A program made the position numbers and the translations under genes. Positions 1 through 14,428 of a stretch of DNA of 14,428 nt are shown in pieces. Position 1 is the stretch's first letter. Each line of letters begins with the position of its first letter. Under the pieces are notes generated by a model. It saw only the letters and a program-made list of their open reading frames with translations, searched no databases and was not told the DNA's origin. The stretch comes from Eubacterium sp. (GTDB lineage Bacteria; Bacillota_A; Clostridia; Lachnospirales; Lachnospiraceae), in assembly GCA_023663915.1 (NCBI GenBank), contig JAMPGN010000100.1, positions 1 through 14,428 on the forward strand, read 5' to 3'.

Positions 1-68
1 GCGACGCCACGCCGAACGTTATTTTTAAAGCGGTGGACGGGAAACTCGGAATAACAGGGATTAACTGA
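1..68 (+). CDS. Possible C-terminal tail of a gene cut by the left edge
   Basis: Reading from base 3, one frame stays open for 21 codons and ends with TGA at 66-68. The tail reads DATPNVIFKAVDGKLGITGIN, a plausible protein end. If real, its stop overlaps by a few bases the stop of the convergent diguanylate cyclase, a common tail-to-tail arrangement. The stretch is too short to assign a family, and open frames of this length also occur by chance. Confidence 0.3.
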   Translation, partial: DATPNVIFKAVDGKLGITGIN

Positions 69-1986
69 CAACAAATTCCCCATAGGTTCCCTTTGTTGTT
101 TTCTTAATCTCATAAAGCGCTTCGTCTGCATGGCTTAAAAGTATAGACACATCCGCTCCCGCATCCGCAGTCCACGCAAAACCTGCAGATGCGCGGAGCG
201 TTTGTGTTTTTGTATCGGATAACGGAATTTGTTTATTATCGAGAACAGAATAAAAATAGTCCAAATAACGAACAATATCTATTCTGTTGTCACAGTCAAA
301 TATCATCATACAAAACTCATCGCCGGAACGTCTTGCAGTCAGATAATGCTCTGAGGGCATGGTATGGAGAATTTCAGCGAAACATTGAAGGTATTTATCA
401 CCAATGTCATGTCCAAAGCTATCGTTGATTCCTTTAAAATGATCCAAATCCAGCATAACGGCAGCGCATATTTTTCCATCCGGCATATCCCGCAGGATGT
501 TTTGCGCTAATTGCTGAAAATATTGGTATTTATAGAGCTTTGTGAGCGCGTCATGTGTGTTTTCGTAACGCATACGTATTTTTTCCGTCATATCCGGCGT
601 AACATCTATGATGACGCCAAGTTTTCCGGTCTGTGATTCGGACATATGAATGCGCACATATTTTGTATCGCTGATTCGATAAACATCTTTCTCATCTTCA
701 ACAGGTTCTCTTGTAATATCATTCATATAGCTGTCAAAAGCATTTCTGTTTTTACAAAGTTCCTTTACCTTCTCTGCTGGAATTTCTAACAGTTTCCAGA
801 TGCCCGAAGTGACAAAAGCGTGATCGTTCCCCTTTTCATATTCATATGCAGCCAATGGAATACCGCTGATGTCAATGATTGCTGATATTTTATCTGAAAG
901 ATTGATAATACTTTTCACCATGGTATTGATTCCGCTGCTCAGTTCTTCAAATTCACGGTTTCCTCCGACCGTTACGGTTGTGTAAAGATTTCCTTCCGTG
1001 ATAGCCGACAAACTTTCCAAAATACTGTGTATGCCGTCAATTACCTTCCATTTGACAAGACAGTACAGAAGCAGGATGACAGCCGCTTCGATGAATAACA
1101 GGTAAATCAATGTCTGCATTGTGTTTTTCATAAGCTCCTGAAACAAAATGTCTTTCGGAAGTGCGGCGCATATGAGTACATCATCATAAACCCTGCTCAC
1201 AAGATACATTTTTTGACCGTCCGCGCCTGTCTTAAATGCGCCCTCTGTACATTCCAGAAGTTGATTTAACTGATAACATTCTTCCGAAAAATCCTGTTCC
1301 ATACCATCATGATCGGAATGTCCTAAGACCTCTCCGGTTGCGCGGTCAACAACAAAAAGTTCTTCACCTACATTCGTGGGAAATTTTGAAAAAATATAGT
1401 CATATGTATTTCTGGACTGTGCCTGCATGCGTCTCTCCGGTACAAATCCAACCTGTATAAAACCTTTCTGCTTCTTTCTCACAACACCCACATACTGCAT
1501 CATGTTTCCCTCCGCTGCGTTGGGCTGTGGTTCCTGTATCAGACAGGCGTCTTTGTCTGTACTGTCTAAGAGAATCAGAAACGGTTTGGTCTGGTCATGG
1601 ATTTTCATATCGAAATTAACATACTTTTCTACGGATGAGGATATAATGATACCGTTTTCGTCAATGACATGAAGTTCGTCTACATTTAACAGCTCTGCCA
1701 GATACTGCATCATTGACACATCAGTAACAACTTCCTGTTGTTTGTCCATTACGTATGCCGCCGCTTTTGCTCTGGTCAGATAATCCTCATCTAAGTTTTC
1801 CTGTATTACCGCAAGCTCCATGCGGTTATTTTCCAATGTATGTATCACCTGTTCGATTTTTGCCTGGAAGATGTTAAACTGCCGGCTTTCAAATGTGCGC
1901 CTGCTGATCAGGAAGCTGATAAAGAGAATGAAAAAGATAGCGATTGTCATAATGATAGAAGTATATTTGATAAATGTTTTCTGCAT
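61..1986 (-). CDS. Membrane-bound diguanylate cyclase (sensor-HAMP-GGDEF)
   Basis: A 641-residue protein predicted to make the second messenger c-di-GMP from two GTP at the inner face of the membrane, under control of an extracellular sensor. It has a first membrane segment at about residues 8-27, an outside domain at about 30-290 with Cache-like character (VIDENGIIISSS), a second membrane segment at about 292-312, a HAMP-like linker to about 360, a degenerate PAS-like stretch, and a GGDEF domain from about 475 to the end. The domain shows DALTKLY, the metal-binding LDLDHF (Asp 513) and the active-site loop SGDEF at 554-558. The first glycine of GGDEF is serine and no inhibitory RxxD motif precedes the loop, so feedback control by product is probably lost. 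The ATG at 1986 is chosen because GGGAG stands 8 bases before it; a further upstream in-frame ATG has no such site and adds a non-hydrophobic leader. Cyclase class is certain; the ligand is unknown. Confidence 0.93.
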   Translation of the reverse strand: MQKTFIKYTSIIMTIAIFFILFISFLISRRTFESRQFNIFQAKIEQVIHTLENNRMELAVIQENLDEDYLTRAKAAAYVMDKQQEVVTDVSMMQYLAELLNVDELHVIDENGIIISSSVEKYVNFDMKIHDQTKPFLILLDSTDKDACLIQEPQPNAAEGNMMQYVGVVRKKQKGFIQVGFVPERRMQAQSRNTYDYIFSKFPTNVGEELFVVDRATGEVLGHSDHDGMEQDFSEECYQLNQLLECTEGAFKTGADGQKMYLVSRVYDDVLICAALPKDILFQELMKNTMQTLIYLLFIEAAVILLLYCLVKWKVIDGIHSILESLSAITEGNLYTTVTVGGNREFEELSSGINTMVKSIINLSDKISAIIDISGIPLAAYEYEKGNDHAFVTSGIWKLLEIPAEKVKELCKNRNAFDSYMNDITREPVEDEKDVYRISDTKYVRIHMSESQTGKLGVIIDVTPDMTEKIRMRYENTHDALTKLYKYQYFQQLAQNILRDMPDGKICAAVMLDLDHFKGINDSFGHDIGDKYLQCFAEILHTMPSEHYLTARRSGDEFCMMIFDCDNRIDIVRYLDYFYSVLDNKQIPLSDTKTQTLRASAGFAWTADAGADVSILLSHADEALYEIKKTTKGTYGEFVVS

Positions 1987-2019
1987 AAACGGCACTCCCT
2001 TCGCATTTGTCCGGCAAAT

Positions 2020-2025
2020 ATTATA
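2020..2025 (-). promoter_or_regulatory. Probable -10 box for the membrane diguanylate cyclase
   Basis: On the minus strand a perfect TATAAT lies 34 bases before the ATG, which would give a leader of roughly 27 bases carrying the GGGAG site. There is no convincing -35 hexamer at the right distance, so the promoter may need an activator. Confidence 0.45.
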
Positions 2026-2159
2026 GTATGCTTCCAGGCAAATGCGTTGACCATTTCTTCGCAAAATATGCCCAACTTTTTGCAAAGCAGATTATTTGCG
2101 AAAAAATGGCTGTTTTTGCGAGATTTTGTCATTTTTAATCATCCCCTTACAAGGATACA

Positions 2160-2671
2160 ATGAAAAAGACAACAAGAATCCGCACTTCCATTACGAATGA
2201 GCGCGGCGAACGGCAGATTAACACACAGGCTTCAGAGGAGGTCGTTCGTCATGTGTTAAAAGATGGCGAAATCGTGGGCATGGTTTTTCTTGGTACGCCG
2301 CAGGAGACTGTCAGCACAATTATCAATAAGGTGAGAATGCAGTTTTTTCTGATCATTTTGTGTATGGGCGTTTTTGTGTCGATCGCAGCAGACTAATCTG
2401 ACAAATGAATCTGTTGCAAAAATCAGTTATGCGGCGGTGCTGATCACCTCGATCGCGTCACAGACCAATCTGCTTTCTTTAAATGCCAGCATTGAGGCAG
2501 CGCGTGCAGGATTCTGCGTTACTTTCGCAGGAAAATTCTGCAAGTCTTGAGGAAATCATGGCGTCCATTGAAAATATTTACGATGAAGTTGGTGGTATTT
2601 CAAAGAAGGCTGAATATTTAGAGAGTTTGTCACAGGAAATGCTGGCAAGCGTTGGTGTATTTCACATATAA
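2160..2671 (+). pseudogene. Degraded methyl-accepting chemotaxis protein, three fragments
   Basis: Three pieces of a transmembrane chemoreceptor follow each other in three different frames. Piece one (2160-2396) is the end of a periplasmic Cache-type ligand domain (TRIRTSITNERGERQI) and the second membrane segment (FFLIILCMGVFVSIAA). Piece two (about 2386-2505) carries the hallmark of the signalling hairpin, IASQTNLLSLNASIEAARAG, which docks to CheA and CheW. Piece three (about 2500-2671) is the far C-terminus, SQENSASLEEIMASIENIY to LASVGVFHI. The first membrane segment, half the sensor, the HAMP domain, most of the methylation helices and about 100 residues after the hairpin are gone. No good ribosome-binding site precedes 2160. 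The gene cannot make a working receptor. The pieces are in the correct order on one strand, so this is in-place decay by deletion rather than assembly of unrelated fragments. Confidence 0.88.
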
Positions 2672-2683
2672 TATAATAGTGGT

Positions 2684-2707
2684 CCTCCGCCATTTTGCAG
2701 GCGGAGG
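2684..2707 (-). terminator. Hairpin ending the exporter operon
   Basis: CCTCCGCC at 2684-2691 and GGCGGAGG at 2700-2707 form a perfect 8-bp GC-rich stem with an 8-base loop, 42 bases past the permease stop. On the minus strand the stem is followed by an AT-rich run (ACTATTATATTATA) rather than a pure T-tract, so termination may be leaky. The same stem could also have served the decayed chemoreceptor from the other side. Confidence 0.55.
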
Positions 2708-2748
2708 TACATCTCTATGCGAAGGCGGATGGAGCTGCGAAACTCATT

Positions 2749-5259
2749 TCAGTCGTCATTCCGGATGCGGTCGGTCAGACTTTCGCGCTCCATCTTTTTG
2801 CGGATAAAAAGCGTGATCAGAAGCTGTCCGCAAAGCAGGACAAATACAAGGCCGATGCTTTCCCACAGAGGATAGTGATACCGGCTGATGCTCATAAAAT
2901 GTTCTTCTTTTGCCCAGCGGAACAGCAAAATGCCTGCCAGATTGCCGAGGGTCAGGCTGACGATAAGTGTCCCGGTAGTAAAGACCAGCCCCTCGCCGGA
3001 AAGCATCTGCACAAGCTGCCTGCCGGAGAGCCCGACTGCCTGCAAAATGGCAAGCTCTTTCTTCCGGGTGACGATGCTGGTGATCATGGTGTTGATCAGA
3101 TTGATAAAGCCGATTATGGCGATCAGGATCAATAACAGATAGAGCGGATATTTTGTCAGGCTTACCGAGGACTTACCGATCAGCATTTCCACGTCCATGG
3201 CATAAAGCCCGAGGTATTCATTTTCGGCAACGATCTCTGTTAACGTTTCCTTAACGCTGTCGTAGTTTTTCGCTTCTGCTTCCAGATAGATACTGACGGT
3301 GGGATCACAGGTCAACCCAAGCTCCTTCCAGGCGTCTTCTGTCATTAAAAGAAAGTTAAAATCGGCGTCCGGCTCCGACAGGGCTGTCAGGGTGTAGGTG
3401 AAAGGGATTTCCCGATCCCCGTCATGCAGGGTGACAGAGAACGTGTCGCCCAGGGAAAGCCCGTACTGTTCAAAGCTGTAGGCGTGGGTACAGATGACTT
3501 CGTGATTTGCCGTCATGCGGTCGTAGTCGATCGTGCCTTGCGACAGCCAGTCGTTTAATTCCACCACATCGTCTCTGGTAAAATAGGAGAGGGGCAGCCT
3601 GTTTTCGTAGTCGTCATACATGGCAGATTGCGTGTCTGCAGAGGAGACGACCTTGCCTGCTTCCCGTTCCACGGCGGTCACGCCGTCTATGGCGCGCAGT
3701 CTGTCAAGGAAGGCGTCGTTAAAATAATTCTGCTGTACCAGATTTTCCAGATTATTCTCCGGATATTCTTTATCATGCAGGGAATAATCCAGCATAATGC
3801 GGAAATCGCCCCGCGGGATATCTCTTCTGGCGATATCCTCCGCGCTGACACTGCTCAACACAGCGGATACGCAGATAAAGAGGACACAGCTTAAGCCCAT
3901 GGTAAGGATGGTGACGATGGTGCGTTTTTTATTGCGCGTCAAGTTAGCAAAGGTTAGGGTAGAAACCTTTATTTGTCTGTGCCCCTTCCGTACTTTGGCA
4001 TTGCCGCTGTTTTCCTGATAACGGATTGCTTCCGCCGGGGAGACCTTCTTTGCCATGCGGATAGGCTTTAACAGGGACAAGCATACGGTAATCAGTACCG
4101 TTACGGTTACGAGAGCGAGGTAAGGTAAAGAAAACATATGAATCTGCCCGATCAGGGACGCCGCCGATGCCTGTGCCGTGGAAGTGAGGGCGGAAGCGCT
4201 GTATGCCCAGATGACCAGCGGGAACAGGAAATAGGGCAGGAAATAGCCGAGGAAAAGCCCTGGCGGAATGGCAATAACGGCGATTAACAGACCTTGCCGG
4301 TAAAACAGCCCCGTAATCTGCCGTCTGGTTGCTCCGAGGGCTTTCAGCTTACCAATCTCCTGTACATCGGTGATAACGCCCACATAAAAAATACTGTAAA
4401 TGACCAGCGCGGAAAAAACAATCACGATCAGGCTGATCGCGGCAATGACCATGATTACGTCCGTGTTCGGTTCGGTTACGGTATACAGATATTCTTTATT
4501 CAAAATAACATGTTCTTTGTCCACGCCGATATCTGCGGCGATGGCATATATTTTATCCTCTATTTCGCCGTAGGAGAGTTCATCTTCCCCATAGACGCGC
4601 AGGGTCGCGTCGTATTCCGGCACATAAAGACCGGCGTCCTCATACTCGGAAAGAAGCGCCTTAGAGACGGTGGCGGACCACATGATGCGGCTATCGTCCA
4701 TGTTCTCGTTTATCTCTACATCGGCGAGGAGTCCGCTGGTGGTAAATTCTCGGGTAAGGATTTCGCCTTTCCCATTAATACGGAAGGAAACAGAGACTTT
4801 GCCGTCGATGACCGGTTCTGCGCCCATGCGCCTGAAAAAAGCAGGAGCAGCGCCGATTTCATCCGCAGTTTCGGGGGCATGACCCTCTTCGGCTTTCCAT
4901 AAAACGAAGCTTCCTTCCGCAGAGTCCCGGTCGTCCTTGACAACGTTCTGATAGACCAGAGCACCATTCATCTTTTCATTGACGATATCGGCGAAGATTT
5001 CCATTGTGGCCAAGGTCTCCACGTTGATATGTTTGGATAATACGGAGACCTGTTCCGCGGTGACGCCGCTGAAGGTGGCGTGATAGTTTGATTGGGAAAA
5101 AAACTGCCGGTTCATGTCGAGAGCGGCGAGACCGACCGTGCCGATTGCCATAAGCAGCATGGTGGTGAGCATGATAGCAATACCTGTGAGCAGCGTGCGG
5201 CTTTTTTGGAAGCGGAGCCTGCTGTGGGCGAGTGTAGAAATGGTGTTAGTTTTCTTCAT
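2749..5259 (-). CDS. ABC transporter permease, FtsX/MacB-type, two-domain
   Basis: An 836-residue integral membrane protein, the permease of an exporter powered by the ATPase encoded just before it. Two halves each follow the FtsX plan: one membrane helix, a large outside domain, then three helices. Half one has TM1 at about 22-45, an outside domain to about 265, and TM2-4 within about 268-397. Half two has TM5 at about 447-468, an outside domain to about 700, and TM6-8 within about 702-815. After TM2 and TM6 come the coupling-helix motifs EIGKLKALGATRRQ and RKKELAILQAVGLSGRQ that contact the ATPase. Such proteins extract or expel lipids, lipoproteins or peptides from the membrane mechanically rather than through a channel. 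The ATG at 5259 has GAGGTG at proper distance and overlaps the end of the ATPase gene by 14 bases, which implies translational coupling. The two-fold plan differs from the ten-helix BceB type with one big outside loop. The substrate is not evident. Confidence 0.92.
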   Translation of the reverse strand: MKKTNTISTLAHSRLRFQKSRTLLTGIAIMLTTMLLMAIGTVGLAALDMNRQFFSQSNYHATFSGVTAEQVSVLSKHINVETLATMEIFADIVNEKMNGALVYQNVVKDDRDSAEGSFVLWKAEEGHAPETADEIGAAPAFFRRMGAEPVIDGKVSVSFRINGKGEILTREFTTSGLLADVEINENMDDSRIMWSATVSKALLSEYEDAGLYVPEYDATLRVYGEDELSYGEIEDKIYAIAADIGVDKEHVILNKEYLYTVTEPNTDVIMVIAAISLIVIVFSALVIYSIFYVGVITDVQEIGKLKALGATRRQITGLFYRQGLLIAVIAIPPGLFLGYFLPYFLFPLVIWAYSASALTSTAQASAASLIGQIHMFSLPYLALVTVTVLITVCLSLLKPIRMAKKVSPAEAIRYQENSGNAKVRKGHRQIKVSTLTFANLTRNKKRTIVTILTMGLSCVLFICVSAVLSSVSAEDIARRDIPRGDFRIMLDYSLHDKEYPENNLENLVQQNYFNDAFLDRLRAIDGVTAVEREAGKVVSSADTQSAMYDDYENRLPLSYFTRDDVVELNDWLSQGTIDYDRMTANHEVICTHAYSFEQYGLSLGDTFSVTLHDGDREIPFTYTLTALSEPDADFNFLLMTEDAWKELGLTCDPTVSIYLEAEAKNYDSVKETLTEIVAENEYLGLYAMDVEMLIGKSSVSLTKYPLYLLLILIAIIGFINLINTMITSIVTRKKELAILQAVGLSGRQLVQMLSGEGLVFTTGTLIVSLTLGNLAGILLFRWAKEEHFMSISRYHYPLWESIGLVFVLLCGQLLITLFIRKKMERESLTDRIRNDD

Positions 5260-5959
5260 CGGAAGACACCTCGCTTTCCGCGGAGGAGACAATGCGTCCG
5301 TCCGCCAGCATGATGGTACGGTCCGCCATCTGCGCGATTTCTTCATTGTGGGTAATGACCACAAGGGTCTGCCCGTACTTTTTCGCGGAAGCCTTTAAAA
5401 GCGACATCACTTCATCGCCTGTTCTGGTATCCAAATTTCCCGTAGGCTCGTCCGCTAATATAATAGAAGGTTTGGCTGCGATCGCCCGCGCGATGGCGCA
5501 GCGCTGCTGTTGTCCGCCGGAGAGTGTGTTCGGGAGATTTTTGACCTTTTCAGTCAATCCAAGTGTTCCGATAATGTCTTCGATAAATGCCTCGTCTAAA
5601 GGTTTGCCATCCAAACCTAACGGAAGGACGACATTTTCCCATACATTTAAGGAAGGAATCAGATTATACGCCTGAAAAATGAAACCGATTTTCCGGCGGC
5701 GGATCTTAGAAAGTGCGTCTTCTTTGAAAGAAGCGATGTTTTCCCCGTCGATCCAGACTTTGCCGGAGGTCGGATTGTCCAGTGCGCCCAGCATATGGAG
5801 CAGCGTGGATTTGCCGCTGCCGGACTTGCCGACGATGGAGATAAATTCGCTCTGCCTGATCTGCAGATTGATGTAGTCTACGGCTTTTACCAGATTGTCG
5901 TCTGCGCCATAGTATTTGCATAAGTCTTCTGTTTTTAAGATGATGTTTGCCTGTGTCAT
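5246..5959 (-). CDS. ABC transporter ATP-binding protein (MacB/LolD/BceA type)
   Basis: A complete 237-residue ATPase that drives the permease encoded directly behind it. All motifs are intact: Walker A GKSGSGKST at 44-52, Q-loop Gln 96 in FIFQAYNLIPSLNVWENV, signature LSGGQQQR from 146, Walker B IILADEPTGNLD from 166 with catalytic Glu 171, and the switch His 204 in VITHN. The FQAYNL and ADEPTGNLD wording is typical of the family that partners FtsX-fold permeases (LolD, MacB, BceA). The C-terminus is a short acidic tail. An AAAGG stretch about 10 bases before the ATG can serve as ribosome-binding site. A 135-base gap with an operator-like repeat separates it from the kinase gene upstream, so it probably heads its own inducible transcript in addition to read-through. 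Confidence 0.95.
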   Translation of the reverse strand: MTQANIILKTEDLCKYYGADDNLVKAVDYINLQIRQSEFISIVGKSGSGKSTLLHMLGALDNPTSGKVWIDGENIASFKEDALSKIRRRKIGFIFQAYNLIPSLNVWENVVLPLGLDGKPLDEAFIEDIIGTLGLTEKVKNLPNTLSGGQQQRCAIARAIAAKPSIILADEPTGNLDTRTGDEVMSLLKASAKKYGQTLVVITHNEEIAQMADRTIMLADGRIVSSAESEVSSDEEN

Positions 5960-6032
5960 AAGTATTCTGCCTTTCTTGTAATTGTGCAGATTGATATATC
6001 CATAAGCAGGATTGCCAATCTATATACGATAC

Positions 6033-6071
6033 AGTATAAACAGCGAATCTTACAACAACCTTACAGCGAAT
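6033..6071 (-). promoter_or_regulatory. Tandem OmpR/PhoB-type operator and promoter before the exporter genes
   Basis: In plus-strand letters TTACAA (6050-6055) and TTACAG (6061-6066) are spaced exactly 11 bp apart, one helical turn, as expected for a dimer of an OmpR-family regulator. A longer 9-bp unit ACAGCGAAT occurs at 6040-6048 and again at 6063-6071, framing the pair. On the minus strand a TATACT at 6033-6038 lies 11 bp downstream of the repeats, which would place them over the -35 position; an alternative TATATA at 6021-6026 is also possible. The response regulator of the same cluster is the obvious candidate to bind here. The form resembles the TTAACA-like tandem boxes known for Bacillus PhoP; binding is inferred. 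Confidence 0.55.
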
Positions 6072-6094
6072 TTATCGGCATACAGGCAGCGGGA

Positions 6095-7339
6095 TCAGAT
6101 GGAATCCTGTAGGGGAAGCCGCACGTCAAAGACAGAGCCCTGCCCTTCGGCGGAGCGTACCGTCACCGTGCCGTGCTGTTCTTCGATGATCCGTCTGGTG
6201 AGGTAAAGCCCGACGCCTGAGCCTTCGGACTGCCTTACGAGCGGGTGGCTGCCGCGGTAGAAACGCTGGAAGATCCGGTTATATTCTTCCGGCGGAATGC
6301 CGACGCCTGTATCCGCGACAGAAAGCTGTACATAGCTGTAAAATCTGTGGATGCTCAGACTGATCGTACTTCCGGCAGGAGAGTATTTGACAGCATTGTC
6401 CAGAATGTTGGCGATCGCTTCCACTGTCCACTGCCGGTCTACAGAAAGAATAAGTCCGTCGGCAGGCATATTGTCTGCGCTGCAGACTTCTATGGTAATG
6501 TTTTTTTGCAATGCCTTTTCATAAACGGTATTGACGGCTTCGGTAAGCAGTTCCGGCAGGGCGATAGTTTCCGGACGCAGGGTGATGAGCGAAGTTTCCA
6601 GCCGTGAGATATTGACTAATGCGGTCACTAAATTTTCCAGTTTTTTCATCTGAGTGGCGCACCTTTGCAGGAAATCCGTGCGCTCCTCCTCGGAATCAGC
6701 TTCCAGGCACATGGAAAAACAGCTTTTCAAGGCGCTGACGGGCGTTTTCAGCTGGTGGGAAATATCGGTCACAAGGGTCTTGGTATGATCCCGTTCCTCC
6801 TTTAACGCCTGCGTTTTGATCGCTAGCTTATGGCCCAGCTTGAAAAGTGTGTCAGTAAAAGCCTCGCTGAAAATAACGGGAAAAGCCGTCCGGTTTTCCG
6901 GGACGGAAGCATTTTCGGAAAGGTAGCCGTCAAGCAGGGTGTGAAGCTGCTGCTCCTGCTTCTGCTGGCGGCGGGTAAACTGCAAAAAACTAAGGGCGGT
7001 CAGAGCCAGATTGCAGAAAAGAAACAGTGCCAGCAAGGAAAGAAAACGGATGAGGGCAGAGCGGTATCGGGGATTGTCCCGCATCAGGAAATCGCCCCGA
7101 TAGCCGTATTTTTGCAAAATGGAATACCCATCGTCCATGTATGAATATTGAGAATCCTGCAGGGCGGTGATCAGGGCATCTTCCGCTTCGGGATATGCGG
7201 AAAGAACGCTTCCGGTGATATTGCCGATCTGCGCAAGCTCCCGTGTATGCTGTGCCTCTAACAGAGAAACGCCCCAGACGCCACAGCAGAGGATCAGGAG
7301 CAGGGAGACCAGCGAAAAGGATACACCATATTTTTTCAT
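6095..7339 (-). CDS. Sensor histidine kinase
   Basis: A 414-residue membrane kinase that should phosphorylate the response regulator encoded immediately before it. Two membrane helices (about 7-27 and 97-121) enclose an outside domain of about 70 residues. A short linker leads to the dimerization helix with the phospho-accepting His 195 in DISHQLKTPVSAL, followed by the ATPase domain with N box NILDNAVKYSP (from 311), G1 DTGVGIP (343-349), F box FQRFYRG and G2 GSGVGLYL (from 373). No HAMP domain is recognisable. Its start overlaps the regulator stop in an ATGA (7336-7339), so the two are made in step. The outside domain is much larger than the near-absent loop of BceS-type intramembrane kinases, so it may sense a signal itself instead of relying only on the transporter. 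The signal is unknown. Confidence 0.95.
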   Translation of the reverse strand: MKKYGVSFSLVSLLLILCCGVWGVSLLEAQHTRELAQIGNITGSVLSAYPEAEDALITALQDSQYSYMDDGYSILQKYGYRGDFLMRDNPRYRSALIRFLSLLALFLFCNLALTALSFLQFTRRQQKQEQQLHTLLDGYLSENASVPENRTAFPVIFSEAFTDTLFKLGHKLAIKTQALKEERDHTKTLVTDISHQLKTPVSALKSCFSMCLEADSEEERTDFLQRCATQMKKLENLVTALVNISRLETSLITLRPETIALPELLTEAVNTVYEKALQKNITIEVCSADNMPADGLILSVDRQWTVEAIANILDNAVKYSPAGSTISLSIHRFYSYVQLSVADTGVGIPPEEYNRIFQRFYRGSHPLVRQSEGSGVGLYLTRRIIEEQHGTVTVRSAEGQGSVFDVRLPLQDSI

Positions 7340-8028
7340 CTTTTTTCACATTTCCTTTCCCAGATATAGCCGAGTCCCCGGACATTTTTTAAGATGGCGG
7401 GGGCAGACGGATTGTCTTCTATTTTTTCCCGCAGCCGCCGGATATTGACGGAAAGCGTATTTTCGTCTACAAAATTGCCGTCGATATCCCAGACCGCTGA
7501 AAGCAGCTGGTTCCGCGACAGAATCCGCATAGGATTTTGCATAAAAAAAGCGAGCAGGGAATATTCCCTGGCGGTCAGTGTCAAAAAACTGCCATCTTTT
7601 GCGGCGCGGCGTTCCTCAGGGTAAAGCATGATATTGCCGGAAACAATTGTCTTTGCATGGTCTGCAGGAAGGCGTTTTAACATGGCGTTCACCTTTGAGA
7701 CCAGCACGGTCAGAGAGAAGGGCTTCGCGATATAGTCATCCGCCCCTCTGGCATAGCCTGCCACCATATCTTTTTCCGTATCAAGGGCTGTCAAAAACAG
7801 AAAGAGAATGTCGCTTTCCCTTCTGATCTGCGTGCAAAAATCCAGACCGCTGCCGTCCGGCAGGGTGACGTCGCAGATGATGAGGGAGAGCGGAAAAGCC
7901 CTGTAGAGAGCCAGGGCTTCTTTTATGGTAAAAGCACTGTGAACCGTGTAGCCTTCTTTTTTTAATTTCAGACTGACGGCGTGGTTGAGACTGTCGTCGT
8001 CTTCTAAGAATAAGATTTCCTGTGTCAT
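7336..8028 (-). CDS. OmpR-family response regulator
   Basis: A 230-residue transcription factor with a receiver domain (about 1-118) and a winged-helix DNA-binding domain (about 130-228). The receiver has the acidic pocket ED-D-D at 9-12, the phospho-acceptor Asp 53 (LIICDVTLPDGSG), Thr 80 and Lys 102 (IAKPFS). The winged helix shows LTAREYSLLAFFMQNP and the recognition segment DENTLSVNIRRLREKI, both typical of the OmpR/PhoB class. AGGAGG stands 6 bases before the ATG. It is the first gene of the regulator-kinase-exporter unit, overlaps the kinase by 4 bases, and has its own strong promoter. It most likely activates the exporter genes through the tandem repeat at 6033-6071. Confidence 0.96.
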   Translation of the reverse strand: MTQEILFLEDDDSLNHAVSLKLKKEGYTVHSAFTIKEALALYRAFPLSLIICDVTLPDGSGLDFCTQIRRESDILFLFLTALDTEKDMVAGYARGADDYIAKPFSLTVLVSKVNAMLKRLPADHAKTIVSGNIMLYPEERRAAKDGSFLTLTAREYSLLAFFMQNPMRILSRNQLLSAVWDIDGNFVDENTLSVNIRRLREKIEDNPSAPAILKNVRGLGYIWERKCEKR

Positions 8029-8058
8029 GAGCTGCCTCCTGCCCGATCTTGAATAGTT

Positions 8059-8087
8059 ATTATAGTAAAAACGATTTTATCGGTCAA
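8059..8087 (-). promoter_or_regulatory. Strong sigma-A promoter of the regulator-kinase operon
   Basis: On the minus strand TTGACC (8082-8087) and a perfect TATAAT (8059-8064) are separated by exactly 17 bases. The start of transcription would fall near 8052, giving a leader of about 24 bases that contains the AGGAGG site. It diverges from the promoter of the FIST-GGDEF gene, with the two -35 boxes about 25 bp apart. Confidence 0.8.
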
Positions 8088-8111
8088 CTGCATTTTATTA
8101 TCTGAAAAAAA

Positions 8112-8140
8112 TTGTCGAATGCAACAAATTGTGGTAAAAT
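8112..8140 (+). promoter_or_regulatory. Promoter of the FIST-GGDEF gene
   Basis: TTGTCG (8112-8117), a 17-base spacer and TAAAAT (8135-8140) form a good sigma-A promoter. Transcription would begin near 8147, leaving about 32 bases before the chosen ATG at 8179. Confidence 0.6.
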
Positions 8141-8178
8141 TACTATATTATACACTGATGGAAAGGTGGAAAAGTGAT

Positions 8179-9945
8179 ATGAAACAGTTTCAGTTTGCAT
8201 ACCTTGACAGAAAATCTTTTACAGAAGAGTTGACGAAGTTAAAGCAGAGCGGTAAGGCGGACGGCGCGGCGGCGCTGTTTCAGATTTATTCCGAGATACT
8301 GGAGGAGACGGCGGTGCAGGAGGTGGGCGAGGCGATTGCAGAGTGCTTTCCGGATACGCCTTATATCGGATGCTCTACCAGCGGCAACATCATTGACTGT
8401 GAGCTTTCCGACAAGATCACGGTAGTGTATACGCAGTTTGAATTACCCACGACCAGATTCCGTATTTTCCAGTATGATATGGCAGTCCTGCCCGTGGATG
8501 AGATCACGGCGCGGATCGTGGAAGAAACCCGGGAAAATCCATGGGTAAAGGCGATTGAAATGTACTTTACAATTCCCGAAGGTTCGACGACCCGCTTTTG
8601 CGACGGCTTAAAAGATGTGCGCGGGGATATCCAGATTTTTGGCGGCGTGACCTGCAGTGACGATATCACCAGCGACGATTCCTGTGTATTTACGAAGGAA
8701 TACGGCTTTTCCGAAAGCGCTATCATCATCGTTTTTTATGGCGGCGAGGACTTTTATGTGGATTCCATCAAGGTGACGGGCTGGAAGCCTCTTGGCAGGA
8801 AATTCCATGTCACGAAATCGCAGGGGTCGCTTTTGCAGGAGCTGGACGGTATGCCTGCTTACGACGTATATCATAAATACCTGAATATTAAAAACGACGA
8901 AAACTTTTTCTATAATACGTTAGAATTTCCTCTGTTTTACGAACATAACGATACAACCATCCTGCGTACGCCAGTGTCCAGCAATGCGGATGGCTCCATC
9001 AATATGACCTCCGATATGGATATCGGTTCTGTGGTGCGTATCTCCTATGGCGACCCCGGCACTATCGTAGAAAGTATCCGTCAGGACAGCCAACGGATTG
9101 CAGCGTTTGCGCCGGATGTGTTACATATTTTTTCCTGCGCTGCAAGGCGTACCTTCTGGACAAATAAAGAGCCGACCTATGAGATTCAGCCTTTCCAGGA
9201 TATTTCCCCTTCCTGCGGCTTTTTCTCCCACGGGGAGTTTCTGCGCACCAAAGGCAGCCTGAACCAGCACAATGTGACGCTGGTGATCGCGGCGATGCGG
9301 GAAGGTGAAAAAAAGGAGTCTGCAAAGGCAGAGGTACAGGATCAGATGGAACTGTCAAGAGTGCCCTTGGTATCCCGTCTGGCGACTTTTATCAGCGTGA
9401 CCTCTCTGGAGTTGGAGAATACGAACCAACAGCTGGAATTAGTCAACGATAAGCTGAAAATGGCGGCGATTATTGACGGCTTGACAGGATTATATAATCG
9501 GAAAGAAATCCAGAGCCAGATTGAAGAGTCCCTTTCCGGAGTGGCACAGGAACAGTTTTCTCTGGTCATGCTTGATATTGATAATTTTAAGCAGGTGAAC
9601 GATACCTACGGACATCAGGAGGGCGATGCGGTCATTGTGGCGCTTGCCGATATCCTGCGCAACCGAAGGATCGGGGAGAAGCAGAACGTTTCCTCCGGCA
9701 GATGGGGCGGCGAGGAGTTTATGGTGCTTCTGCGCGGTACGGATGCCAATTCTGCGGCTTATATTGCGGATCTCATGCGGGAGAGCTTTGCAAATACCGG
9801 CTTCCGCAATATCCGTCCGCAGACAGTGAGCCTGGGCGTGACGCAGGCAAGGGCGGACGATACCGTGGATTCCCTGTGCAGCCGTGTGGACATGGCGCTT
9901 TACCGTGCAAAAAAGAACGGTAAAAACCGCGTGGAGATGGAATAG
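8179..9945 (+). CDS. Soluble FIST-domain diguanylate cyclase
   Basis: A 588-residue cytoplasmic protein joining a FIST sensor to a c-di-GMP synthase. The first two thirds match the FIST N and C layout: YIGCSTSGNI near residue 63, the YGGEDFYVDSIKVTGWKPLG stretch that starts the second half, and FSCAARRTF and CGFFSHGEF further on. FIST domains are thought to bind small metabolites such as amino acids. A helical linker (about 390-430, ELENTNQQLELVNDKLKMAA) leads to a GGDEF domain with DGLTGLYNR (433), metal-binding LDIDNF (Asp 466) and GGEEF (510-514), all intact. The position of the inhibitory RxxD motif reads KQNV, so product feedback is probably absent. There are no membrane helices. The ATG at 8179 follows AAAGGTGG at a good distance; an in-frame ATG at 8158 would leave a leader of only about 11 bases without such a site. 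Transcription ends at the hairpin before spmA. Confidence 0.93.
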   Translation: MKQFQFAYLDRKSFTEELTKLKQSGKADGAAALFQIYSEILEETAVQEVGEAIAECFPDTPYIGCSTSGNIIDCELSDKITVVYTQFELPTTRFRIFQYDMAVLPVDEITARIVEETRENPWVKAIEMYFTIPEGSTTRFCDGLKDVRGDIQIFGGVTCSDDITSDDSCVFTKEYGFSESAIIIVFYGGEDFYVDSIKVTGWKPLGRKFHVTKSQGSLLQELDGMPAYDVYHKYLNIKNDENFFYNTLEFPLFYEHNDTTILRTPVSSNADGSINMTSDMDIGSVVRISYGDPGTIVESIRQDSQRIAAFAPDVLHIFSCAARRTFWTNKEPTYEIQPFQDISPSCGFFSHGEFLRTKGSLNQHNVTLVIAAMREGEKKESAKAEVQDQMELSRVPLVSRLATFISVTSLELENTNQQLELVNDKLKMAAIIDGLTGLYNRKEIQSQIEESLSGVAQEQFSLVMLDIDNFKQVNDTYGHQEGDAVIVALADILRNRRIGEKQNVSSGRWGGEEFMVLLRGTDANSAAYIADLMRESFANTGFRNIRPQTVSLGVTQARADDTVDSLCSRVDMALYRAKKNGKNRVEME

Positions 9946-9991
9946 AAAAGGAAATAAAATAGAAAACAGCGAAAAACATGATTGCGTGGAG

Positions 9992-10036
9992 ACTCTCATA
10001 GAATGGAGTAAGGATTTTCATTCTATGGGAGTTTTT
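9992..10036 (+). terminator. Terminator hairpin whose 3' arm contains the spmA ribosome-binding site
   Basis: ACTCTCATAGAATG (9992-10005) pairs with CATTCTATGGGAGT (10019-10032), 14 bp with a single T-G wobble and a 13-base loop, followed at once by a five-T run (10032-10036). This is a complete factor-independent terminator for the FIST-GGDEF gene. The only ribosome-binding site for spmA, GGGAG at 10027-10031, sits in the 3' arm, and the spmA ATG begins 6 bases later. Confidence 0.8.
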
Positions 10037-10037
10037 C

Positions 10038-10634
10038 ATGTTAAATTATATCTGGGCGTTTATGATCCTGATTGGCGTTGTGTATGGCGCGTTTACCGGA
10101 AAAATGGCGGAGGTGACGAGCGCGGCGTTGGACTCCGCGGGAGATGCGGTGTCTTTGTGTATCACCATGATCGGCGTGATGGCGTTGTGGGTAGGATTGA
10201 TGGAAATTGCGCAGAAATCGGGTCTGATCGCAAAGATGACGAAAGGGATACAGCCTTTTATCAGTTTTCTTTTCCCACGGATTCCCAAAGGGCATCCCGC
10301 TAGGGAATATATCGCGACGAATTTGATTGCCAATGTGCTGGGGCTTGGCTGGGCGTGTACTCCTGCGGGCTTGAAAGCGATGGAAGAGCTGGCGAAGCTG
10401 GAAAAGGAGCGTGGGAATCCGGATACGCATATTGCCAGCAACGAGATGTGCACGTTTTTGATTTTGAATATCTCGTCGTTGCAGCTGATCCCTGTGAATA
10501 TGATCGCCTACCGCAGCCAGTATGGCAGTGTGAATCCTGCGGGGATCATTGCGCCCGCGATTCTTGCAACGCTTGTGAGTACGGCGGTGGCGGTGGTGTA
10601 TTGTAAGGGGAAGGGGAGGAAGCGGAGAGAGTGA
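10038..10634 (+). CDS. spmA: Spore maturation protein A
   Basis: A 198-residue membrane protein of the nucleoside-recognition (Gate) family. In Bacillus subtilis SpmA acts with SpmB in dehydration of the spore core and heat resistance. The N-terminus MLNYIWAFMILIGVV, the IPKGHPAREYIATNLIANV stretch and the motif LGLGWACTPAGLKAMEEL agree in order and spacing with B. subtilis SpmA, and the length (about 196 there) matches, so the start at 10038 is secure. Several hydrophobic helices span the protein and the C-terminus is basic (KGKGRKRRE). Translation would start from GGGAG inside the terminator hairpin just upstream. The usual partner gene spmB does not follow; an AT-rich NACHT cassette begins within 100 bases. 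Confidence 0.92.
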   Translation: MLNYIWAFMILIGVVYGAFTGKMAEVTSAALDSAGDAVSLCITMIGVMALWVGLMEIAQKSGLIAKMTKGIQPFISFLFPRIPKGHPAREYIATNLIANVLGLGWACTPAGLKAMEELAKLEKERGNPDTHIASNEMCTFLILNISSLQLIPVNMIAYRSQYGSVNPAGIIAPAILATLVSTAVAVVYCKGKGRKRRE

Positions 10635-10658
10635 TATATTCAGTTAAAAAGCAAAATA

Positions 10659-10687
10659 TTGTAAAAAGTTGTAAACTCCGTTATACT
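10659..10687 (+). promoter_or_regulatory. Promoter of the NACHT gene
   Basis: TTGTAA (10659-10664), a 17-base spacer and TATACT (10682-10687) make a good sigma-A promoter 37 bases before the ATG. A second TTGTAA at 10669-10674 with an 18-base spacer to TATAAA (10693-10698) offers an overlapping alternative. The cassette therefore carries its own promoter and need not depend on spmA. Confidence 0.65.
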
Positions 10688-10708
10688 ATTCTTATAAATA
10701 CATAGGAT

Positions 10709-10726
10709 TAGGAGAATTTGGTGATG
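10709..10726 (+). promoter_or_regulatory. Ribosome-binding site with three adjacent start codons
   Basis: TAGGAG is followed by the in-frame triplets TTG (10718), GTG (10721) and ATG (10724). Spacing from AGGAG is 3, 6 and 9 bases. The ATG is the best compromise of codon and distance and is used here; a GTG start would add two residues at most. Confidence 0.6.
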
Positions 10727-12658
10727 AAAAAATTAATATACTTGGGAGAAATTCTTGTTAATATATTGATTAGACTAAAAATGTCAGATGATAAAAAAGA
10801 GGATGTTATAGATATAATATCTATGTTCAAAGATTTGGGGATGGATGAATTTGAAGCGAGAGAAGCAAAAAGGGGATTTGAAAAAATATCTGATAATATT
10901 GCGGCGTCTTGTAAAAAAGTGCTAGAAAAAATGAATCTTCGGGAGGAGCAAATAGAAAGGATTATTGAAAATGTAATTATTGCGTATAGAAGTTTAAATT
11001 TAAGTGTAGAAGATTTTTTTGAGTTAAAGTCGAATGAAGGAAAATTAAAAAAACAATTGTTAGATTCAAATATGCAAGGTGTTGACGATTTAGATGAAAG
11101 AGAATGGGAAATATATGGGCGTATGTTGGAGCATACTGCTCATATAATGATTAATTCATATATTAATCTTCCAGAATTTAATGCAACGGGTATTAAGAGA
11201 TTAAATCTAAAAATGGAGGAAATAGTAAATAAAATTGATGATTTGATTGGGCAGATGGAAGCCGTTAATCAGATTGTAGTTGACAAAAACGAAAAGATTG
11301 CTAATTTTGAAAGATGTTACCGAAATCAGATAATTAGTAAAAATAGTTATATAAACTTATTTGGAGCAGGAGGATTGGAGCGAGAATATAAAAGATATTT
11401 GTTATCTATTGCATACGTGGAATTAGAATTTGTTGATGAGCTATATAGTAGAGAAGTTTTGCTTGAAAATTTATTTAAAATATCAAAAAATGTATGGATA
11501 TCAGGAGAGGCGGGGTCTGGGAAAACGACTTTTTTACAATGGCTTGCAGTTAAATCGGCCGAGAATGACAGACAGATTACGGGTTTAAGAGATACTATTC
11601 CGGTGGTAATTGAACTTAGAAAATATGATAGTAGTAGTATTTCATTAAAAGAGTGTATTGAAAACGTTATGAAAGACGCGGCTATGGATATTCCTGATGG
11701 ATGGATTGCACAATTAATAAATTCTGGAAGATTCATTTTATTAATTGATGGATTAGACGAGATAAGTGAACAGGATAGAGAAAAAATTATAATATGGCTT
11801 GAGGAAATGGATTCAAATAATAAGTGTAAAAAGATAATTACAGCTCGACCGCAGGTAAAGGAAAGACCAGTGTGTTTTGAATTCCTAGAAACAAAAATTT
11901 TACCAATGGGTAGAGAAAGAATTAAAAAATTTATTGAGTATTGGCATGAAGCAGTTTTAGAAGCACAATTGAAGGTAGATAAAAATAATACTGAAAAAAT
12001 ATCTCAAAATCTTATTGAAAAGATTATGCAGTCGGAAGCGCTTCTTAAATTAGCATCAAATCCTTTACTATGTGCGATGATATGTTCATTGCATTATAGA
12101 AATGATTTGAATTTGCCAACAAATAAACGTGAATTGTATGAAGAATGTTGCAAAATGCTTATTGAAAAGAGGGATGTGGAAAAAGGAATTAATGATTTAG
12201 GAAATATGAAATTGGATTATGAACAGAAGAAAGTGATTTTAGCGCAATTGGCATATTGGATGATGAAGAATAACTATGTTGAGATTAAAATAAAAGATGC
12301 GGTAAAGTCTGTAAAACGTTCAATAAATGGAATGAATGTGCTAGATGCTTTGGGCGCAGAACAAGTAGTTTTTAAACATTTATTAGAGAGATGCGGAATA
12401 TTGCGTGAAACAGAGCGTGGGAAAATTGACTTTATACATAGGACATTTCAGGAGTATTTAACAGCATACGAAATAAGTAGACAAGAAGATTGGGGATATA
12501 TTCAAGAAAAAATTGGGAATACCGTGTGGCAAGAAACGATTGCTATGTGCATTGGATATGCAAAACGAGAGACGGCGAGTGAATTAATACGTTATACTTT
12601 AGGACAAGCAGGAGTAACGACTATAAATAGAAAATATTTATGGCAATTTCATATTTAA
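10724..12658 (+). CDS. NACHT-family STAND NTPase, N-terminal and NTPase half of an NLR-like protein
   Basis: A 644-residue predicted signalling ATPase of the NACHT branch of STAND proteins, the class that includes animal NLR sensors and bacterial bNACHT and Avs anti-phage proteins. Residues 1 to about 225 are all helical with charged coils and resemble the N-terminal helical domains of bacterial NACHT proteins; no nuclease, protease or TIR motif is seen. The NACHT core has Walker A GEAGSGKTT (261-269), Walker B FILLIDGLDEIS with Asp 342 and acidic Asp 345-Glu 346, and sensor-1 TARPQ (373-377). NPLLCAMICSLHY and FIHRTFQEYLTAYE (570-583) mark the helical and winged-helix regions. The frame then ends abruptly at 12658, just where a C-terminal sensor should follow; that sensor is encoded in the next frame, overlapping by 19 bases. 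AT content is far above that of spmA and genes to its left. Expected role: recognition of a phage component, oligomerization and abortive response. The effector activity is not evident. Confidence 0.88.
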   Translation: MKKLIYLGEILVNILIRLKMSDDKKEDVIDIISMFKDLGMDEFEAREAKRGFEKISDNIAASCKKVLEKMNLREEQIERIIENVIIAYRSLNLSVEDFFELKSNEGKLKKQLLDSNMQGVDDLDEREWEIYGRMLEHTAHIMINSYINLPEFNATGIKRLNLKMEEIVNKIDDLIGQMEAVNQIVVDKNEKIANFERCYRNQIISKNSYINLFGAGGLEREYKRYLLSIAYVELEFVDELYSREVLLENLFKISKNVWISGEAGSGKTTFLQWLAVKSAENDRQITGLRDTIPVVIELRKYDSSSISLKECIENVMKDAAMDIPDGWIAQLINSGRFILLIDGLDEISEQDREKIIIWLEEMDSNNKCKKIITARPQVKERPVCFEFLETKILPMGRERIKKFIEYWHEAVLEAQLKVDKNNTEKISQNLIEKIMQSEALLKLASNPLLCAMICSLHYRNDLNLPTNKRELYEECCKMLIEKRDVEKGINDLGNMKLDYEQKKVILAQLAYWMMKNNYVEIKIKDAVKSVKRSINGMNVLDALGAEQVVFKHLLERCGILRETERGKIDFIHRTFQEYLTAYEISRQEDWGYIQEKIGNTVWQETIAMCIGYAKRETASELIRYTLGQAGVTTINRKYLWQFHI

Positions 12659-13662
12659 ACGGGGCAGTTGAGGTTGATAGAGAATTAAGGATAGAAATTG
12701 AAAAGGAGGTATTCAAGCTGGTTCCGCCGAAACTTTGCGAATGTCAAAATTTAGCTGAAGCTGGCAACTTGGCAGTACAATATTTAAAATGTGAGAAAGA
12801 ATATAACCATGAGGAAAGACTTGCATGCCTCCGTGTATTGAGAATGATTGGCAGTAGTCATGCACTAGAGATTTCAAAATCCTATTTTCAACAAGCTATG
12901 GAAGAAGATGAACTGAGAGAGATAGGAAAACTTTATAAGCAATTTACTATAACTGAGTTGGTTGGAAATGGAATTCCCATTTTTGTTAAAGAATATGTAA
13001 TAAAATATTGTGATGAATTGGTGGTTTTACATTGTGAGATGATAAGGATAATGAATTTTTTAAAGGATCAAGATATCATTGCCTTGTCACGTAAAAAAAT
13101 TACTATTTTGAAAATTATAGATTATTATGATGATTTATATTTTGAATGGAAACAAATTTTTAAGAATGTGAGAAAATTAATTTTGTATGGAAAATTTTCA
13201 AATACAAATATTCTAAATGTTTTTTCTCAATTAAATAGTCTCATGATTTGTAATTTGGATATTATTTTTTCGATATATGATTTAAGAACTTATAAAAACA
13301 TCTATAATATTACTGAACTTACAATTATTACTTTTTCTAATGAGTATATTACTGGTAAGAATTTGCAGTTTTTAAAAAAATGTGAGAAACTTGGAGTGGT
13401 TTTGCTCAATAATGATTCTGAATTAATATTGGAAGATTTTGCATATTTACCAAAACTGCGAGAATTAACAATAGGAGCAGAATTTGCGTTAGACTTTGAT
13501 TATGAGATATTGCCGGAAAATGTGACGATATTAACTTTGATAGTTCCAAATGACCAAATAGCATATGCGTTAGAGGCTCAGGAGTTTCTATTTCCAATTG
13601 GAGTGGAAGTGGAAATAAAGGATTTAGAGGAATTAACAACGGATTTACTATATGGAGAATAG
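12640..13662 (+). CDS. Helical plus leucine-rich C-terminal half of the NACHT protein
   Basis: A 340-residue frame beginning at an ATG inside the last codons of the NACHT frame. Its start, AVEVDRELRIEIEKEVFKLVPP, is what commonly continues a bacterial NACHT protein after the winged helix, so it reads as the missing C-terminal half and not as an independent protein. Residues 1 to about 125 are helical, HEAT-like. Residues about 175-305 show leucine-rich-repeat spacing (VRKLILYG, LNSLMICNL, ITELTIITF, CEKLGVVLL, LPKLRELTIGA, VTILTLIVP). Such regions sense the ligand in NLR-like proteins. No good ribosome-binding site precedes 12640; the nearest GGAG is over 20 bases upstream. Production would need translational coupling, a -1 ribosomal slip, or a correction of a one-base loss. 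If fused, the protein is about 980 residues, normal for the family. Confidence 0.8.
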   Translation: MAISYLNGAVEVDRELRIEIEKEVFKLVPPKLCECQNLAEAGNLAVQYLKCEKEYNHEERLACLRVLRMIGSSHALEISKSYFQQAMEEDELREIGKLYKQFTITELVGNGIPIFVKEYVIKYCDELVVLHCEMIRIMNFLKDQDIIALSRKKITILKIIDYYDDLYFEWKQIFKNVRKLILYGKFSNTNILNVFSQLNSLMICNLDIIFSIYDLRTYKNIYNITELTIITFSNEYITGKNLQFLKKCEKLGVVLLNNDSELILEDFAYLPKLRELTIGAEFALDFDYEILPENVTILTLIVPNDQIAYALEAQEFLFPIGVEVEIKDLEELTTDLLYGE

Positions 13663-13754
13663 TACTAAATTATGATATGCACTAATTGAGTATAAGTGAA
13701 ATCTGATAAGGAACTGGCATAATTGTATGTTATTTATGTTTTGATTTGATATTA

Positions 13755-13784
13755 TTGATAAAAAATGAATTCAGTAGATATACT
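13755..13784 (+). promoter_or_regulatory. Possible promoter of the small broken gene
   Basis: TTGATA (13755-13760), an 18-base spacer and TATACT (13779-13784) lie about 70 bases before the ATG at 13858. Chance matches are frequent in DNA this rich in A and T. No terminator for the NACHT pair is visible in 13663-13754. Confidence 0.35.
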
Positions 13785-13857
13785 ATTTTTCAGTTAACTT
13801 TTAATTACAATTTTTCAGACAAAATATGTGTCATTAATTTGATAGGGGGTTAAAGCC

Positions 13858-14006
13858 ATGAAAGAAAGAATTAGTGAAGTTGAAAGAGTGAGGGAATCCA
13901 AGAAGCCTAACAGATGTTAGTTGTGAAAAATAATAAACCCTATGAGGTGGCGGAATTTGAAATAGTAGAATGTACGAAAAAGCGGTTGAGGAAAGGAAGA
14001 ATATAA
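13858..14006 (+). pseudogene. Broken small gene, possibly a Phd/YefM-like antitoxin
   Basis: AGGGGG precedes an ATG at 13858 whose frame reads MKERISEVERVRESKKPNRC and stops at 13920. The next frame continues with LVVKNNKPYEVAEFEIVE and stops at 14006. Joined by one frame change near 13912-13920 the pieces give about 50 residues. The VVKNNKPYEV stretch resembles the central strand of Phd/YefM-type antitoxins (KNN-P-V), but the similarity is short. Either two unrelated tiny frames or a decayed antitoxin; the strong ribosome-binding site favours a once-real gene. Confidence 0.35.
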
Positions 14007-14126
14007 GGTATACTAGTAATTGTTTATTGATGCTGGTTGGTGCAAAAAGATTTTTAAGGAAATATTATATGATTTATAGATTGGCAAAAGGTGCAGATGT
14101 AGAGCAAATTTGTGTGTTGGTCTGTA
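14007..14126 (+). other. AT-rich stretch without a recognisable gene
   Basis: A frame of 60 codons (13970-14152) crosses this stretch, with KRFLRKYYMIYRLAKGADVE in its middle, but it overlaps the broken small gene, has no ribosome-binding site before its ATG and matches no family I know. It could be debris of a toxin or other small gene. Confidence 0.25.
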
Positions 14127-14155
14127 TTGCAATAAAAAATATGGAAAGCTAGAAT
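14127..14155 (+). promoter_or_regulatory. Possible promoter of the right-edge antitoxin-like gene
   Basis: TTGCAA (14127-14132), a 17-base spacer and TAGAAT (14150-14155) sit about 60 bases before the ATG at 14218. Spacing is ideal; base composition makes a chance match possible. Confidence 0.4.
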
Positions 14156-14217
14156 ATGTTTCAAGTGGGATGAGTTGTACCCTACATAGTAAAAATGGAA
14201 GAAAGGTGGTAGTTGGT

Positions 14218-14428
14218 ATGTCTGTATTGCAGAGTAAAGTAATTCAATCTCTTGATGGACTGTCAGAGGATAACTTACAATTTTTATTTGATATGATTCA
14301 GCGTTTTATGAAAACTGATAAAATTGAGGAACAAAGAAATGACAACTTTAAAAGAAATGATAACAATTTTCGCAGGATTGGCAGTTTAGAAGGTCAAAAT
14401 CTCATTGACGCTGATTATGATATAGATG
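14218..14428 (+). CDS. Antitoxin-like small protein, cut by the right edge
   Basis: The frame opens at an ATG preceded by AAAGGTGG at good spacing and stays open for 70 codons to the window end. It begins MSVLQSKVIQSLDGLSEDNL and shows an amphipathic helix (LQFLFDMIQRFMKT), a charged stretch, then RRIGSLEGQNLIDADYDID. The order helix, linker, IG-x-GQ/K, acidic DDID-like end is what I recall for small Firmicute antitoxins encoded before PIN-domain toxins, where the acidic tail is followed by NDEI. The toxin would lie beyond the edge. The missing C-terminus keeps this tentative. Position beside a NACHT gene suits a defence cluster. Confidence 0.5.
   Translation, partial: MSVLQSKVIQSLDGLSEDNLQFLFDMIQRFMKTDKIEEQRNDNFKRNDNNFRRIGSLEGQNLIDADYDID

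Follow-up and report, generated by a model that had tools for sequence, protein, structure and literature searches.

ORF1 and ORF2 of the window, by which we mean the whole stretch of 14,428 nucleotides of Eubacterium sp. DNA analysed here, are pieces of one NNH1–NACHT–LRR-like protein, the parts of which do not lie in one polypeptide, the frame being broken at a TATT tandem tract. This is very probably a private frameshift, a recent 4-bp TATT contraction leaving a sensor-less, probably inactive NLR, and the locus looks like an ordinary broken copy rather than a new two-part design. The features of the locus are given in Table 1.

Table 1. Features of the split NLR locus, in window coordinates
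Feature	Position	Strand	Remarks
spmA-like gene	10038..10634	+	Pfam Gate 28.6 bits, cut-off 29.6
Shine-Dalgarno-like AGGAG	10710..10714	+	9 nt before ATG 10724
ORF1, 644 aa	10724-12658	+	NNH1, NACHT and first portion of following helical region
In-frame stop	12628..12630	+	Closes ORF2 frame on upstream side
TATT tandem tract remnant, frameshift site	12635..12641	+	1.75 copies; 2.75 copies in L001
ORF2, 340 aa	12640-13662	+	Remaining helical region and LRR-like C-terminal part

ORF1 lies in frame 2 and ends with TAA at 12656–12658, and ORF2 lies in frame 1 and opens with ATG at 12640, giving an overlap of 19 nt. This agrees with the initial annotation, in which a NACHT frame ended at 12658 and a new frame began at 12640. 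The start of ORF1 is likely the ATG at 10724, with AGGAG upstream, rather than the TTG at 10718 given by the ORF lister. At the junction one frame of the window gives NRKYLWQFHI-stop and the other gives KIFMAISYLNGAVEVD, and the last five residues of ORF1 are out of frame with respect to its relatives. The 340 codons of ORF2 are free of stops, compared with 40 and 37 stops over the same stretch in the other two plus-strand frames, and 1000 mononucleotide shuffles of 10635–14428 gave runs without a stop of 145 codons at most, so ORF2 is no chance frame. Alignment to relatives confirmed that the second frame is the direct continuation of the same protein, and both halves were found to be open as had been claimed, ORF2 being without decay compared with intact relatives.

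The N-terminal accessory domain NNH1 (PF22733, E 1.8e-11) and a NACHT domain (PF05729, E 1.7e-18) were identified in ORF1, together with the motifs GEAGSGKT and ILLIDGLD, which we take to be Walker A and B respectively. ORF2 had no domain match, with thresholds of E <= 1 for Pfam and PADLOC and E <= 0.1 for NCBIfam. The best match to ORF1 among those listed was P0001 (982 aa, 24 members, 28 contigs). Its AlphaFold2 model had a mean pLDDT of 82.3 and a pTM of 0.61, so that the relative placement of its domains is uncertain. NOD2, NLRP3 and NLRC4 were among the fold matches listed for the model, with NLRP3 NACHT structures aligning to residues ~193–691. Residues 765–965 matched Skp2 (1fs2), also among the matches listed, in a part that we take to be its LRR. 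The cut, at residue 638, falls within a predicted helix (637–648), some 130 residues short of the LRR-like part, which starts near 765, and is thus in a helical region and off any domain boundary. A split at the boundary between NTPase and sensor, as first suggested, was accordingly not borne out.

The lesion was compared with L001 (Lachnospiraceae bacterium 1XD21-87), the DNA of the P0001 gene and the closest relative with readable DNA, as well as the only close one. Its gene is one open frame of 982 aa at 1191–4142. The alignment of the window with L001 DNA has a single 4-nt gap near the junction, within TATTTATTTAT, the window having one unit fewer. With overlapping registers at the gene start merged into one, perfect 4-mer tracts of at least 2.75 copies were present in two places in the L001 gene, TATTTATTTAT being one of them. 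The initial annotation had attributed the break to one base missing from the A4 run at 12631–12634; this single-base loss was rejected, as the alignment places a four-base loss in the TATT tract. It is also a misfit because a one-base repair yields a protein one residue short of its relatives at KYLFxA, where F640 is invariant in all 28 relatives of alignment A2, which comprises the top 29 matches minus P0023. The junction sequence of the close relatives is KYLF(I/L)AI, and the more distant L002 has KYLF too, in A+T-rich codons, suggesting that the TATT tract may for the most part simply follow from the protein sequence. The junction was read in nine loci, comprising eight of the 80 genome loci and the viral locus, and the other seven of these do not have KYLF.

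The search with the ORF1 protein gave 195 matches, 120 of which were listed, the window's own ORF1 being absent from these 120 relatives. It was found that 118 of the 120 listed relatives were unbroken across the junction, 93 of them with no gap in reference residues 631–650. The remaining two, P0031 and P0111, stop far upstream of the junction, at reference residues 426 and 489 respectively, and none of the 120 listed relatives (195 matches in total) ended at the junction itself. Since the relatives are 90% identity clusters, any broken member within one of them would go unseen. Among six further relatives from whole genomes (seven matches), no stops were found within the match. The idea of a two-gene system with a separable sensor, for which relatives were checked for fused and split versions, therefore does not hold among these relatives. 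With close relatives fused, the break is a private mutation or an error by the reasoning of the initial annotation itself.

Relatives were also sought more widely. A relative was encoded by 239 stretches of the genome contigs, from which 80 loci were kept, and by one of 18 pattern-bearing stretches of the viral contigs, at 30% identity. When 397 genomes of the family of G003 (an uncultured Lachnospiraceae, the source of locus L006) were searched with P0001, with at most two candidates scored per genome, the one match at E <= 1e-30 was G003 itself. The idea that close relatives are carried on plasmids or phages was rejected: no plasmid match to DNA 9900–14428 was found, the 193 plasmid records matched by P0001 were all below 60% identity with none covering 80% of P0001, and P0001 matched no phage record.

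The search with the ORF2 protein gave five proteins, including the window's own, P0121, whose cluster has one member on one contig of 14428 bp, which is the window itself. P0122 and P0125 run through the junction, and the window's own is the single stand-alone piece among the five matches to start with M there. P0123 (341 aa) comes from a 60%-identical gene on a 1354-bp contig and starts close to the junction with a residue other than M; it is probably a gene call at the contig edge, but may be another broken allele. P0124 (209 aa, eight contigs) is identical to the last 209 residues of P0001, starting at M774, and could be a second broken allele or a contig-edge call.

Divergence in the two halves was used to judge the age of the break. 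Identity between the window and P0001/L001 was 85.0% in the N half (542/638) and 75.3% in the C half (256/340). The ratio of C-half to N-half divergence was 1.64 against P0001 and 1.52 against P0002, compared with 1.47–1.70 for nine intact pairs picked by hand. dN/dS against L001 was 0.273 for the C half, compared with 0.128 for the N half, and at the protein level the greater divergence of the C half is common to intact relatives. Of the columns without variation among 28 relatives, 88 in the N half and 8 in the C half, all are retained in the window. Lineage-specific changes in the C half numbered 14 on the window branch and 15 on the P0001 branch, compared with 27 and 15 respectively in the N half; near-invariant positions were altered in the window at 3 of 157 N-half sites, all in the NACHT region, and at none of 30 C-half sites. 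The N-half excess could indicate that relaxed selection began earlier, or could indicate nothing. As the asymmetry between the halves is common to intact relatives, and as ORF2 is conserved like the same part of those relatives, the break is read as recent. The view that it is very recent is thus supported, both by relatives unbroken at the junction and by an ORF2 that has not decayed.

An assembly or consensus error, in which the organism would have an intact frame and the contig would have lost four bases, is consistent with the single-member cluster of ORF2 and with the 118 unbroken relatives. However, the four bases lie in a non-homopolymer tract of 7–11 bp, a small fraction of the length of a read or k-mer, and a four-base loss in such a tract is atypical of sequencing error, so we consider an error unlikely. 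Phase variation would act at the 4-bp tandem tract instead of the A4 homopolymer first proposed. This reading, in which gain and loss of a TATT unit would switch the LRR part of the receptor on and off within the population, is favoured by a change of exactly one tandem unit at one of the two tracts of this kind in the L001 gene, by an undecayed C half, as expected if the gene were often switched back, and by P0124 as a possible second broken allele. Nevertheless, 1.75–2.75 units should switch rarely, known contingency loci usually having many more repeat units; the tract follows from a conserved YLF in A+T-rich DNA; and the one-unit difference, in a tract of few units, is relative to another strain, L001. 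Such switching is on this evidence very unlikely. The same low expectation attaches to the NLR being a contingency gene in which a TATT unit change removes or restores the LRR-like sensor and the gut population keeps both forms. If this were true, off cells would escape receptor cost or autoimmunity, and the LRR-less product may even be active or dominant. No split or phase-variable bacterial NLR was found in a limited literature search.

A true two-part NLR, with ORF2 coupled to the translation of ORF1 and forming a separate sensor, would fit the overlapping frames and the undecayed ORF2. Against it stand the absence of any relative ending at the junction among the 120 listed, the position of the cut within a helix rather than between domains, and the ORF2 matches, of which only the window's own starts with M here as a stand-alone piece. 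The translation signals are also contrary: no exact match of at least 3 bases to the Shine-Dalgarno sequence AAGGAGG was present 3–13 nt before 12640, and with the ORF2 ATG 16 nt upstream of the ORF1 stop, a ribosome terminating there would need to slide backwards. A two-part receptor is hence extremely unlikely. Internal re-start of ORF2 was also considered and rejected, exact Shine-Dalgarno matches for the ATG, GTG and TTG starts in 12631–13400 being of at most four bases. Programmed -1 frameshifting joining ORF1 and ORF2 would suit the -1 frame relation and the A AAA stretch in the overlap, but by inspection no slippery X XXY YYZ heptamer is in frame in 12631–12655, and the downstream RNA (12635–12735) has a less stable fold than 194 of 200 shuffles (z = +1.69). 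Moreover, L001 is without any shift to conserve, and the product would be one residue short of its relatives. Without a heptamer or a stable structure this explanation was rejected, and we regard it as scarcely conceivable. Judged from the sequence, coupled translation and programmed shifting are without support, and ORF2 is probably untranslated or hardly translated, given that it has no recognisable ribosome-binding site.

The private frameshift would have arisen in a single bacterial NLR gene with an N-terminal helical NNH1 domain, a NACHT NTPase, helical domains and an LRR-like C-terminus. A recent 4-bp contraction of the short TATT tract, likely caused by slippage in replication, would have shifted the frame, and ORF1 would now be made as a truncated NLR without the LRR-like part. 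The intact protein would be expected to act on the usual model of other NLRs, in which a phage or stress cue is recognised by the LRR side, oligomerisation takes place through the NACHT module and the N-terminal domain carries out the action. With ORF1 truncated and ORF2 without a recognisable ribosome-binding site, the receptor is most likely non-functional in the source strain.

Among known systems, P0001/L001 has the same order of parts as the window but is a single open frame of 982 aa in another neighbourhood, whereas the window copy is split. The mammalian NOD2, NLRP3 and NLRC4 matches had 16% and 18% identity in two listed rows, left residues before ~186 uncovered, and as fold matches show no function. 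The NCBIfam antiphage NACHT models EruA (27.1 bits on ORF1, cut-off 1000) and HyoA (15.7 bits on P0001, cut-off 1200) were both far below threshold. P0001 residues 242–589, the NACHT part, matched the PADLOC candidate defence model PDC-S60 (E 6e-15) over about one-third of the model (376–702 of 1027), and for the window ORF1 there was no PDC-S60 match at E <= 1, its only PADLOC match being a weak one to AbiEii (E 0.005). Bacterial NACHT proteins with leucine-rich repeats are described as bona fide bacterial NLRs (PLoS Biol 2025, PMC12169576); a central NACHT is common to the bacterial NLR/bNACHT proteins and the window copy, the latter being split.

The NLR gene sits directly 3' of the spmA-like gene. 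The spmA- and spmB-like genes, to which we presume these names apply, carry or nearly reach the Pfam Gate domain. The GC content of the NLR gene was 30–34% in 600-base steps over 10500–12599 and down to 25% in ORF2, compared with about 48–53% for the stretch before it. For the FIST–spmA stretch, the best match among the 397 genomes was G066, at 80% identity. In G355, an spmB-like gene directly follows spmA. Among 20 hand-picked genomes searched for spmB, 19 had a match, which shared contig and strand with spmA in eight, lay on the opposite strand of the spmA contig in four and was on a contig other than that of the FIST–spmA match in seven. In the eight with the same contig and strand, the two genes were adjacent in one and ~2 to 33 kb apart in seven, and two of those seven gaps contained defence-like genes, the other five being seen as ORF lists only. 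In G066, a cytosine methylase with HATPase and response-regulator-like genes came soon after spmA, and in G387, RelA/SpoT and HD genes followed spmA, with type I-C Cas genes further on. Together with the position of the NLR after spmA, this suggests that the spmA–spmB gap may be a settling place for defence genes, a topic on which a limited literature search found nothing.

Further along the window, 13858–14178 contains gene-like short pieces in all three plus-strand frames with many stops and looks like a decayed gene; a 60-residue piece of it had a weak match in two of the 397 genomes (best E 7.5e-4). An open frame at 14110–14427 runs off the contig end, and its last part presumably resembles small antitoxins; it had no match in PADLOC at E <= 0.1 or in Pfam at E <= 0.01. 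In L001, the intact NLR gene is preceded by a transposase-like frame at 63–731, which we take to be of the IS110 type. As this neighbourhood differs from that of the window, the NLR gene may be mobile.

As it stands, the finding means one more broken copy in the bacterial NLR family and carries little weight, and it serves as a caution that overlapping frames are easily misread as new two-part designs. If slippage of the tract were reversible, it would mean that receptors of bacterial innate immunity are switchable by simple repeats.
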